Assembly (NCBI RefSeq): GCF_002933955.1
Contig: NZ_BEWW01000291.1
Span: 1 to 64,000 of the forward strand
DNA: 64,000 nt
Source of the DNA: Prevotella sp. MGM2
GTDB lineage: Bacteria; Bacteroidota; Bacteroidia; Bacteroidales; Bacteroidaceae
Direction of reading: 5' to 3'
Positions within the stretch are counted from its first letter, which is position 1; each line of letters begins with the position of its first letter. Shown here one piece after another: positions 1 to 64,000 of this stretch. Made by a program: the position numbers and the translations under genes. Under the pieces are notes generated by a model. It saw only the letters and a list, made by a program, of their open reading frames with translations. It was not told the DNA's origin and did no database searches.

Positions 1-35
1 CATATTTATCAACTTAAATTAATTCCGCCAACGGG

Positions 36-815
36 TTATATTTTGAAGTGTTTACGTGATTTTTCGGCCTTTGAAATTGCAAGTTCTTCACCTTCGTATT
101 CACCACCTATACTTCTCATACGCTGAGTGAGAACAGCGGCGACATTGGTAGTAGCCGAAACATCTGCGTCTGCATCATGGGCATCATCCAATTCAATTCC
201 CAGATTTTCACACATGATTTCCAGTTTGTATGAGTTGACATTAGGTAAATGACATAGCGCAAGCTGCCCAAGTACAATCGTATCTACATAGAGCGGATGC
301 CAGTTTCCGTAGAAATCCTCATCTCCCCGGAGAACCTTTTTCAGTTCATTCATAAGGCCAGCGTACTCGAACATTTGGCAAAGGAACCCCTCGTCAAATG
401 CGATATGCTGTCCTATCAAAAATGGTTTCATGTTTTTAGGACACTTAGGCGTATTGTCTATCATAAACTGAAGGACCTCCTGTGCCACTATTTCAATGGG
501 TTTGCCATAGGACTCCAGCATATCCATAGTGATAGCTGAATATTCCAACGCTCTTGCCTCATAGTCCATTGCTACTGCATCATCATTGTCATATTTTGAC
601 TTTAATGTTTTGCGTTTTTTGGTGGCGCCGGCTATTTCCTTACGGTTATAAGGAGCAATGTAGCTTTGATATGTGCCAATCTTTTCAAAAGTATCGAGTC
701 GAGTGGCATGTACCGCTATCTGAGTACAAGCCGATGTCTGACATTTCAAACCGCCGGTCTCAAAGTCCAGGGTAAACGCTACCAATACCGGGGATTCTTC
801 TTTAGGTGCTGCCAT
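36..815 (-). CDS. DnaQ-like DEDDh 3'-5' exonuclease
   Basis: A 259-residue protein of the DnaQ/epsilon exonuclease family. Visible motifs are Exo I with DFETG (D17, E19), Exo II around residue 135 (GQHIAFDEGF) and Exo III near residue 215 (HDADADVSAT, with the His and Asp of DEDDh enzymes). The family removes 3' nucleotides with two metal ions. It is the last complete gene of the minus-strand replication cluster, one base after the guanylate-kinase-like gene. The PHP domain of the phage polymerase looks degenerate, so a proofreading role for this separate exonuclease is a reasonable inference; general DNA degradation or nucleotide recycling is also possible. Confidence 0.85.
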   Translation of the reverse strand: MAAPKEESPVLVAFTLDFETGGLKCQTSACTQIAVHATRLDTFEKIGTYQSYIAPYNRKEIAGATKKRKTLKSKYDNDDAVAMDYEARALEYSAITMDMLESYGKPIEIVAQEVLQFMIDNTPKCPKNMKPFLIGQHIAFDEGFLCQMFEYAGLMNELKKVLRGDEDFYGNWHPLYVDTIVLGQLALCHLPNVNSYKLEIMCENLGIELDDAHDADADVSATTNVAAVLTQRMRSIGGEYEGEELAISKAEKSRKHFKI

Positions 816-816
816 A

Positions 817-1338
817 TTATTGATGTTTTTGAATTATACACTGTGCTGTTAAATAAAGAGTGGCGCGAAGATTCTCAATCGAGCCATTGTTATTGATGAC
901 ATAATCATATAGTTCATCTGGGATGTTGATACGGTCATTGTCTCGCGCTTTACGCTTATCGTCAATGTCTTTCAAATTATCTCGCTTAATCTTGATTGTC
1001 ACCAGAGAGAATGGGAAAGGAGTAGATTCTTTACTCTGTAAATTTATGAGCCCCTTTTCATCAATTACATACACACTGGGAAAGAGCGTAAGGAATTGAT
1101 CCCACTCTGTCCAGTATTCATAACCTCCGAAATTTGTGTAAGCACACATTCGACTTTGAGGAGGTACTTGGTCTGGTTTAACAAACCAATGGTCTTTTCC
1201 ATTTACCTCTCCTTTACGCATAGGGCGTGTCGTATAAGACGCAATAGCAGTCCATCCCAACTGTTGTTGGAGAATCATGGAAGCGGTTGTTTTACCACTT
1301 CCAGATGCTCCTACAATACAAATAATCAACGGTTTCAT
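817..1338 (-). CDS. Guanylate kinase-like nucleotide kinase
   Basis: A 173-residue P-loop protein. Walker A is GASGSGKTT (residues 10-18), followed by SYTTRPMRKGEVNGKDHWF, which matches the GMP-binding TTRPxRxGEVxGxDYxF segment of guanylate kinases. The family converts GMP/dGMP to the diphosphate with ATP. It is slightly shorter than bacterial Gmk (about 200 residues) and the lid region is reduced. The start overlaps the end of the polymerase C-terminal half by 4 bases, which suggests translational coupling. Raising dGTP supply for phage replication is the inferred role; phosphorylation of a modified nucleotide cannot be excluded. Confidence 0.75.
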   Translation of the reverse strand: MKPLIICIVGASGSGKTTASMILQQQLGWTAIASYTTRPMRKGEVNGKDHWFVKPDQVPPQSRMCAYTNFGGYEYWTEWDQFLTLFPSVYVIDEKGLINLQSKESTPFPFSLVTIKIKRDNLKDIDDKRKARDNDRINIPDELYDYVINNNGSIENLRATLYLTAQCIIQKHQ

Positions 1339-3512
1339 ATTATCTCAATAAAATTGTTACGAGTGAGTTGGAGATTATTATGGCCAACGTAGTCACTGTA
1401 TTTCACGGTAGCCATACAGATTATCAATTTGTTCTTGGCGCCAATGAGTAAGGCACGAGCATTACGATACTCTTCAGGCCATATCACCAATTCTGCCATA
1501 TCGTTATTCTGCTGAAGGGTGACTTTGCAGAACACCTCTTGCTCCCCAGTTTTCTTACTGGTGAACTTCTTTTCCTCCATTTCTACTATGGTAGCGGCAA
1601 TAGCAGCCTTTCTACCATCTTTATCCTCACTCAAGGAGTCTTTAAGCGTAGTGTATGCTGCTCGACCACGAATCTGTTCTTTAATCGCACTGTTGTCGTA
1701 GATTCGTTTATAATCAATGGCTCCGAGACCGGACACTTTAATTTGTTGCTGAGACCAGAAATAGTGCTTGTTGCGTAAGTCATCGGGGAAATCTTTTTGT
1801 TTGATTTCAAACCCAAGGGTTTCCGCAGCCTTCTCCACAATTGCATATCTTTCAACTACCGACAGTGCGTTTTCTATCTTGTCAAAGCATCCAGCAAGGA
1901 TAAGATTGAGGACATGACGGGCATTGACTGGGCATCGTTGTACCTCATCTTCATTGTCTGGATCATCCCAGTATTGATATTTCTTGAGTTTATACTTGAA
2001 TATGCGCTCAATGAAGTTGTTAATACTGGTAAACTCACCATTTTTGTTGCGCTCGTTGATAATCCAATCAACCGCTTTTGTGCCAACCATTTTAATACGA
2101 GAAAGCGACCAGAATATCTGATTGGTTTCATAGTCCGTATAGAAACTCATCGCACTCTTGTTGATGTCCGGTGACACTACCTTAGCGTTGCTGCAAGCCT
2201 CCATTTCGGACATGATAGGTATAAGTTCTTTGTCATCAGCCCATTCCAGTGCGACCGTATAAAACGCTGTTGGATATTGTGCTTTCAGAAAAGCACCGAT
2301 ATATGAGGTAACAGCATAGGCAGTTGCGTGGGATTTATTAAAGAGGTAAGAACCGCACGCTTCAATCTGTTGCCAAATAGCAATGGCATCTTCTATCGGA
2401 CAGCCGTTCTCTTTTGCTCCTTTCAAGAATTTCTCACGCATGGCTTGAATCTTCTCAGCCTTTTTCTTTGAGATGAACTTTACGAGTTTTACACCTTCAC
2501 CTAACGAGAAGCCGCCAACTTCACGAGCAATCTGGGCAACTTGTTCCTGGTAGGTAATTAACCCGAATGTGTCATTCAGGGCGTTATAAGTACCCCAAAG
2601 ATACGTTGGCGCCACCAGTCCTTTTTTTCTGTCAACATAAGCCTCTGTTGAACCGTTTTCCAATGTCGCCGGACGAAACAGGGCGTTGGCCGCAATTAAA
2701 TCGTGAATACAAGTGGGTTGCATCTCAACCAAAAATTTCGTCATGCCTCGTGATGAAAGCTGGAATACATTCTGCGTGCAACCTTGGCGTAACAATTCGT
2801 ATGCACGTTCATTAGCCAAGTCACTTTCCACTACACCCTCCATTGTAAGGCCGGCACCATAATGCTCATTGATTAGATCAAAAGTCTGGTGAAGTTTGGA
2901 AAGCTCCTTAGTTGCCAGACAATCGTTTTTGAGCAAGCCCAGTTCATCGAGGTCGTAACCGCTATTCTCACTTACAAGGATGTCGTCAACTTTTTTAATA
3001 GGCACAAAGTCAAAACACTCCACATCTTCGCCGTCCATATCGTCCGGAGTTACAAGTAATGCTGAAGCATGGACCGAACTGGAGCGAGGTTGAAACATGA
3101 GAGTGCGTATGTCTTCAAACAGTTGCGGATAGTCATGGATAAATTTGGCAATCTTTCGGTTAGAAGCCGCAAGTTTGAAGATTTCTGTATAATCGGCACC
3201 ATCATCCTCTATAATAGCCGTTAGATAATTTACCAAAGAAGGACTGATGCGCATTGTACGAGCCACATCCTTAATAACCGCCTTGGCTTTTAGAGTGGTA
3301 AATGTGCCGGCAGAAAACACGCGCTGCTTACCATCGTGATTGTAACGGCGTTCTATGTATTCCTTAACTTCTTGACGCTTGTCTGACTGGAAATCGTTGT
3401 CCACGTCAGGAAGTGATCCGTGCTCTGTTTTTACATAGCCGGAGTCAACGAAACAGTCCAGTACTTTGACTGGATGTTTCGTATGATGTTCTTGTATTTT
3501 AGTTACCCTCAT
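1335..3512 (-). CDS. DNA polymerase III alpha subunit, C-terminal half (palm catalytic aspartates to OB fold)
   Basis: A 725-residue protein equal to the C-terminal part of a C-family replicative polymerase. After a 32-residue N-terminal extension it starts with SLPDVDNDF, the PDxDxDF motif that carries two catalytic aspartates. The third catalytic Asp is probably in LLKNDCLAT (near residue 210). Fingers and helix-hairpin-helix regions follow, and the last 100 residues look like an OB fold. The upstream palm motif GRGSAAGS is encoded by a separate gene at 5203-6936, so an active site needs both polypeptides. The 32-residue extension resembles the C-terminal piece of a split intein but lacks the terminal Asn. 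The start overlaps the PIF1-like helicase by 14 bases. Confidence 0.9.
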   Translation of the reverse strand: MRVTKIQEHHTKHPVKVLDCFVDSGYVKTEHGSLPDVDNDFQSDKRQEVKEYIERRYNHDGKQRVFSAGTFTTLKAKAVIKDVARTMRISPSLVNYLTAIIEDDGADYTEIFKLAASNRKIAKFIHDYPQLFEDIRTLMFQPRSSSVHASALLVTPDDMDGEDVECFDFVPIKKVDDILVSENSGYDLDELGLLKNDCLATKELSKLHQTFDLINEHYGAGLTMEGVVESDLANERAYELLRQGCTQNVFQLSSRGMTKFLVEMQPTCIHDLIAANALFRPATLENGSTEAYVDRKKGLVAPTYLWGTYNALNDTFGLITYQEQVAQIAREVGGFSLGEGVKLVKFISKKKAEKIQAMREKFLKGAKENGCPIEDAIAIWQQIEACGSYLFNKSHATAYAVTSYIGAFLKAQYPTAFYTVALEWADDKELIPIMSEMEACSNAKVVSPDINKSAMSFYTDYETNQIFWSLSRIKMVGTKAVDWIINERNKNGEFTSINNFIERIFKYKLKKYQYWDDPDNEDEVQRCPVNARHVLNLILAGCFDKIENALSVVERYAIVEKAAETLGFEIKQKDFPDDLRNKHYFWSQQQIKVSGLGAIDYKRIYDNSAIKEQIRGRAAYTTLKDSLSEDKDGRKAAIAATIVEMEEKKFTSKKTGEQEVFCKVTLQQNNDMAELVIWPEEYRNARALLIGAKNKLIICMATVKYSDYVGHNNLQLTRNNFIEII
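3417..3512 (-). other. Intein-C-like remnant at the start of the polymerase C-terminal half
   Basis: Residues 1-32 of the polymerase C-terminal half precede SLPDVDNDF and have no counterpart in ordinary DnaE. Their pattern, a short basic start then KVLDCFVDSGYVKTEHG before Ser, resembles intein block F plus the C-terminal splice junction. The penultimate His is present but the last residue is Gly, not the Asn or Gln needed for cyclisation. It pairs with the intein-N-like tail at 5206-5433. Inference: a decayed split intein kept as an association module, or an extreme functional variant. Confidence 0.5.
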
Positions 3513-4824
3513 AGCTCAAACTTTTGCAAATGGCGCGATATATGTCAAGATTAAACTTATTACCGTTATTCCGGCAGATGTGGTTAAAAGCGATGAGCTC
3601 TTTATCCTTAATAATGGCTCTTTTGTTAATGAAAAAATCCGTTACGATTCCTTTCATCGAAGTACATCGGCTCAATGCTACATATAACATTCCAGGCGCA
3701 AACGCATAGGGGCAATGTATAACCACGTTGTCAAAGGTAAGTCCTTGACTTTTATGAATTGTGATTGCCCATCCCAAAGTAAGTGGGAATTGCCTGCAAC
3801 TTCCTTTTTCAATTGTTTCAATCTCATTGCCATTAACTTTATATTCTCGGTCAACCCATGTGAAAGGCTCAATGATGACCTGATGGCCGGCATCCAACAT
3901 TACTCCAATTTTAGTGGCACTAATATCAGTTACTGTGCCCATAGAACCATTATAGAACCCCTGTCTGTTATCGTTTACTAAAGTCATTACGCGAGCACCA
4001 ACACGTAGCTTCAAATCCAAATCACAAGGCGCATTTTTAGGATTGAAAGCATCCTTGAACTCTGCTGTAAATGAATGTGTCGTTTCTCCTATCATTTGAC
4101 TATTGATTTTATCGGCATCGCGGCGCAATGAACAAATATGAATAGCTTGCGTATTGAAGTCTTTGCTCTCTCGATTGTCCCGCAGTTCGCTCAAATCATC
4201 AATATCCATCGGAAGAAGTTGATATTCTCGTATGCGATTTAGCATATTAACAAATCGTTCATCTTTCTGACGAAATACTTTAGTGAGTTCAACAATTTGA
4301 AAACCTACTTCTCTAAGTGCATGAGAATAGAAGAAGTAGTTTCCACGATACCACTGTCGAAGAATGATTTCCTCATTTTTCTTTATAACCGGAGGTAACT
4401 GGAACAAGTCTCCAAACAGCACGATTTGAATACCGCCAAATGGAAGTTCATTCATTCTGTAGAGCCTCAGTTTTCGATCCACATAATCCAGCACATCTGG
4501 CCGGACCATACTCGCTTCATCGATAATAAGCGTATCAAGTTTACCGAATAGTTCAAACTTATCTTGATACAGTTTTCCTTTGATAGGCGAATTTGGTCCT
4601 TGTAAGTCAAACGGGATTCCAAACAAACTATGTAATGTCACACCCCCTGCATTGATAGCTGCAATCCCGGTTGATGCAGCCACAATGATATTTTTATGAG
4701 TGTTCTCAACTATGTACTTCAGGAATGTGGTCTTCCCGGTTCCAGCCTTGCCTGTAATGAAGAGGCTGTCTGTCGTTTCTTCTATAATTTGAAACGCACG
4801 ACTCATTTCATCTGTCAATTCCAT
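3499..4824 (-). CDS. PIF1-like superfamily 1 DNA helicase
   Basis: A 441-residue ATP-dependent helicase. Walker A is TGKAGTGKTTF (about residues 24-34), followed by the PIF1-type ASTGIAA and GGVTLHSLF segments. Walker B is LIIDEASMV (about residue 97), then a motif III-like FGDLFQLPPV, a late motif HKSQGLTFDNVVI and VALSRC near the C-terminus. This is the compact PIF1/RecD2-like architecture found in many large phages (compare T4 Dda), without extra domains. The gene lies between the two halves of the polymerase gene and overlaps the C-terminal half by 14 bases. A role in origin opening, fork movement or recombination is inferred. Confidence 0.88.
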   Translation of the reverse strand: MELTDEMSRAFQIIEETTDSLFITGKAGTGKTTFLKYIVENTHKNIIVAASTGIAAINAGGVTLHSLFGIPFDLQGPNSPIKGKLYQDKFELFGKLDTLIIDEASMVRPDVLDYVDRKLRLYRMNELPFGGIQIVLFGDLFQLPPVIKKNEEIILRQWYRGNYFFYSHALREVGFQIVELTKVFRQKDERFVNMLNRIREYQLLPMDIDDLSELRDNRESKDFNTQAIHICSLRRDADKINSQMIGETTHSFTAEFKDAFNPKNAPCDLDLKLRVGARVMTLVNDNRQGFYNGSMGTVTDISATKIGVMLDAGHQVIIEPFTWVDREYKVNGNEIETIEKGSCRQFPLTLGWAITIHKSQGLTFDNVVIHCPYAFAPGMLYVALSRCTSMKGIVTDFFINKRAIIKDKELIAFNHICRNNGNKFNLDIYRAICKSLSYEGN

Positions 4825-4825
4825 A

Positions 4826-5200
4826 TCAATCGTATTTTTCTATTCTGTCATTAACGAATTTGGAAAACTCAATCAATTTGCTGGCCGTCATTTCATCGTC
4901 GGGCATATACAAATCATTGCAAAATAAATAGTTAATCGACATTAAAGACGGTTGCAATTGGACGATGCTTAACTTGCCATTATTAGCTTGTTCCATGCAA
5001 TGTGCACACATGAATTTAACACCATGACCAAAGCGTTGCCAAAGCTCATCTGTAACCATTGGAGCGTACCTATAATCATACATGTGTCCGCACGCATCAC
5101 ATTTTGTACTGTGATTTGCGACAGGTAGATTTTTACAGAAATATGGCGATGATTTCACCATTTTCTTAAACTCCTTGTATAAAATCTCGTTTTTGTTCAT
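4826..5200 (-). CDS. Hypothetical zinc-ribbon-like protein
   Basis: A 124-residue protein I do not recognise. Two pairs of cysteines, CDACG (about residue 34) and CAHCM (about residue 66), are spaced as in a four-Cys zinc ribbon. The rest is predicted to be mostly helical with an acidic C-terminal stretch. It sits 2 bases after the N-terminal polymerase half and 1 base before the PIF1-like helicase, in the block that separates the two polymerase halves. A replication accessory role is plausible from position only. Confidence 0.6.
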   Translation of the reverse strand: MNKNEILYKEFKKMVKSSPYFCKNLPVANHSTKCDACGHMYDYRYAPMVTDELWQRFGHGVKFMCAHCMEQANNGKLSIVQLQPSLMSINYLFCNDLYMPDDEMTASKLIEFSKFVNDRIEKYD

Positions 5201-5202
5201 AA

Positions 5203-6936
5203 TTATAACTCGTTGATTGTAAAAAGAATGTCTTTGTTATCAAAGATGATTTCATCACCCTCTTGGAGTTCATCAGCATATATTCTGATAGGCTCTTCGG
5301 TACCCATCCGCTTAACCATGAACTCAGCATCGTAATCGACTTTGATGATTTTGTCATTGTCTAATGTAAGCTCAAAATAACGATTAGAATCCATGTCGTT
5401 ACCAATAATGGTTGTATCTGCTGGAGACAGTCCGGCACGCTCAGGAAGTAGGAAACGCTCGAAGATGAGATTGTATTTAATAGGGTCTATGAGGGTAATT
5501 CCCAGCAAATAAAGAAGCAGAGAGCCGGCAGCAGAGCCACGTCCACAACCCACAAAAATGTTGTTCTTACGAGCCCAGTTGCAAGTATCATACTGCACAA
5601 GCAAATAGTCCACATTATCAGTAGATTCAATGATGTATTTCTCGTACTCCATCTGCTTCCGATACTGATCCATTTTATCTTTAGGGGCCAAACACTGAAG
5701 TCCTTCCTCCAAAAGTTGATTGAACATATTATGGGTGGTGCCATATTTCCCCAGTTCTTCCGGAGTCATATCGTATTTCGGCATATAGTTTCTGGTAGTG
5801 TCCATACGTCCTTCTGCATGGTCTGCAATGATGAACGTATTTTCTGCACATTCACGGAATAATTCTTCTATATCCCAGTCTTCTCCGAATAGGGCCTCAA
5901 ACAAAGCATAATGCTCATCAGTGTCTTTGAAATACTGGTCGCTGCTTTGCTCGTGTGCGGCACCCTCTGCTACCTTATTGAGAATTATTTTATTCTTGGC
6001 GTCGTCGGAGTCAAGATAATACGCATCGCTAAGCAGTACAGGGCGTGGCATTTTGCTGTCGTCATACCATTCATGGAAGTATTTCTTAGCAGCTTCTAAA
6101 ACCTTGATGTCAATGCGCTCAGCTTTGTATTCAGATAAATCAACTTGATAGAAAATGCGATCAAACGCCTGTGTTAATGTTTCAACCACTTGCTTGTTAC
6201 CCACGAAAGAAGTTGGTGCGTATTTATCGAGCACAAGTGCATTGCCTTCTGCCCGATTAAGCAGTTCTGAAATATCTATGGTCTTGTTTTCTACATTATC
6301 TACCATAATCGCTTTCTGGATTCTCAGCAGGTTACGGAAACCTTGTTGCGTCTGAACATAGATCTTTGCTCCAAAATTAAATCCATCAGCCTCAACTGTA
6401 AGGGAATAACCAAACACAGGCTTGATTCCGGCAGCATCACAACCTTTTTGAAATACAAAGCAAGCGGCCATAGTATTATAGTCACATACCCCCAATGCGG
6501 TATGCCCTAAATACTTCGCTTTACGAATCCATTCCTCCGGCATAAAGCTGCCATTCAAGAGTTCAAAGGGAGTATGCACCCCAAGATTTACAAATGGGAT
6601 GTCATGTTGTAACTGGGCCCGCTTACCAACGTACTTTAAGATATTCAATTTGAAATCTTGATTTAGGTTGTGATAGTAGAAATTGTCGCCGAATTTGAAA
6701 ATGATATTCTCAATGCCATCATTCAGCAATTCTTCTGGACGCACCAAACTATTAAAGATAAAGTTACCGTCCGTATCTTTGCGGAAGATTGAATTGTAGG
6801 TTGAACGCTGGGTGTCTTGGAAATACGCCTTACCAAACCCAGGAATATCAATAACTTCTGCATCTATTTGTGTGTACTGAATTTTGTTCTTCTCCAGCCA
6901 CTCATACAATTCGATTATTCTATCTGATTTTGCCAT
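5203..6936 (-). CDS. DNA polymerase III alpha subunit, N-terminal half (PHP and first part of palm)
   Basis: A 577-residue protein equal to the N-terminal part of a C-family polymerase. An N-terminal extension of about 115 residues precedes a PHP domain starting FVNLGVHTPFELLNGSF; bacterial DnaE has HxHS here, so the first metal His is Gly, and the usual TDHGNM is CDYNTM. The palm motif GRGSAAGS is at about residues 465-472, followed by FERFLLPERA. The PDxDxDF motif should come next but is encoded at 1335-3512. Instead a 76-residue intein-N-like tail ends the protein. An upstream in-frame Met at 7002 exists, but the Met at 6936 (MAKSDRIIEL) is preferred because it overlaps the HNH gene by only 17 bases. 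Confidence 0.88.
   Translation of the reverse strand: MAKSDRIIELYEWLEKNKIQYTQIDAEVIDIPGFGKAYFQDTQRSTYNSIFRKDTDGNFIFNSLVRPEELLNDGIENIIFKFGDNFYYHNLNQDFKLNILKYVGKRAQLQHDIPFVNLGVHTPFELLNGSFMPEEWIRKAKYLGHTALGVCDYNTMAACFVFQKGCDAAGIKPVFGYSLTVEADGFNFGAKIYVQTQQGFRNLLRIQKAIMVDNVENKTIDISELLNRAEGNALVLDKYAPTSFVGNKQVVETLTQAFDRIFYQVDLSEYKAERIDIKVLEAAKKYFHEWYDDSKMPRPVLLSDAYYLDSDDAKNKIILNKVAEGAAHEQSSDQYFKDTDEHYALFEALFGEDWDIEELFRECAENTFIIADHAEGRMDTTRNYMPKYDMTPEELGKYGTTHNMFNQLLEEGLQCLAPKDKMDQYRKQMEYEKYIIESTDNVDYLLVQYDTCNWARKNNIFVGCGRGSAAGSLLLYLLGITLIDPIKYNLIFERFLLPERAGLSPADTTIIGNDMDSNRYFELTLDNDKIIKVDYDAEFMVKRMGTEEPIRIYADELQEGDEIIFDNKDILFTINEL
5206..5433 (-). other. Intein-N-like remnant at the end of the polymerase N-terminal half
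   Basis: The last 76 residues of the N-terminal polymerase half follow FERFLLPERA and are absent from normal DnaE. SPADTTII matches intein block A spacing (Thr at position 6 if Ser is residue 1). FELTLDNDKIIKV, then DAEFMV, then ADELQEGDEII match intein block B and the following strand. The conserved TxxH of block B reads DxxA, and no Cys is present. The tail resembles the N piece of a naturally split Hint domain with catalytic residues lost. The partner piece is at 3417-3512. Confidence 0.55.
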
Positions 6937-7450
6937 GTGTAGTAATAGAGTTACGGTAAAACCAATTATTGATATATCGCCAAATTGTGATTCTTGATAC
7001 ACAATACCTTTTAGCTAAATCAACCAAAGTGTATTTACCTGTTTTATACAATTTCTTAACTTCTTTCACTTGCTCGTCTGTCAGCTTACTCATTTCTCCT
7101 TTTATTGACGATCTTCTGATGTTCTCGCGCTGTGAAACAATTTCAAGATTAGAAACACAATTATTAGATTTACAGCTATCCAAATGATCAACAACTAATC
7201 CAGAAGCAGGGTCATAATCTAAAAATGCCATAGCTACTAAATTATGGATATTCTTATATGTAACAATCCCATCTTTGCATAGAGACACACGGGCATATTT
7301 ATGGTTAAAATTAGGCGTCAAAATGCGACCTCTATGCCGCCGGCTTCCTTTATTGCTATTCACAAATCTATCCAAACTACGCACGAGCCCCATTGAAGAT
7401 ACATCATACAAGCCTTCATATCCCGGTACTGCTTTCCATTCTTCATTCAT
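6920..7450 (-). CDS. NUMOD4/HNH homing endonuclease with C-terminal helix-turn-helix
   Basis: A 176-residue free-standing homing endonuclease. The N-terminus is NUMOD4 (EEWKAVPGYEGLYDVSSMG). The HNH core follows (HNLVAMAFL, then VDHLDSCKSNNCVSNLEIV with the catalytic His and the Asn-rich segment). A C-terminal DNA-binding helix-turn-helix (YTLVDLAKRYCVSRITIWRYI) completes the layout, as in T4-type SegD/HNH elements. It sits between primase and the split polymerase, overlapping the polymerase start by 17 bases. It is probably a selfish gene and may have taken part in splitting the polymerase. Confidence 0.9.
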   Translation of the reverse strand: MNEEWKAVPGYEGLYDVSSMGLVRSLDRFVNSNKGSRRHRGRILTPNFNHKYARVSLCKDGIVTYKNIHNLVAMAFLDYDPASGLVVDHLDSCKSNNCVSNLEIVSQRENIRRSSIKGEMSKLTDEQVKEVKKLYKTGKYTLVDLAKRYCVSRITIWRYINNWFYRNSITTHGKIR

Positions 7451-8478
7451 ATATTACCTAATTTATATTCTATGGGTGTATATAAATTATAAGCAAAGCT
7501 GTCATAAATTGACCAAAAATCACTTTCATCCCAATCTTTACCTTCACCTACGAGTTTGGCAATCATTACATTGTCAAAGTACTCGTTCAATTTGTCTGCG
7601 GCCACGTTGATTGCGTCTGATGCGTCCGTATCGTAACCTATGATGATGTCGTGGACGCCCTTACTTTGCAGTTTATAAATCTGGGCATCGCTGATTTTCT
7701 TTCCAAATGTGCAGACTGCCACTATACGATGGTTGTCATACAAATCCAGTTTGCGAGTAAGGGCAATGACATCAAATATACCCTCAACTAATATCACGGT
7801 GTCAGTCTCATCCTCAATTATGGAATCATAATTGTATAGGAGCTTGACAAAATCATTTTCAACACTATTGTTGTATCGACGAATCTGATATTTGTTGTTA
7901 CGTTTTGCTTTGTCGTTGTATTCATCAATATCTTGTTTGCTCCATACATGTCTGGAGACATATCCTACAATATCGCCATCATCATATATCGGAAAAACCA
8001 CATAATCGTCAAACTTAAAGTTTAGGCCGCGAGTTGTCCCGACAGGGAAATAGGCATAATCGTCAGTGGTAAAGCCACGAGATTTCAAATATGGGTTTTT
8101 GAAACACCGTTTCCAAGATTCTGGCATTTCTACGACCACAAGCTCATCATCAATCTCATCCTCTTCCAGATTGAAGAACTCCGGTACTTCTACTGGAGTA
8201 AATTTAGCTGTGTCCTTAACCTGTAAATCAGACCGACCAATTTCTTCTACAAATCGGTTAATGTCCTTACAAGTTCTACCACAAGAAAAGCAATGTGCCA
8301 TACCGAATACTTTGCCATTCTTTTCAGGACCAACATAAATTCCAAGTTTACCACCGGTCTTACCGCACCAAATACATTCAGGGACTATTAGGTTTTTACG
8401 ACCGCCGTCCAGCCTTGCGTGAAGCTCAGCCTGAAGCTCACGAATCAAGTATTCTTTATCTTCCTTACTTATATACAT
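7447..8478 (-). CDS. DnaG-type DNA primase
   Basis: A 343-residue primase that makes RNA primers for replication. The N-terminal zinc finger has CIWCG (residues 35-39) and CFSCG (about 63-67), as in phage T7/DnaG-type primases. A TOPRIM domain follows, with the Glu motif VEGIFDVIAL (about residue 226) and the metal-binding DTDAS (about 277). It is shorter than bacterial DnaG (about 600) because no C-terminal helicase-binding domain is seen. The gene is 14 bases downstream of the DnaB-like helicase, its expected partner, and overlaps the HNH endonuclease by 4 bases. Confidence 0.88.
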   Translation of the reverse strand: MYISKEDKEYLIRELQAELHARLDGGRKNLIVPECIWCGKTGGKLGIYVGPEKNGKVFGMAHCFSCGRTCKDINRFVEEIGRSDLQVKDTAKFTPVEVPEFFNLEEDEIDDELVVVEMPESWKRCFKNPYLKSRGFTTDDYAYFPVGTTRGLNFKFDDYVVFPIYDDGDIVGYVSRHVWSKQDIDEYNDKAKRNNKYQIRRYNNSVENDFVKLLYNYDSIIEDETDTVILVEGIFDVIALTRKLDLYDNHRIVAVCTFGKKISDAQIYKLQSKGVHDIIIGYDTDASDAINVAADKLNEYFDNVMIAKLVGEGKDWDESDFWSIYDSFAYNLYTPIEYKLGNI

Positions 8479-8492
8479 AACACCTCCGTATA

Positions 8493-9839
8493 TTAAAGAT
8501 TGGCTGTTCTTTGTCGGTCGAAAAACCTTTCATGGTCATAATCCGTAGCTATCTTGAATGTATCTCCCTTGGGGAAGAAACGGCTCTTGGCAATATGGAT
8601 TCTCATTGTCTTTTCTCGACGCTCATTTGCGGATTGATTGAGAGTAATCAAGTGAGTAAGTGGCTGGGCGATTCCTTTGGCCTCCGATGACGAGTATTCC
8701 GTTAATACGTTCTTTTCGTCATTTACCCAATCAGGGTTTTCTATGCGTGCCTGATAAGTCGTCACCACCCAGACTTCTTCTTCACTGGCAATATCCTTTA
8801 AGTCATTTGCCACAGCAATGCGTTTCAGGCGCTCTCCGCTATCTCCATACTTACGACCAGATGAATCGTTCAATAAGTCCATAGAATCAATGAGGATAAT
8901 ATCCGGTTTAACGCCATAGTTCTTGCGAAACTCAGCAATAGCTTCCTTGATATTGATAGTGGAAACATGCTGATTGAATTTTGGATAACTTCTGACGTAC
9001 AATTTGCCGGCTATGCTTTCCAATTCTTTAGTAAAAGCATCCATGTCCTTATCCTTGATAAAGCCCTTTTCATAACTATAGGCATTACAAGCAACAAGTG
9101 CCGCAGAGTAAGCGTTTTCAACTTCCTCTCGGCTACCTTCTAACTGGAAATGGAGTACGTTAAAACCGTCAATACAAGCCTGTGAGCCTATCCAACGAGC
9201 TGCATGACTTTTACCAACACCAGTTGGAGCCAAGATACAAGAAAGTTGACCACGCAAATCCCTATCTTGGTTAAGGTTGTCCAGCTCATCAATATAAAAG
9301 CGTGTGATAGCACGTATAGTACCACGGGAATTGTTTTTAGCACGATTTTGAATATGCCGTGTTGTAAAAGTATCAATCACATCGGTATAAGTTGATTCGG
9401 TTAATGAGAATGTACGCATCCAATCCACGTGCTTTGCAAGCAGTTGTTGGGCACTTTCTAACCCTTCTCGATTATAAACCTCACCGGCTTTCTTATATGT
9501 TTTCTGAAATTCAACACGTTTTAGATATTCTTCGAGCAAGCCAAGACATTCATCAGTAGCCAATGCTTCACCGTTATCATAGGCTTCCTTCCAAAATCTG
9601 AGGGCACCATTCTTGCCAGCGAGCTTTTGCTGAATAATTGAGTAATTCGGCACTCGTCGATATTCTCTATAATAGTCCTTAAAAGCTTTGAGAACAGCTG
9701 CTGTATTGCGATCTGGGAGATGTTCTTCTTCCAAATGCTCGCATACCATCGAAAGTATATAACTGTCCTCTATACATGTGATAAACAAATCTTCGATGAA
9801 AGCTTCCGAAAGGACGTTTGTTTTATTGTTTGCTGACAT
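8493..9839 (-). CDS. DnaB-like replicative DNA helicase
   Basis: A 448-residue RecA-fold helicase. An N-terminal helical domain of about 170 residues precedes the motor domain, with Walker A APTGVGKSH (about residue 207), the HFQLEGSREEV segment, Walker B DIILIDSMDLL and a downstream VVTTYQARI segment. The layout matches phage DnaB/gp41-type hexameric helicases that unwind DNA 5'-3' and work with primase. The primase gene is immediately downstream and the overlap with the upstream gene is 17 bases, so the three genes probably share a transcript. Confidence 0.85.
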   Translation of the reverse strand: MSANNKTNVLSEAFIEDLFITCIEDSYILSMVCEHLEEEHLPDRNTAAVLKAFKDYYREYRRVPNYSIIQQKLAGKNGALRFWKEAYDNGEALATDECLGLLEEYLKRVEFQKTYKKAGEVYNREGLESAQQLLAKHVDWMRTFSLTESTYTDVIDTFTTRHIQNRAKNNSRGTIRAITRFYIDELDNLNQDRDLRGQLSCILAPTGVGKSHAARWIGSQACIDGFNVLHFQLEGSREEVENAYSAALVACNAYSYEKGFIKDKDMDAFTKELESIAGKLYVRSYPKFNQHVSTINIKEAIAEFRKNYGVKPDIILIDSMDLLNDSSGRKYGDSGERLKRIAVANDLKDIASEEEVWVVTTYQARIENPDWVNDEKNVLTEYSSSEAKGIAQPLTHLITLNQSANERREKTMRIHIAKSRFFPKGDTFKIATDYDHERFFDRQRTANL

Positions 9840-10413
9840 ATTCTATTCTTAATCGGAAGATTTCCGGATATTTTTTTTGAGTTTCTGTTTTACATTTTGC
9901 AACAAAGTGGCACTCCGAACATGCTGTTGACAATGGCGACCACCCCAATGTAGAGGTTTGACAGATAGCAAAACCGACTTCTCTATTAAGTAGCCTTTGC
10001 TTAGTGCCTTCCTCACTGGAGACAAAAATGAATTTTGCCTTGGGGTGTTCGCTACGGTCAACAATCATATTTAGCAGTAACGACCGACTCAAATCTTCAG
10101 ATTCCAGCCATTTGTTTTCAAAGAACATACGGCCTTTATCGGAGTTAAATCGTTCAAGAGACTTCGGTCCAAATACTTGGTTCAATTTCCAATTTGCACC
10201 CCTATCCTTGAAAGCATAGGATGAGCACACCACATAATCAACTATTCTTTGAGCTGTAAGGGCGCCATATTTCTTTTCAACCCGTTGGAGAGCTGTACGC
10301 ATAACTCTTGTCGGTTCCCCGCCTTGCGGAAGCCGATAACCTGGATGTATGAGCTTAACTGCAATCTCATGGAACATCTTCAGGGTCTGTTTGATGAGGT
10401 ATTCGTTGACCAT
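9823..10413 (-). CDS. Hypothetical protein with C-terminal Cys cluster
   Basis: A 196-residue protein I cannot assign. The C-terminal part has a Cys group (C at FAICQT, then CSECHFVAKC) that could bind zinc or an Fe-S cluster. The N-terminal half is helical and mentions no known motif. It overlaps the sigma factor gene by 47 bases upstream and the replicative helicase by 17 bases downstream. Helicase-loader genes often occupy this position in phages, but that is a positional guess only. Confidence 0.65.
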   Translation of the reverse strand: MVNEYLIKQTLKMFHEIAVKLIHPGYRLPQGGEPTRVMRTALQRVEKKYGALTAQRIVDYVVCSSYAFKDRGANWKLNQVFGPKSLERFNSDKGRMFFENKWLESEDLSRSLLLNMIVDRSEHPKAKFIFVSSEEGTKQRLLNREVGFAICQTSTLGWSPLSTACSECHFVAKCKTETQKKYPEIFRLRIEYVSKQ

Positions 10414-11017
10414 CTTTAGTAAGGTTGTTTCTTAAATATTGTCTTGCCAACCTAAGCCGGCTTTTAATAGTATCAATGTTGAGAGTTTTCAATGAACCTT
10501 TAGCATACTCCATCTCTGCAATTTCTTTCAGTGAATACCCAGCTTCCTGGAGTATCAATGCGTCTCGGTATCTTGGCTTTAGTTCGTCAATGACTTCAAC
10601 TATATCAGGACTATAATGCTCACGCCAATTATCTACACCCAAAACATTTTCACTGACATGATCATCATTCAACAGTTCGTCCCTATAATCATCAATATCA
10701 TTGTCGTCGCTCTTATTATTGTGGGCATTTCTTTGTCGTTCACAAGCCCAGACCTGACGCTTGACACAAATGTGAATCCACGTTCTTATTGGTCGGTTCG
10801 GATCGTATGTCTCTATTCTTCTATAGAAGTTTACCATAACCTCAGAATAGTTCTCTTCTACATTTTGCGGGCTCCAACTATAATCCTTACATAATTTGTA
10901 TATCATATTGGAGAAGGGCAGAACGTATTGATTGAAGAGAGCTGTTCTGCGGGCTATTACTTCTGGAAGGCAATCGACATCTACTTTTTGTTCGGTAGAG
11001 TGTACTTTTGTTCCCAT
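10367..11017 (-). CDS. ECF-type RNA polymerase sigma factor
   Basis: A 216-residue sigma-70 family protein with only regions 2 and 4. Region 2 includes YSEVMVNFYRRIETYDPNRP and WIHICVKRQVWACERQR (core binding and -10 recognition). Region 4 includes LKPRYRDALILQEAGYSLKEIAEM followed by IKSRLRLARQYLRNNL, the recognition helix. Phage sigma factors redirect host RNA polymerase to late genes; here the probable target is the CTATTCTT motif upstream of virion genes. It lies in the replication operon, a fitting middle-time position. It overlaps its neighbours on both sides (47 and 37 bases). Confidence 0.85.
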   Translation of the reverse strand: MGTKVHSTEQKVDVDCLPEVIARRTALFNQYVLPFSNMIYKLCKDYSWSPQNVEENYSEVMVNFYRRIETYDPNRPIRTWIHICVKRQVWACERQRNAHNNKSDDNDIDDYRDELLNDDHVSENVLGVDNWREHYSPDIVEVIDELKPRYRDALILQEAGYSLKEIAEMEYAKGSLKTLNIDTIKSRLRLARQYLRNNLTKDGQRIPHQTDPEDVP

Positions 11018-11244
11018 GCGAGCGACACATTAGCATTAAACAAATCTGCTATACGTGTCCCAAGACGGTGGGTGACACAGTGTACACGCCACTCTGATTC
11101 ATGTCTTATGAACTCAGCTCGTACTGTCTCATTTGAAGGTTTGGGCTGGGAGTCCAATAATTGATAGAACTCTTTCAGATGCTTGTTCAAAACCTTCTTA
11201 TGCTTCTTAACTTCCTTTGGAAATACATTATTAACTGGCTGCAT
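10981..11244 (-). CDS. Small hypothetical protein
   Basis: An 87-residue basic protein without recognised domain. The sequence is predicted helical with a Lys-rich start (KEVKKHKKVLNKHLKEF). It starts 2 bases after the RuvC-like gene and overlaps the sigma factor start by 37 bases, so it is probably translated with them. The tight spacing is the main reason to believe it is real. A DNA-binding or sigma-associated role is possible but unsupported. Confidence 0.55.
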   Translation of the reverse strand: MQPVNNVFPKEVKKHKKVLNKHLKEFYQLLDSQPKPSNETVRAEFIRHESEWRVHCVTHRLGTRIADLFNANVSLAWEQKYTLPNKK

Positions 11245-11246
11245 GA

Positions 11247-11753
11247 TTAGAGGTTAAAACGCTTGATATAACAGAAGAATATGTGAATTGCGTCGGCCTC
11301 ATTATCATCGCCGGGCTCAATTTGCCATCTGAGTTTACAAAACTCAATCATTTTTGCCTTTGTAGCCTTTCCATCTCCAGTGGCAAACTTTTTAAGGGAT
11401 GCCGGATTGATGAAATGGGGCTCAGGCAGGTCGAGGGTGTCACACACCTCAAACAAAATTCCACGAAACTCTGAAAGTTTGCGTGTATCAGTGAAGTGGT
11501 TGTTTACACTGACATCTTCAGCCACAATCTGCTTAATTCCGTTACGCTGGATAAAATCAATCAGTGTGTCGCGGAAAGCCTTGTGCTGTTTGTTGTTGTT
11601 ACGGCGCATAGATTCAGTGAAATCCCATGTGCCACGTTCATTCAAACAGAAAAAGCCGGTGTGCGTTGCGATGTCGAGTGCGGCCACTTCATTACGAGTA
11701 AGTTTCTCAGTTGTGGTCGTTGTTTGTTGCTTCATAAATTGAGGAAACCCCAT
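11247..11753 (-). CDS. RuvC-like Holliday junction resolvase
   Basis: A 168-residue RNase H-fold nuclease. Key acidic residues are visible: the first-strand Asp in AALDIATHTGF (about residue 28), the Glu in IVAEDVSV (about 85), and the C-terminal acidic pair in DDNEADAIHIF. The Lys-rich GDGKATKAKM segment before the last helix matches phage RuvC-like enzymes. The family cuts four-way junctions before packaging. The gene overlaps the Rad50-like gene by 47 bases; an alternative Met at 11735 would shorten the overlap. Neighbouring SbcC/SbcD homologues support a recombination role. Confidence 0.8.
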   Translation of the reverse strand: MGFPQFMKQQTTTTTEKLTRNEVAALDIATHTGFFCLNERGTWDFTESMRRNNNKQHKAFRDTLIDFIQRNGIKQIVAEDVSVNNHFTDTRKLSEFRGILFEVCDTLDLPEPHFINPASLKKFATGDGKATKAKMIEFCKLRWQIEPGDDNEADAIHIFFCYIKRFNL

Positions 11754-14049
11754 TACTTTTTGTTATAGTAATTTTGTTGGGATAGCCCTCATTGGTCAAA
11801 CCATGACTAACCACTAATGAAGTGATTTGCGTTTGGTTGAGTGCCTTAAAAACGCTGGCGAGTCCCTGCTCATCTGCGCTGTCAAGAACCTCATCCGCGA
11901 TAAGAAGGTCTAATCCTTTCCCATCTTCGCAATTCAGATTCGTCAATTGATTCATGCTCAGGATGCTTGCAAGTTCTACTCGAACACGTTCTCCGGCAGA
12001 GAATTTCTCGAATGAACCACAATCAACCCCGTCTCTAAGAAGTGAGACAGAAATTTTGTCGCGCACTTTTCCAGATTTCAAAATAGTATATCCCGAAAGT
12101 GCAACTCGTATATCGCTGCCAATGGTTTCCAAAAACTCATTAGTAATTTGGGAAATGGCATTGATTTTTGTATTGGCGAGGTATGTTTTGAACTCAATAA
12201 AATATGCTTCTTGAGCTTTCAGCTCATTAAGCCTACTCTCTACCTCATTCTTGGCTTCTACGGCTTTCTTGAGGGCTTTCTGATACTCGGCTTGACTCTT
12301 ATTAAGAGAATCCAGCATATCCTCTTCTGAGGCGTTCTGAGCATCTTCGATAGCCTTTTCGTAGGATGCAATAGAGCCATTCATAGTATTGACATCCTCT
12401 TCTAAAGATTTGATTTGATTTTCACGGCGCTTATAAGCACTGTCAATAACTTCAAACACTTCGTCAAAGATGCGTTTACGAATTTTTGAGATTTTGTCTT
12501 TAATTGTAGCAAGCAGGGTATTAGCTTCTTCGACCTCCTTTTCACATTGCGAACAAATTTGCCTGGCTTTCTTTATTGTTGCATCCGCTTTTTCGGAATC
12601 CTGCTCAATTTGTTTACGCTCATTATTCAACGCAGTTTCTATGTCCCGTTGATTCTTTCCATCAGCAACTGTCTTGTCATATTCCTTATTGTTCTCAATG
12701 AGGTCTTTGCCTATTTGAGCAATAGCGGCTTGTACTGATTTCAGATTTTTCCGGGCTGCTTCAATATCTAACTGGGCATGGAGAGTAAATTCGTGCTTAC
12801 ATTTAGGACATTGAATAACGCCGGCAAGTTGATTTTCAAGAGAAGCGGCCTCGCGTTTTTTTGTACGCTCATCACCATTCAACGAATCTGCTTTATTCTG
12901 AAGGCGCTTAACAGCCTTACTAAGTTTCTCCAAATGCTCAGTACATTCTGCACGATTGACACTATTCTTCTCCAGCTTAGACTGAAGCTCCGCATGAGTT
13001 GTGTTGTAATCGTTTTCTTGTTCATCCAACACATCACTGAGCTCTTTGGATTTAGCTGCCAAAACTTTAGCATTTTTGGATGCGGTCTCCAGTTGAGTGT
13101 CAAGCACAATCATCTCATGGAGATAATCTGTTGTTAAAGCAAGGTCATTTGTTTTGAACTGATTTGCAATTACCTGAAGGGATTCTTTGACACCTCTGTC
13201 ACTTTTTTCGAGTTCCTGCATTTCTGCATCAAGGTCATCTAACCTCCCAAGACTTTCATCAATCTTGTTGATGTTATCATTAGTTGTACGAATGTCTGCC
13301 CGTTTTTGAGCAATCAATTCAGTCCAATTCTTAATGCGGGATTCGTTGGAAGCCTTACGCTCAGCAGATTCATTGATAGCCTTTTCTATTTCGGTGCCTA
13401 ATGCTTCAACACGGCCAGTGCAAGTCGCAACTTCTTTGTCTGCCTCTTTCATTTCTGCTTCAATGGGCTCCATATCGACATGAAGCTCCTCAATTGATTG
13501 GTCCACCATAACGCCATTGCTGAAACGATTGATAAGCTCTTTTTTCTCTTTATCTGAACTGGCAAGAAAAGACTTATACTTACGGGCAGTCAAGATGAAA
13601 TTCCCAAAAATATCGTCCTTTGATAAGCCAATCTGATCAAGGATATACTTATTGTAATCCGCAACCGTAGCCTGATTGATTTCTTCCGTATCTGTATCGT
13701 ATGGACCTGACTGCTTGACAATTTGAATCTGCTGGGGCTGCTTACGAGAAAGACGGCGATTGACTGTCATTTGCTCTCCCAGTACATCATTGGTTAAAAC
13801 GATGCCAATAGTCGCTTCGTCTTTAGTGTCATTTATAATTTCATCGGCGTTTACTTTGCGAAGTGGCTCTCCGGTAAGTCCGATTGCAATAGCCTCTATC
13901 AATGCAGATTTGCCAGAGCCGTTAGAGTTCTGGGAATCACTGTCGAGGTTATTTCCAAATATCAGTGTTGCTGCGCCTTGTTTCGGAGAATAATCCAATT
14001 CCAAGAACGAGCAAAGATTTTTAGCATGAATAGATTTCAGATGCCACAT
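11707..14049 (-). CDS. SbcC/Rad50-like SMC ATPase (T4 gp46-like)
   Basis: A 780-residue SMC-type ATPase. The Walker A region is NGSGKSALIEAIA (about residue 42). Long coiled coils flank a zinc hook CPKCKHEF near the middle. The ABC signature is FSAGERVRVELASIL, Walker B is LLIADEVLDSAD, and the H-loop is SLVVSHG. It pairs with the Mre11/SbcD nuclease encoded just upstream (2-base gap) to process DNA ends, as T4 gp46/gp47 do in recombination-dependent replication. All ATPase motifs are intact. Confidence 0.9.
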   Translation of the reverse strand: MWHLKSIHAKNLCSFLELDYSPKQGAATLIFGNNLDSDSQNSNGSGKSALIEAIAIGLTGEPLRKVNADEIINDTKDEATIGIVLTNDVLGEQMTVNRRLSRKQPQQIQIVKQSGPYDTDTEEINQATVADYNKYILDQIGLSKDDIFGNFILTARKYKSFLASSDKEKKELINRFSNGVMVDQSIEELHVDMEPIEAEMKEADKEVATCTGRVEALGTEIEKAINESAERKASNESRIKNWTELIAQKRADIRTTNDNINKIDESLGRLDDLDAEMQELEKSDRGVKESLQVIANQFKTNDLALTTDYLHEMIVLDTQLETASKNAKVLAAKSKELSDVLDEQENDYNTTHAELQSKLEKNSVNRAECTEHLEKLSKAVKRLQNKADSLNGDERTKKREAASLENQLAGVIQCPKCKHEFTLHAQLDIEAARKNLKSVQAAIAQIGKDLIENNKEYDKTVADGKNQRDIETALNNERKQIEQDSEKADATIKKARQICSQCEKEVEEANTLLATIKDKISKIRKRIFDEVFEVIDSAYKRRENQIKSLEEDVNTMNGSIASYEKAIEDAQNASEEDMLDSLNKSQAEYQKALKKAVEAKNEVESRLNELKAQEAYFIEFKTYLANTKINAISQITNEFLETIGSDIRVALSGYTILKSGKVRDKISVSLLRDGVDCGSFEKFSAGERVRVELASILSMNQLTNLNCEDGKGLDLLIADEVLDSADEQGLASVFKALNQTQITSLVVSHGLTNEGYPNKITITKSNGVSSIYEATNNDHN

Positions 14050-14051
14050 AC

Positions 14052-15107
14052 TTACTTCAGTTTATCAAGATAGTGGAGACCAAGCTGATTATCGATGGAT
14101 TTTTGAGTACAAAAGTTAGTGTACTCCTCCTTAATGCCTGACTTGTCAAACTTCTGTGTGATGCTCTGATGATCGGTGTGCATAACTTCCGTTTGTTCAG
14201 TAACAAGCTCAATTTTGTTGGCGCCGGCTTCAGCAAGCTGTTGCTTGTTGACTGAGGACGACTGGGCAGAATTACATTTTACGCGAACTTTGACTTTATA
14301 GCGACTATCGGCCTTAACTTTAGCCAGCATTTCCATAAAATCATCGTCCATATCTGCTACATCTACTTCGATAACCCTATATCGCTGGTTCACTTCGTTC
14401 TTGACAAACTTAGTAGAGCCATCTGTGTAAAGTATAGTATAGCCTTTCTCTTCATCTTCACCGAAGTTGTGTTGACGAGAAGAGCCAATATATTCGATTT
14501 GTGTGCCAGGAATTTGTTTACGATTATGATAATGACCCACTAATACAGAATCAAAACCCTTAAAGATATTAGCCGGGAGTTCATCATCACTTGGAGTAGC
14601 TAAGCCTCCGCGTATTCCCTCGTGGATATATAATACATTCTTTTTCTGGCTGTCAATGTTATATTCTTGCTGAAGGGAATCTAATTTCTCAATGAATGAG
14701 CCGCTTTCGGGGAAATAGCTCATCACATACAGAGAGAGTTCATCAGATAAATCAATCTCGGTAAAGTCATTGATTACCTCCACATTCTCATAGTCAGAGA
14801 ACACATGGCTGTAACCCTCCATGTTTTCCAGATTAACCTTGCAATGATTACCTTCTGCGATAATAACATAAAGCCCATATTGCTTTGTGGCTTCCAAAAT
14901 GGCCCAACGGACTGCCATAAGGACATCCAAAGTTTGAGCGCTGCGTGAAAGCCACATATCACCTCCTACAATCAGATACTGTATTTCGTTCTGCTTGCAG
15001 AGTTGTAAAGCCTCATTCCAGTTCTTGCGAAACTCAGCTATATTATCTTTGCTGGCGTGAATATCGTTTATCAACAACGCACAGGGAGATTTCTTTGACA
15101 TAATCAA
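14052..15107 (-). CDS. SbcD/Mre11-like nuclease (T4 gp47-like)
   Basis: A 351-residue calcineurin-like phosphoesterase. Metal-binding motifs are in order: LLINDIHASKDN (DxH), VGGDMWLSR (GD), AEGNHCKVN (GNH), YIHEGIRGG, and VGHYHNRKQI (GHxH). The C-terminal 100 residues are the usual DNA-binding/capping region. It forms the nuclease complex with the SbcC-like protein downstream. Two Met codons two residues apart (15107 or 15101) could start it. A hairpin at 15126-15147 separates it from the upstream single-strand binding protein gene and may lower its expression. Confidence 0.9.
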   Translation of the reverse strand: MIMSKKSPCALLINDIHASKDNIAEFRKNWNEALQLCKQNEIQYLIVGGDMWLSRSAQTLDVLMAVRWAILEATKQYGLYVIIAEGNHCKVNLENMEGYSHVFSDYENVEVINDFTEIDLSDELSLYVMSYFPESGSFIEKLDSLQQEYNIDSQKKNVLYIHEGIRGGLATPSDDELPANIFKGFDSVLVGHYHNRKQIPGTQIEYIGSSRQHNFGEDEEKGYTILYTDGSTKFVKNEVNQRYRVIEVDVADMDDDFMEMLAKVKADSRYKVKVRVKCNSAQSSSVNKQQLAEAGANKIELVTEQTEVMHTDHQSITQKFDKSGIKEEYTNFCTQKSIDNQLGLHYLDKLK

Positions 15108-15125
15108 TTGTGTTTTAAGAAATGC

Positions 15126-15147
15126 TCACCCAGATTTAACTGGGTGA
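15126..15147 (-). terminator. Hairpin, possible attenuator
   Basis: An 8-bp inverted repeat TCACCCAG / CTGGGTGA with a 6-base loop lies in the 66-base gap after the gp32-like gene. On the minus strand it is followed by CATTTCTTAAAA, a weak U-tract. It may partly terminate transcription after the highly needed single-strand binding protein, or protect the 3' end of its mRNA. Confidence 0.5.
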
Positions 15148-15173
15148 ACATTTCGATTAAAGTGCGTTGTTAT

Positions 15174-16619
15174 TTAATCACGACGACGGGGTGGACGGGA
15201 TCCACGGCGACTTGCTCGTGCAGCCGGTTCATTGGTGTCATCATTGCGCTCACGACGTGAACGGGGACGTTCAGGCTCTGGCGTATCATCCTCTTCCTCA
15301 TCGGCTGGCTGAGCGGGTTCTGCATCGTCTTCCTCTTCTTCAACAGGGGTCTGACGGCGTTTAGGCGCAGGATCGGGCTTTTCCTCCTCTTCCTCTTCTT
15401 CATTACCTCTATTGTTGGCAGCTGTGGCAAGTTCATCCTCGATTTCATTCAGAATGTCTTCATTGGATTTCTTACGAGTTACTTTTACGTCAAGGTTATG
15501 CGCTTCAATATAAGCCATAATGTCAGTGCGAAGTTCCTGTCCTTCAGCAGTCTGGTCATCGAGGTCATCATTGCAAAGAGCATCGTAACGAGCCCACAGA
15601 GAATCAATGTCATTAGCAGAATCGCTATCAGATTCATCCTCTTTACCCTCGCCAAGAGTAAAGTGAGACTGATCGTCTGCCGGCAGCAAGGTCTTGATCT
15701 GGTCAATACAGTTCTGAACCTTATCTTCGCTCATCACATCGATGTCAAACTTCTCATCAAGCTGGCTGAGATAAGCAACAGTAGCCTCCAAATGATAACG
15801 AGTGTAACGGTAAATTTGCTCCGGGAGACGAGGCATGTCAATCAGTTGCTGGAGGATAGCTTCGTCCAGAACATCCTTATCAGATACGGTGTCGATGTTG
15901 AAACTGTATGCCGGCTTGTTATTCTCAGTCTTACGAGTGATTTCAACAGGATAAGCTGAGTCAATAGAAGAAATAGGGCATGGCACCATCTTTCCGTTTT
16001 TGTTCAGTTTGCCCCACAAGTTCAACTTGCGCTCTTCAAGGTCTTTGTACTGTGAATAAGAAAGCTGGAGGATTTGGACGCCATCGCCGGGATTGTCAAG
16101 GTCGATGATATACATGCAACGACGCGAATCCCACTTCAAGCCACCGGAAAAACTGCCTTCACGCAACTTCTTACAGAGCTTGTCATCGTCTGCGTACTTT
16201 TCACATGCCACAGAAACATAGGTGTCAATAAGGTCTGCGTTGATTTCCTTAAAGGCATACTTGGCGTTACAAACTGTAACATAGGTAATAGACGGCTTAC
16301 CCTTCACCAGCTTCTTGTCGTTCTCAATTTTGAGCATCAAGGAACGAAGCGGATATTCATAGCCCTTACGTTCCAACGGTAAGAAGTTACCATCCTGGTC
16401 TTGAACTGGTGCCAAAGGAAGAATACGAATAGCATAAGTGCCATCTTTGGCAAAACGGAAAAACGAGGCGCGTTTGCTGCTCTCTTCTGCACTCTTTTTC
16501 TTTGCGTCATCAAATGTTTCTTGGGATGCCGCAAACACGTCATGGAGTGTACGTGCTTTTTTTTCTTGTTCCATCATGGGAGAATTGTCTTTTAGACTTT
16601 CCTTTGATAATTCTTCCAA
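15174..16619 (-). CDS. gp32-like single-stranded DNA-binding protein
   Basis: A 481-residue protein. The region near residues 55-75 (FFRFAKDGTYAIRILPLAP) and the following OB-like segment match gp32-type phage single-strand binding proteins. The last 150 residues are unusual: a strongly acidic stretch (EEEEEEEK, EEEEDDAEP) ends in an Arg/Ser-rich tail (RPRSRRERND, RRGSRPPRRRD). T4 gp32 ends with an acidic tail that recruits partners; the basic finish here is atypical. Its start overlaps the upstream gene by 28 bases. The recombination nucleases follow downstream. Confidence 0.75.
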   Translation of the reverse strand: MEELSKESLKDNSPMMEQEKKARTLHDVFAASQETFDDAKKKSAEESSKRASFFRFAKDGTYAIRILPLAPVQDQDGNFLPLERKGYEYPLRSLMLKIENDKKLVKGKPSITYVTVCNAKYAFKEINADLIDTYVSVACEKYADDDKLCKKLREGSFSGGLKWDSRRCMYIIDLDNPGDGVQILQLSYSQYKDLEERKLNLWGKLNKNGKMVPCPISSIDSAYPVEITRKTENNKPAYSFNIDTVSDKDVLDEAILQQLIDMPRLPEQIYRYTRYHLEATVAYLSQLDEKFDIDVMSEDKVQNCIDQIKTLLPADDQSHFTLGEGKEDESDSDSANDIDSLWARYDALCNDDLDDQTAEGQELRTDIMAYIEAHNLDVKVTRKKSNEDILNEIEDELATAANNRGNEEEEEEEKPDPAPKRRQTPVEEEEDDAEPAQPADEEEDDTPEPERPRSRRERNDDTNEPAARASRRGSRPPRRRD

Positions 16620-17065
16620 GTATCAGCATAGGCACCTGCATAAAGTTCTGCTGCTTCAGCAGCTTTAATCCCTTCGCGGGAAAGCAGGTCAATACCCCAT
16701 TCTGTCTTGGCATGATGGATAATTTTTTCAATAACATAATCCATCTCAGTTGCTGGTTCGTTTTTAAGGTCAAAGTATTCAAATACATTTGCCTCTCCTG
16801 GGATTTTGCAGCGATGAATCGGAGCATAAAGCTCTTCAAAATAACTGTATAGTGCTTCCGGATCTGGGTTGCCTTCTAACTCTTCACTTAGAGTTTTCAG
16901 TAAATACCCAAAAAGAAACTTCAACTGAGGTAGCGAGCGGTTCTTGTTCTTGTCAAACAGGAGATAACCATATTCTCCATCTGGCAGAATGTCCACAGCC
17001 TCTTCAAGCTCGCTGGTGTCGGCATAACCCTCATGGACTTCGACTATGCCCTTACTTCTAATCAT
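16592..17065 (-). CDS. Hypothetical protein, first gene after a consensus promoter
   Basis: A 157-residue protein I do not recognise with confidence. The segment LPDGEYGYLLFDKNKNRSLPQLKFLFGYLL loosely recalls phage NinB-like recombination proteins, but I would not name it. The in-frame Met at 17119 is rejected because a promoter at 17098-17129 would place the transcription start inside that longer frame; the Met at 17065 (MIRSKGIVEV) fits. The gene overlaps the single-strand binding protein gene by 28 bases. Confidence 0.65.
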   Translation of the reverse strand: MIRSKGIVEVHEGYADTSELEEAVDILPDGEYGYLLFDKNKNRSLPQLKFLFGYLLKTLSEELEGNPDPEALYSYFEELYAPIHRCKIPGEANVFEYFDLKNEPATEMDYVIEKIIHHAKTEWGIDLLSREGIKAAEAAELYAGAYADTWKNYQRKV

Positions 17066-17097
17066 GTCATATTCATTCGTTATTATTGATTGCGCTG

Positions 17098-17129
17098 CAA
17101 AGTTAAGACATTTTTTCAACCTAACAAAA
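17098..17129 (-). promoter_or_regulatory. Bacteroidota-type promoter before the SSB operon
   Basis: On the minus strand a -33 element TTTTG (17125-17129) and a -7 element TAACTTTG (17098-17105) are separated by exactly 19 bp, the preferred spacing of the Bacteroidota housekeeping sigma factor. TAACTTTGCAGC is shared with the promoter at 63738-63768. The transcription start should be near 17090, about 25 bases before the chosen ATG. Confidence 0.85.
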
Positions 17130-17144
17130 TTTTTGGGCGAAAAT

Positions 17145-17162
17145 TTTTCAAGGGCTTGAAAA
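17145..17162. promoter_or_regulatory. Palindrome, possible operator
   Basis: TTTTCAAGGGCTTGAAAA has 8-base arms around GG and lies about 40 bp upstream of the -7 element at 17098-17105. A copy identical at 16 of 18 positions occurs at 20723-20740 beside the next promoter upstream in the operon series. The loop is too short for an RNA hairpin, so a protein-binding site is more likely. Confidence 0.4.
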
Positions 17163-17249
17163 TATGTTTTGCATTATTGCTGTAAATCAAGTATTTAACA
17201 TTTTCATTTATATTAAAAAGATTATTTTTGAAAGTGTTTGCTTATTACA

Positions 17250-17744
17250 CTAATCAAACCTGTCAGATATATCAGTAATGCGGATTTCCGGATTATGCAC
17301 AATCTCATAAATCCGCTGATTTTTCGATCCCCTAAATGGTAGTGTCGCATCTCGCAAGTTTTCTTTGAAAACCCCATCAACTATGACATCTACATATTTT
17401 ATCAGGTCGTTAAACAAGCTTTTAACTTGTGCCATTTCATATCCGGTCCATATCCAAATGGTTTTATCAGTGCGTTCTTTGATGGATCGGCACAGTTCAA
17501 GAATTGCTGGGTACTGCACAAGAGGTTCGCCGCCAAGAATGGAAATATTGAAGTCGTCAACATTAAGAGCTGCATAAACTTCCTCAATTGTCATTTCCTG
17601 CCCAGACTCCAATGGCCACCATTCCTTGTTATGACATCCGGGACAATGAAAATTACACCCAGACACATACAGGGAATTGCGCAGCCCAACCCCATCAACT
17701 GAGGTTGAGCTGACAATCTTAGCTACATATAGTATATTACTCAT
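17250..17744 (-). CDS. nrdG: Anaerobic ribonucleotide reductase activating enzyme (radical SAM)
   Basis: A 164-residue radical SAM protein. The CxxxCxxC cluster motif is CNFHCPGC (about residues 30-37), and ISILGGEPLVQ (about residue 71) matches the GGEP SAM-binding motif. NrdG binds a 4Fe-4S cluster and SAM and generates the glycyl radical on NrdD. It overlaps the 3' end of nrdD by 8 bases, the usual operon order. It implies replication in anaerobic cells. Confidence 0.93.
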   Translation of the reverse strand: MSNILYVAKIVSSTSVDGVGLRNSLYVSGCNFHCPGCHNKEWWPLESGQEMTIEEVYAALNVDDFNISILGGEPLVQYPAILELCRSIKERTDKTIWIWTGYEMAQVKSLFNDLIKYVDVIVDGVFKENLRDATLPFRGSKNQRIYEIVHNPEIRITDISDRFD

Positions 17745-19938
17745 GTGTCTCCCGGTCTTTTAGTTCTGCAAGTTTTGCAGAGTTCCAACGATCTGTTGTA
17801 CCTACAAGATAACCGGTAATACGCTGAAGGGTATCTATGTTATCGCCTCCGCAATTTGGGCATGTATGAAGTTCCTTTTGCGCATCTTCATATCCACAAT
17901 CAAGGCAACGGTTGCGGGTATGATTGATTGAACAGTAACCAATATTGAACTTGTCCATCAAATCCACCACATTCATTACGGCTTCTACATTGTGTGTTGC
18001 ATCACCATCCAGCTCGACATAGAAGATGTGTCCACCACGAGTTAATTCGTGGTAGGGCGCTTCTATCTGTGCTTTATGCGCAGCGCTACATTTGTAGTAC
18101 ACTGGAACATGATTTGAATTGGTGTAATATTCTCTGTCTGTCACACCAGGAACGAGGCCATACTTCTGCTTGTCTTTCTTTGTAAACTTGCCGGAAAGAC
18201 CTTCTGCTGGTGTTGCAAGAACAGAAAAATTCATATCGTAATGGTCGGAAAATGCTTGGGCGCAATTACGCATAGCGCCTATAATTCTCAGGCCAAGTTC
18301 CTGAGCCTCGTCACTTTCTCCGTGATGCTTACCCGTGAGTGCTACAAGACATTCTGCAAGGCCAATAAAACCGATTCCCAAGGTACCATGTTTAAGTACT
18401 GGTCTTACCTCATCATTGGGACCAAGAGTTTCAGAACCGACCCATAAACCCTGCATCAACAATGGGAATTGTTTGGCTTTAGCGGTGCACTGGAACTCGT
18501 ATCGGTCGAGTAGCTGCCGTGCCGTTACCGTCATCGCTTTATTAAGCTTATCGAAGAAGGCGATGATACGTTCGTTCTCATCTTCTATATCTCGAACACT
18601 CAAAGCGATGCCTGGAAGGTTAATAGTCGAAAAACTGAGATTGCCACGACCCACAGAAGTCTTCTCGCCATGACGGTCTTCAAATACACGGGTGCGGCAT
18701 CCCATCGTGGCTACTTCATACATGTAGCGTTTGGGGTCGTCTGCACGCCATTTATCATGCTGGTTGAACGGCGCGTCAAGATTAACAAAGTTCGGGAAAA
18801 AGCGTTTGGCCGTTACGCGACACGCCAATTTGTAAAGGTCATAGTTTGGATCACCAGGCAGATAGCTTACACCCCGTTTCTTTTTCCAAATTTGGATAGG
18901 GAATATAGCAGTAGAGCCGTTGCCAATTCCCTTTTCTGTAGTCAGCAGCAGTTCACGGATTACGCAACGGCCTTCTGCCGATGTATCAGTACCGTAATTG
19001 ACAGAACTGAAGACTACTTGATTACCGCCACGGGAATGAATGGTGTTCAGGTTATGTACGAAAGCCTCCATAGACTGATGTACACGGCGTACAGTTTCAT
19101 TCATAGCGTGCTGTACCATACGTTCCCACGATTTCATACCATCCAAAGGTCTGATAAGGAAATCATCATAAGGTGCATCATAGGCTTCGGACAAGTCAAC
19201 CTCATTAACCGTTTCCAACTTCTTGAGTTCTTCCTTAAAAGTAACACGCACATAAGGTGCCATGTAGAAATCAAATGCTGGAATAGCCTGGCCTCCGTGC
19301 ATGACATTTTGAACCGACTCCATAGATATACAGCTCAAAATGCTTGCGGTTTCAATACGTTTAGCCGGACGTGATTCTCCATGTCCAGCCTGAAAACCTC
19401 CGCTCAAAATTTTATCTACAGGATGCTGGATGCAAGTCAAACTTCTGGTAGGCAGATAATCCTTGTCGTGAATATGAAGGATGTTGTCAGCAACAACTTG
19501 CTTTGTTTCTTCGGACAAAAGATAATCATCTACCAGTTCCTTGCTTCGTTCACTGGCGATTTTCATTACCATGCCGGCAGGAGTATCGGCGTTCATGTTG
19601 GCGTTTTCACGAGTGATGTCGTTCTTTTCAGCAGCGATAATGCTGAGGATGGTTTGGTCGCTTTCACGATGACGGGCCTTACTACGTTCATTACGATAGC
19701 AAATGTACGCACGCGCTACATCTTTATATTTGGAAGCCATCAAGCTCTCTTCCACCAGATTCTGAATTTCCTCAACGGAAATTTCATTGGGGCACTTGGT
19801 TGCAATCTTGTTAGCGATTTTGATTGCATAGTCTTCATCTGTTGTACCAACTTCTTTCATCGCAGCGAGAATCGCCTTAGTGATAAGCATCTGGTCAAAC
19901 GGCACCTTACGGCCATCGCGTTTAATTACAGTTTTCAT
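17737..19938 (-). CDS. nrdD: Anaerobic ribonucleoside-triphosphate reductase (class III)
   Basis: A 733-residue class III reductase. It starts with an ATP-cone (MKTVIKRDGRKVPFDQ), followed by the barrel domain and a C-terminal four-Cys zinc site (CLDCGYEDAQ, CPNCGG). The glycyl radical site is RITGYLVG about 25 residues from the end. It reduces NTPs to dNTPs only without oxygen. The frame is open up to 20049, but the Met at 19938 is the correct start by ATP-cone homology and gives a 17-base overlap with the ThyX-like gene. The allosteric ATP-cone appears intact. Confidence 0.95.
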   Translation of the reverse strand: MKTVIKRDGRKVPFDQMLITKAILAAMKEVGTTDEDYAIKIANKIATKCPNEISVEEIQNLVEESLMASKYKDVARAYICYRNERSKARHRESDQTILSIIAAEKNDITRENANMNADTPAGMVMKIASERSKELVDDYLLSEETKQVVADNILHIHDKDYLPTRSLTCIQHPVDKILSGGFQAGHGESRPAKRIETASILSCISMESVQNVMHGGQAIPAFDFYMAPYVRVTFKEELKKLETVNEVDLSEAYDAPYDDFLIRPLDGMKSWERMVQHAMNETVRRVHQSMEAFVHNLNTIHSRGGNQVVFSSVNYGTDTSAEGRCVIRELLLTTEKGIGNGSTAIFPIQIWKKKRGVSYLPGDPNYDLYKLACRVTAKRFFPNFVNLDAPFNQHDKWRADDPKRYMYEVATMGCRTRVFEDRHGEKTSVGRGNLSFSTINLPGIALSVRDIEDENERIIAFFDKLNKAMTVTARQLLDRYEFQCTAKAKQFPLLMQGLWVGSETLGPNDEVRPVLKHGTLGIGFIGLAECLVALTGKHHGESDEAQELGLRIIGAMRNCAQAFSDHYDMNFSVLATPAEGLSGKFTKKDKQKYGLVPGVTDREYYTNSNHVPVYYKCSAAHKAQIEAPYHELTRGGHIFYVELDGDATHNVEAVMNVVDLMDKFNIGYCSINHTRNRCLDCGYEDAQKELHTCPNCGGDNIDTLQRITGYLVGTTDRWNSAKLAELKDRETHE

Positions 19939-20644
19939 GGAATAACCCTTTTTGCTTTTGATTGAAATTTGACAAATATCGAGACAATTCTTCACGGAAT
20001 TTCTGAGTTCCGTTAAACCCACAGCATCTTGGCTCTCCGCAAATGCCACCTCGATATACGCATTTACGAACCATTACTGAAGCCAAATCCGGGTCAATTT
20101 TTACAATCTCTTCTTTGATCGCCTGAAACACGGTTACAGTACCGGGAGACGCACATCCAGTACACAATCTCAACTTCGACATATCAATCAATGATTGGGC
20201 ATTGATACATAGACTGAGGTTTACTGGGGTTTCTCTGTCAGCATTATTTTTAAGCCACTCCAGTTCTTCATAGATTGCATCTACCTCATGCTGATGGTTG
20301 CTAATAAATGCACCACCATTATGCCAAGTATCTACCAATCCTCTGATACGCTCAATAATTAAATCCACCTTGCCGGGCAAACCAGGGTTGCCCCCGTTTC
20401 TATCATCTCGACAAGTTAGTTGAAAAGGAACAGAACCAACATGGTGACGAATTAAGTGTGTACTAATGTAAAGAGGAATGTTTTTGAGGCTAATCCAAAA
20501 TAGCTGAGTGCGTACTGGAGAGTGCTCAGACTTATAAAGAGAACTTAGTGTCGCATGACTGGTTCCCAAAAATGTCGTAGCACACGCCTCTTGTAAAAGT
20601 TCTAAGTCTGTAAGCTTTCGTACAGACACGGTAAAATCCTTCAT
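19922..20644 (-). CDS. Divergent ThyX-like (FAD-dependent thymidylate synthase family) protein
   Basis: A 240-residue protein that resembles ThyX in outline. IPLYISTHLIRHHVGSVPF occupies the place of the ThyX motif (RHRxxSxNExSxR) but lacks the consensus Asn-Glu, and TPVNLSLCINAQSLIDMSKL recalls the second conserved block (NxRxLxHFxxLR). A C-terminal Cys group (LCTGC, CVYRGGICGEPRCC) is not typical of ThyX and may bind a metal. It is the first gene of the operon, next to nrdD, so a dNTP synthesis role fits. A different nucleotide-modifying activity is possible. Confidence 0.5.
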   Translation of the reverse strand: MKDFTVSVRKLTDLELLQEACATTFLGTSHATLSSLYKSEHSPVRTQLFWISLKNIPLYISTHLIRHHVGSVPFQLTCRDDRNGGNPGLPGKVDLIIERIRGLVDTWHNGGAFISNHQHEVDAIYEELEWLKNNADRETPVNLSLCINAQSLIDMSKLRLCTGCASPGTVTVFQAIKEEIVKIDPDLASVMVRKCVYRGGICGEPRCCGFNGTQKFREELSRYLSNFNQKQKGLFHENCN

Positions 20645-20706
20645 TTATAGGAGTTTGCATAGTTTTAATAAATAAATTCTGTACGAAGTCAATTTGAAAT
20701 GCGGTG

Positions 20707-20740
20707 CAAAGTTAATCAAAAATTTTCAAGAGCGTGAAAA
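20707..20740 (-). promoter_or_regulatory. Bacteroidota-type promoter before the ThyX-like/nrdDG operon
   Basis: On the minus strand the -7 element TAACTTTG is at 20707-20714 followed by CACC. The -33 region is not a clean TTTG; TTTTTTTCAC lies at the right distance and overlaps the T-tract of the preceding terminator. The 62-base leader to the ATG at 20644 holds no other signal that I see. The -7 box matches those at 17098 and 63761 exactly. Confidence 0.65.
20723..20740. promoter_or_regulatory. Second copy of the 18-bp palindrome
   Basis: TTTTCAAGAGCGTGAAAA differs from the site at 17145-17162 at two positions. Here it covers the spacer and -33 region of the promoter at 20707-20714, where a bound protein would block transcription. 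At the other copy it lies further upstream. It could coordinate two early/middle operons. Confidence 0.4.
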
Positions 20741-20768
20741 AAAGTGCGAACAATTTTCTCATTCGCAC
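20737..20768 (-). terminator. Rho-independent terminator at the end of the virion operon
   Basis: On the minus strand a 7-bp stem GTGCGAA / TTCGCAC with an 11-base loop is followed directly by seven T. It lies 24 bases after the stop of the last gene of the virion region (20792) and just before the promoter of the nrd operon, so it separates the two transcription units. Confidence 0.85.
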
Positions 20769-20791
20769 CAATTTTCAGACTATTCTTGAAA

Positions 20792-21181
20792 TTATCCTTT
20801 CATCATATTTTTTCGCTTATTTATCGCAGCCACAATAGTTTGAGGCTTTGGCGGTCTCTTGGGGTGTTCTGCATAACAGCCTTCATTTCTATATAAAATC
20901 AGAACTCGTCTGAAATCCACAGTCCTGAAATATGGATTTTTGGATGAATAGCTAATGGCTTCCACCAAATCTGCATCTGGGACTCCATTAGAGCCGACTA
21001 CTTGCATAATAAGGTCGAACTCTAATGGAGCGTTCAATCGCAAATTATAGCCAAGAGGGACTTCATCAAACCTCCTTAGTATTCTTTTTCGACCGCGTTT
21101 TTTTGCCTGGGGCTTCGGTTTCGGTTTCCGTCCTCTTTTCTTCCCCTTCTTCTGCGGCTTGTACGGGTTGAATGTCGCCAT
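20792..21181 (-). CDS. Hypothetical protein with basic N-terminus
   Basis: A 129-residue protein without recognised family. The first 35 residues are very Lys/Arg-rich (KKGKKRGRKPKPKPQ, KKRGRKRILRR). The remainder looks folded (NLRLNAPLEFDLIMQVVGS, FRRVLILYRNEG). Its first 116 bases overlap the 69-residue gene upstream in another frame, and a run of seven A lies in the overlap. It may start at its own ATG (21181) or be made by -1 frameshifting from the upstream frame. It is the last gene before a strong terminator. Confidence 0.55.
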   Translation of the reverse strand: MATFNPYKPQKKGKKRGRKPKPKPQAKKRGRKRILRRFDEVPLGYNLRLNAPLEFDLIMQVVGSNGVPDADLVEAISYSSKNPYFRTVDFRRVLILYRNEGCYAEHPKRPPKPQTIVAAINKRKNMMKG

Positions 21182-21275
21182 TGATTGTAGGAATAATGTT
21201 AATTACTGAAGAGGCGGCTGCGGCCTCAATTTCTCGCAAGTTACGAGCCTGTGCGGGTGAATTGTACGTTTTCAT
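21066..21275 (-). CDS. Small hypothetical protein with acidic/basic low-complexity tail
   Basis: A 69-residue protein starting MKTYNSPAQARNL, 2 bases after the fibre gene stop. The middle is Ala/Ile-rich and the end is low complexity (EEGEEKRTETETEAPGKKTR). The longer frame to 21320 would intrude into the fibre gene and is not favoured. The frame overlaps the next gene by 116 bases. A7 at 21098-21104 in the overlap could allow a -1 shift into that frame. Confidence 0.5.
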   Translation of the reverse strand: MKTYNSPAQARNLREIEAAAASSVINIIPTINGDIQPVQAAEEGEEKRTETETEAPGKKTRSKKNTKEV

Positions 21276-21277
21276 TG

Positions 21278-23038
21278 TTATACCATATAAGTGATTGAAA
21301 ATTCTGTTGATTTTCCACAACTGCCATCACAATAGACAACTGTGCAAGCCCTTTGACCGGCTGCAATTTTGCATACCCAGGATTTTTTATTGGAGAGAGC
21401 AATGCTATGTTTAACTGCATGACTTGGGGCTGCTATAGTGTTTGGTATAGTAAACACTGTGCCTGAATGTACTGTTTTAGTAGAACCCTGTATGCACACG
21501 ATATTACCAATTTGACGTACATACAGCGAATCCTTAATCCATTTCCAACCAGAATCTGTTAATTTAGGCTGGAAATCGCCTACGCCAGCGGCTCCGATGT
21601 TGTTGCGGATCTTCTGTTTCTGTGCATCACTTGTTGCCATATCAGAAAGGCAATTTGACAATTTTGCATACGAGCTCAAGTCGTTTTTGCCAATAGCGCC
21701 TATATGAGAACGGCAATCGGCCGCAGTAACAGTTGTTGATACAAACTGCGATAACCCACTGGCTTTTATCGCAAATTTCTCATTTGCCTGAGTGGTTGTG
21801 TAAACATCTGCTGTGTTAGCTTTCTTATTCAATTCTTTAGTGAAATTGGTAGCCAGCACGTATTTCTCAGAAAGCAATACGCCATCTTCCATAATAGCCG
21901 GACCAATGTTTACGCTGGCGTGGCCCATAATACTGAGATTGTATGATGGTGCCGAAATAGAGAATACTTGATCTGTGGTGCTCAAAAAGCCAATGCGGGC
22001 CATAACATTATTGAGTGAGTCACGCCAAGAAATAGCATTAGTCAGACTATTGTTTTCTTTCTGAGCATTTGCTTTCAGGATTAACCCATCAGTAACGCCA
22101 GCTTCTATTTTTGTCACGCCATATATATTGGCACTTCCTTCAGAACCGACAATGCTAAACAGAATTTTTCCCTTACCATTTCCGATATGGGTGGTTCTGA
22201 ACTGGGTGATACCGCCGTTATAACCACATACATTGATAGCCAACTCACTAATAGCATTGGCCGTTCCTTGATACAAGTTATTAGCAGTCAGTACGAGCCC
22301 ACCAAACATGCCCTCATTTGCTGATACTGGTTTGCTGAAAGTTATAGCAGATGCTCCAATGGTGGCAATCAAAGTACCATTTGCATAAAAGCGAAGACCC
22401 ACGCCGTCTTCTAACGACAATTGATAATTATTCGTATTGCCGGTGTATTTGACATTAAGCGTACTGCCGCTATAGTTTATCTCTGCTTTGATTGCACCAG
22501 ATTTAATAGTGACACTCTTATTGACCGTAACATCGCCATTAGCATTGATTGCCTTGGCAAAATTCACAACACTGTTGACAGTTTGCGAACTGCTTGCAGG
22601 ATTGAGCAAAAGAGCGTATTTACCGATAAAGGCGTCCTTCATGCGTAGCCCGCCTGTTGAAGGCATTGCAATAGACTGAAGGGCTTTACCAGTGAGCTCG
22701 TCTTGCTTTACGGGGACAGACTTACCTATGGCACATCCATAAATATTACGGCCAACCTTTGAGCCACCGCTTTCATAAGGCATATTTTCGGTAAAATTGG
22801 CTTCATAAATGTACTGGGGCCATGACGTGATACCTGTAGCACCTGAGAAATAGCGGAATTTTCCATTCAAGAACACATAGCCAGCACTGATAGCACTGCC
22901 TGTAATTTCACAACCGCTTACAATGAAATTGTCACAGTCATCAAAAATCTGAGCAAAAGCTAACGCCAAATCCTGAAGGTTTTCCAGGTCGTCGGCATAG
23001 GTGTAACGTCCACCGGTTTGTGCGCTAAATTCTTTCAT
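21278..23038 (-). CDS. Tail fibre-like protein
   Basis: A 586-residue fibre-type protein. The N-terminus (MKEFSAQTGGRYTYADDLENL) is an attachment-like domain found near baseplate genes of Bacteroidota phages. The middle is beta-rich and repetitive, with TLNVKYTGNTNNYQLSLEDG-type strands. The C-terminal 150 residues include short tail-fibre-like repeats (HIGAIGKNDLSSYAKLS, RNNIGAAGVGDFQPKLTDSG) and a compact tip. The Met at 23038 is chosen instead of 23074 because it follows the preceding stop by 1 base. Role: host binding, inferred from structure and location. Confidence 0.75.
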   Translation of the reverse strand: MKEFSAQTGGRYTYADDLENLQDLALAFAQIFDDCDNFIVSGCEITGSAISAGYVFLNGKFRYFSGATGITSWPQYIYEANFTENMPYESGGSKVGRNIYGCAIGKSVPVKQDELTGKALQSIAMPSTGGLRMKDAFIGKYALLLNPASSSQTVNSVVNFAKAINANGDVTVNKSVTIKSGAIKAEINYSGSTLNVKYTGNTNNYQLSLEDGVGLRFYANGTLIATIGASAITFSKPVSANEGMFGGLVLTANNLYQGTANAISELAINVCGYNGGITQFRTTHIGNGKGKILFSIVGSEGSANIYGVTKIEAGVTDGLILKANAQKENNSLTNAISWRDSLNNVMARIGFLSTTDQVFSISAPSYNLSIMGHASVNIGPAIMEDGVLLSEKYVLATNFTKELNKKANTADVYTTTQANEKFAIKASGLSQFVSTTVTAADCRSHIGAIGKNDLSSYAKLSNCLSDMATSDAQKQKIRNNIGAAGVGDFQPKLTDSGWKWIKDSLYVRQIGNIVCIQGSTKTVHSGTVFTIPNTIAAPSHAVKHSIALSNKKSWVCKIAAGQRACTVVYCDGSCGKSTEFSITYMV

Positions 23039-23039
23039 T

Positions 23040-23567
23040 TCAATCGTATTTGATGATATAAGTTTTATTTGCAAGCCGATACCTGTCTATGACATATTTC
23101 AGCATTGCGACATATTTTTGCTCTGTAATAAGCTTCGTATCAATTTGGGGTGTCGTAACGATAAAACTAACAGAGCTTTCTTCTGTCTGCTCATCACTAC
23201 GATATAGAATCAATTGGCGAGTAACACCAGCCTCTTTGTCGTGGTACACTAATATATTTTGCTCCACATCAATGTTGGCTGATTCGTGATAAATCGGAGT
23301 GCCTAATGCTTCAGAGTTTTTAATCGCAATTCGCCCACCATTCGCAAAATACTTTTTGAATTTACGATTAAGGTACCATTCAAACTTAAAAATCTGAGAG
23401 GTCATAGCAGCTTCGATTCTCGTTTCTTTGGCATATTCTACAAAGCCATCATTGACATGCCGTAACGGGGACATCAATGCTTGCAGATACAGAATCAGTT
23501 TGCGTCCTCCTATATAGTAAGGCACAAGCTGATTTATCGTTTTGTCGAAGTTGATAAAGTACCTCAT
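23040..23567 (-). CDS. Hypothetical baseplate-region protein
   Basis: A 175-residue protein in an ATGA-type 4-base overlap with the baseplate J-like gene. I recognise no named domain. The mix of aromatic and charged residues and location between a J-like wedge protein and a fibre suggest a wedge component or fibre adaptor, comparable in position to Mu/P2 gpI. This is a positional inference. Confidence 0.65.
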   Translation of the reverse strand: MRYFINFDKTINQLVPYYIGGRKLILYLQALMSPLRHVNDGFVEYAKETRIEAAMTSQIFKFEWYLNRKFKKYFANGGRIAIKNSEALGTPIYHESANIDVEQNILVYHDKEAGVTRQLILYRSDEQTEESSVSFIVTTPQIDTKLITEQKYVAMLKYVIDRYRLANKTYIIKYD

Positions 23568-24472
23568 ACGTTATCTTCCAGTTTAAGAATTATTGTATCA
23601 CGCCACAAAGGAATATTCACTTCCTCATCGGCGCAAGAGCTCTGCTTGATATAGCCAGAATTAGGGATGTAGTAGCGTCCAATTTTAGTCTGGACATTGC
23701 CATTTTCATCTTTGATAAGATGATTATCGTCGTCATACTTGGCAACAAATATGCCTTGATGGTCAGTATCGTCTGAAGAAACAGACACATCAGTAACGTG
23801 TTCAACACTCTGGATGCTGTCAATTACTTTCTGAGCATACACCAAACCATTAAACTCGATATTAGCGATATATTCATTGAGGGCATCTTCAATAGCTTGA
23901 TATATCTCATCTTCGGTCACAGCACCATCGTAATACACAACTACCCGTGGTATCAATACATCACCAATGCGACTAACCACTTTAGCATGTTGGCCGGCAA
24001 ACAATATTTGATTGAGATAGGCCCGGATTGAAATCAACTCGTCTTCCTCAATACGAGCATAGGCTCCGGGCTTTCCTGTCGCTATCTTGAAACGAACCAG
24101 CTTATCATGGAATCCAACCTCTTCCTCCTCAAAATACGCCACTTTCGTAATAACACGCTTAGAGGCGTCAATATTAGGGTAAGAAAAAGCTGTTCCATCT
24201 TCATTCATCACCAGTTCATCGCCAGATTGATATTTCAATAGAGCATTGGCAAAGTATGCCGGAGTGCCATTGATTCGATTCTGAAGGTCCTTCGCCAGAT
24301 CAATCTTGAATACATCCAAGACATTTTCAAACGTCCAAATGCACGCCGATGTAACCCATGTAAATGCGTCAATTATAGACATTTTAGAGCTATTCTCGAA
24401 CTCTGTGAGCTCAAGATACTGGTTGCGGCTATCTTTTGCCTCAGCATATATTTCACTTAGTGTTCGTGCCAT
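23564..24472 (-). CDS. Baseplate wedge protein, J-like (gp47-like)
   Basis: A 302-residue protein consistent with the baseplate J family: MARTLSEIYAEAKDSRNQYL at the start, a region with SIRAYLNQILFAGQHAKVVSR, and VVYYDGAVTEDEIYQAIEDALNEYI near residue 200, which matches the J-like pattern of periplasmic-less wedge proteins. J proteins form the outer ring of contractile-tail baseplates. The Met at 24472 is preferred to 24541, which would overlap the upstream gene by 89 bases instead of 20. Confidence 0.65.
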   Translation of the reverse strand: MARTLSEIYAEAKDSRNQYLELTEFENSSKMSIIDAFTWVTSACIWTFENVLDVFKIDLAKDLQNRINGTPAYFANALLKYQSGDELVMNEDGTAFSYPNIDASKRVITKVAYFEEEEVGFHDKLVRFKIATGKPGAYARIEEDELISIRAYLNQILFAGQHAKVVSRIGDVLIPRVVVYYDGAVTEDEIYQAIEDALNEYIANIEFNGLVYAQKVIDSIQSVEHVTDVSVSSDDTDHQGIFVAKYDDDNHLIKDENGNVQTKIGRYYIPNSGYIKQSSCADEEVNIPLWRDTIILKLEDNV

Positions 24473-25355
24473 TGTCAGGTTGATATAATTGATTGTTAAT
24501 ATAAAATTTCCATGTGTCTGAAATGTTCCACTCCGGCTCATTTAGAATTGTATTGATAGCTGCATATCCTCTTTCTGAAGGTTCGGTTGTCAGCCATATA
24601 GTGCAAGGCCGACGATCGGCATGATGAGTCACAATATATTCAAGATAATCGTCCACAGTGTTATCATGTAGAAAACGAACACCCGTCAAGTCAAGTTCTT
24701 GAAGGCTCATGTCACCTATCGGTAGCAGACTGTCAATAGTAGTCGAACGAAGGTCTATCTTATATGTGCCCTCAAACATAGATAATCCTACCAATAAATA
24801 CCCACGATTAGTGCAAGCATATTCATCAACAACAACAGGTTTACAAAGAATCAAAGCTCCACCTAACCCTGTTGTATCGAGCTGAGTGAATTTTAGCGTT
24901 TGTGTGTCTCCATAAATGCGGATGCGTCTCTTTTCTGTCTCATTATCAAAATAATGTTCAATAGATTGTACAACTACGGATAATTGTACATGTTCCAATT
25001 CCGTATTATCTCCCCAATCAATAATCACTGTACCTTCTCCCGCAACTTTGAAGGAAGTGAAGACCATATTCGCATTGACTCCTACAAGAAATATCAAATC
25101 TTCACCAGGACGTTTGAAATAGACTTTACGTGCTCCAGATGAGGGGGTGATATTTTGTTTTTTGAACTCGCTCACAATTGATTCATTCAATACAAAATCT
25201 TCATGGTATATAAGTTCTTGACCATACACAAGGTCTGAAGTCATATTGAGTTCCGGGTTACTAATGAGAAGGTCAAATAGTCCTTCGATGCTGCCATACA
25301 AATGCAGGGCTACATCAAACAAATTCTGGTTCGGTTTTACTGTATATATGCCCAT
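24453..25355 (-). CDS. LysM-containing baseplate protein (gp53-like)
   Basis: A 300-residue protein. Residues 1-50 (YTVKPNQNLFDVALHLYGS, then ELIY) form a LysM-like domain, common in baseplate wedge proteins such as T4 gp53 and Mu-type relatives that join hub to wedge. The rest contains a PKD-like stretch (VAGEGTVIIDWGDNTELEHV) and leucine-rich-like strands (DMSLQELDLTGVRFLHD). It is placed between a J-like gene and a fibre gene. LysM may bind peptidoglycan or act structurally. Confidence 0.7.
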   Translation of the reverse strand: MGIYTVKPNQNLFDVALHLYGSIEGLFDLLISNPELNMTSDLVYGQELIYHEDFVLNESIVSEFKKQNITPSSGARKVYFKRPGEDLIFLVGVNANMVFTSFKVAGEGTVIIDWGDNTELEHVQLSVVVQSIEHYFDNETEKRRIRIYGDTQTLKFTQLDTTGLGGALILCKPVVVDEYACTNRGYLLVGLSMFEGTYKIDLRSTTIDSLLPIGDMSLQELDLTGVRFLHDNTVDDYLEYIVTHHADRRPCTIWLTTEPSERGYAAINTILNEPEWNISDTWKFYINNQLYQPDNGTNTK

Positions 25356-25358
25356 AGT

Positions 25359-26039
25359 TTAACCCTCCAAATCTTTTGCGTCCAACTCCATTTGCTTGGT
25401 CTCATAATTGTAGGCGGCATTACGAATCGTTACGCCGTCTGCACCAAATTCATCCTGAAGTACTTTGGTCAGACTGGTTGATGTCACATTATTTGAGTTA
25501 ATCCATCGAGCAAGGCCAACTCCTGTCAATGGGTAACGATAGTTGCCACCAGGGAAACAAGCAAGAAGGCAGTTTGCGTTCTGTCGTCCAGCCTTGATGA
25601 TATTAAAATCGGATTGACTGCTGGCATATAATTGAGCGATGCCATCTTTGAGCATGATGAAGAATCCATTTTCCGATATAGAAGGCAACTCTGATGCAAA
25701 TACATTTCTTAATGTGGCGCCATATACTTGTGACTTAACGATAAACCACTGGGAACCATCTACATCGTTGGTGACATAGACAAATGAGCCATCTTCATTT
25801 ACACGGCGAACTCGAAGCATAAATTCTTTGTACCTGGGAGTATATGGAATCACAAAGCATACCCCCTTATTCAAAATTGTACGCTCACTCAATGTGTATG
25901 GCACATCTATCTCACCATAAATATAGCGAGATAGCAATGCAGGCTCATCAACCCACCTAAACTCTCTCAATTTGATTTTATTCTGGGGGCTGATGGCAAC
26001 ATCACCAGTTATAATATGTATTTCTATATCTCTACGCAT
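25359..26039 (-). CDS. Hypothetical tail/baseplate protein
   Basis: A 226-residue beta-rich protein with no family that I recognise. It starts MRRDIEIHIITGDVAIS and shows alternating hydrophobic strands throughout. It overlaps the preceding fibre gene by one base and precedes the LysM protein by 3 bases, so it belongs to the baseplate block. It could be an adaptor between the fibre and baseplate. Confidence 0.65.
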   Translation of the reverse strand: MRRDIEIHIITGDVAISPQNKIKLREFRWVDEPALLSRYIYGEIDVPYTLSERTILNKGVCFVIPYTPRYKEFMLRVRRVNEDGSFVYVTNDVDGSQWFIVKSQVYGATLRNVFASELPSISENGFFIMLKDGIAQLYASSQSDFNIIKAGRQNANCLLACFPGGNYRYPLTGVGLARWINSNNVTSTSLTKVLQDEFGADGVTIRNAAYNYETKQMELDAKDLEG

Positions 26040-28654
26040 TAGCTTGAATGATTTAGTATTTGGTATCTGAAACCATCAATTTTGCTAATCAACACTGTTA
26101 TAGAATCTCCAGAAGCCATTTCGTAATCTTGCACTCCTTCATTGTGATTATAAATTCCTTTCAATATGATCTTCTTTGAACCAGATCTTACTCTAAAAGT
26201 CACTATAGTAGCAAAGTCATCTGGAAGAGTGCTTAGACCAAATTGTTTAGCCACGGATGATTCCGTTGGGAGAGTTACTTCTGCACCGCTATAATCCGGC
26301 TGATTGTAATACATTAAAATAATATTATATTGCGAGAAATCAACAGTATAGGATCCACTCCCAAAAGTAAGCATTTTAGCTTTTGTGTTAATAAATGCAG
26401 GAGCTTTCAAAGCTGCGTTTGATTCTATGCCATAGTTTTTCGTACCACCGGTCACATTGATCAGCAAACCGTAATTGGCTTGATCAAATCCATAATACCC
26501 AAAAGTATTAGGAGCATTATTGACAATACGGCCAACTGCCGTGAAAGCGCCACCTGCGGAGCTCGGAATGACATCATTACCAAACATGACATATCCTTTA
26601 GCTCCTCCAACCTTAAAGAAATCTTTATAAATTGTAAGGGCAGCCCAACTTGCTTGTGAATTAGATCTAGGCTCTGAATCACTGGAGCTCTCTACCCCAA
26701 TACATCCAGATGAAATTTTGAACCCTGCAATACTACCAGATGTCGCAACAATCTTTCCTTCTACGGTTAGATTACCATTATCATCCCAAAATAGATGGTT
26801 GGATGCTAAATATCCTGATCCGTCTGTAAGTAAAGCCCATTTTCCTTCACATTGAATAGATGCAGTAGATATAGTGCCAGCAGTAATATTGTTTGCGCTA
26901 ATCTTAGCATCAACATTAAGATTGCCGTCCGCATCCCAATTGATCTTACCACCAGCCAATGCGCCAGAACCATCGTTCTCAAAACGCCACTTATAGCCAC
27001 GCAATCCTGTAGGACCAAGAGTGATTTCTCCAGTGTTTGTATATCCAGAAGTTGCAGCAGTACCAGTGTAGAGGGTCGCGTGATCGAAGTTCCAGCCGGC
27101 AATATGACTGACACCATTACTTTTAATCTTGAAAATGCGTTTGCCATTCAAATCGTATGCAGCAAGGTCCGCACTATCAGCTTTAACCTTCAAGTAAATG
27201 CCACCATAGGAATCTATAAAGTTTTCCAATGATGCAGCAGACCTGGAATTGAACTGGGAATTTGCCGCAGCAGACATATATAGCCCAGTGTTTGCGTCAT
27301 CTGACACAAGAGTTATCTTATCCGTAGAGAAGCGGCTTTCATTAAGTTTCCACCCCACAATCTCACCGCCATTGTCAGCAGCAGAGAATGTGATTTTGCC
27401 TCCCATAAACGACACGTCTCCATTTGCGTCAATATACCATTTGATACCACGCAAACCATTAGAGCCAATTGTTATGCCATTCGTAGCATATCCCTTAATA
27501 GTATTATTCTTATCACCAGACCAAATTGCTTCTGTATCGAAGTTCCAGCCGGCAATACAATTGGTAGAACCAGCGGAAAAAACTAAATTATCCCCACCTG
27601 TTCCATACGCTACAAAGCCAAAATTATTGCTGGAGCTATAATATAATGCGGCGCCGCCATATCCACGCATCCACCCCCAATGGTCATCTCCCCATTCACT
27701 GTCGGGTTCAAGTTTGCTCACGTTTGCAATAGCAATATATTTCCGGGCAGCAGATATTCCAATAGGAATATTATAAATACGCCCCTCTTCAATGGTCCAT
27801 CCACCTATAGAGCCTTCCTGAGATGTGATTTTCCCTTTGAACTCGGCGTCACCGTTTGCATAAAATCTCACATTCTCCATCGCAAAACTGGCTTCACCGT
27901 TTTCTCCGATACTCCATATAGCGTCTCCTTCTGCATTGATAGCGCGAATTACACCATTGCTGAGAATTTGAAGCCTACCTTCTTTGCTGGAGATACCATA
28001 AGAGTCAATACTCCATCCACCAATCATTCCCCCATCTCCATTTAGATGAAAGATTTCTTGGCTTTTTAGATAACCATAAATACCATTGCTGCTCTCACCT
28101 GAAGCAAGCAAATCTGGGCCGATGTACACGCCTGTCAATGCTCCTTCTTTCCATGTTGGCTGAGTGCCAGAAGTGTCAAGAACGGCCTCTTTCTTACCAA
28201 CGAACAGCTTGGGGGTCATTATATAGGTGCCACCAACTTTGGTTTTAGTGCCCTCCCAATCCTGAATCCAATCAAGCATGGTCGATTCACGTACTACATT
28301 GAAAGAGAATTGTACTTCGGTTGTATAATTGAAACCGTCTTGTGTGGTAATTTGGAATTTCACATAACCGTCTAAAATAGTATTAGCGAGTTTAGTTATC
28401 GCAAAGGGCAGCGTTGTAACCTCTTGAAATGACCAACTTACGGAAATTCCAGCAGAAGAATATACAACTTGACGTACTTTGAATGGCACTATTTTGGTTC
28501 CACGTTTAACCGTAATAGTGCCTTTTGCATTGGTTAGATTGGGGTTTGAGCCATCAAAATCAGCAGAAATAGAACACGAAGACGGAGTGAGCAATACTGT
28601 ATAAGCATCGTTCACCGGACTAAGTGTGATTTCTCCTTTTGCTATTGTGCCCAT
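26039..28654 (-). CDS. Repetitive tail fibre protein with GGW/AGWNFD repeats
   Basis: An 871-residue fibre. After an N-terminal beta domain of about 150 residues, a recurring unit around Gly-Trp appears at least five times: GGWSIDSYGIS, GGWTIEEGRIY, AGWNFDTEAIW, GWKLNESRF, AGWNFDHATLYTG. Each is followed by a Gly-rich turn such as TIGSNGLRGIKW or LGPTGLRGYKW. The C-terminal 200 residues look like a distinct tip. This fits a trimeric beta-fibre. The ATG at 28654 is preceded by the CTATTCTT late motif 20 bases upstream, so the gene probably starts a transcript. Confidence 0.75.
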   Translation of the reverse strand: MGTIAKGEITLSPVNDAYTVLLTPSSCSISADFDGSNPNLTNAKGTITVKRGTKIVPFKVRQVVYSSAGISVSWSFQEVTTLPFAITKLANTILDGYVKFQITTQDGFNYTTEVQFSFNVVRESTMLDWIQDWEGTKTKVGGTYIMTPKLFVGKKEAVLDTSGTQPTWKEGALTGVYIGPDLLASGESSNGIYGYLKSQEIFHLNGDGGMIGGWSIDSYGISSKEGRLQILSNGVIRAINAEGDAIWSIGENGEASFAMENVRFYANGDAEFKGKITSQEGSIGGWTIEEGRIYNIPIGISAARKYIAIANVSKLEPDSEWGDDHWGWMRGYGGAALYYSSSNNFGFVAYGTGGDNLVFSAGSTNCIAGWNFDTEAIWSGDKNNTIKGYATNGITIGSNGLRGIKWYIDANGDVSFMGGKITFSAADNGGEIVGWKLNESRFSTDKITLVSDDANTGLYMSAAANSQFNSRSAASLENFIDSYGGIYLKVKADSADLAAYDLNGKRIFKIKSNGVSHIAGWNFDHATLYTGTAATSGYTNTGEITLGPTGLRGYKWRFENDGSGALAGGKINWDADGNLNVDAKISANNITAGTISTASIQCEGKWALLTDGSGYLASNHLFWDDNGNLTVEGKIVATSGSIAGFKISSGCIGVESSSDSEPRSNSQASWAALTIYKDFFKVGGAKGYVMFGNDVIPSSAGGAFTAVGRIVNNAPNTFGYYGFDQANYGLLINVTGGTKNYGIESNAALKAPAFINTKAKMLTFGSGSYTVDFSQYNIILMYYNQPDYSGAEVTLPTESSVAKQFGLSTLPDDFATIVTFRVRSGSKKIILKGIYNHNEGVQDYEMASGDSITVLISKIDGFRYQILNHSS

Positions 28655-28673
28655 TGTACTTTAAGTCTTTATG

Positions 28674-28681
28674 AAGAATAG
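28674..28681 (-). promoter_or_regulatory. CTATTCTT late motif before the repetitive fibre gene
   Basis: CTATTCTT on the minus strand ends 19 bases before the ATG at 28654 and is followed by CATAAAGAC. It matches the sites before portal, protease and tape measure genes. Confidence 0.5.
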
Positions 28682-28716
28682 TCAAAACGCTCATGGCATG
28701 GTGTCAAAACCAAGCT

Positions 28717-29370
28717 TTATTCTGCATTTTTAAGCTGAAGAATTTCAGGGTAATCAGCGCAAACATCAAATGCCCTAAGAGCTTCAACTGTACTACATTT
28801 ATCTATTTGCGCCAAATGCTGTGCGGTAACATTATAACATTCATGTGCATACAATTCAAGCTGCGACAAGATTTCCAGAGCAACATCAACATTTACATTG
28901 ACACTATGGCTTCCAAACCATAAACAAGTAGTGCTACGCTTGGCCTTCTTCTCAATGGTTATAGAATTGACCAACCCAACTCTGGTTGCCTTATCAAGCC
29001 AAAGGGCAAGACCGTCAAAATAAAAGAGATTGACCTTTTCGCTATTGTCATAACCTTGTATCTGCATTTTCCGAATCGCTTTCCATGCCTCAACGTCATT
29101 TTCGGACTGGAAGAATCGCAAAATTGATTCCAGTTCTTCAGTGGTCGCCTCCGCGATATGAGCTGAATCTACGGCATCAAGAAATGCAGATATAGAACGG
29201 TCGGCCAACACCAATCGTTCCGTGATAGCCTGAAAGTGCTCATCCTGATTTTCTGTCAGTTGCTTCATTTCTGATACCTGAAGATTGAGCCACACTATCC
29301 AGTGTCCCTTTTTATGCCCGCCATTATTGATAGTGGCCGGTCGTGTATTGAATTTGCAAATCTGTTTCAT
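28717..29370 (-). CDS. DUF4376-like tail fibre-associated protein
   Basis: A 217-residue protein. The C-terminal segment (LELYAHECYNVTAQHLAQI, then AFDVCADYPEIL) resembles DUF4376, found in fibre-associated or assembly proteins of many phages and prophages. FDGLALWLDKATRVGLVNSI in the centre matches related Bacteroidota phage proteins. The gene lies between the reverse transcriptase and a fibre gene. It may be a fibre chaperone or linker for the DGR-diversified adhesin. Confidence 0.65.
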   Translation of the reverse strand: MKQICKFNTRPATINNGGHKKGHWIVWLNLQVSEMKQLTENQDEHFQAITERLVLADRSISAFLDAVDSAHIAEATTEELESILRFFQSENDVEAWKAIRKMQIQGYDNSEKVNLFYFDGLALWLDKATRVGLVNSITIEKKAKRSTTCLWFGSHSVNVNVDVALEILSQLELYAHECYNVTAQHLAQIDKCSTVEALRAFDVCADYPEILQLKNAE

Positions 29371-29381
29371 AATATATTCTT

Positions 29382-30863
29382 CTATCTAATAATAGTCTTC
29401 CATTGTTTCCTCAAGGTAACTTTAGAGACATTTCTGTCGATTTTGAAATACCTCTTAAACTCTTGGGAGTAAATAAGCGGTTGCATGGCTTTACGACGGA
29501 TTCGATAAATTTGCCGATATTTACAGAAACCCAGATATGAGTTGAGGGTCGCAAGAATATGGTCAAGGTCAGCTGAAGTAATTTCTTTTGCTGGTTGTTT
29601 CATAAATTCAGCAATTTCCTTGGCTTTATTAGTGAATCGCCCAATAGTTCTGTTACTCAAATACAATCGGCCATTCTTGATATATGTGCCAACAAATAGC
29701 ACTCCATGACTGGCCGGCTGGAAATATCGTTTGTCCTTATGGATTACCAAGTCCATAGATTTTATCTTAATTTCAGCAGCATGTATCAACCACTTCAATG
29801 CTTCTTTATCATTGCAAACCAAGATGAAATCATCCACAAAACGATGATAAGCAGCCCTGATGCCTCTTGCTCTCAGTTTTTTCACGCAATCCACCATAAA
29901 GGCATCGAAATCGGCCATAAAGAAATTGGCAAATAATTGAGTGGTAAGATTCCCGATTGGGGCACCACGCCCCTCTCCAGTCCGGAACAATGATTTGTTA
30001 TGAGCCAATCCAGCCCAATCTTTTGGGTCTGAATTAAATACACAGTTCAATTCAGGACGGTGCATCACAACCACATCCAGTAGCCATATCAGAAGATTCT
30101 TGAAATCACCATGATATTCGTCTTGTGCAAAATCAATCAAATTATCGCACATACGGCGCTGGGGTAATGACATGAAAAAGCCTACCAAGTCTCCTCTGAA
30201 CAAGTAGGCCTCCATACCATAATCGAAGGTGACTTCTTTGATTGCTTCAAACACCCCATCAACTGCCGATTTAGTCCCAAACCCAACTCGACAGTTATGA
30301 GTTACATTACCGATATTTTCATTGAGTTCTTCAAAATGAGGCACCAACCGCATACAAATCCAGTGATGAATGATACGGTCTCTGAAGGCTGCTGCAAATA
30401 CTTCTCGAAGTTTAGGAAATCTTACAAGGAAACAGGTAGAGGTCCCTGGCTTGTAGGTTCTCTCTATCAGTTCCGTTGTAAGTAAGTCCAAGTCTTCGTT
30501 AGCGATGGGAATGTAATCTTGGAATTGTTGACTGGAAGTCTTGCCTCGACAGCAGTCTTCATACGCTTCCTGTAAAGATTCCCTTAATCGAAGCCAAGCC
30601 TTTGTCGGATGAGCTACAGCAGGGCGAACCACGTTAGTGTTGTACTTGTTGTTGTTGTTGCTGTTACCACTGTTGAAGTTCACGTTCCACGAGTTGTTGG
30701 CACTGTACTCAGTGGATGACCAGTGGTTGCCTGTGCTGTTTATATGCGGCTGTGCAGCTTCGTAACTCCGAACATAGTTCGTACCATGAAACGGAGTCAG
30801 CCGCCCATATCCGAGCAAAGCTCTAAGCTCTCTTCCGATGTTACAGCTATTAGGCTTCGTCAT
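29382..30863 (-). CDS. DGR reverse transcriptase with template repeat inside the reading frame
   Basis: A 493-residue frame. Residues from about 95 onward form a retron/DGR-type reverse transcriptase: RLRESLQEAYEDCCRGK, the Asp motif YLFRGDLVGFF, the DGR-type GAPIGNLTTQLFANFFM (usual form IGNLTSQ), and active site FVDDF in place of the common YVDDF. The first 90 residues contain the translated TR, full of Asn (AAC). The ATG at 30863 overlaps the Avd-like gene stop by 14 bases; a GTG start inside the TR is possible. The enzyme copies TR RNA with errors at adenines and delivers cDNA to the VR of the target gene. Confidence 0.95.
   Translation of the reverse strand: MTKPNSCNIGRELRALLGYGRLTPFHGTNYVRSYEAAQPHINSTGNHWSSTEYSANNSWNVNFNSGNSNNNNKYNTNVVRPAVAHPTKAWLRLRESLQEAYEDCCRGKTSSQQFQDYIPIANEDLDLLTTELIERTYKPGTSTCFLVRFPKLREVFAAAFRDRIIHHWICMRLVPHFEELNENIGNVTHNCRVGFGTKSAVDGVFEAIKEVTFDYGMEAYLFRGDLVGFFMSLPQRRMCDNLIDFAQDEYHGDFKNLLIWLLDVVVMHRPELNCVFNSDPKDWAGLAHNKSLFRTGEGRGAPIGNLTTQLFANFFMADFDAFMVDCVKKLRARGIRAAYHRFVDDFILVCNDKEALKWLIHAAEIKIKSMDLVIHKDKRYFQPASHGVLFVGTYIKNGRLYLSNRTIGRFTNKAKEIAEFMKQPAKEITSADLDHILATLNSYLGFCKYRQIYRIRRKAMQPLIYSQEFKRYFKIDRNVSKVTLRKQWKTIIR
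30613..30741 (-). repeat. DGR template repeat (TR)
   Basis: A 129-bp repeat aligned without gaps to the VR at 31444-31572 (offset 831 bp). I count 17 differences and all are at A on the coding strand of TR. The first 21 bases at the low-coordinate end (30613-30633) are identical in both copies and GC-rich, as expected of the IMH-type boundary. The TR holds 14 AAC codons, 11 of which are changed in the VR; AAC cannot become a stop by A substitution. Confidence 0.97.
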
Positions 30864-31365
30864 CGGAACCCTGGCTTTGTATTAGTGAGCCACGCCATGC
30901 TACAAGTTGACGTATCACTGCGTCAAAGGACGCAATAAGCTGCTTGTGCTTCGTAGCGCTAACGAGACCGGACATACAATTGAGCGTAATTTTAATCACA
31001 CTCATTAAAGAAATAGCTTCTTCAAGTGCATTTTGTTTAAGAAAATCATCTTGATGATTATATGCTGCCGCAGTCCAGCGAATCATATCCGTAAAATTTT
31101 GGAGTAAGATGTCAGATACTTTTACAGTTTTCTTGGGCATCAATTGCACAATCTCTATGATAAGCCTCATAGAAGCGTGCAATGACCTGTAAATAGGTGT
31201 ATTCTGAAATCCAGTAGCCTTCTTACGGGCTTCTCTTTTATTGCGACGGGCACGATTTATTTCATCATTGGAAAGCACAACAGAGTCATCAGGTTCGCTA
31301 AAAGGCGAACTATCAAACAAGTCACACACTTCCTCATAAGTCATAGATTTTCCATTTATATCCAT
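30850..31365 (-). CDS. Avd-like DGR accessory protein
   Basis: A 171-residue protein. From about residue 50 it is all helical (RSLHASMRLIIEIVQLMP, then DILLQNFTDMIRWTAAAYN, then EAISLMSVIKITLNCM, then IASFDAVIRQLVAWR), which fits the four-helix bundle of Avd, the pentameric accessory protein that binds TR RNA and reverse transcriptase. A 50-residue Arg/Lys- and acidic-rich N-terminal extension is not typical. Position between target gene and TR/RT matches the canonical DGR order. It overlaps the RT frame by 14 bases. Confidence 0.8.
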   Translation of the reverse strand: MDINGKSMTYEEVCDLFDSSPFSEPDDSVVLSNDEINRARRNKREARKKATGFQNTPIYRSLHASMRLIIEIVQLMPKKTVKVSDILLQNFTDMIRWTAAAYNHQDDFLKQNALEEAISLMSVIKITLNCMSGLVSATKHKQLIASFDAVIRQLVAWRGSLIQSQGSDDEA

Positions 31366-31392
31366 ATTTTTTAGTTTTATTTAACGGTTATA

Positions 31393-31417
31393 GGCGAGCT
31401 GCTTTAAGCAGCTCGCC
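31393..31417. other. Inverted repeat just after the VR (DGR target hairpin)
   Basis: A perfect 10-bp stem GGCGAGCTGC / GCAGCTCGCC with a 5-base loop lies 27 bp beyond the VR boundary and 8 bp after the target gene stop. In phage BPP-1 a hairpin/cruciform at this location is needed for efficient retrohoming (established for that system). No U-tract follows, so a terminator is less likely. Confidence 0.75.
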
Positions 31418-31424
31418 AGGAAGA

Positions 31425-34400
31425 TTAAAGAAAAAACTGATAGGCTACAGCAGGGCGAACCACGATAGTGCCGTACTTGTGGCCGTTGTAGCTGCCACCA
31501 CTGCCGAAGCTCACGTTCCACGAGTTGCCGGCACTGTACTCAGTGGATGACCAGTGGTAGCCTGTGCTGTGCTGGGTGAACGGAGATGCACCGTTAGCAA
31601 CCAAAGCCCTCCATAGAATCATTGAGTAGATTGGCTTCTCAGCTTCCACTAATGAATGGAAATATCGATTGATAGCAGCTATCTCAAGCCCAGTGTAATT
31701 GCCATATTCCACGTGTGATGGATTGACATTAGATTTAATTTCATTGGGCTCCGAAGAATTGATTGCCGCTAAAATCATATCGTCAATTACACTCTTAGCC
31801 GGGCTGGTGCCTTGGCCTTCTTGATAGGTCTCATTCATACCTCCAGTTCTGGATTTCGCAAAGAAACTATACTGGCGATACAATTCGCCACAAGCCGGTA
31901 AATACCAGTTCCCAGAAGCATATTGAGGATCAAGTTGCTCTCCTTCCTTCACTGTAGGCTGATAGAGATAACATCCATATCCTGCTGGATAGAGAAACTG
32001 TTGGTATTTCGTTAAGTTATTATTGGCTTTATGAAGTATTTCCATTGCGTTGGCTAACTCCTTCACTGTAGTTGGAATACCAGACAATTGATGTTCATTA
32101 CCATCATCATCGGTAAAATAAATACCTACAGACTCATTTTCATCTGAAAGCAAATATGCGTTGATGATTTGATTCGCATGGCGTACAATTGCTTGCGTTT
32201 TTTGTTTTCCCTGCCAATCAACTACACAGCCTGATGCTTCAGAATAATCTTTGAACCCATCATCTTCGTTGATGTCAAGATAGTTGCCGATTGTCTGATA
32301 GTCATTATTAGGTCCACCTGTCAAGCCACGGGTTGTAATATTGACAATACCTGGCAAATCGAAAATACTGGAGATACCAGTAGCCGCACTAATTTCACTT
32401 TGTATGCTACCATGTCCGTTTGTATCACTACTCGGATAAAGCCCCCAAACGGAACTTCCAGCATTGATGAAACCACTTTCGCTTTTGAATGGAATATTTT
32501 CTTTAGCGTCAACACTAATTTGATAACCCACAAGTTTCCTTGTTTCCTTAAAAGATTCTGTCGGCTTATTATAACCAGTAAAAATAGTAGGCTCTGCTTC
32601 ATTGTCGCCTTGCCACATTTCGTCAAGTTTATAAACAATACCAACCAATGTCTTATCTTTCATGTATTGATCATCGAATGTACCGTCTGCATAAGCAAAG
32701 TCTCCAATTTTAGGTACTCGCCGATAGAATCCAACCTGAAACTCTGCGGTTAAGATAGTGCCAGTAGTTTTTGTAAGCTCACACTGCGCCAAATAGCGCA
32801 TGTCCGTACCACTCTCATCTAATTTGACTACTTGTAAAATACCATTTGCGGGGTCAACAAAAGTACCATAAGGCTTAGCGCTATCATCAATGCCCCATTT
32901 GATAGCCAGTTTCCCATCTTTGAGAGCGACATCATTACCGGTAGAAGGAGAGCATACCAATTTATACTGGTATATTCCTGTTTCAGCTATGTACGTTGGA
33001 CCATTAACAGAAATACTGTTAATGGCACGCTTTGTGTAATTGATAAACAACTTATTGGCAGCATCGTCAATGTTCCCATAAGTATTTGCCAATGCCAATT
33101 TATTATCGAATGACAAATTACCACTCAAGCTAATACTACCAGTCAAATTGGCTTCTAATTGCTGCAACCACATCATAGCATCTACAGCAAACCCTGTCCA
33201 TAATACATTATCAATCTCAACAAGATTGAGATTTTTAGCTTGTGTATAAGCAAGTTGTATAAGTGATTGTGTCTGTTGCTGAATCTGATGTTCCCCGATA
33301 ATACGCAGTGTCCGCAGGTTTTCCATTCCTTCAACCAGCATACTTGCAAGATTAGGCTGACCATCAACAGTAATAGCGTTGACAGTGCCCGGCAACTCCA
33401 CTTCAGTCAGTGTTGATGTTTTAGGGAGTGTTACACTGGTGTATGATGAACCGCTCAGTAACAACGATTGTAGGCGTGGCAAATCCGCAGAGAATGTACC
33501 AGAGAACGCTGACGCATGAGTGAAATCTATTTCTTCAAGGTTACGACAATTTGATATGACGATTCCTCGTGGATGAAATTCTATTGGAACTCCGTTTGCT
33601 GACCAACACTCTAATTTTCTCAGTCGTCTTCCGGTTATATTTACATTACCATCTTCTCCGCATGGAAGCGCACCAAGATTACCAATACTCTTAGCATAGT
33701 GCATCCAGCGCAGTGTAAACTGAGTATTGGAGTCAGTGTTGACAATGAAGCGTACAGTCTCTCCAGGAGCACAGAGGTAAGGCTCGCTACCTTGATTAAC
33801 CCACTCTCCATCTTTTTTGGCATACAATGCTGCCATGCTGCCACCAATCGCCAACTTCGGATAAATATACTGGTAAGCGGTGTATTCTATGTCGTATGTG
33901 GGTGACTGTCCCTGCTGGTTATTCACGGAACGGAAACTGAGGGTGCCATCACCACCTGTCTCATACTCACACCATGACATTAGCATCGGTAAACGCTGAT
34001 TCATAAACTGCTTCTCGCACTCCAACTGGTCTCCTACAGCCTGTGTGATTGGGTCTTGACTCACATCGATAAGCCCACTCATCAACTTCACCTGAGCAAC
34101 TTCGTAAAGCACTCGGCTCGTTTCATTATATGCCACAGCTGGGAAATATTCTTGAACCCAATAATAACGCTTCTGCATATATTCTTCTACACTTCCAGCA
34201 ATTTGAGCCATGAGGGTGAAGATGTCACGCATCATATTACGCATACGATCCGGATATGCACGCTCAATAAGAGTAAAGAGAATGTTGTTCTCACCATTCC
34301 AATAGTTGCTGCCATTGGCATCTTTAGTATGTTCCAACGCATAATACGGCTTAGTTTGACGACCTTGGTTATCGGTCTTCTTGATAGTATCAAGGTCGTC

Positions 34401-37400
34401 CTGCTTCCAACGAACCAATTTGTCAATTGCCGGATCAATCCACGGATATACGTTCTTGGTACGGTTATCCGTGCAAGCCTCCAGTTTGACAAATGACTGA
34501 TGAAATACAATATCAGTAATGTCGAGGTACGCAGAAGCGTGAGCAGCAAAATATGCGACACGAGCCTTAGAGAAAATGTCATTAAGCACATCCATATTTG
34601 ATGTCCCTAAAGTATTCATTGCCTCTTCAAGTGTCATATTTTGCTTGCCATCAACCGTATCAACACTGATGACGACCCCAGCAAGTTGTTCTGTAAGTTT
34701 AGGACTGCCGTAAGTATATGCACGGCCATCGCTTCCCCACGCTGTAGGAACCTTGACAATCTTCTCAAACTTAGCGGTTGCGGGGTTAAAGTAATACACA
34801 TTAAAGCGGTCTGAACCAGAATTGAAAATCCAATACTGATGGTCACGAACCAAATTGTCACTATCCGCAATCAATTGAGCTTCAGTGCCGGCATAAGGCT
34901 TCAACAAAGGCGAACATGCAAAAACAAAATTAGCAAAGTCTGCAAAATGAGTATAGAGGGTGTTTTCTGTACCCCCCTTTGCCTCATCCTCAATGCGTAG
35001 TACGCCCTTATCTGTTTCTCCACCATCATATTTGGAACCAATCTCAACTTCAAAAGCAAGTGTATCACTATTACCGCTCTTATAACAGTAGCCGTTTTTA
35101 ATATCACCGGTATTTATAGTTACGCTCTTGGCATAGATATTACCTTCCCATGCACCCTGTGTGTTTTTGCTGACAATCCAAGGCATTTGGAAAAGTGCTG
35201 CAATAGCACCATTATCGGCTCCAGAAACACAGAGATAGTCCGGGCTTTTCTTTTTATCGTAACCAAATGTTTTCTTATCGCCTTTACCGCTACCCCAAGT
35301 CTGGAAACCACAAAACACAGGATTACCATTACCTATTTGATAAAAAGCAAGGAACGGCTTTTCGTAACAACAAGCATGAGTGTTCTGAAGTACCGGACGG
35401 CCATCACTCCCATTATTAACAAGCGACTGCCAAAGCTCATCATAAGCCCAAATCGCGCCAAGCTTATGGCTTTGCATCGGAGAAGCATAGTTGCACTTAC
35501 CAACCAATTTGGTGATACCGCCACGACCCTCTTCCAACTCGTATTTGGAAGCATACACTTGACTTACCCCATCCAGTGAATTGAAATACGATATTTTTTT
35601 ATAGTATTTCCCATCCTCTGTATAGTGAGTCGGATCATTAGCATTATATTCATCAGCAGAAATCTCTTTATCATCTTCAAAACCATCAGAAATATTCCAC
35701 CAATAATACCCCTTAGCAGAAGTTCCCTGCCCCTTATCAGTCATGCCTGTAAACGTGCCTGAGTGCTTAGTGTCAAGACTTTCTGCATTGCCACGTTCAG
35801 TGTAAATACGGACATCAACAGCTACATTCTTCTGCTTGCTTTGATTTTCGCGAGAAGGGTAATGACCGCCTTCTGGAATACGACGAAGAATTGTGTTGAG
35901 TCCCATAGCATTACACAAATCATAACCAATCTCCGTACCATTAAAAATTGAATTGAAACGCTTGAACAATTTTTTATCTTCAATGGTTGGCATCCCAGCC
36001 ATGTAGTCATTCTGAATCTGAGTCGAACCAAGCTGCTGCCCTTTGTAAATGCGAACACCATAAATATCAATGTCAGCTTCATCTGAACCAATCACAATAT
36101 TCTGTGCGCCGGCCACGCCAATAGGAGTGAATCTATCCTCATCAGTATAGATGAATGAACGATTAGACTTACCGTTGACATAGATACGAACAAGGTTCAT
36201 ACCCTCACCACGCAAATTACGAATAATGTTAATTGCAATATGTTCACGAACTTCCTCTTGGTAGTGAGCATCGCAAATATCTTCCGTAAAATTATTACGA
36301 CTCAAGCAAACTACACGCGTAGGATAAAATTTCAATCCTGTATAAGCCTGGCTGAAAGGGGCTGAGGCGTCAATAATAGGCGCGTCACCCACAATATTCT
36401 TGGCTTTAAGGTCAAACTCAATAGTAATGGATCCCTCTACACCGTTAATATTCTGACCAGTATTCTCATTAAACAATTCATACGGTACAGTCAAACGATT
36501 GCCGGCACCAATACTAAGAATCGGGACATTAACTTGCGCTCCGGTAGAATCTGATTCCAGATTACTAAGCCAACCTGTATTAGTGTCTTTCGGATTAGAC
36601 AACAAGTCACTCAACTCATACTCGACCTCATCAATAACAATGCTTTGCTTTTCTGCTGAAATTACAACATTCGCCCCCTTAGTAGGCGCAAAGTTTTCTG
36701 AATTATCAACAGTAAAATTGATATTGTTACCAAATGTTACGCCTGCTGCATTGGTAAACACAGCCTGAGCATGAATTATATTCGGTTGTTCCTCGCCTTC
36801 ATACTCCATAGAGAAGTTCTCATCAAAGGCATATTCCTCACCATTAACACACACCTGGCTCTTTTGAATATATGCTTGACCTGTATCTCTATCTTGCAGA
36901 GTTATATTCAATTTGGTTTCGCTTTGGGCCGGATTGTAAATAGCATAGCGGAATATGGTAACACGAGTCCAGTTCTGAAACTCTTCCATAATATCCGTAA
37001 CTGCCAGAATAGGTGTTGTCGAAGTATCTCCTTCTGGAATATAGATAAATTGGAACTCTTGATGTTCTGTCTCTGCGGTATAGCCCTCACCAAAAGCAAT
37101 CCATGCCTCTGCCTTTACTGCCCCACGCACTAACGTAAACTCAGCCTGACTAAGAACTGCACCATAAGTGTTATCGATATAAGTGGCGGTGCCCAGTGTA
37201 TAGTTTTTCGTGTAACCGTTAATTTTAATACGAAGCTGCTTCTGTACACTACCGGAAATACGGAAGGGTAACTGTACACTCGCGCCTTGATAAGCAGTTG
37301 CAATAGAGCCTTCGTAGTTTGCAGCAACATTAGAATACACGATTGTCATTGTAACAGGACTGGCAGAAATTCCACTGGTTTCACCAGTCGCAACCAAGCG

Positions 37401-37985
37401 CACCTGATATGTAGCATCAGATGTCAAGAGCTTACTCAGATCAATCACTTTGGTCTGACCGGATTGGATATTCACAGTAAACTCCTTGCTGGAATCCCAT
37501 GAACCCCATGCTCCATTTGAGTTCTGTGTACGACAAGACACAACAATGGTTGCATCTTCATCTTGGTCCGTTGTTTCCTGAGTGATAGGATTGTACTGCT
37601 GCCACAGATAAGATACTTCTACACTTGCAATTGGCTTACTGGTCACAATCGAACCTGAAGAGATTCTGGTCAGCTTAACGATATTGCTGATTCCACCTTG
37701 TTCTTCAAGTAGCGGAATCGCTATATTAGCCAATCTCAAATCCGCATTAGAATCAGGATCGGTCATATAATCATCATAAGCAGCCTTGTCCGCAAACCCC
37801 CAAAAATGATAATAACCATCGGTATCTTTAGTTTGTGGAATGACTGGATAGCCTATCTTAGAACCGAGCTGGCTCTTCAGAAAGGTTTCAATGTCTTCAA
37901 TGTCCACGCTTTCTCTCAGTTCTTTATTGCACCAAGGTTCCTTTAGCGAGGTCAAAGTTTTGCGAATTACAGTATTCTTTGCCAT
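31425..37985 (-). CDS. DGR target: giant adhesin/receptor-binding protein with C-terminal variable domain
   Basis: A 2186-residue protein, the largest in the window. The N-terminal 450 residues are beta-rich. A LamG-like lectin fold follows around 480-680 (YTGLKFYPTRVVCLSR, VRIYVNGKSNRSF, VIGSDEADIDIYGVRIYKG). A leucine-rich-like stretch lies about 1480-1640, then an Ig-like region. The last 200 residues are a C-type-lectin/FGE-like domain (GNWYLPACGELYRQY) that ends in the VR (residues about 2138-2181, HWSSTEYSAGNSWNV and IVVRPAVA). It is likely the tail tip that contacts the host surface and whose specificity is diversified. Confidence 0.9.
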   Translation of the reverse strand: MAKNTVIRKTLTSLKEPWCNKELRESVDIEDIETFLKSQLGSKIGYPVIPQTKDTDGYYHFWGFADKAAYDDYMTDPDSNADLRLANIAIPLLEEQGGISNIVKLTRISSGSIVTSKPIASVEVSYLWQQYNPITQETTDQDEDATIVVSCRTQNSNGAWGSWDSSKEFTVNIQSGQTKVIDLSKLLTSDATYQVRLVATGETSGISASPVTMTIVYSNVAANYEGSIATAYQGASVQLPFRISGSVQKQLRIKINGYTKNYTLGTATYIDNTYGAVLSQAEFTLVRGAVKAEAWIAFGEGYTAETEHQEFQFIYIPEGDTSTTPILAVTDIMEEFQNWTRVTIFRYAIYNPAQSETKLNITLQDRDTGQAYIQKSQVCVNGEEYAFDENFSMEYEGEEQPNIIHAQAVFTNAAGVTFGNNINFTVDNSENFAPTKGANVVISAEKQSIVIDEVEYELSDLLSNPKDTNTGWLSNLESDSTGAQVNVPILSIGAGNRLTVPYELFNENTGQNINGVEGSITIEFDLKAKNIVGDAPIIDASAPFSQAYTGLKFYPTRVVCLSRNNFTEDICDAHYQEEVREHIAINIIRNLRGEGMNLVRIYVNGKSNRSFIYTDEDRFTPIGVAGAQNIVIGSDEADIDIYGVRIYKGQQLGSTQIQNDYMAGMPTIEDKKLFKRFNSIFNGTEIGYDLCNAMGLNTILRRIPEGGHYPSRENQSKQKNVAVDVRIYTERGNAESLDTKHSGTFTGMTDKGQGTSAKGYYWWNISDGFEDDKEISADEYNANDPTHYTEDGKYYKKISYFNSLDGVSQVYASKYELEEGRGGITKLVGKCNYASPMQSHKLGAIWAYDELWQSLVNNGSDGRPVLQNTHACCYEKPFLAFYQIGNGNPVFCGFQTWGSGKGDKKTFGYDKKKSPDYLCVSGADNGAIAALFQMPWIVSKNTQGAWEGNIYAKSVTINTGDIKNGYCYKSGNSDTLAFEVEIGSKYDGGETDKGVLRIEDEAKGGTENTLYTHFADFANFVFACSPLLKPYAGTEAQLIADSDNLVRDHQYWIFNSGSDRFNVYYFNPATAKFEKIVKVPTAWGSDGRAYTYGSPKLTEQLAGVVISVDTVDGKQNMTLEEAMNTLGTSNMDVLNDIFSKARVAYFAAHASAYLDITDIVFHQSFVKLEACTDNRTKNVYPWIDPAIDKLVRWKQDDLDTIKKTDNQGRQTKPYYALEHTKDANGSNYWNGENNILFTLIERAYPDRMRNMMRDIFTLMAQIAGSVEEYMQKRYYWVQEYFPAVAYNETSRVLYEVAQVKLMSGLIDVSQDPITQAVGDQLECEKQFMNQRLPMLMSWCEYETGGDGTLSFRSVNNQQGQSPTYDIEYTAYQYIYPKLAIGGSMAALYAKKDGEWVNQGSEPYLCAPGETVRFIVNTDSNTQFTLRWMHYAKSIGNLGALPCGEDGNVNITGRRLRKLECWSANGVPIEFHPRGIVISNCRNLEEIDFTHASAFSGTFSADLPRLQSLLLSGSSYTSVTLPKTSTLTEVELPGTVNAITVDGQPNLASMLVEGMENLRTLRIIGEHQIQQQTQSLIQLAYTQAKNLNLVEIDNVLWTGFAVDAMMWLQQLEANLTGSISLSGNLSFDNKLALANTYGNIDDAANKLFINYTKRAINSISVNGPTYIAETGIYQYKLVCSPSTGNDVALKDGKLAIKWGIDDSAKPYGTFVDPANGILQVVKLDESGTDMRYLAQCELTKTTGTILTAEFQVGFYRRVPKIGDFAYADGTFDDQYMKDKTLVGIVYKLDEMWQGDNEAEPTIFTGYNKPTESFKETRKLVGYQISVDAKENIPFKSESGFINAGSSVWGLYPSSDTNGHGSIQSEISAATGISSIFDLPGIVNITTRGLTGGPNNDYQTIGNYLDINEDDGFKDYSEASGCVVDWQGKQKTQAIVRHANQIINAYLLSDENESVGIYFTDDDGNEHQLSGIPTTVKELANAMEILHKANNNLTKYQQFLYPAGYGCYLYQPTVKEGEQLDPQYASGNWYLPACGELYRQYSFFAKSRTGGMNETYQEGQGTSPAKSVIDDMILAAINSSEPNEIKSNVNPSHVEYGNYTGLEIAAINRYFHSLVEAEKPIYSMILWRALVANGASPFTQHSTGYHWSSTEYSAGNSWNVSFGSGGSYNGHKYGTIVVRPAVAYQFFL
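31444..31572 (-). repeat. DGR variable repeat (VR)
   Basis: Counterpart of the TR at 30613-30741. Seventeen positions differ, each an A in the TR coding strand replaced by C, G or T. Amino acid changes relative to TR are at Asn codons: to Gly (five), Tyr (two), His (two), Ser and Ile (one each). The repeat ends 17 bases before the target gene stop. It encodes surface loops of the CLec-like fold, including GSGGSYNGHKYG. Confidence 0.97.
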
Positions 37986-38006
37986 AGAAATTATTATTAA
38001 AATATA

Positions 38007-38186
38007 CTATTTGCGATTTGCACCCCAGCCGGTTCCATAATCCCAGCCATGCCCATGTTGCCACCATCCACCGGCTAAGCAGTTGCTAACGGCTTCCCAT
38101 ATCAGGCGAGTGCCTTTATAGGTTGCAGATATAGCACGACGGCCATAATACCGGGCTGATAATTCTAACTTGTTTCTGATAATCAT
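38007..38186 (-). CDS. Small hypothetical fibre-associated protein
   Basis: A 59-residue frame (MIIRNKLELSARYYGRRAI) that ends in a Gly/Trp/His-rich tail (LAGGWWQHGHGWDYGTG). Its ATG overlaps the stop of the 73-residue gene upstream as ATGA, which supports translational coupling. The segment ARYYGRRAISATYKGTRLIWEA resembles small proteins next to fibre genes in Bacteroidota phages. It lies 21 bases before the DGR target gene. Confidence 0.65.
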   Translation of the reverse strand: MIIRNKLELSARYYGRRAISATYKGTRLIWEAVSNCLAGGWWQHGHGWDYGTGWGANRK

Positions 38187-38404
38187 TCTTCAAAAATGTT
38201 ATATTCGACAGTATCAATAATCTGGTTGTTTTCCAACAGAGCATCATATTCTTCTTGCGTGATGTACACAGTGGAATTTACCGATGCAATCATTTCGTTT
38301 ACTTTCTCAACCAATTTATTAAACTCAGCAGCTGTAAGTTTTCCACTGGCATTAACTCCTTGGTTAGCAGTCTTAGTACCTATTGTCAGTTTCTCTATAG
38401 CCAT
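38183..38404 (-). CDS. Small hypothetical fibre-associated protein
   Basis: A 73-residue protein with a short coiled-coil-like helix (LTAAEFNKLVEKVNEMIAS) and the acidic end DTVEYNIFEE. It lies 4 bases after a large fibre gene and overlaps the next small gene by ATGA. Such small proteins between fibres are often trimerisation or attachment subunits; this is inferred. Confidence 0.6.
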   Translation of the reverse strand: MAIEKLTIGTKTANQGVNASGKLTAAEFNKLVEKVNEMIASVNSTVYITQEEYDALLENNQIIDTVEYNIFEE

Positions 38405-38408
38405 ATTA

Positions 38409-40937
38409 TCAGAAAATTATAGGGAATGAATAATCGAAATGATCTGCCAGTCCAATCTCGCATACAAAAAGATCAGAACCGTCCATTTCGTAATTTAGCG
38501 TTAGTACATTGTTGCCATCCGTAACATCCAAATCCTCAAATCCAAGGTCTGTATTTAAGTCATTGACATTATAACGGTGCCAAGTAAACGTAAAATGCTC
38601 CAACGCATATTCCAAATTGACCGGCTGACCTTGATAATATACAGTAGCAGTTAATACGGTTGCGCATACCCCATTCTGAAAGGCATTACCCTTAGATGAA
38701 GTAATTTGCACCGTATATCCTTGAACATACTGCTTAATGATATTGAATGTATCGGTGTATGTTCTGGAATCATTCAATTTGATTTCGCATTTGAATGACA
38801 CACGACTCTCGCCATGATATGTGATAGGGGCGCCATTCTCATCAGTGGCCGGCGGTGTAGTAACATAACCATACCAATAGCAAGAATCAGGAAACACCTC
38901 CAGTGTATTGCCGTTTGCACCAGGTATTGCAATCCATTCGTCTCCGATTAACAGATACCATTGACGCTGGCTGGACGATGAAGCAAAGCCAACCTCCTCC
39001 AACGACATCACAATGGATGATGGGCTACACGTTTTACCGTTTGTAGAATCCGCTTGTCCGATGATAGTAAAGGTGTCTTGTCCGAGAATACGCATATAAC
39101 GATTTGCCATCTCATCCTGCGCATCATCAGATAAATTATCCCAATTAAGTGTTACATCTTTACCAAACGTGACTTTTCCATTATGGTCCCATTTGATATT
39201 CTCATTAGCCAAATGACCAGAGCCATCCTGATTCAGTCTGAATGAATTGGTACGAGTGTCAATAGCACCGGTTCCATCATAATTCAATCGAAGCAATGGA
39301 TTTTGGATAGTACCTCCAATACCACCACGCGAAAACCATGCGCCATAGTCATTGGTTTCATCCAAAATATCATCAGTTGGCTGGTATTGCGTGCAATACT
39401 CTCCAGTTTCTAATTGAGGTGCGGTAACGTATAATACTTGCTCATCAGGATTAAGACTACCGGCAACAGACTGATATATTGAGCTGGTGAATGTAGGAAT
39501 CAGACTAAGCAACAAGTCGTCCGTATCTTTTTCAGGAATCAGTAAATCAAAGAACACATGAAGCCTACGCCACTCATGGCATTGATCTGATGCTATTTGA
39601 AGTGCGCCAATGACTTTCCCGTTTTGTTTGATGCCAATCTGACACGGTTTTCCAGCATATCCCCAGAATGAAAAACAATATCGCTCCTTTGCATGGGTAT
39701 TCAGCCACTCTCTGCTTTGAGCAAACATTATCAGTTCACTGGAGTTCATTGTTTTGTACACGTTACCCATACCAGTTGGGTTCAAAAGCGTGTCGTTGTC
39801 AATAGTAATACTGCTCAGAAAATTAACATCACATGAATTTCTAAAACAGTTACGATGTATTTTACCTGCATAGAATGTGGAAGCAAAGCCATTTTCATCT
39901 CCGGCAGTCAATGTACCTGAAATATGAGCGGTCTGGGAAGCATACAATTTTTGGATATACGCACCATACCCAGTAAGAGTGCCAAACACTGGATCGTTCA
40001 CTCCTTCAAGTTTACCGATACGCATAGCAGTGGCGCTGCCAAAATTAGAGATGCTATCCAATAATATAATGTTGAAATCAGCAATCTCTACCCAATCATT
40101 TACCCCCAAACTCTGAAAATCCAGCCTGAATGTACGAAGGTGTCGTCCTGAATTAAGAACATTGATAGCCTGAAAGTGATAATGCCAATCTTCGGCAAAA
40201 TCTTCAGTCCATTCTGCATCCTTTACATTAGCAACCGAATACCCAATCTCAGCATTAACAGTTACTGCTTTATTGGCTCTGGCCTTATAAGAAACAAGCA
40301 CTCGCTTCTGGGCTGCAACCAGTTCATAAAATTCTTGGCTTAACCCACAGAATCCTGTCGTTGCTGTACTACGAGTTAAACGCACGATACGATTTTGGTC
40401 ACTATCGTTCCCTTTGAAAAGTGCGGTTAGACCACTTCCTTTTACAATGTATTGCGAGCGTGGGTCTTCAAACGCTTCACTGGCAATATTTTCCGGCCAG
40501 CATATACTCTTGTTTCGGCCAAGACCATCAATGACATCCATGAACGGAGCTTTATCATCCGATGCTGTAAGATACAAGGCACCGGACCGGTCTGAGTCGA
40601 AAAGATTGGTAATTCTGGCAAAGTCAAGCAGCTCGTTAGTTTTAGGCGCATCTCCTTCCAACAGAGCCCCAATAAAATAAGGCACGTCTCGTTCAACATT
40701 TTGAGTGAGTATAGTGCCATCTGCATTGAATATGGGCTCTCCATTAGAATCGTATTGCGCCTCAGTGGAGAACCGCTTTGTCGTGCCATACGACAATACG
40801 CACATAAGCGAATAGATGATATTGGCACCATCAAAATATTGACGACGCACAATATCACCTGTTCGTAAACCCTGAACCTTCTTTGAATCCGGGGCTATCA
40901 GTATTTGGTATTTTCCCAGTTTGACCGGTGCTGCCAT
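38409..40937 (-). CDS. Tail fibre/receptor-binding-like protein
   Basis: An 842-residue beta-rich protein starting MAAPVKLGKYQILIAPDSK. It contains jelly-roll-like segments (FYELVAAQKRVLVSYKAR, FSFWGYAGKPCQIGIKQNG) that resemble carbohydrate-binding folds, then fibre-like repeats (RLNYDGTGAIDTRTNSFRL, NQDGSGHLANENIKWDHNG) and Ig-like C-terminal strands. The upstream in-frame ATG at 40970 would enter the previous gene; the ATG at 40937 shares one base with its stop (TAATG). Probable role in host attachment. Confidence 0.7.
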   Translation of the reverse strand: MAAPVKLGKYQILIAPDSKKVQGLRTGDIVRRQYFDGANIIYSLMCVLSYGTTKRFSTEAQYDSNGEPIFNADGTILTQNVERDVPYFIGALLEGDAPKTNELLDFARITNLFDSDRSGALYLTASDDKAPFMDVIDGLGRNKSICWPENIASEAFEDPRSQYIVKGSGLTALFKGNDSDQNRIVRLTRSTATTGFCGLSQEFYELVAAQKRVLVSYKARANKAVTVNAEIGYSVANVKDAEWTEDFAEDWHYHFQAINVLNSGRHLRTFRLDFQSLGVNDWVEIADFNIILLDSISNFGSATAMRIGKLEGVNDPVFGTLTGYGAYIQKLYASQTAHISGTLTAGDENGFASTFYAGKIHRNCFRNSCDVNFLSSITIDNDTLLNPTGMGNVYKTMNSSELIMFAQSREWLNTHAKERYCFSFWGYAGKPCQIGIKQNGKVIGALQIASDQCHEWRRLHVFFDLLIPEKDTDDLLLSLIPTFTSSIYQSVAGSLNPDEQVLYVTAPQLETGEYCTQYQPTDDILDETNDYGAWFSRGGIGGTIQNPLLRLNYDGTGAIDTRTNSFRLNQDGSGHLANENIKWDHNGKVTFGKDVTLNWDNLSDDAQDEMANRYMRILGQDTFTIIGQADSTNGKTCSPSSIVMSLEEVGFASSSSQRQWYLLIGDEWIAIPGANGNTLEVFPDSCYWYGYVTTPPATDENGAPITYHGESRVSFKCEIKLNDSRTYTDTFNIIKQYVQGYTVQITSSKGNAFQNGVCATVLTATVYYQGQPVNLEYALEHFTFTWHRYNVNDLNTDLGFEDLDVTDGNNVLTLNYEMDGSDLFVCEIGLADHFDYSFPIIF

Positions 40938-42772
40938 TACTCTAACGCTATTACTTCGTCTCCTGAGCAAGAATCACTGACCCAAAAAGACCCGTTGGTA
41001 CATGATATTTTTTGGACTTCAAGCTCATAAACTCTCATTTTCTTACGAACCGTGAGAGAATCGAAGGTGGCGTGAAAGCCTCCATTTGTTACTTCATCTT
41101 TGACTGCCCATCCATAACCCGCAAAGCCACTCGCAAAACTGGGCGATGAAACACTGCCGTCAAAGTAGCCGTTGCCAGAATATCGAAGACCGTCAACTAC
41201 ACCTTCTATGAACTTTCCGTCATCAAAGAATAGAGCATCTTCAATCAGTCTGGTGTGATATTGCTCGCTTTTTATTGCAAAATAATCCGCTTCCACCGGT
41301 TTGTCGAAGGCGAAAAATTCCCCATCAGTATTAAAATGGAGTGTAGCAGACCAGTCTAATACCTTGTTTCTAAAAGGAGAAGTGGTCTGAGCAAAGAATG
41401 TATCAAACTTTAATTGTTCAATCGGATGTCCTTCTGCTTCACCGTTAATATGGGGTATCTGGATGTTCAGTTTGCCAGTAACGGGGTCTTGATAAATCGC
41501 CGGCCCCTCGGTAGTGCCAAAGCGAATCTGCTTGGGAAACAAAACGCCTAAATTATCTGCGTCTGTGCGAAATGTTTCCAGTACAGAAGACCCATTCACA
41601 GCGCACTGCGCCCTCAACCCATTCACAAAGTTTCCAGCACCTTCTTTTGAAACAAGCTTAAAATTGTTGGAATAATCCCAAATATCAGCCTGTAGGGATA
41701 TTTTACTGGTTTGTTTGCCATTGTCACTATCACCCAAGTTCATTATCATTCCGGGAGCTGAAAACGATACCACTTGGTTATTGCGTACATTGATAATATA
41801 ATCTTCGTCGAATTTAATTCCATGCCCGTTGATGATACGCAAATCGGAATCAAGTACGGTACAAGCTATCGAAGTAACGCTGCCATCCTCTGCTATTTGG
41901 TCTATCTTTTCAGAATAAAGGAGTTGTTTCTTTAATGCCCCCAAAGAAAAGCCATCATTTACGGCAAGAGCGCCCTCTACTGAAGCATTACCTTTGACTG
42001 ACAGATTGCCATACACATTGGCATCTTTCATAGTCCAGTCCACATCGGATTTATTCGAGTTTCCCGAATGATAGAACTCATACTTGTCCCAGAAAATGCC
42101 ATCCTTATTGATAAGGACATCGCCCAATTTGAAGGTGCCGTCAATTTCGATGTCGCCTTTCATTGATATGCTTTGCCGTTCTATGACAAGAGCATTGTTA
42201 TCCAAATAAATGGACTTATTACCACCAAATGAAATCCCATCGCCAAAGTCTAATGTTCCTGTAATGCTGGCATCGCCCTTAACTTGCAACCCACCATGCA
42301 CAATAGCCCATTTCTTCTCATCCGCATCAATAGATACTTCAAAGATTTTCTGGCCATTGACACCGGCATCGAACCCGTACCATGCAGACAATGCGCCCTT
42401 CATAGAGTCGCCTCCACGAGATACAAAACCTGTGGTATCGCCGCCTTCGCCACTACTTCCACCTCCGCTCAAAACGGACAAAATAGAATTGGCAAAGAGG
42501 TATGCCGAATTTTTCATCAGAATTGTAGAATAGCCGGATGCGACTTTATCTACTTCTGCCTTTTTCTCTTGGTCAAGCACCGGCTCTCCATTGGAATCAA
42601 AAACAGGATTGCCTTCTCCGTCTAATACGAGCAAATCATCAGAAGATGGGAAAGCCGGAGGATCAATCTCATTTGCTTTTACCATCCCCTGATAAAGCCT
42701 ATCATATAAATGATACAGGTCACTTTTTTTATCAAGTTCTTCCTCGTTAAAATTAAGTTGTGCGTCTGCCAT
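40937..42772 (-). CDS. Tail fibre-like structural protein
   Basis: A 611-residue protein. An N-terminal acidic helical region (about 1-90) is followed by collagen-free beta-helix-like repeats: GDASITGTLDFGDGIS, GDIEIDGTFKLGDVLIN, GNLSVKGNASVEGALAV. These resemble phage fibre shaft repeats. The C-terminal part has FDKPVEADYFAIKSEQY and a compact tip. It follows the spike protein by 2 bases, so it is probably the first fibre fixed to the baseplate. Confidence 0.7.
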   Translation of the reverse strand: MADAQLNFNEEELDKKSDLYHLYDRLYQGMVKANEIDPPAFPSSDDLLVLDGEGNPVFDSNGEPVLDQEKKAEVDKVASGYSTILMKNSAYLFANSILSVLSGGGSSGEGGDTTGFVSRGGDSMKGALSAWYGFDAGVNGQKIFEVSIDADEKKWAIVHGGLQVKGDASITGTLDFGDGISFGGNKSIYLDNNALVIERQSISMKGDIEIDGTFKLGDVLINKDGIFWDKYEFYHSGNSNKSDVDWTMKDANVYGNLSVKGNASVEGALAVNDGFSLGALKKQLLYSEKIDQIAEDGSVTSIACTVLDSDLRIINGHGIKFDEDYIINVRNNQVVSFSAPGMIMNLGDSDNGKQTSKISLQADIWDYSNNFKLVSKEGAGNFVNGLRAQCAVNGSSVLETFRTDADNLGVLFPKQIRFGTTEGPAIYQDPVTGKLNIQIPHINGEAEGHPIEQLKFDTFFAQTTSPFRNKVLDWSATLHFNTDGEFFAFDKPVEADYFAIKSEQYHTRLIEDALFFDDGKFIEGVVDGLRYSGNGYFDGSVSSPSFASGFAGYGWAVKDEVTNGGFHATFDSLTVRKKMRVYELEVQKISCTNGSFWVSDSCSGDEVIALE

Positions 42773-42774
42773 AA

Positions 42775-43767
42775 CTATTTTTGAATTTGAACTTTCTTTG
42801 TTAAGAATCCACTATGACTGGAAGCAAACGATTGGATTTTTGCCTTCAATGCAATAAAACTCGCAAGGACGTTGGCCGGCGGTTGCGGCCCCATCATTGT
42901 CGGAGTCATCATTTGGCCAAGATAGCCGACCAAATCTGATAGGATTGTAGCAAGCTGTTGACCCAAAACGGCATCATCAGTACCACTTTTGCTGCCGACA
43001 TACACAGTACCGTCTTCAGCTATCACAGCAGACTTACCCATCTCCATTTTTGCCTGAGAGCCGTCCAGAGTGACATTAGCTTTATCGTGCTCCAACACTA
43101 TGTCATCTTCGGTCATAGTAGATGTCGATTTTCCTGAAACATCATGCTTGATTTCCAAGCCATCATCAGGGTCATTTCCTATGACTTGCGTTGCCACATG
43201 TTCTGCATTTTCATCGGTAACAGCAATAGTCTTAGCTGAATCTTTGGTGTATTCGGTGGTTGTCTGTATGCCTGTAAGCTCCAGCTCATGTATATCTGGG
43301 GCATCTTCGTCATCCGGTTTATATTCCTCACGCTCACGCACACCCACCATGATTTTTTCATGGGAATCGAGCTGGATGAGGTCCACGTGAGAGAACATCG
43401 TGACATACTCATTATTGGTTTCAGGGTCTTTGCTGACAAGGACATCTGAATACAGCTTAGGAATAATGATATAACCTTGATTGTCCTTCTGAATGGCGGT
43501 CAGTAAAACACCTTCATGGTAGCCTATTTTAGCGTCATCAGATTCTGCAATTGACCAGTCTGCATATTCCTGTACGTCTATTGTCCCAAATAACTCATCA
43601 CTTTCATCGGAATGTATCTTAGCAACATAACCAGTAACTTTAGATGTACCTCGGACAGCACCTGTTTGACTATTGACAACACCTTTCAAAGCTATAGCGC
43701 GTATAGCCTCGCGTATCATCTCATTAGATGAATGGTCTGTCAAATGTTTTTTTGTATTGTTACTCAT
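42775..43767 (-). CDS. Baseplate spike-like protein (gpV/gp5-like)
   Basis: A 330-residue protein. The first third has an OB-like region (VTGYVAKIHSDESDELFGTIDV, GVLLTAIQKDNQGYIIIPKL) as in gpV/gp5 spike proteins. The centre contains regularly spaced beta strands (DGLEIKHDVSGKSTSTMTED, IVLEHDKANVTLDGSQAKME) like a puncturing beta-helix. No lysozyme domain is seen. It follows the hub gene, in the expected gene order. Confidence 0.65.
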   Translation of the reverse strand: MSNNTKKHLTDHSSNEMIREAIRAIALKGVVNSQTGAVRGTSKVTGYVAKIHSDESDELFGTIDVQEYADWSIAESDDAKIGYHEGVLLTAIQKDNQGYIIIPKLYSDVLVSKDPETNNEYVTMFSHVDLIQLDSHEKIMVGVREREEYKPDDEDAPDIHELELTGIQTTTEYTKDSAKTIAVTDENAEHVATQVIGNDPDDGLEIKHDVSGKSTSTMTEDDIVLEHDKANVTLDGSQAKMEMGKSAVIAEDGTVYVGSKSGTDDAVLGQQLATILSDLVGYLGQMMTPTMMGPQPPANVLASFIALKAKIQSFASSHSGFLTKKVQIQK

Positions 43768-43772
43768 AATTA

Positions 43773-45263
43773 TTATTTCTTGTCGTTGTTGCCTTCTCTC
43801 TTAATGCAATACGGCAATGTAATTTTTTGACGGAATCCATCCTTTGTACCGAAAGTTGTAGTAACTTCCTCAACTAAATAGATACCATTCTTTCCGGGGT
43901 ATCTGTTGTCAATTAACTGAACTTGTTGGGCGGTCCGAATATGCAAGTCACCAAATAACGTGAGCGCCCCCTCTATTCCAGTCATATTGTAACCTTCAAA
44001 ATACTTAATTGCCTCTTCTGCCAATTTCTCAACGGTTGTCGGAATTTTTTTTGACACGAAAGCAATCTGAGTATAGAGCTTCATATCAACCTTATCGTTA
44101 GGGGCATCTGTCAAATACCGTTTTCCTGCCTTCAAAGCCTTCTTGCTCAATTTTGTTTCATTAACATAGCGATAACGAGAATTACTCTTAGACTCTGGTT
44201 TACCTGGGTCGTACTTGGTATTTCTCAATATTGTAATGTTAATAAACTTATCATCGGATGATATGCCTTTTGCCTTAACAGCTAAGAAATCCTTATCAGA
44301 GGAAGTCAAGGTCAGTCCATTGTCCGCAACATGATAGTCGAAATGGATAGGTACAATACCGGGAACCGTTGTTGCGTTCAATAATGAATCTCTCCCTGGA
44401 TTTGAAAAATATGCCCGTCCTATTTGAATAGCTGGCTGACCATTGTAATCACTAACATAACAGAACATACCATACTTAGCCCATTCTGTCAATACATCCG
44501 CAACAGTTAGCTCGGTGCTCAGTTCTACTGCTCCCAAGTCAAAATCCATTCCTGCGGTGTCTGGGTGTAAAATCAATCCGGTGTCCTGAAGCATCTTATA
44601 TCGCCCTTTGTCACCAAGAAAATCTTTTACCTCACATTTCTTCAATTTAACCTTCGGGCAAGTAATTGTCTTTAGATAACTGGCAAGGTTCTCGCACTCC
44701 AGTTCAATAGGAGTGTCCAAACTAACCTTGGTGATGTACCCATCAAACATCAAACTCATATATTTTTTTGAGTCCGGGCCAGTATTTTTGAAATTCGACA
44801 GATACTCTTGATACGTGTCATTATCATTATAAATTGTTTTGCCAGTATTCCCCGTTTTGGCCATTTCTGCAACCAGTGGGTCTGTAGTGTAACCCAGATA
44901 AATTTTAATACGCTGGCCTATTTTGAATGTATCAACAGATGCCACGGAGGTTTCAGTACGAGTTTCTTCAACCACGCCGCTATTTGATAGATTAACACTA
45001 ATTTTCTGAAAATCTTTTTCTTCTTCGGCAGTTCTGGCTGTAATGGTCTTGCGAATAATAGTACCACGAGGAAAACGTACTGAAGCAGTGCCAATCAGTT
45101 TCTTAAATGATTCTTCAATTTGCACTTCTTCAACTTCACAGATACGCATCACGTCCCCACTAATCTCACCATTGGGTTTTTTCTTGTCTTTCGGAGTCCA
45201 CACCTCAATCAAAGAAATAAGAATGTGATAACCCGGCTGTTTGTTTGTATCGAAATCTGCCAT
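43773..45263 (-). CDS. Baseplate hub protein (gpD/gp27-like)
   Basis: A 496-residue protein compatible with the phage late control gpD/gp27 hub family. It shows the early CEVEEVQIEESFKKLIGTAS segment, a tail-tube-like fold (KIGQRIKIYLGYTTDPLVAE), and the later YLKTITCPKVKLKKCEVKDF region. Hub proteins form the trimer that links tube to spike. The Met at 45263 (MADFDTNKQPGYH) is preferred since the frame to 45323 would overlap the upstream gene; it leaves a 4-base gap. Confidence 0.6.
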   Translation of the reverse strand: MADFDTNKQPGYHILISLIEVWTPKDKKKPNGEISGDVMRICEVEEVQIEESFKKLIGTASVRFPRGTIIRKTITARTAEEEKDFQKISVNLSNSGVVEETRTETSVASVDTFKIGQRIKIYLGYTTDPLVAEMAKTGNTGKTIYNDNDTYQEYLSNFKNTGPDSKKYMSLMFDGYITKVSLDTPIELECENLASYLKTITCPKVKLKKCEVKDFLGDKGRYKMLQDTGLILHPDTAGMDFDLGAVELSTELTVADVLTEWAKYGMFCYVSDYNGQPAIQIGRAYFSNPGRDSLLNATTVPGIVPIHFDYHVADNGLTLTSSDKDFLAVKAKGISSDDKFINITILRNTKYDPGKPESKSNSRYRYVNETKLSKKALKAGKRYLTDAPNDKVDMKLYTQIAFVSKKIPTTVEKLAEEAIKYFEGYNMTGIEGALTLFGDLHIRTAQQVQLIDNRYPGKNGIYLVEEVTTTFGTKDGFRQKITLPYCIKREGNNDKK

Positions 45264-45267
45264 GTCA

Positions 45268-46383
45268 CTATATATTAGGAAGTAATTCATCAAGTCCGGC
45301 TCCAGCAGAAGAAGTCGCTGCACTTGTAGCTACATTCAAAGTTGTCTTAACAGCCATTTGAGCTAATTTGTTATCAAGAATAGCCTTGTACCAAGTGTCC
45401 CATTGAGATTCTGCAAGGTCTTTGTTGATTGCAGCAATTGTGTCAGCCTGGATAGTAATTGCATCATCAGGCTCAACCGCAACACACGTAAAACTGTAAG
45501 GCTGGATGTTTTTGTATTCGATTGTATCCAGTGAAAAATCCTTGATGATGATACGAGTAACGCCAAGCAATCCGAATGTGATAAAATTCACGTTCACAAT
45601 TCCATTGTATTGCATAATTTTCACAAAGCGTTTCACTGCTTCGGTCGGGTACACACCTTCATCATTTGATACAATAGAGCCACTTATGTTATATGTCAAA
45701 TCACCACCAGAAACCAACTCTTTACGAGTGAAATCTCGACCTTGTACTTGAGTCAAGATTACGTTTTTACTGCTATTCATCGACACTTTGGGAGCCAGGT
45801 CGATATGAAAGACCGTCTTTGTGTCAAAAGGATCGGCCTTAGAAGACTGGAGATTGTGTTCAATCTCATTTCCAGGATTCCAAAGTTTTTCCAGCGTACT
45901 CTTCTTCTTGATTGTATAAGACTCCACGGTATTTTCATCCCAAAGCACATCATCATAATGTACCTTTTCTTGATCATCAAAAGACAATATCAGAGCTTCG
46001 GGGACTGGAGTACCATACTTGGTCTTGGCAATAAGTTTATGCCCGCCCTCGCATACAATAAAGCCAAAGTCCTCAGTGGACTTCTTGCCATTATTGATAA
46101 GCACTTTACGATTAGCCTCTTGTTGAACACGCATCGCGTCTCTCATCTTATCACGAGCATATCTTTCATACCTTGGAAGGAGGCTATTTAATTCTCCTTC
46201 CAAGGTTGACATGGCAAGTTGCTTGGCTACATGAACCAAAGCACTTTTATACGCAGATCTGGAAACATATTGAATACCGCCCTGAGTTTTTTGATAGCGC
46301 CAGTTAAGGCTGCTTACTAATTCAGAGGTTGCATTTCCTGCGTTAAACACAAGGTTAGACCATACACTATTAAAGTAACCCAT
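45268..46383 (-). CDS. DUF6046-like tail protein
   Basis: A 371-residue protein. The segment SMNSSKNVILTQVQGRDFTR, then ELVSGGDLTYNISGSIVS, is characteristic of the DUF6046 proteins that follow the tape measure gene in Bacteroidota phages. Function is not established; the location between tape measure and hub corresponds to tube-initiator/baseplate hub proteins such as T4 gp48/gp54 or Mu gpN. It begins 3 bases after the tape measure stop. Confidence 0.7.
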   Translation of the reverse strand: MGYFNSVWSNLVFNAGNATSELVSSLNWRYQKTQGGIQYVSRSAYKSALVHVAKQLAMSTLEGELNSLLPRYERYARDKMRDAMRVQQEANRKVLINNGKKSTEDFGFIVCEGGHKLIAKTKYGTPVPEALILSFDDQEKVHYDDVLWDENTVESYTIKKKSTLEKLWNPGNEIEHNLQSSKADPFDTKTVFHIDLAPKVSMNSSKNVILTQVQGRDFTRKELVSGGDLTYNISGSIVSNDEGVYPTEAVKRFVKIMQYNGIVNVNFITFGLLGVTRIIIKDFSLDTIEYKNIQPYSFTCVAVEPDDAITIQADTIAAINKDLAESQWDTWYKAILDNKLAQMAVKTTLNVATSAATSSAGAGLDELLPNI

Positions 46384-46386
46384 ACA

Positions 46387-49300
46387 TTATGTGTTTGAAA
46401 GGCCATTTAGCATCATTGTTCCGTCGGCGGCGGCTTCATAGAGTGCGTAGGCAACTTTTTCTTTTAATTTTTCAATTATTGCAACATTGTTTTCGTTGGT
46501 CATATCAATTGAATCCACCTTCATCAAATTCTGGATGTTGATGTTAATCTGCTTCGGAATGGCACGCTCCTTCTGATGAGATTTATAGTCAGATGTCCGG
46601 GTGCCGGTACGTCCACCGTTGTTTGTACCTTTATTATGGTTATTTCCAGTAGGAGTATGCACACCGGGTGCGTTAGGCTTAGCAACAGCATTACCCATCT
46701 GCTGAGGCGTCATAGTAACGCCTGTCGTCCTATAAGTCTGCTGAGGCGTAAATAAATTGTTACCGTTATTCCACGATGGCCACCAGCTAAATGGTTGTTC
46801 CTTGTTCGTATTTGTCAATGGATTCCATAACAAGCCATTAGTGGTCAAATTATTATTATCCGTCCCCCAATTGTACGGGCTGGCACTATTATAACCCCAG
46901 CCGGAGTTAATTGGATATACAGTAGGAAATAAAGTAGGCCATTGTGCGTTGACGTTTTGAACGGTTGTCAACAACGTATTCATATTGTTAGACATATCCA
47001 CCAATCCCTGTGAAATCTGAGCTGGTTGATTATTGTCATCGATAAGTTCCCATTGTTTAGTGGTCGCGTTCCAACGCCATTTCTGACCATTCAGTTCTTT
47101 TATTTCTCCATCATGTGAACCAGACAGTGCCTCATTAGAGCCCATAAACGATTGAGCTAATGTAAGCAATGTATTGGCGTATGTCTGGAGTGCCTGAGTG
47201 GATGGGTCTGCTTCAAGCCCAAGCTTCTGGATAGATTCCAAAAGACGTTGCATCTGACCAGCAGCGGTTTGAGCCATAACTTCTGGCGTTTCACGGCCTG
47301 AAGGGTCACGCCATATACCATCGCCAGCATAGCCCATATTACGGAACCAACTGGTAACATCATTTGGATTATAGTCCACCAATGTCTGACCGAGAACATC
47401 ATAGTCACCCCATCGCAATGCCCGAACTACATCATTTTCTGTCAAATTACCAGCGGCTAATTTCTCTTTGAAATCGGCAATAGCATTTTGAGCCTCAACC
47501 ATTTGGTACATTGATTTCCAAAGAAGCTGAGCACCCATATATGACTTAGCAATGTCTTCTCCAGACCAATATTTAGCGACATCAGTATCTTCATTCCACT
47601 GATCCGGGCGAATCAAAGTTGCCCATGAAGCGGGACCGTATGTGGCGGCAAACGTATCACGCCAATTCTTCGCGTCTTCAACAGTAGCTTTTCCATAAAG
47701 AATCTGAGCCAAACGATGCTGATTCTCGTCCATAATTTTTGAACGGTACTGTCCATGTAGCAGTTCCATTGCCGCAGCCACATCATACATAACAGCATCG
47801 TTGGTGTCGGATGAACCTTTAGGGTTAGCAAACCTAATATACTTTCCATTAGCATCTTGATAATACCAATCGCCACCGTAATTACGAACTGACAACCCAA
47901 ATTCCTGACCGTATTTATTAAAGAGTTCGGCTGCACGAGAAGCTGCACCACGGCTACCCCACATAGAGTCAGCTGCATAAAACTTCTCATACATAGTTTT
48001 ATACGTTTCATTGCCAACATCTTTTGTAGTAGTCGCATTTGGTGTCTCAATGCCCAGCAACTCTTTCATCAATTCAATACGGCGCTGAATTAGGTCGTTT
48101 ATGTCGTAATTCTTACGCCACACAAATTCAAGATAACGCTCAGTACGAGTATTACCATTCAATAAAGCGCCGTCAAGAAGTTGATGGCTATTGGAGAAAT
48201 TATCAACAAATCCAGAAAGAGCATTAAGGTTCTGATTGAAACTGGCTAAAGATGCACCTAATCCACCAAGAGCCAAACCTGCGGCGGCTATCCACCCAAT
48301 AGGGCCTCCAACCATTGCAGCCATGCCTGCCGCAGCAAATAGTCCTCCAGAAGCAACATCCAAACCATTTGCATTTTCTTTAGTCATCTGGTGCATACCA
48401 AGACCCATAACGGTTGCACCAACTCCCATTTTGCCAAACCCTTTAAGACCATTCTTGATTTGCATGTTGCGAACACGCTTGTTGAACGTCTTTTGATTCT
48501 GCTTATATCGCTTTAGTGCAGCTGCATCTTCTGCTTGGCGAGCCTGATACACCCCAGAGTTCCATGCAGCTACTTCTGCCTCTCTTCCAAGATTGTCTAT
48601 TCTGTTAAGATAATATCCACTGGTTGAAGCATGAGGTCTGGACAAATCCAAGCCTTTAGCTGCTTTCATGTACTGTTTATATGACAATGGAGCAAACCCC
48701 GCTATACCCATAGGAACTCCAAATGCAGATAACTGACCCGTATTTAACATACTGCCAGGTGCTGCTACAGGGACTGTGTTTCCAATAGCAGTTACTACAT
48801 TACCCAATCTTCGCTTAAACCACCCACCTTGCCCTAAAGTAGTGCCTAAAACAAGTAGCCTCTTATTAAGATTGCCAAATACACCAGACAGCCCAATAAG
48901 TACACTGCCTACCTTCCTTAAACCCAAGAGTCCAAGAAATACACTTCTAAGAGCCGTTACAGCTTTGACGACGGGCCAAATCATCAACTGAAACTTAGCC
49001 CATGTCTTGACGAGACCACCAAATTTATCAAAGAACCAAACAAACCATTTAGAAGCATCTATCAAAATCTGAATAAACTCTATCAGACTATTAGCCACCT
49101 CCTTGAACACCTTCTGTGCATCAGGATTCTTGTTCGGGTCCATCCAATTGATTGCCATCTTCATCCAACCACGCAAAGCCCCCTGCACTCCATTAAATGC
49201 AGTGACCCCCTGATCTGTGAACACAGAAACAAGTTGTGCCCATAAACCTTGGAATGTATTTTGTTTTTCTTCTGCCAAACGACGGGTCATACCTCCGGCT

Positions 49301-50646
49301 AAGAAGTTTTCCAGATAAACTTTCTCCCATTTATCTGCATGGGTTGCGAGAGCTACTGCTCCAGAAGCCGCTGTCTTATGGAATATACGATAATAGGCAT
49401 CAACATCCAGATTCTTATCGTGAAGTTCCTGGAATATCTGAAGTATGTCTTTTCTTTGACCGTTCTTATCTGTAAGACTAATTCCTATATCTTCCCAGCC
49501 AGCTCTTTGTTTTTTAGTTGGATTCGCAAGGTTGGCCATAATAGTACGCATTGTAGTACCAGCCTGAGAACCCTTGATACCAGCATCTCCTAACACGCCA
49601 ATAGCAGCTGTAGCTTCTTCAAAAGAAACATTGCCGGCAGACAGAAGTGAAGCCGCATATTTATAAGCTTCTGCAATCTCTGTCAATGTAGTATTTGACA
49701 TGGTGAATGTATTGGTCATAATGTCCGCAGCATTACGCATCTTATTTGGCTCAATGTTGTAAGCGGTCATAATGTTTGTGACCAAATCAGCAGTTTTACC
49801 AAGCTCGGTATCACCAACCAGCGCAATGTCTGCAATAGGACTAATTGCTTGCTGGATAGCATTTACATTGAAACCGGCCATTGCCAAGAACTTCGCGGCA
49901 TCGGCAACTTCCGTTACCTTGAACTTAGTCTTCATACCGACATTGCGGACGACCTGAGTCATTTGTGCAAATCTGCCGGCAAAATTTTCAGCGGTGTCGT
50001 GAGATTTCAAGATGTTCTCAACGGTTTTCATCGCATTGTCATACTCTGCGGCCTGATTAACGACTTCGGAAACCAGCATACCGGCTCCAGCAATACCATA
50101 GGCTATGCCCATGCCCTTGAGCATATCAATAGCCATACCGCCATTATTAGGAAGCGGAGTAGGACCCCAAAGCTTATATCCAAGATTAGTTGGGTGTCGC
50201 ATTACTGAGGTTGCGTAACGCCTTGTAGCTGCTGTGGTCGTACTGGATGAGCGTGAAGGCGCTGTCCTTGTACGCGAACTGGAACCGCCAATAGGTGCGG
50301 CGGTAGCGGCAGTACGAGATGCTGTTTTTTTCTTATTGCCAACACCTCCTAAAGTCACACCCATTGCATTAAGCTGTTGCACTTCGACTTTTGCCATTTG
50401 CAAAGCGCGAATCAGCTTGCCAATCTTCTGAGTAGCTGGACGAGTATCAATCTTAACCGAGTATTTACCCCGATTAAGCGCACTCATAGTTTCCACGAGA
50501 CCACGGACTTTACGCTGTAAATCCATTATTGGTTTCGTAGCCTTATCCATTGATGCAACGGCCCGCTTAAACGAATTGATTGCGGATTGAGCGTTGGCTG
50601 CATCAACATTTACAATATAATTGACTTGATATGTTTGTCCGGTCAT
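46387..50646 (-). CDS. Tail tape measure protein
   Basis: A 1419-residue protein that sets tail length. Residues about 200-460 match the TP901-type tape measure core (EYDNAMKTVENILKSHDTAE, KFLAMAGFNVNAIQQAIS, GDAGIKGSQAGTTMRTIMAN). A hydrophobic Gly/Ala-rich stretch near residue 760 (GLFAAAGMAAMVGGPIGWIA) could insert into the membrane during DNA ejection. A Gly/Asn-rich, low-complexity region lies near residues 1230-1370 (NNHNKGTNNGGRTGTRTSDY). The CTATTCTT motif lies 20 bases before its ATG, after a hairpin. Confidence 0.92.
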   Translation of the reverse strand: MTGQTYQVNYIVNVDAANAQSAINSFKRAVASMDKATKPIMDLQRKVRGLVETMSALNRGKYSVKIDTRPATQKIGKLIRALQMAKVEVQQLNAMGVTLGGVGNKKKTASRTAATAAPIGGSSSRTRTAPSRSSSTTTAATRRYATSVMRHPTNLGYKLWGPTPLPNNGGMAIDMLKGMGIAYGIAGAGMLVSEVVNQAAEYDNAMKTVENILKSHDTAENFAGRFAQMTQVVRNVGMKTKFKVTEVADAAKFLAMAGFNVNAIQQAISPIADIALVGDTELGKTADLVTNIMTAYNIEPNKMRNAADIMTNTFTMSNTTLTEIAEAYKYAASLLSAGNVSFEEATAAIGVLGDAGIKGSQAGTTMRTIMANLANPTKKQRAGWEDIGISLTDKNGQRKDILQIFQELHDKNLDVDAYYRIFHKTAASGAVALATHADKWEKVYLENFLAGGMTRRLAEEKQNTFQGLWAQLVSVFTDQGVTAFNGVQGALRGWMKMAINWMDPNKNPDAQKVFKEVANSLIEFIQILIDASKWFVWFFDKFGGLVKTWAKFQLMIWPVVKAVTALRSVFLGLLGLRKVGSVLIGLSGVFGNLNKRLLVLGTTLGQGGWFKRRLGNVVTAIGNTVPVAAPGSMLNTGQLSAFGVPMGIAGFAPLSYKQYMKAAKGLDLSRPHASTSGYYLNRIDNLGREAEVAAWNSGVYQARQAEDAAALKRYKQNQKTFNKRVRNMQIKNGLKGFGKMGVGATVMGLGMHQMTKENANGLDVASGGLFAAAGMAAMVGGPIGWIAAAGLALGGLGASLASFNQNLNALSGFVDNFSNSHQLLDGALLNGNTRTERYLEFVWRKNYDINDLIQRRIELMKELLGIETPNATTTKDVGNETYKTMYEKFYAADSMWGSRGAASRAAELFNKYGQEFGLSVRNYGGDWYYQDANGKYIRFANPKGSSDTNDAVMYDVAAAMELLHGQYRSKIMDENQHRLAQILYGKATVEDAKNWRDTFAATYGPASWATLIRPDQWNEDTDVAKYWSGEDIAKSYMGAQLLWKSMYQMVEAQNAIADFKEKLAAGNLTENDVVRALRWGDYDVLGQTLVDYNPNDVTSWFRNMGYAGDGIWRDPSGRETPEVMAQTAAGQMQRLLESIQKLGLEADPSTQALQTYANTLLTLAQSFMGSNEALSGSHDGEIKELNGQKWRWNATTKQWELIDDNNQPAQISQGLVDMSNNMNTLLTTVQNVNAQWPTLFPTVYPINSGWGYNSASPYNWGTDNNNLTTNGLLWNPLTNTNKEQPFSWWPSWNNGNNLFTPQQTYRTTGVTMTPQQMGNAVAKPNAPGVHTPTGNNHNKGTNNGGRTGTRTSDYKSHQKERAIPKQININIQNLMKVDSIDMTNENNVAIIEKLKEKVAYALYEAAADGTMMLNGLSNT

Positions 50647-50666
50647 AATCGAATCAGTCTTTTACA

Positions 50667-50674
50667 AAGAATAG
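50667..50674 (-). promoter_or_regulatory. CTATTCTT late motif before the tape measure gene
   Basis: CTCTATTCTT on the minus strand, ending 20 bases before the ATG at 50646, followed by TGTAAAAGACTGAT. Lies directly after the hairpin at 50706-50734, which fits a new transcription start after termination. Confidence 0.5.
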
Positions 50675-50705
50675 AGATAGGAGATGAGGCATGGGGAAAA
50701 GATTA

Positions 50706-50734
50706 GCCCCGTTACACGATATTTGTAACGGGGC
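50706..50734 (-). terminator. Hairpin after the tail-assembly chaperone gene
   Basis: A perfect 10-bp stem GCCCCGTTAC / GTAACGGGGC with a 9-base loop, 20 bases past the stop of the frameshift extension. On the minus strand TAATCTTTTCC follows, a moderate U-tract. It may reduce transcription into the tape measure gene. Confidence 0.65.
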
Positions 50735-50753
50735 CTTTCAACGAGTTATCGAA

Positions 50754-51316
50754 TTACAATCCTAAAGCATTTGCGTGTCTGGTGATGACCATTTGACTGT
50801 GCATCCACTCCGCATCGCACACCAGCCTGGCAAAATCGTCTTCATCAAGGTCATCGATATTAACACCTGGAAAGTAATGTCGCAAGAGAATTATCTTTTG
50901 ACGAAAATAGTCATCCTCTCTTACTTCCCAGGTTTCGATAAATTTATGACACGACCGCCGCGCATCTGAATGATGTTGTTCAGCTGTCCCATAAGACCGA
51001 AGAGGAACAGAGAGTCGTCATCAATGAGTTCCTTGTCGCCATCCAAGAAGCAGTCACGCGCAAGCTGACGCATAGCCGAAGCCTGATCTTTCTGTGCGAA
51101 AGTCATGTACTTGGAGAACGTGATGAACGAAGGCTGGCAGAAGTAGCCGATATAGACGTCCTTTTCATCGTCCGGATCGCCGTCCACCATAAGCGGAAAA
51201 ATCTTTGCTTTGGGGTTGTTAGCTTTCAGGTCTGCAACCTTCTTTTCAACGGCTGCACGGAGCTTGGGATCGAGTTCTTCGATGGTCTGAAGCTCAAGAG
51301 TTTCTTTTTCTTCCAT
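50754..51316 (-). CDS. Tail-assembly chaperone, -1 frameshift fusion (gpGT-like)
   Basis: The 131-residue frame (stop at 50921) carries the heptamer A AAT TTA six codons before its stop. A -1 shift there joins 126 residues to 61 further residues (IETWEVREDDYFRQKIILLR ... ITRHANALGL) ending at 50754. The -1 frame is open, has normal codon use, and fills a gap just before the tape measure gene. This is the pattern of lambda gpG/gpGT and similar proteins, in which the short form is abundant and the fusion binds tape measure protein. No experiment supports it here. Confidence 0.75.
50921..51316 (-). CDS. Tail-assembly chaperone, short form (gpG-like)
   Basis: A 131-residue protein: MEEKETLELQTIEELDPKLR, a middle with DEKDVYIGYFCQPSFITF, then RQLARDCFLDGDKELIDDD. 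Similar small acidic proteins between tube and tape measure serve as tail-assembly chaperones. Its 3' end contains a canonical slippery site (50939-50945), and the frame continues productively in -1. It follows a strong terminator at 51397-51428, and a CTATTCTa motif 34 bases upstream may drive it. Confidence 0.8.
   Translation of the reverse strand: MEEKETLELQTIEELDPKLRAAVEKKVADLKANNPKAKIFPLMVDGDPDDEKDVYIGYFCQPSFITFSKYMTFAQKDQASAMRQLARDCFLDGDKELIDDDSLFLFGLMGQLNNIIQMRGGRVINLSKPGK
50939..50945 (-). other. -1 ribosomal frameshift heptamer AAATTTA
   Basis: Heptamer A AAT TTA is in the zero frame of the chaperone gene (codons ATA AAT TTA) and fits X XXY YYZ with both tRNAs able to re-pair after a -1 slip (AAA TTT). 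It lies 15 bases before the zero-frame stop codon. I did not identify a clear downstream stem-loop. Confidence 0.75.
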
Positions 51317-51349
51317 GATTCGTTTATAAATTAAAGTTGATACTCAATA

Positions 51350-51357
51350 TAGAATAG
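51350..51357 (-). promoter_or_regulatory. Variant late motif before the chaperone gene
   Basis: CTATTCTA on the minus strand (one mismatch to CTATTCTT), 34 bases before the ATG at 51316, which is further than in the four other copies. It lies just after the terminator at 51397-51428. Confidence 0.35.
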
Positions 51358-51396
51358 GGCGTCACTTATTCAAAGGAGTGAAAATCTTCAAGAAAA

Positions 51397-51428
51397 ATGC
51401 GGCACCAGAATCATTACTGGCGCCGCAT
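51397..51428 (-). terminator. Rho-independent terminator after the tail tube gene
   Basis: On the minus strand a 12-bp stem ATGCGGCGCCAG / CTGGTGCCGCAT (one G-U pair) with an 8-base loop is followed by TTTTTC. It lies 33 bases after the tube gene stop at 51461. Strong and complete. Confidence 0.9.
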
Positions 51429-51460
51429 CCGTTCACTCTAATAAATCCTATGGAAGAAAA

Positions 51461-51910
51461 TTATTTAGTGCTCAGTTCAATCTTGAAGGGGTTAAGCTCG
51501 AACTCTTTAGTGATGTTGGTGTCATCCTGTGATACCTCCATGCCATCCTCGTTGAAAAGACAGCCCTTCAGAGTCACAGTCTCCGTAGAGAAATCCTGAG
51601 AATTGAACTCGTTTGCGAAAGACAACACAAGATCAAATTCGCCCAGAGCCATCAAAGAGCCTTTGAGTGCTCGCAGCTGAACCTGAGTATTGTAGTCCAT
51701 CGTAATCTGAGCAGTGTACTCAGTGTTACCAAAACCACGATTTACCGGCTCACCTCCAAGACCATAATTGGTCTCAACCTTCTTCTTTTTGTTCCACTTA
51801 ATAGCGGTCACACCCTGAAGGATGATTGGATTAGGGTTTGCTGACCCCGTAAGTGCCAAGGATGTCAGCTGAACCATTGCCCATGAATAGGCTACGTTAT
51901 TGATAATCAT
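51461..51910 (-). CDS. Tail tube protein
   Basis: A 149-residue protein immediately after the sheath gene. MIINNVAYSWAMVQLTSLAL, the segment GVTAIKWNKKKKVETNYGLG, and YTAQITMDYNTQVQLRAL fit the compact beta-sandwich of contractile tail tube proteins. Tube monomers stack as hexamers around the tape measure protein. Its own strong terminator follows, suggesting that sheath and tube are expressed as a high-level unit. Confidence 0.8.
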   Translation of the reverse strand: MIINNVAYSWAMVQLTSLALTGSANPNPIILQGVTAIKWNKKKKVETNYGLGGEPVNRGFGNTEYTAQITMDYNTQVQLRALKGSLMALGEFDLVLSFANEFNSQDFSTETVTLKGCLFNEDGMEVSQDDTNITKEFELNPFKIELSTK

Positions 51911-51928
51911 TGTCGTATGTAATTTTTA

Positions 51929-53263
51929 TTACTGCTGACTAACGTAAAGACCTTCCGTAACCTCGATAGACTCTGCACAGCCCATCGGCACGATACCATA
52001 CGAGAGGGTCAGCTTTTTGGTGACAAGAATATTCTGTTCAGCAGGAACGGTTACGAAAGCTGTTCCACTGATTTCCTCTGCACTCTCCATCTCATTCAGA
52101 ATGTCTTTGAGAAGGTTCTCGAAAACAGTAACCTGAGCAGAAGACAGATTGCCATTAGAGGGGTCAACTTTGATCGGTGAGTTCACGTAAGGCAGCAAGG
52201 CGATACGAATAAGGCGACGAGACTTGTTGATAGTTCTGTTACGTGAAATGGTACAGAAATCACCAGCAGAACAAGTGTGGTCGTTAGCAAAGTATGTGTG
52301 TCCTTCCAGTCCCTCGAAAGAACGTACAAACACATAACCAGCCTCTTCCAGTGCATTGAGCTGAGACTTGCTCAGTGCCGAATAACTCAAGCCATTGGTG
52401 ATGAGTCCATCAACAACAGTGGAGTCGCCAAATCCCATTTCGATTGCCGGAACATAGTTTACAAGGTCAAACTGACGAACCCAGCCGATAGACTCACCAA
52501 CGCCAGCCTGAGTCAGAGTGCCCAATGCAAGTCCTACAACGCCGACAGGAGTCGTAGATTCAAGCGATGCTTGCATACGGCGAACATCTTCTTCCATTGA
52601 CTGAGACAAAAGTACAGTCACGTAACGAGCGTCCACTACGCAAGAGGGGATCTGGCTGACCGCAATCTTATTGGAAGTGGTAGTGCCAATCTTGACCTTT
52701 GATGTGTTTGCGCAAAGCAAAATTGAAGCAGGGGCGAAATACTCATCAGCAAGCTCAACAGCTGCACGGTTGATGTCGGCCACAAGACCGATAGAGTAAG
52801 CGTTTGCACTCTCATCAGGCTTAGTCCAAAGCTGTTGCTCTGTCCATACACCAATCTGGAAGATTGCGCCACTGGCTGCACGCTGCATCTCAATGATGGC
52901 GTTCCAGTCATTAGAACAATCTGCAAACATCACGAACAGACGACCGCTTCCACCGGCCATGTTGAAGAACTGGCGAATGTGATAGTAAGGAATACCTGCC
53001 AATACATCGGTGCTGGCATTGGTTTCGCTATCAACTTCTCCAGTATAAGCGGTAATACCAGCCTCTATTGCATCATTAAGGCTATTCAACTCTATCACCT
53101 TGTCCTTCCAGGCATCTGCGATGTTCGCTCCACCGCCGGTAGTCCAAAAGTTAGTCTGACCAGAGATGTCAAAAATGAGACCACACACATTTTCAATGGT
53201 GTTGGAGCGCAATACCGGAATATTGCCGTCCGTGTCTTTCATAAAAACATTTCCTAATGCCAT
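51929..53263 (-). CDS. Tail sheath protein (DUF2586-like)
   Basis: A 444-residue protein. GLIFDISGQTNFWTTGGGAN, IPYYHIRQFFNMAGGSGRLF and IGLVADINRAAVELADEYF match the Bacteroidota-type tail sheath family (DUF2586). The C-terminal third (NRTINKSRRLIRIALLPYVN, AEEISGTAFVTVPAEQNIL) is the conserved handshake domain. Its presence establishes a contractile tail. Length is near the usual sheath size. Confidence 0.88.
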   Translation of the reverse strand: MALGNVFMKDTDGNIPVLRSNTIENVCGLIFDISGQTNFWTTGGGANIADAWKDKVIELNSLNDAIEAGITAYTGEVDSETNASTDVLAGIPYYHIRQFFNMAGGSGRLFVMFADCSNDWNAIIEMQRAASGAIFQIGVWTEQQLWTKPDESANAYSIGLVADINRAAVELADEYFAPASILLCANTSKVKIGTTTSNKIAVSQIPSCVVDARYVTVLLSQSMEEDVRRMQASLESTTPVGVVGLALGTLTQAGVGESIGWVRQFDLVNYVPAIEMGFGDSTVVDGLITNGLSYSALSKSQLNALEEAGYVFVRSFEGLEGHTYFANDHTCSAGDFCTISRNRTINKSRRLIRIALLPYVNSPIKVDPSNGNLSSAQVTVFENLLKDILNEMESAEEISGTAFVTVPAEQNILVTKKLTLSYGIVPMGCAESIEVTEGLYVSQQ

Positions 53264-53275
53264 TGTATTATAGTT

Positions 53276-53617
53276 TTATTGTTTGCAAAATGGATTTTGG
53301 TAGAGGACTGCATCCTTCAGGAAAACTTTCGGAGTATCTGCTGAAAATACACCGCCCAGTTTGTCAAAATACACAGCCTTCTCTTCTGTATGATTCTTCA
53401 GATAGGCGAGCACGTATTCGGGAATATCGTCCTGTGATTTAGCACTGGCTTCATCTTTCTCTTCTGTAGCAGAATCTTCAACTTTTGTAGCCTCTGTTTC
53501 AGGCTCAACCACTTCAGTCTTTTCGACCTCTGTATTTTCTTTTGTGGCCTCGACTTCTTGTGCAATTGCCTGTTCAGCAACCGGCGCATTGTCTTCGGCC
53601 TTCTTTATTTTAGCCAT
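53276..53617 (-). CDS. Hypothetical acidic protein between capsid and sheath
   Basis: A 113-residue protein with a low-complexity Glu/Ala/Val/Thr-rich first half (TKENTEVEKTEVVEPETEAT) and a better-defined C-terminus (PEYVLAYLKNHTEEKAVYF, FLKDAVLYQNPFC). Similar small proteins follow major capsid genes in Bacteroidota phages; a decoration or neck role is possible. The gene starts 27 bases after a strong terminator, so readthrough or an unseen promoter must serve it. Confidence 0.65.
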   Translation of the reverse strand: MAKIKKAEDNAPVAEQAIAQEVEATKENTEVEKTEVVEPETEATKVEDSATEEKDEASAKSQDDIPEYVLAYLKNHTEEKAVYFDKLGGVFSADTPKVFLKDAVLYQNPFCKQ

Positions 53618-53643
53618 AAGATTATTTTATTGAGTTACAATTA

Positions 53644-53682
53644 AAAAGAGGAATGGAGTTTCGGTATCTCCACTCCTCTTTT
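53644..53682 (-). terminator. Rho-independent terminator after the major capsid gene
   Basis: On the minus strand a 15-bp stem (one U-G pair) beginning AAAAGAGGAGTGGAG and ending CTCCATTCCTCTTTT with a 9-base loop runs into TTTAATTG. It lies 35 bases past the capsid stop. The complementary A-run suggests it also works on the opposite strand. Confidence 0.88.
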
Positions 53683-53717
53683 GATGATACAATTACACTT
53701 CGTGATTCAACATCTCT

Positions 53718-54815
53718 TTAACCGCCTGTAGTTGTTCCGTTCTTGTACGGAGTCCAAACGATAATCTCGCCCGGACGAACAAGGTTGACGTCCATCTTGA
53801 GACGCATCTGGAAGAAGTACATCTCAGAGTTAGCCTGAAGGCGTTCAACCTTCACGGACTCTTCATCAGTACTGTAGTCGATGGCCATCCAGAGGCAAGA
53901 ATCCTGGTCGGTAGAGAACTTACCGAAGAAGATGGTCGATTCCGGAATACCGTCAATGACAACGATTTCCTTACCCTTGAAGGTACGCTTATTGACGTCA
54001 GGGTTCTCTACATACTTGTAATCCTTCTGAGTGGTCAGATACTGGTCGTACAGATCCCAAGTGTCCCAGCCCATGACGAACTTGAGCTTCTTGGACTTAC
54101 GAATATTGGAAGGAGTCTTCTTCCAAATCGCATAAAGGGCATCTTCTACGTCTTTACCAGTGGTGAAGGCAGTAGAACCGGCCAACACAACCTTACCAGA
54201 AGCCAGTTCGTTCTTGTCTGCATCAGTAGGAACAGTTGCAGCCTGAGCTTTGAGGTTGGCAAGTATGCGAGCAAGTGCGCCGTCAAAGTACTTCATCGGT
54301 CCAGCAGCAGAAGCGCCACCGAGGATGGTAGCCCCAGCAGGAGCTGTGATATTTGCGTCTATGCCACCTTTCTTACCACACCAAATACAATCATTGATGT
54401 ACTGGTCTTTCTTGTCAAGCAACAGACGAAGCATCGTCTTCTGGACAGCGGGGTCAAGTTCGCGGAAAACGAGAGGTCCTTCAGGCTGAGCAAAGCGCCA
54501 ATACTCCTCAAAATCGCGAGGATTGAACTCAAGGTAAACCATGAAGTCCTGTGGATCAAGGTAGCGCTCAGACAGTTTATACTGGTTAAAGCCGGTTGTG
54601 TCATTCGCAGCACCTTCTGTAGAAGTAGGCGTAGGCTTGTTGTCCTGAATGATGGAGCCCAACTGAATGTGAGGCAAAACGTAGCGTTTTTGAATACCGG
54701 GCTTCACATGAATAAGACCGGCCTCATAGGTCTCATTCCCCTTCGCGGTGTAAACAAGGAGGTCTTCAAGTACCTCGCCCGCATAAGTGTTACCGGCAAA
54801 ATTGATTGTAGCCAT
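53718..54815 (-). CDS. Major capsid protein (HK97 fold, Mu gpT-like position)
   Basis: A 365-residue protein. Sequence features fit HK97-fold capsid proteins of Bacteroidota myophages: MATINFAGNTYAGEVLEDLL, the spine-like segment DPAVQKTMLRLLLDKKDQYI, the A-domain-like GKEIVVIDGIPESTIFFGKF, and the C-terminal MRLKMDVNLVRPGEIIVWTP. It follows the protease-scaffold gene by 18 bases. No N-terminal delta domain is apparent, consistent with the separate scaffold. A strong terminator follows the gene. Confidence 0.88.
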   Translation of the reverse strand: MATINFAGNTYAGEVLEDLLVYTAKGNETYEAGLIHVKPGIQKRYVLPHIQLGSIIQDNKPTPTSTEGAANDTTGFNQYKLSERYLDPQDFMVYLEFNPRDFEEYWRFAQPEGPLVFRELDPAVQKTMLRLLLDKKDQYINDCIWCGKKGGIDANITAPAGATILGGASAAGPMKYFDGALARILANLKAQAATVPTDADKNELASGKVVLAGSTAFTTGKDVEDALYAIWKKTPSNIRKSKKLKFVMGWDTWDLYDQYLTTQKDYKYVENPDVNKRTFKGKEIVVIDGIPESTIFFGKFSTDQDSCLWMAIDYSTDEESVKVERLQANSEMYFFQMRLKMDVNLVRPGEIIVWTPYKNGTTTGG

Positions 54816-54833
54816 TGTTATAACGTAGGGAGA

Positions 54834-56099
54834 TTAAAATGTTTCAAATTTTACCTCGCCAAGTTTCTCCTTGATTTTGGCTTTCATCTGAGCATCAACG
54901 TCTTTCAACGTCTCCTCGATTTTGCCTTCATTCGCAGGGTCTTTAGCGATTACCTCTGTGATTACTTCACGAGCCTGGATTGATGCAAGAGTGCTCTTGA
55001 CAGTGGCAAAGTCAGACTCAGCCATCTTTGTCCAAGCATCTTTTGCAGAAGCCTCAATTTTACCTGCCTTGATTGCATTATCGATAACCGTTGCAATCTC
55101 GGCTTTGAGAGCAGCTTGTTCTGCATCCTTGTACGCCTGAAGCGCCGCCTTAGTCTCGGCCAGTTCACTTTTGGCGTTAGCGAGGTCGGCTTCCTTGCCT
55201 TCGAGTTTGATCTTCGTTGCAGTAAGCTCACCCTGAGTTTCCTTGAGTGTTGCTTCTGCATTGATCAACTCAGCAATGCGAGCTTCAATCGCTGCGGCCT
55301 GAGTGTCCTTAGCGAGTCCAAGTTGTGCTGAAATGGCGTCGAAATTGTTTTTTTCGTTGTTTTCCATTTTGTTTTCTTGGATTGGTGAATAATTATCTTT
55401 CTGATTACGAATAGCGGTAATTGACTCGATAAGTTTATTTTCGTCCACTTCAGCAGATACGGCAGACATGATATTGCGCATTTCGACAGCGCTATCAATA
55501 CCTATCATCTCGTTTTTCACTTTGTCACGCACCTTTTTAGAGGTCTTGATGACATTCTCTGATGGCAGGAATCCAGCTTTCACAGCATCTTTAGCGCTAA
55601 AGAAAGTACCGTCCGCATCTCCCTCGCCGTTCATAATTTCCGCAACCTTGTCTTTGGAAAGTCCAAACCGTTTAGTATAAATAGTTTCCAATTGTGAGCG
55701 GAAAGCTTCAACGGTTTGCTTTACCGATGGGTCATCATCCTCAACCTTTGAATTAAAAGGATTGTGAATCATCAACAATGAATAATCGTGCATATAAAGG
55801 TTATCACCAGCAGCCCAGATAACGCTGGCCATCGAAGCTGCAATGCCTTCTATTACACAATCGACTTCAATAGGACAAGAGCGAATAACCGAGAACGTGC
55901 TCATTCCGTACAACACTGAGCCTCCTTCAGAATTGATCATCACAATAATCTTTGAAGGTTTCACATAGTCTTGCAACCACAAGAACTCATCATTGAAGCA
56001 GCGAACACTGTACTCATCTACGGCTGAAAAAAAGCGAATGATAGCCGGTTGGCCTTCCTCAGCCTTTCCAACTACATATTTCAAATTTTCTGCATCCAT
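54834..56099 (-). CDS. Prohead protease (ClpP-like S14) fused to scaffold
   Basis: A 421-residue protein in two parts. Residues 1-200 are ClpP-like: IIVMINSEGGSVLYGMS (oxyanion Gly), then the catalytic Ser in EGIAASMASVIWAAG (about residue 91) and His in LLMIHNPF (about 113). Residues about 245-400 are a long coiled coil rich in Ala/Glu/Lys (LKETQGELTATKIKLEGKEA), typical of scaffolds. The protease cuts scaffold and capsid proteins during maturation. The fusion is common. The CTATTCTT motif lies 19 bases upstream of the ATG. Confidence 0.9.
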   Translation of the reverse strand: MDAENLKYVVGKAEEGQPAIIRFFSAVDEYSVRCFNDEFLWLQDYVKPSKIIVMINSEGGSVLYGMSTFSVIRSCPIEVDCVIEGIAASMASVIWAAGDNLYMHDYSLLMIHNPFNSKVEDDDPSVKQTVEAFRSQLETIYTKRFGLSKDKVAEIMNGEGDADGTFFSAKDAVKAGFLPSENVIKTSKKVRDKVKNEMIGIDSAVEMRNIMSAVSAEVDENKLIESITAIRNQKDNYSPIQENKMENNEKNNFDAISAQLGLAKDTQAAAIEARIAELINAEATLKETQGELTATKIKLEGKEADLANAKSELAETKAALQAYKDAEQAALKAEIATVIDNAIKAGKIEASAKDAWTKMAESDFATVKSTLASIQAREVITEVIAKDPANEGKIEETLKDVDAQMKAKIKEKLGEVKFETF

Positions 56100-56118
56100 A
56101 ATTGATTACTCTTTTTCC

Positions 56119-56126
56119 AAGAATAG
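56119..56126 (-). promoter_or_regulatory. CTATTCTT late motif before the protease gene
   Basis: CTCTATTCTT on the minus strand, ending 19 bases before the ATG at 56099, followed by GGAAAAAGAGTAAT. It is in the 53-base gap after the preceding gene. Confidence 0.5.
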
Positions 56127-56152
56127 AGAATTGCAATTTGAGTAGGGTGAAA

Positions 56153-56881
56153 TCACTCTTTTTTATCTTTGAATCCTGCAATGTCTTCAAACTTCGGATA
56201 TTCGTGATTTGGAAGATGATCGGGGTTGGCAATCTCATTCTGGTCGCTTGGCTGAGTGAACGGCGGCACCGTGACATACACATCCTGGTAATTCTTATAA
56301 GCGTATGAAGTAAAGTCTTGAAACCAGATTTGATAATCAATCCAATAGGGCTGTAAAGCATCATCGAAAGTCAATGGCTGATCCCAATACTCCAACTGAA
56401 ACCTTGACACAAGTGCCGGGAAATTGGCTTTCTGCGCTTCTATAGCAGACACTATACGCTTATAGACTTCCATGCCTTCACACTCCACTTCATCATCACT
56501 GTTGTTGAGGCGATTCAACACATAATGAATACGCATAGTGCCTTTACCCTCAGCAATGTTAGAGGTACCAACATTGTAGTAAATATTGATAAAATGTATA
56601 AACACCGCCGGGAACACGAGCCCGTATTCCTTATTATGCGTGTTATATTTAATTCGATTCAACTGGCCATTGTCCAATTTGATAGTTTTGAACAATCGAG
56701 GACTTTTAGGGTCTTTAGGGTCCTTTGGAATAGACTCTAAAATTTTTCTTACAGCCTTGTACGCTTCAATCATCGGGTTGGTTTCCACGACTTCCTGAAC
56801 TTCGTCAATTTCAGGCTCCGGCACCACAGGTACCTCTTCTGGCTCTGTTGGGCGTATTGGTTTGTGTTTATCAATAATCAT
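56153..56881 (-). CDS. Hypothetical head/neck protein
   Basis: A 242-residue protein I do not recognise. The first 40 residues are Pro/Glu-rich (TEPEEVPVVPEPEIDEV), and the rest is mixed alpha/beta (FIHFINIYYNVGTSNIAEGK). The start overlaps the preceding Mu G-like gene by ATGA, and it lies just upstream of the protease. The position is compatible with a tail terminator or head-completion protein. Confidence 0.6.
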   Translation of the reverse strand: MIIDKHKPIRPTEPEEVPVVPEPEIDEVQEVVETNPMIEAYKAVRKILESIPKDPKDPKSPRLFKTIKLDNGQLNRIKYNTHNKEYGLVFPAVFIHFINIYYNVGTSNIAEGKGTMRIHYVLNRLNNSDDEVECEGMEVYKRIVSAIEAQKANFPALVSRFQLEYWDQPLTFDDALQPYWIDYQIWFQDFTSYAYKNYQDVYVTVPPFTQPSDQNEIANPDHLPNHEYPKFEDIAGFKDKKE

Positions 56882-57411
56882 GGTCTTACACCTGGGAATG
56901 TTCTAAAAATGATTCTTTCCAATTCTCGCAATTTGTCGTTCATCACAGACGAGTCACGCTTCTCTGTTGGCATGAATTGTCGTTGAGGCATATTGGCCAC
57001 TCGACCAGTCCGTATAGATGGATCGTCCGAATTATGTACTGCGGCGAAACAAAAGCCTTTGTGATTATAAGTTCCGTTAAATGCCCTTGGATCAGTAAAA
57101 ACTTTAACTTTTCCTTTGGAGCGATTGTAGGATTCTGTTTCATAGGTGATAGAATTTCGCAATGACCGAGATTCCACCAGTCCACCAACAGTGAAGCCAC
57201 CTTTGTTACGTTTAGGGCTATGCCTCCAAACCACGCTGCCTCTTGTATTAAAGCGTTTCATATCAAAGGACTTTTGAAAAATATCAACGGCAGATTGTCC
57301 TACCGACACTTGAAAGTTCCAAAGGTTCAAGTCAAACAAGTGAGGCAGCGGTTCCCATTGCTCACGAAATTGCTGTGGCATCAATGGTATGCCTTTATTC
57401 ACCTTCGCCAT
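56878..57411 (-). CDS. Mu gpG-like virion morphogenesis protein
   Basis: A 177-residue protein. The pattern with FQVSVGQSAVDIFQKSFDMK, VVWRHSPKRNKGGF, RSLRNSITYE and the ending MPQRQFMPTEKRDSS fits the phage virion morphogenesis family (Mu gpG), which is thought to act in head-tail joining. It follows the Mu F-like protein with a 17-base overlap, the same gene order as Mu. Confidence 0.75.
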   Translation of the reverse strand: MAKVNKGIPLMPQQFREQWEPLPHLFDLNLWNFQVSVGQSAVDIFQKSFDMKRFNTRGSVVWRHSPKRNKGGFTVGGLVESRSLRNSITYETESYNRSKGKVKVFTDPRAFNGTYNHKGFCFAAVHNSDDPSIRTGRVANMPQRQFMPTEKRDSSVMNDKLRELERIIFRTFPGVRP

Positions 57412-58213
57412 CTTTCAAATACTTTGCTTTGAGACGATTTGCTATGGCATTGAGACGGCCAACATGCCGCTCATCAACTTGAAAATATGGGTGTTCATCA
57501 GAGAAAATGCGACCACCAAGAGCCACACTTTCTTTGAATGTACGATTAAACCAATCAGGCATCTCAGGTATCACAGATGCTTGAATAGAAGCTATGACTG
57601 TTGACGTATCTTCTACCAAATAACAGCGACAATTATGCTCAATAGGAGGAATAAGCCATGCTGGAAACATTGACTTAGGAGCAGTAAATCCTTCATACTG
57701 AAGATGCCACGGACGTACTCGCTCATCACCTTGCGTCATGTACATTAGAGTCGTGTCGTTTCTAATCGTCGATAAATAGGCAGCGACAATCATGGCATAT
57801 TCTATGTCCATGTTTTCTGTACGCATATATTGGTCATGGAATTTAGAAAAGACTGGCAGATAGAAATTGAACCAATCTTCATCTTCCATATCTTCTGCTT
57901 CCTCTTCTGTTAGCGCTTCTTCTAACTCTGCCATATCATCAGCCATGTGATATTCTTCCACAACCGCAAAGTCAACCAGATTATCAACTGCGGACAAAAT
58001 GATATTCCGCTGAGCTATTTGCTCATTGTCAAGCCCGTCAGCATTGCGTATGAGACGTAACGCTTCCTCAAAGTCAACCCCAAAACCGGCACACGCTCTT
58101 CTAATGGCAATATCAGCACGAGCTTCCATTAACGCCTCTAAGGACTCCCATTCATCCTCATGTTGGATAACACTAATGACGAAATCGTGGAATAGAGGAA
58201 TAAGTATTGCCAC
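57395..58213 (-). CDS. Mu gpF-like minor head (morphogenesis) protein
   Basis: A 272-residue protein. The C-terminal region TQGDERVRPWHLQYEGFTAP with IPPIEHNCRCYLVED is the core motif of the Mu F/SPP1 gp7 family (RxxHxxxxG and a CRC segment). These minor head proteins enter the prohead and help packaging. An acidic, helical insertion (LEEALTEEEAEDMEDEDWFN) precedes it. The gene comes 71 bases after portal. Confidence 0.85.
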   Translation of the reverse strand: MAILIPLFHDFVISVIQHEDEWESLEALMEARADIAIRRACAGFGVDFEEALRLIRNADGLDNEQIAQRNIILSAVDNLVDFAVVEEYHMADDMAELEEALTEEEAEDMEDEDWFNFYLPVFSKFHDQYMRTENMDIEYAMIVAAYLSTIRNDTTLMYMTQGDERVRPWHLQYEGFTAPKSMFPAWLIPPIEHNCRCYLVEDTSTVIASIQASVIPEMPDWFNRTFKESVALGGRIFSDEHPYFQVDERHVGRLNAIANRLKAKYLKDGEGE

Positions 58214-58284
58214 TTCCTCTTCGTGCCGGTCCTTGTTGTCATCAGGTTGTCGTAAGGCTACTACATTGGAGAGAGGAACCGGAC

Positions 58285-59616
58285 CTATTTTCCCCTCTCC
58301 CGAAGAAAATTTTGCGTTTCACGGGCATGACCGTATCTACGGAAATATTCTTCATCGGTTAAATGTCTGGTAGCTGTACGGCTATACCCCGCGCCACTTC
58401 CACCGCCAGTCGGACTACCAGCCATGCCGTCCATCACGTTGAGTTGTCGTTTAACCTTCACACCAAACTCTTGCTCAATTGTTTCTGGATCCATTTCCCA
58501 TGATGTAGTGAGGTTCTGGAAGAGGCGTATGCGGTCTTCGTCGGACATCTCAATGCGCTTAGAATATTTGAACTCCAGTCCATCCGGTAAATAGCCCAAA
58601 CGAACCAAACGAGGTATTACGGTCTCGTTCATTACAAGTTCTATGTAATCGCGATACACCTCAATGCGGTCTCTGAAGATATTCTCATGCGCTCTGGTTG
58701 CGCCTACATACGACTGGGTTGCTCCCGCCATAGACTCTGATCCAAGAATAAGGTTGGAGACATCTTTATCCACAATTGAAATAAGCCCAGTGAACACATG
58801 CTCAGAGTTCGACATGGTGAATGTTTTTATGTCAACCTCATCATTAAGGCCGGTAACAATTACCTTATTTTGAGCCGCACTCGCAATATCATTCGCCATT
58901 CGTTTGCGGTCAACAGTGTTTTCAGACTCAGTTTTGCCATGAATAATAGGCTGACCGTATGTGTGAGAAAAATTGACATAATTGGCAAAAGTGAATTTTT
59001 TAGCCAAAATCAAAGGAGCGACAGCCGAGAACAGTCCCAATTCACCACTGTTAATAAGTACATAGTGGTCAGAATATTTAGGGTCATCAAAACTCCACTG
59101 TGGCATCCAAATACCTTGACGCTGCACAATTTTTCTTTGGTCTGCCAAGATATTACGACGCTCCACATAGTTGACCTGAAGACCACCGCGTTCTGCTTCT
59201 GGATTAACCAAAAACTCTAATCCTGTATAGCCATATAGTTTTGATTCTGCTATACCACGTATAATCTTCAAAAATTCAGTATTCTGAATTTTTCTGGTAG
59301 CAGCTATGTCTTTGGTATATTTCCCTTTCTCATTTTGACTTGCCATCATAAACCGCTCTCCAACAATCTGGGAGAACAAAGTTTCCATAACACCCCTCAG
59401 ATGGGCGTCTTGCTGCACACAAGCATCATAAATGTCTATCAAACGGCCACGGTCATCCAACACCGTACCGTTCTGTAGGTGACGATATGAAGATTGGAAT
59501 CGACATCTGCGCTCGATTTCCCTAACATACTCCTGCACGCTTTTTTTGCTGGTCATAAATATGCTTTCCAGCTTTTGCGTGATGAGCTCTTTATCTGATA
59601 ATTCTGCGTTAGCCAT
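58285..59616 (-). CDS. Portal protein (DUF935, Mu gp29-like)
   Basis: A 443-residue portal. DACVQQDAHLRGVMETLFSQ, EFLKIIRGIAESKLYGYTG and GSESMAGATQSYVGATRAHE match DUF935 portals of Mu-like phages. The dodecamer forms the DNA channel at the head vertex. The protein is slightly shorter than Mu gp29 (about 510). The last residues are basic (RRYGHARETQNFLRERGK). It is the first gene of the virion cluster and has CTATTCTT 22 bases upstream. The terminase is not adjacent, which is unusual. Confidence 0.9.
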   Translation of the reverse strand: MANAELSDKELITQKLESIFMTSKKSVQEYVREIERRCRFQSSYRHLQNGTVLDDRGRLIDIYDACVQQDAHLRGVMETLFSQIVGERFMMASQNEKGKYTKDIAATRKIQNTEFLKIIRGIAESKLYGYTGLEFLVNPEAERGGLQVNYVERRNILADQRKIVQRQGIWMPQWSFDDPKYSDHYVLINSGELGLFSAVAPLILAKKFTFANYVNFSHTYGQPIIHGKTESENTVDRKRMANDIASAAQNKVIVTGLNDEVDIKTFTMSNSEHVFTGLISIVDKDVSNLILGSESMAGATQSYVGATRAHENIFRDRIEVYRDYIELVMNETVIPRLVRLGYLPDGLEFKYSKRIEMSDEDRIRLFQNLTTSWEMDPETIEQEFGVKVKRQLNVMDGMAGSPTGGGSGAGYSRTATRHLTDEEYFRRYGHARETQNFLRERGK

Positions 59617-59638
59617 TTGTTACTATGTTTACTTTCTG

Positions 59639-59646
59639 AAGAATAG
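59639..59646 (-). promoter_or_regulatory. CTATTCTT late motif before the portal gene
   Basis: CTATTCTT on the minus strand, ending 22 bases before the ATG at 59616, followed by CAGAAAGTAAACATAG. No TAnnTTTG element was found on the minus strand in this gap, so a non-host type promoter is plausible for the virion operon. Confidence 0.5.
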
Positions 59647-59796
59647 AAAATTCAAGATGATTTTGTTTTAAGACCAAACACACAATTATCCAATAAAAAG
59701 AGTCGAATATAAAAATCTAATTTGTTGTTTTTGTTATAAATCCCTATAAATCAACGATAATAGAAATATATTATATCAAAAAGACTAATTTTATTA

Positions 59797-59826
59797 TTGT
59801 TATATTGAATTTTTTATGTACCTTTG
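59797..59826 (+). promoter_or_regulatory. Bacteroidota-type promoter for the rightward operon
   Basis: TTG at 59797-59799, a 19-bp spacer, and -7 element TACCTTTG at 59819-59826 followed by CAGC. The spacing is consensus. The transcription start is expected near 59833, about 32 bases before the ATG at 59865. The 188-base gap from portal to this point is AT-rich and otherwise without features that I see. Confidence 0.88.
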
Positions 59827-59864
59827 CAGCGACAAATCAAGTTTCACTTCAAATTCAAAACATT

Positions 59865-60410
59865 ATGGAAGAAAAAGAGCGTAGCTATTTCCGCGTAAAA
59901 ACGGAATGTACAGTCGAGCTTCCAAACGGTGCTTTGGGTAAAAAGAAGATTGAGGAACTGATACTGGCAACGAGCTATACCGAAGCTGAAATGCTGGTAC
60001 ACGAAATCATATCTTCTCTGAACCGCACCCAATTCGGAAGCGTTCACTATGAAATCATCAAAACCAAGATTTCCGATGTTCTATTCAACGACACTCTTGC
60101 CCAAGAGCAAACAGTGAAAGATTTTTATTGCAACTTTTTTGAAGAAGACGAAACATCTGGAGTTGGCCTTTATATGGTCAAGGTAATGTTCCTAACTCTT
60201 GACGAAAAAAGTGGCAAGGAAAAGAAAACAATCGAAGATTTTTATGTGCCGGCACTTTCCAATGCAGACGCAAACGAGAAAATCAACAAACATCTGGGTA
60301 AAACTATGTCGGACTTTGTAATCCGAGACACCAAATTTGACAAGACGGAAGCTATTTATTGGCCGCTTGACGTACATAAAAGTAAGGTTGAGAATTTCTC
60401 CCTTAGCTGA
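59865..60410 (+). CDS. DUF4494 family protein
   Basis: A 181-residue protein. RSYFRVKTECTVELPNGALG, then SYTEAEMLVHEII and KTKISDVLF, is characteristic of DUF4494, widespread in Bacteroidota and their phages; no function is established. A longer frame reaches 59805, but the promoter's -7 box lies inside that stretch, so the Met at 59865 is chosen. It is the first gene of the rightward operon and shares one base with the next start (TGATG). Confidence 0.85.
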   Translation: MEEKERSYFRVKTECTVELPNGALGKKKIEELILATSYTEAEMLVHEIISSLNRTQFGSVHYEIIKTKISDVLFNDTLAQEQTVKDFYCNFFEEDETSGVGLYMVKVMFLTLDEKSGKEKKTIEDFYVPALSNADANEKINKHLGKTMSDFVIRDTKFDKTEAIYWPLDVHKSKVENFSLS

Positions 60411-60868
60411 TGTTGGGTCAGACTGGGAAAGGCGAAATCAAACTCCAGTGTAAAGAGCAATCCTTTCCTGAATTTCCTAACTTGCTCTTTGGTCAAAGCG
60501 AATCTGGGCACTCGTATTTTGATGCCACATACTATCTGTCTCAAATGACAGAACCCAAGCCCATACAGCCATTCTTTAATCAGTATCGCTATCAAATCAA
60601 ATCGCTTTGCGATACATACGAAATTGGAGACGACCAAATATGTCTCATCAACGAAGAAGGGCATTTTCTAATTGATGGAACATTTCTGTTTCTGTTCATA
60701 GCATTTGTCGAACCTGACTTTCTGGCATATATGTGCGATAGAGTTTTTGAGCTATTTGCGCACGGGGTTGCCGTTTCAGATACATACCTTGTATCGGCAG
60801 CACGCTCCCGCTTGTCCAGTAAAGTCCTTACTGAGATAAGTAGCTATGAAGAAAAATCTAAGCAATAA
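60410..60868 (+). CDS. Hypothetical protein
   Basis: A 152-residue protein without a known domain. A hydrophobic stretch near residues 85-105 (LIDGTFLFLFIAFVEPDFLA) could be a buried helix or a membrane segment. It starts within the stop of the DUF4494 gene (TGATG) and overlaps the next gene by 23 bases, so it is translated as part of the operon. Confidence 0.6.
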   Translation: MLGQTGKGEIKLQCKEQSFPEFPNLLFGQSESGHSYFDATYYLSQMTEPKPIQPFFNQYRYQIKSLCDTYEIGDDQICLINEEGHFLIDGTFLFLFIAFVEPDFLAYMCDRVFELFAHGVAVSDTYLVSAARSRLSSKVLTEISSYEEKSKQ

Positions 60869-61187
60869 AACCAGCAATCCAGTTCTGGTCTTTAGTCCTC
60901 TTAAAAGATTTATTGGCTACTTTCATTCATTGACCGCTGCGGGCATAGCCTTTAAGACAGCCAACTCTGTTATCTATTCGGCTTGCACTGGTCGCAGCAT
61001 ATCCAGTTGTGGACTTTATTTTCGGTTTCTGGCTCAAGACATTGAAATAGAGGCAAGCGATTACGGCACTTTGAAATTGGAAGAATATGATAAAATGTGC
61101 GGGGTCACTCGAACATACTATCCTACAGCCAGTATGTCACGTAAAGGAATGAAATATAAACAATACTCTAAAAGTAATAAGAAATGA
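60846..61187 (+). CDS. Hypothetical basic protein
   Basis: A 113-residue basic protein (ends KGMKYKQYSKSNKK). The segment GYFHSLTAAGIAFKTANSVI, then ISSCGLYFRF, does not match a family I know. It overlaps both the previous gene (23 bases) and dUTPase (4 bases). The repeated short overlaps support a genuine gene. Confidence 0.6.
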   Translation: MKKNLSNKTSNPVLVFSPLKRFIGYFHSLTAAGIAFKTANSVIYSACTGRSISSCGLYFRFLAQDIEIEASDYGTLKLEEYDKMCGVTRTYYPTASMSRKGMKYKQYSKSNKK

Positions 61188-61627
61188 AAACTATCAAGGT
61201 AAAAGTCATCAATCACTCAAATAATGAGTTACCTCAGTATGCAACCCCGATGTCAGCCGGCATGGATCTTCGTGCGTTCACTGATGAGCCGATAACCATC
61301 ATGCCCGGTGAGCGCAAACTGATTCACTCCGGTATCAACATCCAGCTTCCTGAAGGCTATGAACTTCAAGTCAGACCTCGTTCAGGGCTTGCGCTCAAAC
61401 ATGGAATCACCCTGACAAATGCACCTGGCACCGTGGATGCAGATTACCGTGGCGATGTTGGGGCTATAGTTCACAATCTTGGTACAGAACCTTTCATTGT
61501 CAATAATGGCGACCGCATTTGCCAAATCGTTGCTAAAGAATACGTGAAAATTGAATGGGAGGAAACTGACTCCCTTGATTCAACAGAACGTGGCGAAGGC
61601 GGTTTCAACTCTACCGGTATCAAATAA
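61184..61627 (+). CDS. dut: dUTP diphosphatase
   Basis: A 147-residue trimeric dUTPase. All five motifs are present: I (ATPMSAGMDLRA), II (RPRSGLALKHG), III (NAPGTVDADYRGDVGAIVHN, with catalytic Asp), IV (NGDRICQIV) and V (TERGEGGFNSTG). It hydrolyses dUTP to dUMP, keeping uracil out of DNA and supplying thymidylate synthesis. It is full length. A hairpin follows the gene. Confidence 0.97.
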   Translation: MKTIKVKVINHSNNELPQYATPMSAGMDLRAFTDEPITIMPGERKLIHSGINIQLPEGYELQVRPRSGLALKHGITLTNAPGTVDADYRGDVGAIVHNLGTEPFIVNNGDRICQIVAKEYVKIEWEETDSLDSTERGEGGFNSTGIK

Positions 61628-61643
61628 ACACTTACAGTAAATC

Positions 61644-61667
61644 AGGGAGGGTCTGTTGATCCTCCCT
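61644..61667 (+). terminator. Hairpin between dut and DNA ligase
   Basis: An AGGGAGG / CCTCCCT stem that extends by three more pairs (one G-U) around a TGTT loop, giving 10 bp. TAACTATA follows instead of a U-tract, so it may be an attenuator or mRNA-stabilising element rather than a full terminator. Confidence 0.5.
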
Positions 61668-61681
61668 TAACTATATACAAG

Positions 61682-63628
61682 ATGAATACTCAAAAATATA
61701 TTGCCGACCTCGTTAAAAAAATAACCAAATACAATGAGGAATATCGCAAAGGTACACCGCAAATATCGGATGCTGAATACGACAAATTGATTGATGAACT
61801 GAAGGAGCTTGACCCAGGCAATAAATGGTTTCAGCACATAGAACCGGTCATAGTTAATAAAGACCGTAAAGTGAAGCTACCAATTCCTATGAAATCGCTG
61901 AATAAAGTAAAATCAGTAGCCGACATCAAACAATGGCTTAGCTCAATGGCAATTCCGGAAACAGCCAAATTGGTAATCACTCCCAAATTTGATGGAGTTT
62001 CTTGGCTCAGAGATGAAATATCCAAAAAGGTGTATTCAAGAGGTGGCGCCGACAACGAGGGTCAAGACTGTTCTCCGCACTATGACTTGTTGGCACTACA
62101 CAAAGAAGATGGGGCAAGCGACCTTCACTACACTTTCGGAGAATTGGTCTTTGATTGTAAAACATGGGAGCAAGAATTAGCTGGAAGGGCTTCAGATTCT
62201 ACAGGAGAAAAATTCAAATCGCCTCGTAATACCGTAGCCGGCTTCATAAATCGTGATGAGCCGTCAAAACTCTTGCGGCATACCACATTCTACCGATACG
62301 GTGTAAGCGAACAGGATCTTGACAATTTCCAAACCTACACTCAACTATTCCAAACTCTTTGTGAGAAATATCATCAACACATCTATGGTACAGTAGTAAC
62401 TGTTGCAGAACTTGACGAAGCGAAACTTGCTGAATTATTCAAAGAATGGCGCAAGGATTTTTACATCGATGGACTTGTTATTTATTTGGATGACATCCTG
62501 CTTTGGAAAACAATCGGACGACAGCAAACTACCGGCAACCCCCTGTACGCAATTGCCTACAAACACCCAGATTTTACTGACGTATTTGAGACAACCGTGA
62601 AGGGTATTGACTGGAAAATTAGCAAAGCCGGCACACTAAAACCAGTAGTCAACATAGATGCAGTTAATACTGGCGACTGCACAATGGAGAACCCAACAGG
62701 TTACAACGCTAAATATATCTTTGAAAATAGCATTGGGCCGGGGGCACGCATTGCTGTAACACGTTCTGGCGGCGTCATTCCCAAAATTCTCAATGTCATG
62801 GAAGAAGCTACGGCTGAAACGATGATAAAGCAACGCGACGGTCTTCTATATTGTCCCAATTGCGGCCAGCCTACCAAATGGAATGATTCAAAGGTTGAAC
62901 TGATTTGTACCAACCCAAATTGTCCAGGCATCCAACTGGCCAAGGTGGTACACTTCTATACCACGCTGGAAGCGGAGCAAATGGGTGAAGAAACAATTGC
63001 CAAAATGTTCAAGGCCGGATATGACACCCTCCAGCGGATTCTTGACATCACTTTTGATGAACTCATGCTCATCGATGGATTTGGCGAATCAATAGCCAAT
63101 GTAATCCTGACCGCCAACAAAAAAATTCGCGACGGCGTTGACGTCATCAAGCTCATGCACGCCAGCGATTGTTTCTTGGGTATAGGACAAGTCAAAGCAA
63201 AAAGTATCGTTTCAAATCTATCCGAAAATGACAGATTTGCATTTACACATGGCTATGTATTCACTGAAGAGGGATTTGATCAGACACCTCAGTTCCTTGC
63301 CCTAAACAAAACCATGCAATCCTTCCTTAAAGGCATTGTGCCATTCTATGATTTTGTGGCCCGCAATAAACTAAAGATTCTCCCTATGGAAGAGCCGAAG
63401 AAAGCAACAGGCAATAAATACGCAGGAATGAAAATTTGTTTTACCGGTGTCCGTGACAAAGAACTGGAAGCAGAAATTGCCGCACAGGGAGGAGAGGTGG
63501 TTAATGGTGTGTCCAAAAACACCACCCATTTAATTGTGGCAGACATCAATTCGTCTTCGAGCAAGGCTGTAAAAGCAAAATCACTCGGCATCCCAATTTT
63601 TACAATTGAAACATTCAAACAGTTATAA
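61682..63628 (+). CDS. ligA: NAD-dependent DNA ligase
   Basis: A 648-residue ligase, near bacterial LigA length (about 670). The adenylation site is TPKFDGVSW (KxDG; Lys about 102), with upstream residues for NAD binding (PMKSLNKV). An OB fold, a four-Cys zinc finger (CPNCGQPTKW, CTNPNCPG), helix-hairpin-helix region (LMLIDGFGESIANVI) and C-terminal BRCT domain (MKICFTGVRDKELEAEIAAQ) follow in order. It seals nicks using NAD. A strong terminator follows 18 bases after the stop. Confidence 0.96.
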   Translation: MNTQKYIADLVKKITKYNEEYRKGTPQISDAEYDKLIDELKELDPGNKWFQHIEPVIVNKDRKVKLPIPMKSLNKVKSVADIKQWLSSMAIPETAKLVITPKFDGVSWLRDEISKKVYSRGGADNEGQDCSPHYDLLALHKEDGASDLHYTFGELVFDCKTWEQELAGRASDSTGEKFKSPRNTVAGFINRDEPSKLLRHTTFYRYGVSEQDLDNFQTYTQLFQTLCEKYHQHIYGTVVTVAELDEAKLAELFKEWRKDFYIDGLVIYLDDILLWKTIGRQQTTGNPLYAIAYKHPDFTDVFETTVKGIDWKISKAGTLKPVVNIDAVNTGDCTMENPTGYNAKYIFENSIGPGARIAVTRSGGVIPKILNVMEEATAETMIKQRDGLLYCPNCGQPTKWNDSKVELICTNPNCPGIQLAKVVHFYTTLEAEQMGEETIAKMFKAGYDTLQRILDITFDELMLIDGFGESIANVILTANKKIRDGVDVIKLMHASDCFLGIGQVKAKSIVSNLSENDRFAFTHGYVFTEEGFDQTPQFLALNKTMQSFLKGIVPFYDFVARNKLKILPMEEPKKATGNKYAGMKICFTGVRDKELEAEIAAQGGEVVNGVSKNTTHLIVADINSSSSKAVKAKSLGIPIFTIETFKQL

Positions 63629-63645
63629 AGAGCTATTATTCATTG

Positions 63646-63688
63646 AACCACTGACTATTATATCATATTTTAGTCAGTGGTTTTTCTC
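63646..63688 (+). terminator. Rho-independent terminator after DNA ligase
   Basis: A perfect 12-bp stem AACCACTGACTA / TAGTCAGTGGTT with a 13-base AT-rich loop, followed by TTTCTCTT. It ends the rightward operon. Confidence 0.92.
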
Positions 63689-63737
63689 TTACCTTAAAAA
63701 TAATTTGCTGCAAAAAGATAGATTTTCAATAAATCTT

Positions 63738-63768
63738 TTTGAAGTTTCATTTTCATTATGTAACTTTG
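63738..63768 (+). promoter_or_regulatory. Bacteroidota-type promoter before the recombinase-like gene
   Basis: TTTG at 63738-63741, a 19-bp spacer, and -7 element TAACTTTG at 63761-63768 followed by CAGC. The transcription start is expected near 63775, about 20 bases before the ATG at 63796. Confidence 0.88.
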
Positions 63769-63795
63769 CAGCACAAAAATGAAAGTATAAATAAT

Positions 63796-64000
63796 ATGGG
63801 ACAGAAAAATCAAATTACAACCAGTGACCATCTTCCTTATGATGAGTTCACAAGATTCCTGGATTGCCTTCATAAAGACGGAGACTATCGCTGGGAAATG
63901 TATGCCCGACTGTCGTTCTGTACAGCCTGTCGAGCATCAGATACACTTCGCTTTCGATGGAAAGATATTCTGGGTGTTTCATCAGTAACTATTGTTGAGC
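63796..64000 (+). CDS. Tyrosine recombinase-like protein, 5' part only
   Basis: The first 68 codons of a gene cut by the window end. The sequence MGQKNQITTSDHLPYDEFTR, then ARLSFCTACRASDTLRFRWK, resembles the start of the tyrosine recombinase catalytic domain, where the Arg in CRASD would be the first catalytic Arg. No N-terminal arm- or core-binding domain precedes it, as in the short recombinases of some Bacteroidota phages. The Tyr and HxxR motifs lie beyond the window, so function cannot be confirmed. Confidence 0.65.
   Translation, partial: MGQKNQITTSDHLPYDEFTRFLDCLHKDGDYRWEMYARLSFCTACRASDTLRFRWKDILGVSSVTIVE

Follow-up and report, generated by a model that had tools for sequence, protein, structure and literature searches.

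The window, meaning the whole stretch of 64,000 nucleotides that was analysed, carries the gene of a replicative polymerase, Pol III alpha, in two separate pieces next to other replication genes. The features are laid out as follows:

1338..3512 (stop 1337-1335), minus strand: C-half of Pol III alpha, 725 aa, with catalytic palm, fingers and HhH
3399..3407, minus strand: codons 36-38 of the C-half, encoding Asp-Val-Asp; both Asp are catalytic, and D36 lies four residues past the relic
3417..3512, minus strand: C-head, M1-G32 of the C-half, 32 residues, taken as the relic of an intein C-terminal piece, with a block F-like VLDCFVDSGY
3499..4824, minus strand: Pif1/Dda-like helicase between the halves, overlapping the C-half start by 14 nt
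4826..5200, minus strand: 124-aa ORF with no assigned function, between N-half and helicase
5206..5433, minus strand: N-tail, G502-L577 of the N-half, 76 residues, putative splicing-dead Hint (intein) relic
5206..6936 (stop 5205-5203), minus strand: N-half of Pol III alpha, 577 aa, with PHP domain and the first palm part including GRGSAAGS
6920..7450, minus strand: NUMOD4/HNH homing-endonuclease-like gene at the primase/N-half junction, overlapping the N-half start by 17 nt
7447..8478, minus strand: Toprim primase, upstream replication gene
8493..9839, minus strand: DnaB-like replicative helicase

Domain searches found PHP in the N-half, fingers and HhH in the C-half, and the Pfam DNA_pol3_alpha profile shared out between them (positions 3-101 in the N-half, 1.6e-27; 93-260 in the C-half, 1.8e-25). 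By these domains and by its catalytic Asp triad, the protein pair can be placed among the C-family DNA polymerases (Pol III alpha/DnaE). The split of this phage polymerase falls just before the catalytic Asp motif: D36 and D38 of the C-half align gap-free to Taq DnaE 463 and 465, and together with D197 of LLKND they form what we take to be the catalytic triad of Pol III alpha. Since all three lie in the C-half, the N-half contributing PHP and the GRGSAAGS stretch, the metal ligands are not shared between the proteins, though the palm spans both. The sequence-only reading, for which the active site spanned two proteins, thus holds for the palm and fails for the ligands; its limits for the 76-residue tail and 32-residue head (5433..5206 and 3512..3417) proved exact. 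An ORF with the same opening as the Pif1/Dda-like helicase occurs in the gap of many relatives. Among the gap loci compared, L015 alone had the 124-aa ORF; its N-half does not differ from the window's.

The family was sampled, not exhausted, two locus scans having given the best 80 and the best 78 loci. The hosts of this virus family are gut and marine bacteria, and the split relatives BS-TP1, phi13:1 and Larrie are public phage records. Sixty-nine tails were collected, of which L061:5276 was dropped as a false pattern match; the tail alignment takes 49 of the remaining 68, without the short L003, L004 and L104. Sixty heads were selected for having a start codon, with eight that carry stop inserts taken in from a list compiled by hand; 43 of the 60 are in the head alignment, and residue counts use 58 (without L003 and L004). 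Among the matches listed, the tail is present in all 63 distinct split N-halves, with a length of at least 46 residues and none below 30. The profile of the 49 tails matches 141 of 4569 ORFs of at least 60 codons in the loci compared, duplicate contigs included. Of these, 140 carry a polymerase motif and the last is a truncated version of an N-half of that kind, so the tail is not a chance feature.

Both pieces display pN/pS of about 0.2. In the closest pairs, mean pN/pS reaches 0.120/0.614 for the tail and 0.057/0.686 for the polymerase N-core (29 pairs, which are not independent), and 0.139/0.583 for the head and 0.044/0.742 for the C-core (16 pairs, not independent either). Tails thus evolve about 2 times, and tails and heads together about 2-3 times, as fast as the polymerase core. 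Sixteen tail columns are nonetheless conserved at 80% or more, and D19 and G25 of the head are invariant. The head of L044 is quite different from that of L020, yet their tails differ by just three residues, a result that counts against partner-specific docking.

In the window, the earlier readings of Gly for Cys1, of D-Y-D-A for the block-B TxxH and of a last head residue Gly followed by Ser are right, and the family extends them: the first tail residue (residue 2 of the alignment) is Gly in 49/49, preceded by A in 37, C in 8 and G in 4, and the block-B His position is occupied by A (46) or S (3). The terminal head residue is G, S, A, R or K, never Asn or Gln in 58 heads, and the +1 residue is S in 45, A in 8, Q in 3, V in 1 and T in 1, i.e. 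other than Ser or Thr in 12. Judged from these sequences, neither the intein hallmark of a Cys, Ser or Ala first residue with block-B TxxH, nor that of a C-terminal Asn or Gln followed by Cys, Ser or Thr at +1, is present. Class 3 inteins employ a Trp/Cys/Thr triplet with a block-F Cys nucleophile; here, at the F:4-like place, it is the Asp that is invariant, and a Cys comes directly after it in only 28 of 43 heads, so that this class does not seem to apply. As the alignment of 49 tails and the counts over 58 heads show no conserved splicing residue, the proposal that the pieces are splicing-dead is supported.

The two pieces also occur in line. In L166, which sits beside the split L059 in the tree, tail and head are fused to one domain, stop and start codon both being absent; the first residue of this domain is Gly and its end reads Arg|Gln. 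This close fusion is a single contig, with a frame break near the C-terminus. The far relative L086 has an in-line form without splicing residues, detected by the profile at the junction (E 0.008). For DAC22, the tail profile did not match the 59-residue in-line insert, which is consequently not claimed as Hint, and no close relatives were found. Intact inteins exist in the same polymerase gene at an FN|SH site and serve as a control: the complete sequences of five show C1, TxxH, N and +1 Ser. They were found with a pattern that requires the splicing residues, although L014 was first seen independently; of 14 hits from pattern searches, 5 are the polymerases and 9 are due to chance; C-half inserts of L061 and L074 were matched at the opening half only. 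Scanning 61 genomes of the family for inteins yielded three sites, of which two belong to the genome that the window comes from. A single clade of relic-bearers was rejected on a quick tree (AU p 0.0012); this tree holds 48 of the 51 rows requested, L056, L069 and L070 missing, and the AU test was run without L006.

Where do these pieces come from? A profile search of the tails against PDB gave 14 matches up to E 10, the top five being inteins (E 0.023-0.14). Pfam Intein_splicing is the commonest family on the tails (33 of 49; best 5.4e-5, below the curated cut-off), and a phage intein with all motifs scores just 23.7 bits on the same kind of search. Against five phage inteins, hhalign places the tails in the right register with a probability of 23% and the heads without match. 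NCBIfam returned weak matches on the tails (DrmE_fam, best 0.0031; an intein-containing Tes model on 5 of 49, best 0.015) and no intein match for the C-heads, nor did the C-head profile match any intein in PDB. Block-B similarity to inteins, though weak, is seen in these sequences, and the C-head is assigned by its junction position and by one low-confidence strand in the fused model.

That model was made with AlphaFold2 on the fused L166 domain, the N-part being backed by an alignment and the head by one sequence only, because mixed N and C alignments were misaligned. Its mean pLDDT is 71; the core at 92-94 is made of tail residues only and the head region is low, with 10-residue means of 49-66. 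The first 30 Foldseek rows are inteins and Hedgehog Hint domains (best E 0.03, none below 0.001), and the first 46 of 50 VIA rows are Hint folds, with a best Z of 7.3, VIA itself noting that Z below 8 can reflect a common arrangement. Model residues 25-105 correspond to residues 52-114 of the Npu DnaE intein, about one half-domain. In the model, the in-line domain of L166 thus has a Hint fold of the intein/Hedgehog superfamily. PDB profiles, Pfam, Foldseek and VIA all point, with modest scores, in the direction first proposed, and a Hint/intein origin of the pieces is supported by sequence and model. An unrelated small beta-barrel insertion, of P-type ATPase A-domain or SH3-like type, could resemble Hint by chance, and the weak E-values, the Z below 8 and the presence of Pfam DrmE_C and E1-E2_ATPase on 24 and 5 of 49 tails would agree with it; however, Hint domains fill the top Foldseek and VIA rows and A-domains appear at Z 2.8 against 7.3, which makes this origin quite improbable.

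Granting a Hint origin, the pieces might be a neutral scar, intein remnants that the halves tolerate and that stay idle while the polymerase joins via its own palm interface. Their faster change than the core, heads that look swappable (L044) and the shorter pieces of Cellulophaga and Tenacibaculum phages (53 and 17 residues) go in this sense, but the low pN/pS of both pieces, the absence of loss in the 63 splits among the matches listed, the invariant and conserved positions and the maintenance of the pieces in line in L166 and L086 do not, and we consider a scar unlikely. Ligation by a live split intein of unusual chemistry, also considered in the sequence-only reading, could invoke the +1 Ser of 45 heads, the Cys after the block-F-like Asp and the Cys before the invariant Gly in 8 of 49 tails. 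It is disfavoured to the point of being very hard to believe, since Cys, Ser, Thr, Asn and Gln are nowhere invariant at either junction; moreover, 12 of 58 heads carry Ala, Gln or Val at +1, and L166 has Gly first and Arg|Gln at its end. The halves could finally be joined at the level of RNA or translation, by an intron or by recoding, the pieces being read in line as they are in L166, and recoding seems to occur inside the head in nine related contigs. Against this, the gap between the halves varies from -32 to 2532 nt over 62 loci and can contain one or two genes, and no Rfam family reached its gathering threshold, either in the window or in seven relatives with broken heads, so that we hold such joining for extremely doubtful.

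We thus favour, with a probability of about 0.7, a two-subunit polymerase held together by a splicing-dead Hint relic, the docking itself being inferred. Between PER(V) and SLPD, immediately ahead of the catalytic Asp pair, the phage Pol III alpha would once have contained an intein. The splicing residues of this intein and the greater part of its N-terminal portion would then have disappeared, leaving about one Hint half-domain, inside which the gene was presumably cut. Some four strands and one helix would come from the 76-aa tail, and probably a last strand from the 32-aa head. Instead of being ligated, the relic pieces would pair non-covalently and bring the N-half, with PHP and the first palm strands, against the C-half, with the catalytic Asps and fingers, the outcome being a permanent two-subunit replicative polymerase. 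Selection and retention would agree with tails that mediate assembly of the active enzyme.

Split inteins are known as ligases. Natural ones such as Npu DnaE and gp41-1 resemble the phage pieces by a gene broken within an intein-like domain, by an N-piece of about 77 and a C-piece of about 32 residues, and by the Hint fold in models. The phage pieces differ by the lack of conserved splicing residues, by a mostly missing N-terminal part and by their site before PDxDxD, and ligation is not expected. In phage Aeh1, the tails of split NrdA derive from mobE. According to PMC2988022, this split NrdA is active, and in Aeromonas phage 25 the two parts of the DNA polymerase, 43A and 43B, co-purify with polymerase activity; these are likewise phage replication enzymes in two pieces with linked homing endonucleases, but their break is ascribed there to endonuclease insertion or an untranslated spacer, while here the tails appear intein-derived. 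Arthrobacter FB24 carries an inactive intein pseudogene, by the abstract not in a helicase (PMC3196547); it too is an intein that lost its function, but no working enzyme is known to have retained it.

The same junction shows another peculiarity. In nine related contigs, the window not being among them, a covarying hairpin and a stop codon are accompanied by 7-11 extra nt before the catalytic codons, and these inserts often adjoin an HNH gene (three query proteins, two from insert loci; Fisher table entered as [[6,8],[2,44]], without L162). The hairpin claim is not based on RNA folding z-scores, which were mixed: over 121-nt stretches, seven insert loci scored between -3.64 and +0.15, and the control L020, which folds differently, scored -4.30. 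A bypass like that of T4 gene 60 is possible from these sequences. As described in PMC5009743, gene 60 shares the take-off stem loop, the stop in the A site, the coding gap and a homing endonuclease 5′; the candidates differ by 7-11 extra nt against 50, by a stem that ends with the take-off codon's first base and by their site, the catalytic codons of a polymerase.

If true, a two-piece Hint fold kept after the loss of splicing would be a selfish element exapted as subunit interface of an essential enzyme, and natural inactive pairing tags would become available. The path from intein to dead intein to clasp can be tested directly on the in-line, split and fused relatives, and through the side finding a small, covarying group of candidate translational bypass elements would join phage T4 gene 60. 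We also envisage, at somewhat less than even odds, that a dead intein at one and the same catalytic site of the replicative polymerase was converted into a structural clasp several times among Bacteroidota phages, either in line or in the form of two protein tails, and that a mobile endonuclease cassette with a hairpin-and-stop translational bypass of its own resides at this junction.

In the window, the Pfam polymerase domain is shared out over two proteins, the N-half and the C-half of a phage Pol III alpha, which belong to a replication block whose genes overlap or are nearly contiguous from the primase onward:

9839..8493, minus strand, DnaB-like helicase
8478..7447, minus strand, Toprim primase
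7450..6920, minus strand, NUMOD4/HNH gene, at the primase/N-half overlap
6936..5203, minus strand, N-half of Pol III alpha
5200..4826, minus strand, 124-aa ORF between the N-half and the Pif1/Dda-like helicase; Cys pairs present, no clear family
4824..3499, minus strand, Pif1/Dda-like helicase
3512..1335, minus strand, C-half of Pol III alpha
after the C-half, minus strand, guanylate-kinase-like gene and RNase_T-family exonuclease

The window primase ends in KLGNI and the NUMOD4/HNH frame in GKIR, like the primase end in relatives without the HNH insert. Among the loci compared for gap content, the 124-aa ORF recurs only in L015, and Bacteroides phage BS-TP1 has none.

The break falls directly after FERFLLPERA. 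Uninterrupted relatives continue straight past this site, for example the DnaE of the same genome assembly, FERFLNPDRISLPDIDVDF. The sequence-only reading had delimited a tail of 76 residues closing the N-half (5433..5206) and a head of 32 residues opening the C-half (3512..3417), and both sets of coordinates proved exact. C-half residues 36 and 38 align with Taq DnaE 463 and 465, which we take to be the catalytic pair; together with D197, all metal ligands would then lie in the C-half.

The two pieces, judged from profiles and models, resemble a dead Hint domain, as that reading had proposed. With a profile built from 49 tails, a PDB search returned inteins as the top five of 14 matches, with E from 0.023 to 0.14 and the block-B register throughout. 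Taken singly, 33 of the 49 tails matched Pfam Intein_splicing (best 5.4e-5, below the cut-off) and 24 matched DrmE_C; a motif-complete intein from this phage group scores only 23.7 bits with the Intein_splicing model. At locus L166, the N-half, tail, head and C-half are joined in one reading frame, the tail stop being gone and ACC standing where the head ATG would be. The family profiles score its tail at 9.5e-29 and its head at 7.2e-12, and L166 is therefore a true relative. Modelled with AlphaFold2 from 53 rows, the 140-residue in-line domain reached a mean pLDDT of 71, with 92-94 in tail residues 41-70 and 49-66 in the head region. Inteins or Hedgehog Hint domains filled the first 30 of 50 rows listed by Foldseek (best E 0.03, none <0.001), and Hint domains the first 46 of 50 listed by VIA. 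The VIA top match was 5bkh (Z 7.3, 66 residues, 3.1 A), a Z below 8 that may reflect merely a common arrangement; P-type ATPase domains followed at Z 2.8. The weight of the Hint reading comes from the uniformity of the match list and from the sequence profile pointing the same way. The best structural rows cover model residues 25-105 and so correspond to the latter portion of an intein, most of the N-terminal portion being lost. Modelled alone, the window tail was less confident (63), and its first ten Foldseek rows were Hint, Npu DnaE first, at E >1.

None of the splicing residues is conserved across the family. Tail residue 2 is Gly in all 49 tails, preceded by Ala (37), Cys (8) or Gly (4), and the block-B His position is occupied by Ala (46) or Ser (3). 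In 58 heads, the final residue is G 42, S 7, A 6, R 2 or K 1, and the +1 residue S 45, A 8, Q 3, V 1 or T 1. By contrast, in five loci (L014, L037, L067, L084, L205) the FN|SH site of this polymerase is occupied by inteins that have Cys1, TxxH, Asn and +1 Ser; the search pattern required the splicing residues and so shows presence, not rate. The one at L014:11151-11993 (contig C283) lies in the C-half, is HNH-bearing and has every splicing motif; those of L037, L067 and L084 are similar, and that of L205 is a mini-intein.

The fold itself is kept. Among 84 distinct N-half junctions matched, 60 carry tails of 66-130 residues, 3 tails of 46-53, and 21 belong to single chains; none was a tail-less split N-half, and no tail was shorter than 30 residues. 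Both pieces are under selection, with mean pN/pS in the closest pairs of 0.120/0.614 (tails) and 0.139/0.583 (heads), the cores giving 0.057/0.686 and 0.044/0.742. Searched against 4569 ORFs, the tail profile found no matches away from the polymerase junction. Its remote matches all lie at the junction: Tenacibaculum phage Larrie (7e-4), Cellulophaga phage phi13:1 (3e-3), the in-line L086 (8e-3) and the split L104 (2e-2).

Viral contig scans with three queries gave 34, the best 80 and the best 78 loci, in overlapping sets, and three narrower queries 2, 2 and 0. In BS-TP1 (89% and 94% identical), the polymerase is split with a helicase between the halves; its C-half is unannotated and runs off the record end. 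The polymerase is split into adjacent ORFs in phi13:1 and Larrie and is a single chain without insert in Chryseobacterium phage MA9V-3. Bacteroides phage DAC22 (L006, about 5300-5480) has a single-chain polymerase into which 59 residues are inserted in line at this junction; the insert gave no match to the tail profile. Close copies lie in five bacterial genome records, including Palleniella muris and Bacteroides sp. 224, and a second split polymerase, 44-51% identical, is present on another contig of the window's assembly (C283; L014). Over 62 loci with both halves, near-duplicates partly retained, the gap runs from -32 to 2532 nt (overlapping or <=14 nt in 18); many gaps hold a Pif1-like helicase, methyltransferase-like or HNH gene, identified by opening residues. 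At L104:9498-10500, a GIY-YIG-like ORF (by eye) separates the halves of a split polymerase with a 46-residue tail; a normal head was looked for in its C-half and none was found.

In nine C-half contigs the head frame stops directly before the catalytic codons (one codon later in L074), at a hairpin/stop/extra-nucleotide element:

L046:11544-11660
L021:5931-6050
L022:3772-3890
L044:11597-11715
L002:9390-9510
L075:7174-7295, same head as L162
L162:5889-6010, same head as L075
L172:6001-6125
L074:4541-4660

The window head has no such stop insert. The stop is caused by 7, 8 or 11 extra nucleotides opening with TAA or TAG, as in CTG CCG [TAAGGTCG] GAT GTA GAT; lengths are never divisible by three, and both alternative frames are represented. 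One such insert is in the Bacteroides sp. 224 record (L189). In 8 of the 9 contigs, a stem of 10 bp, closed by a 3-nt loop, runs to the first base of the final codon, and the 26-nt segment averages -18.3 kcal/mol in the nine versus -5.4 kcal/mol in 50 insert-free heads (p 6e-6); a similar hairpin occurs in L153 and L061, which have no insert. The hairpin covaries: in eight rows (seven distinct, L074 excluded), 70 of 70 cells pair, 7 of 10 pairs are changed on both sides, and 0 of 500 shuffles did as well. The element resembles T4 gene 60 as described in PMC5009743, and we consider it a candidate gene-60-like bypass or frameshift element.

A NUMOD4/HNH gene adjoins 6 of 8 insert heads (L162 excluded) versus 8 of 52 others (Fisher p 0.0013). 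L020 (3300043080_000148) and L044 (3300043013_000026) form a natural empty/filled pair with flanks 96-98% identical. The sole unaligned block of the compared stretch is 98 bp in L020 and 659 bp in L044, where an HNH gene, another head and TAAGTCG take the place of the 98-bp head; the arrangement is suggestive of a mobile cassette.

The sequence-only reading raised the possibility that the pieces are a docking module of a two-subunit polymerase. The two polypeptides would assemble without ligation, relic strands of tail and head pairing as one small sheet adjoining the active site; we infer both this pairing and the need for it. L044 and L020, 96.1% and 98.2% identical on either side, have different heads, yet their tails differ by three residues only; this counter-evidence means that pairing cannot be strictly partner-specific. 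No published account of this split-polymerase relic system was found among the matches listed in the literature searches. The closest described parallels come from Aeromonas phages in which NrdA or gene 43 is split (PMC2988022). Intein splits in cyanobacteria and a small number of fragmented sequences appear in a PolIII survey (PMC3919608), the inteins of phiCbK are presented as whole (PMC3556154), and inteins are said to prefer conserved sites close to active sites (PMC3359363).

The polymerase tree (48 rows; built by a quick method with SH-aLRT as the only support measure; 10 of its 45 inner branches open) contains a main clade of 31 rows with 100% support, 30 split and L166. Within it, L166 stands next to the split L059 (100%), suggesting that the L166 fusion is derived. 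Cellulophaga and Tenacibaculum, the other split pair, group with single chains that lack an insert (96%), and L104 groups with L090, which has no insert (97%). A single clade of the 35 relic-bearers was rejected (p-AU 0.0012), so that, with long branches as a caveat, either the site would have undergone repeated invasion and domestication, or relics would have been lost or transferred between phages.
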